A stretch of DNA of 5,934 nucleotides. Source: Candidatus Zixiibacteriota bacterium (lineage in GTDB: Bacteria > RBG-13-66-14 > B26-G2 > WVWN01). The stretch spans positions 1-5,934 of the forward strand of contig JAUWLW010000082.1 of assembly GCA_030613505.1 (NCBI GenBank), given 5' to 3'. Made by a program: the position numbers and the translations under genes. Positions 1-5,934 of the stretch are shown piece by piece (within the stretch, counting starts at the first letter, position 1; every line of letters begins with the position of its first letter). The notes below the pieces were generated by a model. That model saw only the letters and a program-made list of their open reading frames with translations, did not search any database and was not told the DNA's origin.

Positions 1-240
1 GCGCTCGCCGGGTATTACGGAGGTGATATAGGAGGTGCCATAGCCGCCCTCCCGTGTTTAGCCGTGATAGCCGTCGGCGTCCCCCTGCTCATATATGGCC
101 TTGCTACCCGTACCGAGCCGGTGTACGCCTTTGCGAGCGGCGAGCGATTCGACCTTTATGAGCGGCTGGCTTTTACTCTCAGGTCGGCGGATTCCGACGG
201 CACGGCGTTAAAGGTCGAGGTGACGTTGTTAAGTTTTTAA
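1..240 (+). CDS. C-terminal part of an unidentified membrane protein (5' truncated)
   Basis: Frame 1 is open from the first base to a TAA at 238-240, giving 79 residues with no start in view; the other two forward frames close within about 30 bases. A glycine-rich start (LAGYYGGDIGG) leads into a hydrophobic run of roughly 20-25 residues (about residues 11-35, including LAVIAVGVPLLIYGL) that should be a membrane helix. A polar tail of about 40 residues follows and ends in KVEVTLLSF. I do not recognise the family, and no catalytic motif is visible in this fragment. The tail may fold as a short beta-rich domain, but that is a guess. The next gene starts 146 bp downstream, so joint transcription is possible but not shown. 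Confidence 0.6.
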   Translation, partial: ALAGYYGGDIGGAIAALPCLAVIAVGVPLLIYGLATRTEPVYAFASGERFDLYERLAFTLRSADSDGTALKVEVTLLSF

Positions 241-267
241 TTACGGGGATCGGCTAGTGATCGCGGT

Positions 268-308
268 ACCGTCCGCGTTACGGCCCTGGAGGACGGACCG
301 CGGACGGT
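268..308. repeat. Inverted repeat in the gap between the membrane protein and the radical SAM operon
   Basis: ACCGTCCGCG at 268-277 and CGCGGACGGT at 299-308 are exact reverse complements, ten base pairs around a 21-nt loop. The right arm is followed by CGAAAACC, not a T-tract, so it does not look like a standard intrinsic terminator. It could be an operator, a transcript-stabilising hairpin or a chance GC-rich pairing. The rest of 241-386 shows no convincing promoter or RNA gene. Confidence 0.4.
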
Positions 309-373
309 CGAAAACCAGGACGCCCTTACGCGGTTCGCCGGATTGGCGGTAAATAGAGTACGGCCTTAACGCC

Positions 374-380
374 GGGGAGG
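374..380 (+). promoter_or_regulatory. Ribosome binding site of the first radical SAM gene
   Basis: GGGGAGG lies six bases before the ATG at 387 and supports that start. Confidence 0.75.
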
Positions 381-386
381 TCTACG

Positions 387-2099
387 ATGTCGGCTAAGTT
401 CGTGCTGCGTACGTTCCGGAACGTAGTATTTCGGGACCGTCCATATTTCGCCCATCTTACGGTCACGCACCGGGGCAACCGCCGTCGCGGGTTCCGCCGC
501 GCCCGGGGCGGGCGGCTCGAGGAATTGGACACGGAGGGGATGAAGCAGGTCGTCGACGTCCTCGACCGCATGGGGGTGGCGGTGCTGAGCGTCGTTGGGG
601 GAGGGGAACCGCTGTCGCGCCCGGACGTCGCGACGATACTAACCTATGCCGCCCGCAAGGGTTTGTACACCAGAGTTACCTCCAACGGCAAGGCGCCTCG
701 CAAGCGATACGCCGAACTACTCAAGTCCGGCGTCAAAGAGATCGCCATTTCGCTGGACGGCGTGCAGGGCAACGACGCGCCCTTCCGCCGCGTTGGCTCG
801 AGGGCGCTGAAGACGATCCGCTATCTGAACGACAACCTGCCCCCGGGGAAGCGGCTCACGCTGAAAGTCGCCGTGGCCCAGGCCGGTTGCGAGCAGGTCG
901 AAGACCTCGTCTCCTACTGCGCGACGGAATTTCCCAACGCGCTGGTCTGGCTGAATCCGGTCAACGTAGGTTCCGGCGAGTTGGCCGCGGCGACGGAAGC
1001 GGAAGTTGAACCGGCCTACCCGCGGCCGCGCCAATCCCCAACGCTTCTCGATGTCGAATTCTACGAACGGGAATTGGAAGGCCAACGTCGAGGCAATACT
1101 CTCGACTGGGGATGCCGGGCCGGGCGCATGTTCTTCGACGTCGAGCCCAACGGCGATTTTTGGATCTGCAAGGCCCAGCCGTCGCGCGCGCCGCTGAACG
1201 TCCTGGAGGCCGATTTCAGGAAGAAGTTGAGGGAAGCGGACTTTAGCTACCGCCGCGAGTGCGTCGGCTGCAACTATTCGGGCTACGTCGTCACGCAAAA
1301 AGGTTTCGAGCCGCGCAATTGGGTCGACATAGCGGTCTTGTGGTGGTTTGCGAACACCCGTCCCGGCGACCGCTGCCGCGACGTCGCCGCGAGGTACGGC
1401 TGGCCGGCGGGCTTCGCGACGTACTGCGGCGCCAGAATTGTCGACTGGTCCCGTAGGTTGGGCGGGGACGGCGACGGCCGGCCTTCGCGAGGGACGGTCG
1501 TTTACTACCGCTACGGTTGGGGGCGGTCGCCCAAGTCTACCAGCGTACGGCTTGCCCGGCAGCGGCGACTTAGAAGAGAATTGAAGCCCTCGCCGGACGA
1601 CGTCGTCCTGGACGTCGGCTGCAATTTCGGGGCGTTGGTCTCGTACCTGAGGCCGTTCTGCCGGAAAATCGTCGGCATAGACGTCAACGCCGAGGCGGTG
1701 CGGTCTTCGGAGGTGGAAGGCCTGCGGGTGATGGACGGCCGCAAGACCGACTTCCCCGACGGGTACTTCACCAAGGTCGTCTCGAGCCACACCATCGAGC
1801 ACGTCACGGACCTCCCGGCGCTCTTTGCCGAGATCGACCGCATCCTCAAGCCCGGCGGCGAGGTGGTCCTGTACTATCCCTGCGAGCTGTGGCGGGGTAT
1901 GGGGACGATGAGGAACTCGTGGGTCTTCTACAGGAACCCTTTTATGGGTTACAGGATACACGTCAACTGGCTCAGTCACCGGCGCGTCGCCCAGCTGATA
2001 CGGGGGACGGACCTGGGAATATTCCGCAAGAGGTTCTACTTCGACCCGCAGCCGGGATACGTAACCGTTCTTAAGAAAAGGGCGCCGGCGGCGTCGTAG
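387..2099 (+). CDS. Degenerate radical SAM/twitch protein fused to a class I SAM methyltransferase
   Basis: A 570-residue protein. Residues 20-230 look like a radical SAM barrel: TVTH at the first strand, GGGEP at 71-75, TSNG at 98-101 and ISLDG at 121-125. The cluster motif expected as CxxxCxxC reads G30-N-R-R-R34-G-F-R37, so none of the three cysteines that would hold the catalytic 4Fe-4S cluster is present. Residues 243-295 keep CX12GX4C (C243, G256, C261) and CX2C (C292, C295), the pattern of a twitch or shortened SPASM domain binding one auxiliary cluster. After a tryptophan-rich linker, residues 400-500 form a Rossmann methyltransferase: motif I VLDVGCNFG at 407-415, acidic D432, HTIEHV at 468-473 and LKPGGE at 487-492. 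The methyltransferase half looks intact, so SAM-dependent methylation is its likeliest activity; substrate unknown. First gene of a two-gene unit; start set by the upstream GGGGAGG. Confidence 0.85.
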   Translation: MSAKFVLRTFRNVVFRDRPYFAHLTVTHRGNRRRGFRRARGGRLEELDTEGMKQVVDVLDRMGVAVLSVVGGGEPLSRPDVATILTYAARKGLYTRVTSNGKAPRKRYAELLKSGVKEIAISLDGVQGNDAPFRRVGSRALKTIRYLNDNLPPGKRLTLKVAVAQAGCEQVEDLVSYCATEFPNALVWLNPVNVGSGELAAATEAEVEPAYPRPRQSPTLLDVEFYERELEGQRRGNTLDWGCRAGRMFFDVEPNGDFWICKAQPSRAPLNVLEADFRKKLREADFSYRRECVGCNYSGYVVTQKGFEPRNWVDIAVLWWFANTRPGDRCRDVAARYGWPAGFATYCGARIVDWSRRLGGDGDGRPSRGTVVYYRYGWGRSPKSTSVRLARQRRLRRELKPSPDDVVLDVGCNFGALVSYLRPFCRKIVGIDVNAEAVRSSEVEGLRVMDGRKTDFPDGYFTKVVSSHTIEHVTDLPALFAEIDRILKPGGEVVLYYPCELWRGMGTMRNSWVFYRNPFMGYRIHVNWLSHRRVAQLIRGTDLGIFRKRFYFDPQPGYVTVLKKRAPAAS

Positions 2100-2102
2100 C
2101 GC

Positions 2103-2110
2103 GAGGAGGA
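2103..2110 (+). promoter_or_regulatory. Ribosome binding site that selects the ATG at 2120
   Basis: GAGGAGGA ends right against a GTG at 2111 and nine bases before an ATG at 2120. A ribosome bound here needs a spacer, so ATG 2120 is the better start and the GTG is not. Confidence 0.75.
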
Positions 2111-2119
2111 GTGGCCGCC

Positions 2120-3490
2120 ATGAAACCGTTTTCGACTAACCCGCGGGTTCTATTGTCCACGGTCTACCGGCGATTCGAGGGCGACGTCAACGACGCGCTG
2201 GCCTGCGCCACGCGGGGTATTCCCCGCTTCAGCATGCCCCGGGAACACAGCCCGGGCTTACGCTTCATCAAGCAGAACGTCCCGGAGGTCGAAGTCCTCG
2301 AGTATCCCCGGTGGGACGAATACGTCGCGAAGCTAAAAGAGGGGTGGGACATAGTCGGGTTCAGTTTTTATCAGGCCGAGATAGACGAGATCGAACGGAT
2401 GGCCGAGGAAGCGCGCCGTCAGGGCGTCGGCGAGACCTGGGCCGGCAATTACGGCGCGCTCGACGGCCGCGTCCCGCAAATCGTGGACCGCGTCGTCATA
2501 GGCCCGGGCGAAAACGTATGCGCGCAATTGTTCGGCCGCGGCGTCCGCGAGGACGAGGTCGAGATTCCTCCCGTAATCGGCTACATCCGCACTATCCCCG
2601 GGAACATTCGACATTTCACGTTCGGCACGCTCTATACGCAACGCGGGTGCCCTTATAAATGCACGTTCTGCCAGACGCCGGCCTTCGACCACAAACGGTA
2701 CGACTTCAACGTCGAAAGCGTCGACCGCGTCCTGCGATATTATAAACGGGCCGGCGTGAAGTACATCTTCGTAGCCGACGAGTTCTTCGGCGCTCGAGCG
2801 GAGGCCGCCGACCGCGTTACGGGCCTGCTGGCGCGATACAAGTTGCGCTGGTATTGCCAGACCCGGGCGGCGACGGTCTCGCGCCACCTGGACGAATGGT
2901 ACGAACGGGGCTTGCGCTTCGCCCAAATCGGGGTGGAATCTTTGAACCAGGACGCACTCGACTCGGTAGCCAAGAAACAGACGCGGGAGGAGGTTTTCGC
3001 GTACGCCCGCCGAATGGGTGAAAAAAAAGGTTTAATAAGCGTGGCCGGTTACATGATGGGCTTCCCGAACATGACCGCCGAAGACATCTTCGAGGACGTG
3101 CTCGCCCTTCAACGTACGGGATTTGACATCTACGCCGTCAACGTCGTCACGCCTTATCCCCAAACGCCGTTTTGGGACGAAACCGACGCCAGGTACGGCA
3201 TCTTCGACCGTACGTATCGCCACTTCGACAGTAAGCACTTGGTGTGGCGTCATCCCCACCTGACTCCCGCCCAGATGGAGCTTTTGTACCGAAAGGTAGT
3301 GGGTATTCTCAACTGCCCCTCCGTCTCTTATTGGAAAAGCCTTCGCCGGTTTATGCGAGGGGGATGGCAGGCCGGAGGGCCGAAGTCCCTTTGGCAAAGT
3401 TTGGTAAAAGACCCGGCCGTATCGAAGCGGGTAGGCCGCAAGAAGGCGTTCTTCTTCCCCAAAACCGGGCGGCGTGGGGGCGCCGCGTAG
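2120..3490 (+). CDS. B12-binding-domain type radical SAM protein, intact cluster motif
   Basis: A 456-residue protein counted from ATG 2120. Residues 8-135 resemble the N-terminal cobalamin-binding-like domain of this radical SAM class: IVGFSFY at 78-84, then AGNYG and VVIGPGE where relatives usually have a GG-x-H turn and a GEGE-like turn. No DxHxxG is seen, so base-off His ligation of B12 is unlikely and B12 use itself is uncertain. The radical SAM core starts with RGCPYKCTFC, giving C177, C181 and C184 as the 4Fe-4S ligands. It continues with VADEFF at 218-223, GVES at 271-274, a GYMMGFPNMTAED loop at 310-322 and VTPYPQTPFW at 343-352, all usual marks of this group. A basic tail (KRVGRKKAFFFPK) closes the protein. 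It follows the degenerate radical SAM gene by 20 bp and is very probably co-transcribed with it. The reaction and substrate cannot be named; family assignment is firm, function open. Confidence 0.88.
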   Translation: MKPFSTNPRVLLSTVYRRFEGDVNDALACATRGIPRFSMPREHSPGLRFIKQNVPEVEVLEYPRWDEYVAKLKEGWDIVGFSFYQAEIDEIERMAEEARRQGVGETWAGNYGALDGRVPQIVDRVVIGPGENVCAQLFGRGVREDEVEIPPVIGYIRTIPGNIRHFTFGTLYTQRGCPYKCTFCQTPAFDHKRYDFNVESVDRVLRYYKRAGVKYIFVADEFFGARAEAADRVTGLLARYKLRWYCQTRAATVSRHLDEWYERGLRFAQIGVESLNQDALDSVAKKQTREEVFAYARRMGEKKGLISVAGYMMGFPNMTAEDIFEDVLALQRTGFDIYAVNVVTPYPQTPFWDETDARYGIFDRTYRHFDSKHLVWRHPHLTPAQMELLYRKVVGILNCPSVSYWKSLRRFMRGGWQAGGPKSLWQSLVKDPAVSKRVGRKKAFFFPKTGRRGGAA

Positions 3491-3495
3491 ATAGC

Positions 3496-3531
3496 GGCGA
3501 CCGGCCGGTAGGGGCGCACAGCCGTGCGCCC
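3496..3531. repeat. Palindromic element after the radical SAM operon (REP-like)
   Basis: GGCGACCGGCCGGT at 3496-3509 abuts a perfect hairpin, GGGCGCAC at 3512-3519 and GTGCGCCC at 3524-3531, with a four-base loop. The 11-mer GGCGACCGGCC recurs at 4621-4631, and a diverged GTAGGGGCG hairpin recurs at 5805-5829. This suggests a short dispersed palindrome that settles in 3' untranslated regions. Its left half looks cut short: a full GGCGACCGGCCGGTCGCC palindrome would need a right arm that is missing here. Confidence 0.55.
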
Positions 3532-3548
3532 GTACAAATACGTGTCGC

Positions 3549-3574
3549 GGCCGGCCTTCGCATCGGCCCTTTTT
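3549..3574 (+). terminator. Intrinsic terminator of the radical SAM operon
   Basis: GGCCGG at 3549-3554 pairs with TCGGCC at 3563-3568, with one G-T wobble, around a TTCG-containing loop. TTTTT at 3570-3574 follows. It is homologous to the cleaner terminator at 5855-5882. It separates the radical SAM unit from the NHL genes. Confidence 0.75.
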
Positions 3575-3576
3575 AG

Positions 3577-3606
3577 TTGGTGCCGTTCGGGATTTCTTGT
3601 TATAGT
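3577..3606 (+). promoter_or_regulatory. Extended -10 promoter of the first NHL gene
   Basis: TATAGT at 3601-3606 is preceded by TG at 3598-3599, giving an extended -10 (TGTTATAGT). A weak -35, TTGGTG at 3577-3582, sits 18 bp upstream. The same layout and spacing are seen before the second NHL gene and at the end of the window. Transcription would start near 3613-3614, giving a leader of about 31 nt. Confidence 0.65.
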
Positions 3607-3613
3607 AAATATC

Positions 3614-3635
3614 AGAGGGCAGTAGCTCGAGGAGG
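3614..3635 (+). promoter_or_regulatory. Conserved leader motif plus Shine-Dalgarno, NHL gene 1
   Basis: AGAGGGCAGTAGC at 3614-3626 begins about where the transcript should start and is repeated exactly at 5922-5934 and with three changes at 4783-4795. GAGGAGG at 3629-3635 is the ribosome binding site, nine bases before ATG 3645. The role of the motif is unknown; it may be only the shared 5' end of a duplicated cassette. Confidence 0.6.
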
Positions 3636-3644
3636 TAAAGGGAA

Positions 3645-4619
3645 ATGAAGAAGCTCGCGATAACGACGGCCGCGGCGCTCGGCGCGCTGGCGGCCGTTTG
3701 CGCGTGGGGCGATTGGGTCTACGAGGGCAAGTGGGGCGGTTACGGCAACAAGATCGGGCGATTCGATTTGCCTTACGACGTAGCTGTCGCGCCGAACGGC
3801 AACGTCTACGTCGCCGACACACAGAACGGCCGCATTCAATATTTCTCCGCGACCGGATATTTCCTCGGCATGTGGGACCGCGGCGCGGGGCCTTATGGCA
3901 AAATAAACCATCCAATGGGCGTTGCCGTAGCCCGGAACGGCCGCGTTTACGTAGCCGATACTAATCAAAAACGCGTCCAGTATTTTACCGCGACCGGTTC
4001 GTTCCTCGGCAGGTGGGGCTCAAAGGGTCGGGGCGACGGTCAGTTCATGTCACTTAGAGGTTTGGCAGTCGCGCCGAACAGTAACATCTATACAGCCGAC
4101 TCAGGAAATTATCGCGTCCAATATTTTACACCTACGGGATCGTTCGTGGGTAAGTGGGGGACCTGGGGGGTGGGAGAAGGCCAATTCGACAGGGCGGCGG
4201 GTATAGACGTGGCCCCTAACGGTAACGTTTACGTCGCGGATACTTGCAACGACCGCGTACAATATTTCACCGCTACGGGTTCTTTCCTCGGTAAATGGTA
4301 CGGCAGTAGTCCCGGTTTCGAACCACCATTCGCTATGCCGCAGGGCGTGGCAATAGGCCGTAACGGTTCCGTTTTCGTAGCCGATACTAACAACGATAGG
4401 ATCCGGTATTTCACGGCGAACGGTTCTTTCCTCGGCGGGTGGGGTCGGTTCGGCGTGCGGGGAGGCGAATTCGATTGTCCGACCGGCGTCTCCTGTTCGC
4501 CTACCGGCGGCCGATTATACGTCGCCGATTCTTGGAACCACCGCATCCAATACTTCCGCTGGTCCGACGCCGCCGTCGCGCCCGCCTCGCTGGGCCGGGT
4601 GAAGGCGTTGTTTAGGTAG
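3645..4619 (+). CDS. Secreted six-bladed NHL-repeat beta-propeller, paralogue 1
   Basis: A 324-residue protein. The N-terminus is a Sec signal peptide: MKK, a hydrophobic run, and a likely signal peptidase I site AWG/D after residue 22. Six NHL repeats follow, at about 38-84, 85-131, 132-178, 179-227, 228-273 and 274-306. Most are 47 residues with the core YVADTxNxRVQYF followed by TATGSFLGKWG. The last repeat is short, and the stretch after the signal peptide (DWVYEGKWG) matches the missing outer strand, so the ring probably closes by joining N- and C-terminal strands. Blade 4 carries a two-residue insertion (YGSSPGFEP). The tail ends SLGRVKALFR, identical in the downstream paralogue. NHL propellers usually bind proteins, RNA or small ligands; no catalytic residues are evident, so a binding role outside the cytoplasm is the best inference. 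It has its own promoter and terminator. Confidence 0.9.
   Translation: MKKLAITTAAALGALAAVCAWGDWVYEGKWGGYGNKIGRFDLPYDVAVAPNGNVYVADTQNGRIQYFSATGYFLGMWDRGAGPYGKINHPMGVAVARNGRVYVADTNQKRVQYFTATGSFLGRWGSKGRGDGQFMSLRGLAVAPNSNIYTADSGNYRVQYFTPTGSFVGKWGTWGVGEGQFDRAAGIDVAPNGNVYVADTCNDRVQYFTATGSFLGKWYGSSPGFEPPFAMPQGVAIGRNGSVFVADTNNDRIRYFTANGSFLGGWGRFGVRGGEFDCPTGVSCSPTGGRLYVADSWNHRIQYFRWSDAAVAPASLGRVKALFR
3756..4562 (+). repeat. Array of about 141-bp NHL-coding repeats, gene 1
   Basis: Five full units and one short unit encode the six blades. Unit length is 141 bp except blade 4 (147 bp), blade 5 (138 bp) and the final partial blade (99 bp). Similarity is visible in the DNA as recurring GTCGCCGA/GTAGCCGA and CAATATTTCAC/CAGTATTTTAC blocks. 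This is a coding repeat, not a CRISPR array. Confidence 0.8.
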
Positions 4620-4620
4620 A

Positions 4621-4638
4621 GGCGACCGGCCAGTCGCC
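4621..4638. repeat. Palindromic element after NHL gene 1 (REP-like)
   Basis: GGCGAC at 4621-4626 pairs with GTCGCC at 4633-4638 around CGGCCA. It begins two bases after the stop codon and shares GGCGACCGGCC with 3496-3506. Confidence 0.5.
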
Positions 4639-4658
4639 CGGCGTGGGCAAGGGGCAAC

Positions 4659-4678
4659 CCGGCGGTTAAAACCGCCGG
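4659..4678. repeat. GC-rich hairpin in the NHL1-NHL2 gap
   Basis: CCGGCGGTT at 4659-4667 and AACCGCCGG at 4670-4678 are exact reverse complements and almost touch. No T-tract follows, so it is more likely a transcript-end stabiliser or dispersed palindrome than the terminator itself, which lies at 4710-4737. Confidence 0.55.
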
Positions 4679-4709
4679 TTAACGGCCCATTGTCCCTGCG
4701 ATATACGTA

Positions 4710-4737
4710 GCCGCGGGCCTTCGGCTCGGCGCTTTTT
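4710..4737 (+). terminator. Probable intrinsic terminator of NHL gene 1
   Basis: CGGGC at 4714-4718 pairs with GCTCG at 4724-4728 (one G-T wobble) around CTTCG. Two mismatches and two outer pairs extend the stem, and TTTTT at 4733-4737 follows. It occupies the same place as the terminators at 3549 and 5855 and keeps their TTCG loop, but the stem is weaker. Confidence 0.6.
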
Positions 4738-4740
4738 CTG

Positions 4741-4770
4741 TTAGAAATACTAACGGTTTTCTGTTATAAT
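4741..4770 (+). promoter_or_regulatory. Extended -10 promoter of the second NHL gene
   Basis: TGTTATAAT at 4762-4770 is a perfect extended -10. The -35 position, TTAGAA at 4741-4746 with an 18-bp spacer, is poor, as expected for an extended -10 promoter. It is the best match among the three related promoters in the window. Confidence 0.75.
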
Positions 4771-4782
4771 AATAATGATAGT

Positions 4783-4804
4783 AGAAGGTAATAGCTTGAG
4801 GAGG
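4783..4804 (+). promoter_or_regulatory. Leader motif plus Shine-Dalgarno, NHL gene 2
   Basis: AGAAGGTAATAGC at 4783-4795 matches the leader motif of gene 1 at ten of thirteen positions. GAGGAGG at 4798-4804 lies eight bases before ATG 4813. Confidence 0.6.
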
Positions 4805-4812
4805 CAAAGAAA

Positions 4813-5784
4813 ATGAAGAAGCTCGCCATAACGACGGCCGCGGCGCTGACGGCGCTGGCGGCTTTTTGCGCGTTCGGCGAGTGGGTGTACGAGGGCAAGT
4901 GGGGCTCGACCGGAACCGGCAACGGACAATTTAACCACCCCGACAACGTAGCGATCGGTCCCGGCGGCCACGTTTACGTACTCGATACCAACAACAACCG
5001 CGTCCAATACTTCACCGCTGACGGGTATTTCCTGGGTAAATGGGGAACAAAAGGTAAATCCAGAGGTCAGTTTTTCAAACCTTCGGGCGTAGCCGTCGGC
5101 CGGCAAGGAATCGTTTACGTGGCCGATACCTTCAACGACCGTGTCCAGTACTTCTCGGCCAGCGGTTCCTTCCTGGGTGCGTGGGGTTCAAGAGGGAGGG
5201 CCACAGGGCTATTCATGAAGCCTAAGGGCGTAGCCGTTGCGCGGGCCGGCACAGTATACGTGGCGGATACGGACAACGACCGCGTACAATACTTTACCGT
5301 GACCGGCTCCTATCTCGGCGCGTGGGGTATACGGGGGATAGGTTGCGGCGAATTCCGGGACCCGTATGACGTGGCGGTAGCGCCCAACGGCAACGTCTAC
5401 GTCACCGATTCGTACAACCACCGCGTCCAGCGCTTCACGGCCGCCGGTAAGTTCCTCGGCTGGTGGGGTCATTTGGGCGCCGGAGAAGGGCAATTCAGCG
5501 TGCCTTCCGGCCTGAACAGCGCGTTTAACGGGGACGTCTACGTCGCCGACACAAATAACCACCGGATTCAATACTTCACCGCAACTGGTTCGTTCCTCGG
5601 CGAGTGGGGTAAGCGCGGGTCCGGTAAAGGCGGATTTTTATACCCCCTCGGCGTCGCGGTAAATCGGGAGCGCGACCGAGCGTACGTAGCCGATTCGGTT
5701 AACAACCGCATTCAATATTTCAAAGATACGGAGTACGCCGTCGAACCCACCTCGCTGGGCCGCGTGAAGGCGCTGTTTAGATAA
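4813..5784 (+). CDS. Secreted six-bladed NHL-repeat beta-propeller, paralogue 2
   Basis: A 323-residue paralogue of the upstream NHL protein. The first 12 residues are identical and it has the same signal peptide design, with a likely cut AFG/E after residue 22. Six NHL repeats lie at 38-84, 85-131, 132-178, 179-225, 226-272 and 273-305; the first five are each exactly 47 residues, more regular than in paralogue 1. Each repeat has the YVADTxNxRVQYF core; blade 1 has YVLD and blade 4 has YVTD and QRF. The strand EWVYEGKWG after the signal peptide can complete blade 6. The last ten residues, SLGRVKALFR, are identical to paralogue 1, although the blades differ a good deal. A binding role outside the cytoplasm is inferred, with no active site seen. 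The gene has its own promoter and terminator, so it is probably expressed separately from its neighbour. Confidence 0.9.
   Translation: MKKLAITTAAALTALAAFCAFGEWVYEGKWGSTGTGNGQFNHPDNVAIGPGGHVYVLDTNNNRVQYFTADGYFLGKWGTKGKSRGQFFKPSGVAVGRQGIVYVADTFNDRVQYFSASGSFLGAWGSRGRATGLFMKPKGVAVARAGTVYVADTDNDRVQYFTVTGSYLGAWGIRGIGCGEFRDPYDVAVAPNGNVYVTDSYNHRVQRFTAAGKFLGWWGHLGAGEGQFSVPSGLNSAFNGDVYVADTNNHRIQYFTATGSFLGEWGKRGSGKGGFLYPLGVAVNRERDRAYVADSVNNRIQYFKDTEYAVEPTSLGRVKALFR
4924..5727 (+). repeat. Array of 141-bp NHL-coding repeats, gene 2
   Basis: Five consecutive units of exactly 141 bp and a final 99-bp unit encode the propeller blades. The unbroken period suggests growth by unequal recombination of one blade-coding unit, or strong constraint on blade length. 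Confidence 0.8.
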
Positions 5785-5804
5785 CCGCCGCGGCGCCGGT
5801 TTCG

Positions 5805-5829
5805 TAGGGGCGTACCTTTAGGTGCGTCC
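5805..5829. repeat. Palindromic element after NHL gene 2
   Basis: GGGCGTACC at 5808-5816 pairs with GGTGCGTCC at 5821-5829 (nine pairs, two of them G-T) around TTTA. With the preceding TAG it reads GTAGGGGCG, close to the GGTAGGGGCG before the hairpin at 3512. A separate ten-base palindrome, CGCCGCGGCG, lies at 5786-5795. Confidence 0.5.
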
Positions 5830-5854
5830 ACCTTAAGCCTTTATAGATATGTAA

Positions 5855-5882
5855 GGGCCGACCTTCGCGTCGGCCCTTTTTT
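5855..5882 (+). terminator. Intrinsic terminator of NHL gene 2
   Basis: GGGCCGAC at 5855-5862 and GTCGGCCC at 5869-5876 form a perfect eight-pair stem around CTTCGC, followed by six T (5877-5882). This is the clearest terminator in the window. Confidence 0.85.
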
Positions 5883-5884
5883 AG

Positions 5885-5914
5885 TTGTAGCTGTTCGGGA
5901 TTTTCTGTTATATT
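5885..5914 (+). promoter_or_regulatory. Third copy of the extended -10 promoter, facing off the window edge
   Basis: TATATT at 5909-5914 with TG at 5906-5907 forms an extended -10, and TTGTAG at 5885-5890 is a weak -35 at 18 bp. GTTCGGGATTT at 5893-5903 is identical to the segment at 3585-3595 in the first promoter. Confidence 0.6.
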
Positions 5915-5921
5915 TAATCGC

Positions 5922-5934
5922 AGAGGGCAGTAGC
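5922..5934 (+). promoter_or_regulatory. Third copy of the leader motif, cut by the window end
   Basis: AGAGGGCAGTAGC is identical to 3614-3626 and lies at the same distance from the -10 (seven bases). By analogy with the first copy, a Shine-Dalgarno site and an ATG should follow, the ATG about 19 bases beyond the last base. Confidence 0.55.

Follow-up and report, generated by a model that had tools for sequence, protein, structure and literature searches.

A radical SAM domain without its cluster cysteines, fused to a class I methyltransferase in a Candidatus Zixiibacteriota bacterium: a probable pseudoenzyme

Among kinases and proteases, pseudoenzymes are a familiar phenomenon. To our knowledge, they have hardly been described in the radical SAM superfamily, where a barrel without its cluster is incapable of radical SAM chemistry. 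The open-access literature, searched for both terms, yielded no relevant paper on radical SAM pseudoenzymes. They are nevertheless already a named kind: the NCBIfam family TIGR04347 (haloarchaeal pseudo-SAM/SPASM) comprises, by its name, radical SAM/SPASM homologues devoid of radical SAM function. Catalytic enzymes of the PqqE, NirJ and AhbD type possess the CX3CX2C motif, the barrel fold and a set of C-terminal cysteines. Twitch domains contain three or four cysteines and one auxiliary cluster, while the SPASM motif includes CX17C and CX2C spacings (PMC10452713). The protein described here shares the barrel fold and the C-terminal cysteines with the PqqE, NirJ and AhbD-type enzymes, NirJ1 being its best NCBIfam match, and differs from them in the absence of CX3CX2C.

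Architecture of the fusion protein and its lost cysteines

The stretch of DNA analysed (the window, 5,934 nucleotides) comes from a metagenome-assembled genome of 2.86 Mb, in which it constitutes contig C57. It carries a gene for a 570-residue fusion protein (387-2099, plus strand, as are the parts of this gene, its ribosome site and its downstream neighbour given below), preceded 6 bases before the ATG by GGGGAGG (374-380), which resembles a ribosome-binding site. The layout is as follows: (i) a radical SAM part lacking the cluster cysteines, with a twitch-like domain (residues 1-357); (ii) a variable linker; (iii) a class I SAM-dependent methyltransferase domain (1572-2084), starting at about residue 396. 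A full-length orthologue in a second species, introduced below, has the same architecture; the linker differs in length between the two and stays in frame.

The Pfam profile PF04055 (Radical_SAM) matches residues 40-129 (E 4e-9; 37.3 bits against a gathering cut-off of 29.5), and the match begins at profile position 21, leaving the cysteine loop outside it. By this homology and a predicted (beta/alpha)6 partial barrel the domain belongs to the radical SAM fold; with G30, R34 and R37 in place of CX3CX2C it does not belong to the active radical SAM enzymes. A profile match alone should not lead to annotation of genes of this type as radical SAM enzymes, because the Pfam profile still fires. The methyltransferase domain is recognised by Pfam Methyltransf_11 (1.9e-18; PF08241 match at residues 407-494, 67.3 bits against a cut-off of 21.2) and by phmmer matches to solved methyltransferases. 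Its motif I, DVGCNFG, places it among the class I enzymes with a Rossmann-type SAM-binding domain, and this SAM motif is kept in the orthologue as DVGCFDG.

The cluster loop itself is degenerate. At 459-503 the window has TVTHRGNRRRGFRRA, where intact relatives read CNLRCRFC, and the segment aligned to the radical SAM cluster loop is THRGNRRRGFRR. Cysteine 30 is replaced by glycine (GGC, 474-476), cysteine 34 by arginine (CGC, 486-488) and cysteine 37 by arginine (CGC, 495-497), each codon being one first-base change from TGC. An earlier sequence-only reading had noticed these three replacements in an open frame of 570 codons and had regarded the catalytic 4Fe-4S site as gone. The codons and the frame are as it described, and its view of the site agrees with the composition of residues 1-167, which contain no cysteine at all, hence none that could substitute at the cluster site. 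A downstream start bypassing the motif was rejected, as it is contradicted by residues 1-29, near-identical in all four sequences and placed behind a good ribosome site. Recoding of CGC is improbable, given the frequent use of this codon at ordinary arginine positions.

A fourth cysteine has been lost from the C-terminal CxxCxxxC. Codon 299 (GGC, 1281-1283) encodes glycine in both full-length proteins without cluster cysteines, and both intact relatives have cysteine there. The remaining members of the SPASM/twitch set, C243, C261, C292 and C295 (1113-1271), are kept; C243-x17-C261 and C292-x2-C295 are invariant in all four close sequences. These four residues are putative auxiliary-cluster ligands of the twitch-like domain and could possibly still hold such a cluster, in a region where the structure model is weak.

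The remaining core motifs, which the sequence-only reading had found preserved, are indeed present in the window: GGGEP (597-611), TSNG (678-689) and ISLDG. This does not extend to the orthologue, where the first two have become GAEDP and TSPG, so that the SAM-site motifs (GGEP and the ribose contact) kept by the window are missing. Such further loss would be expected if the pocket were still relaxing.

An AlphaFold2 model was built with 20 sequences and reached a mean pLDDT of 55 for the window protein and 65 for an intact one. Six barrel strands are predicted between residues 43 and 190, for the most part confidently. Confidence is low in the methyltransferase and in the cluster loop, the block 31-40 scoring 44 in the window protein against 63 in the intact protein. 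Even without the motif, the model finds its best structural match by VIA-align in PqqE (6c8v; Z 18.1, rmsd 3.4, 230 residues aligned); further matches are to SPASM/twitch enzymes such as BtrN. Since the alignment already carries homology into the fold search, these matches show that the domain is compatible with a radical SAM barrel and are not independent proof of it.

Relatives within the genus and genomic surroundings

In the collections searched (14 genomes from the phylum, and GTDB), close relatives are confined to three species. The second species (G002; CP070633.1, Candidatus Coatesbacteria bin961), of the same genus and assembled independently, encodes the orthologue (L010), which is 75-77% identical and fused as in the window. 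Its loop, THGGD-RRGFR, has none of the three cysteines and is one codon shorter. A second, shortened copy without the cysteines is present in the window's own genome on contig C38 (L052:7693-8025); it shows 87% identity over its first 69 codons and has THRGDGRRRLRR as its loop. All three copies without the cysteines have glycine at position 30. The exact residues are otherwise not fixed, the orthologue having glycine, a one-codon deletion and arginine, so that the common feature is the absence of cysteines and not G/R/R itself.

In the third species (G003; WVWN01000051.1) the relatives are two genes in tandem, with 67% and 58% identity over residues 1-359. Both read THRCNLRCRFC, stop at codon 359 and have no methyltransferase. 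TGC codons, whose occurrence in close relatives would have spoken against the sequence-only reading, are thus absent from the closest orthologue and found only in these more distant, unfused copies. C30, C34 and C37 are present in every other member of the 20-sequence alignment, including all sixteen more distant relatives, and absent only in the window protein and its orthologue, the only two full-length sequences of this type in the collections searched. Cysteine loss and methyltransferase gain map to one branch, and comparison of the sequences points to a probable loss of the cysteines in a common ancestor of the two species.

The first 141 bases of the window are identical to the last 141 of contig C38 (L052 8710-8850). 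This is probably an assembly overlap that makes the two contigs neighbours, and it would place the C38 copy immediately upstream of the window gene. A copy of one zinc-ribbon membrane protein gene precedes each of the two. The reading frame of the C38 copy continues into the tail of an NHL-repeat gene, and in G003 what is left of a third radical SAM copy (L054 10317-10429) ends in an SLGRVKALFR-like tail. The family duplicates and breaks often.

Further downstream the window encodes two NHL-repeat proteins (3645-4619 and 4813-5784) with signal-peptide-like N-termini, whose tails (4593-4619 and 5758-5784) are PASLGRVKALFR and PTSLGRVKALFR. A repeat between genes, 85% identical in its two copies, stands before the first NHL gene (3549-3626) and after the second, at the window end (5856-5934); it is possibly a promoter or leader region of NHL genes and a recombination site. 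A degenerate DNA pattern for GR[VI]KALFR followed by a stop occurs 30-41 times per genome in all four species of the genus and 0-1 times in each of ten other genomes of the phylum, with 0 for a reversed control. The synonymous codons of this tail vary, and on C38 it ends several unrelated predicted secreted open reading frames; it resembles a C-terminal tag for export or sorting, specific to this genus.

Selection after the loss

Constraint after the loss was estimated with a four-sequence codon model, written for this case, with a separate omega for each branch. For residues 1-357 omega is 0.20 on the two post-loss tips, and fixing it at 1 costs 47.4 lnL units; this and the following omega values are orders of size only, because dS is uneven along the gene (0.36 to 0.85) and suggests gene conversion, which weakens rate tests. 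The post-loss omega is 0.29 in the core (residues 1-236; omega = 1 worse by 17.6 lnL units) and 0.08 in the C-terminal domain (worse by 37.5). The G002 tip alone rejects omega = 1 (22.0 lnL units); for the window tip alone this value is not clearly rejected (delta lnL 1.6). A change of function on the branch leading to the pair without cysteines would be expected to raise the core omega there, and it is 0.67 on that branch against 0.13 on the intact branches; the raised-omega branch model gains 13.7 in 2 x delta lnL over a single omega, with two more parameters. Between the window and the orthologue, pairwise omega over residues 1-357 is 0.29 (bootstrap 0.21-0.40). The methyltransferase, at 0.35 (0.21-0.58), is constrained to a similar degree, and in the linker, at 0.62 (0.04-1.36), constraint is weak at most. 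Neutral drift would be expected to produce about 5 stops in the 357 codons, and none is observed (P about 0.005). Purifying selection on the radical SAM domain after the loss of its catalytic cysteines is thereby shown statistically for the two later branches jointly, as in a maintained pseudoenzyme.

These values bear on a rather unlikely explanation, in which the radical SAM half is a slowly decaying relic whose frame is open only because the downstream methyltransferase needs translation. It would account for the four lost cysteines, the additional loss of GGGEP and TSNG in the orthologue and the reduction of the sister copies to broken remnants, both on C38 and in G003, as well as for the window tip, where neutrality is not strongly rejected. 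The constraint on amino acids, however, goes beyond an open frame on the post-loss tips and above all in the C-terminal domain, and omega for the radical SAM half is at about the level of the methyltransferase or lower. The explanation is retained mainly because the family so often duplicates and breaks.

Possible role and comparison with known systems

The preferred reading, which is reasonably probable, is that of a true radical SAM pseudoenzyme, its barrel holding or recognising a substrate or serving as a scaffold for the fused methyltransferase. The ancestor would have been an enzyme of the radical SAM/twitch type, which survives intact in the tandem genes of the sister species; comparison with these shows that all three catalytic 4Fe-4S ligands were lost and a class I methyltransferase was joined on. 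The dead barrel then stayed under purifying selection, as seen on the two later branches together. From the chemistry of the superfamily, this barrel should be unable to cleave SAM reductively. Most likely, the barrel and the C-terminal domain would bind or recognise a substrate, or else give the protein a scaffold, and the fused methyltransferase would methylate that substrate with SAM by ordinary polar transfer. A substrate-binding or scaffold role is considered most likely because the barrel is constrained, both species retain the fusion and the methyltransferase has an intact SAM motif. The maintained pseudoenzyme proposed by the sequence-only reading is thus supported, both by selection after the loss and by the modelled barrel, and is to be extended by the methyltransferase fusion, the fourth lost cysteine and the further decay of SAM-site motifs in the orthologue.

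It is quite unlikely that the radical SAM half instead serves a different, active radical SAM enzyme, as its pseudoenzyme partner or its regulator, with the methyltransferase incidental. A candidate partner is encoded 12 bases downstream of the window gene: a B12-binding-type radical SAM gene (2111-3490) with an intact CPYKCTFC, of which G003 has a 73% identical copy near its intact genes. In G002, however, this gene is not adjacent to the orthologue, its nearest relative there being only 57% identical and about 650 kb away, and no close active paralogue of the pseudoenzyme was found in the window's genome (G000) or in G002. Non-canonical binding of a cluster or of SAM, with radical chemistry continuing, is very improbable: GGGEP, TSNG and SLDG are kept in the window, and an auxiliary cluster could sit on the four C-terminal cysteines, but residues 1-167 offer no cysteine and the SAM-contact motifs are also lost in the orthologue. 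A sequencing or assembly artefact, conceivable in a metagenome assembly with a GC-rich loop (88% GC) and contig ends near repeats, is excluded for practical purposes, whether as read error or as chimera, by changes that are in frame and by the recurrence of the loss on C38 and in the independent assembly of another species, in agreement with the sequence-only reading, which had doubted random read errors.

The C-terminal domain of the fusion protein is like the DVU_1556-like and phosphoethanolamine-type class I methyltransferases, which, unlike the window protein, show no fusion to a radical SAM barrel among the hits examined. TIGR04347 is likewise a pseudo-radical SAM family, to which the window protein is likened by family name; its scores of 43.5-44.5 bits against a cut-off of 525 leave it outside that family, as a different variant of a named kind. 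The G003 tandem genes have the same N-terminus and C-terminal cysteines as the window gene, but they are unfused and keep CNLRCRFC and Cys299, whereas the window gene is fused and has lost these cysteines. Intact and dead relatives within one genus form a natural before-and-after pair, through which it can be asked what a cluster-free radical SAM barrel is able to do.
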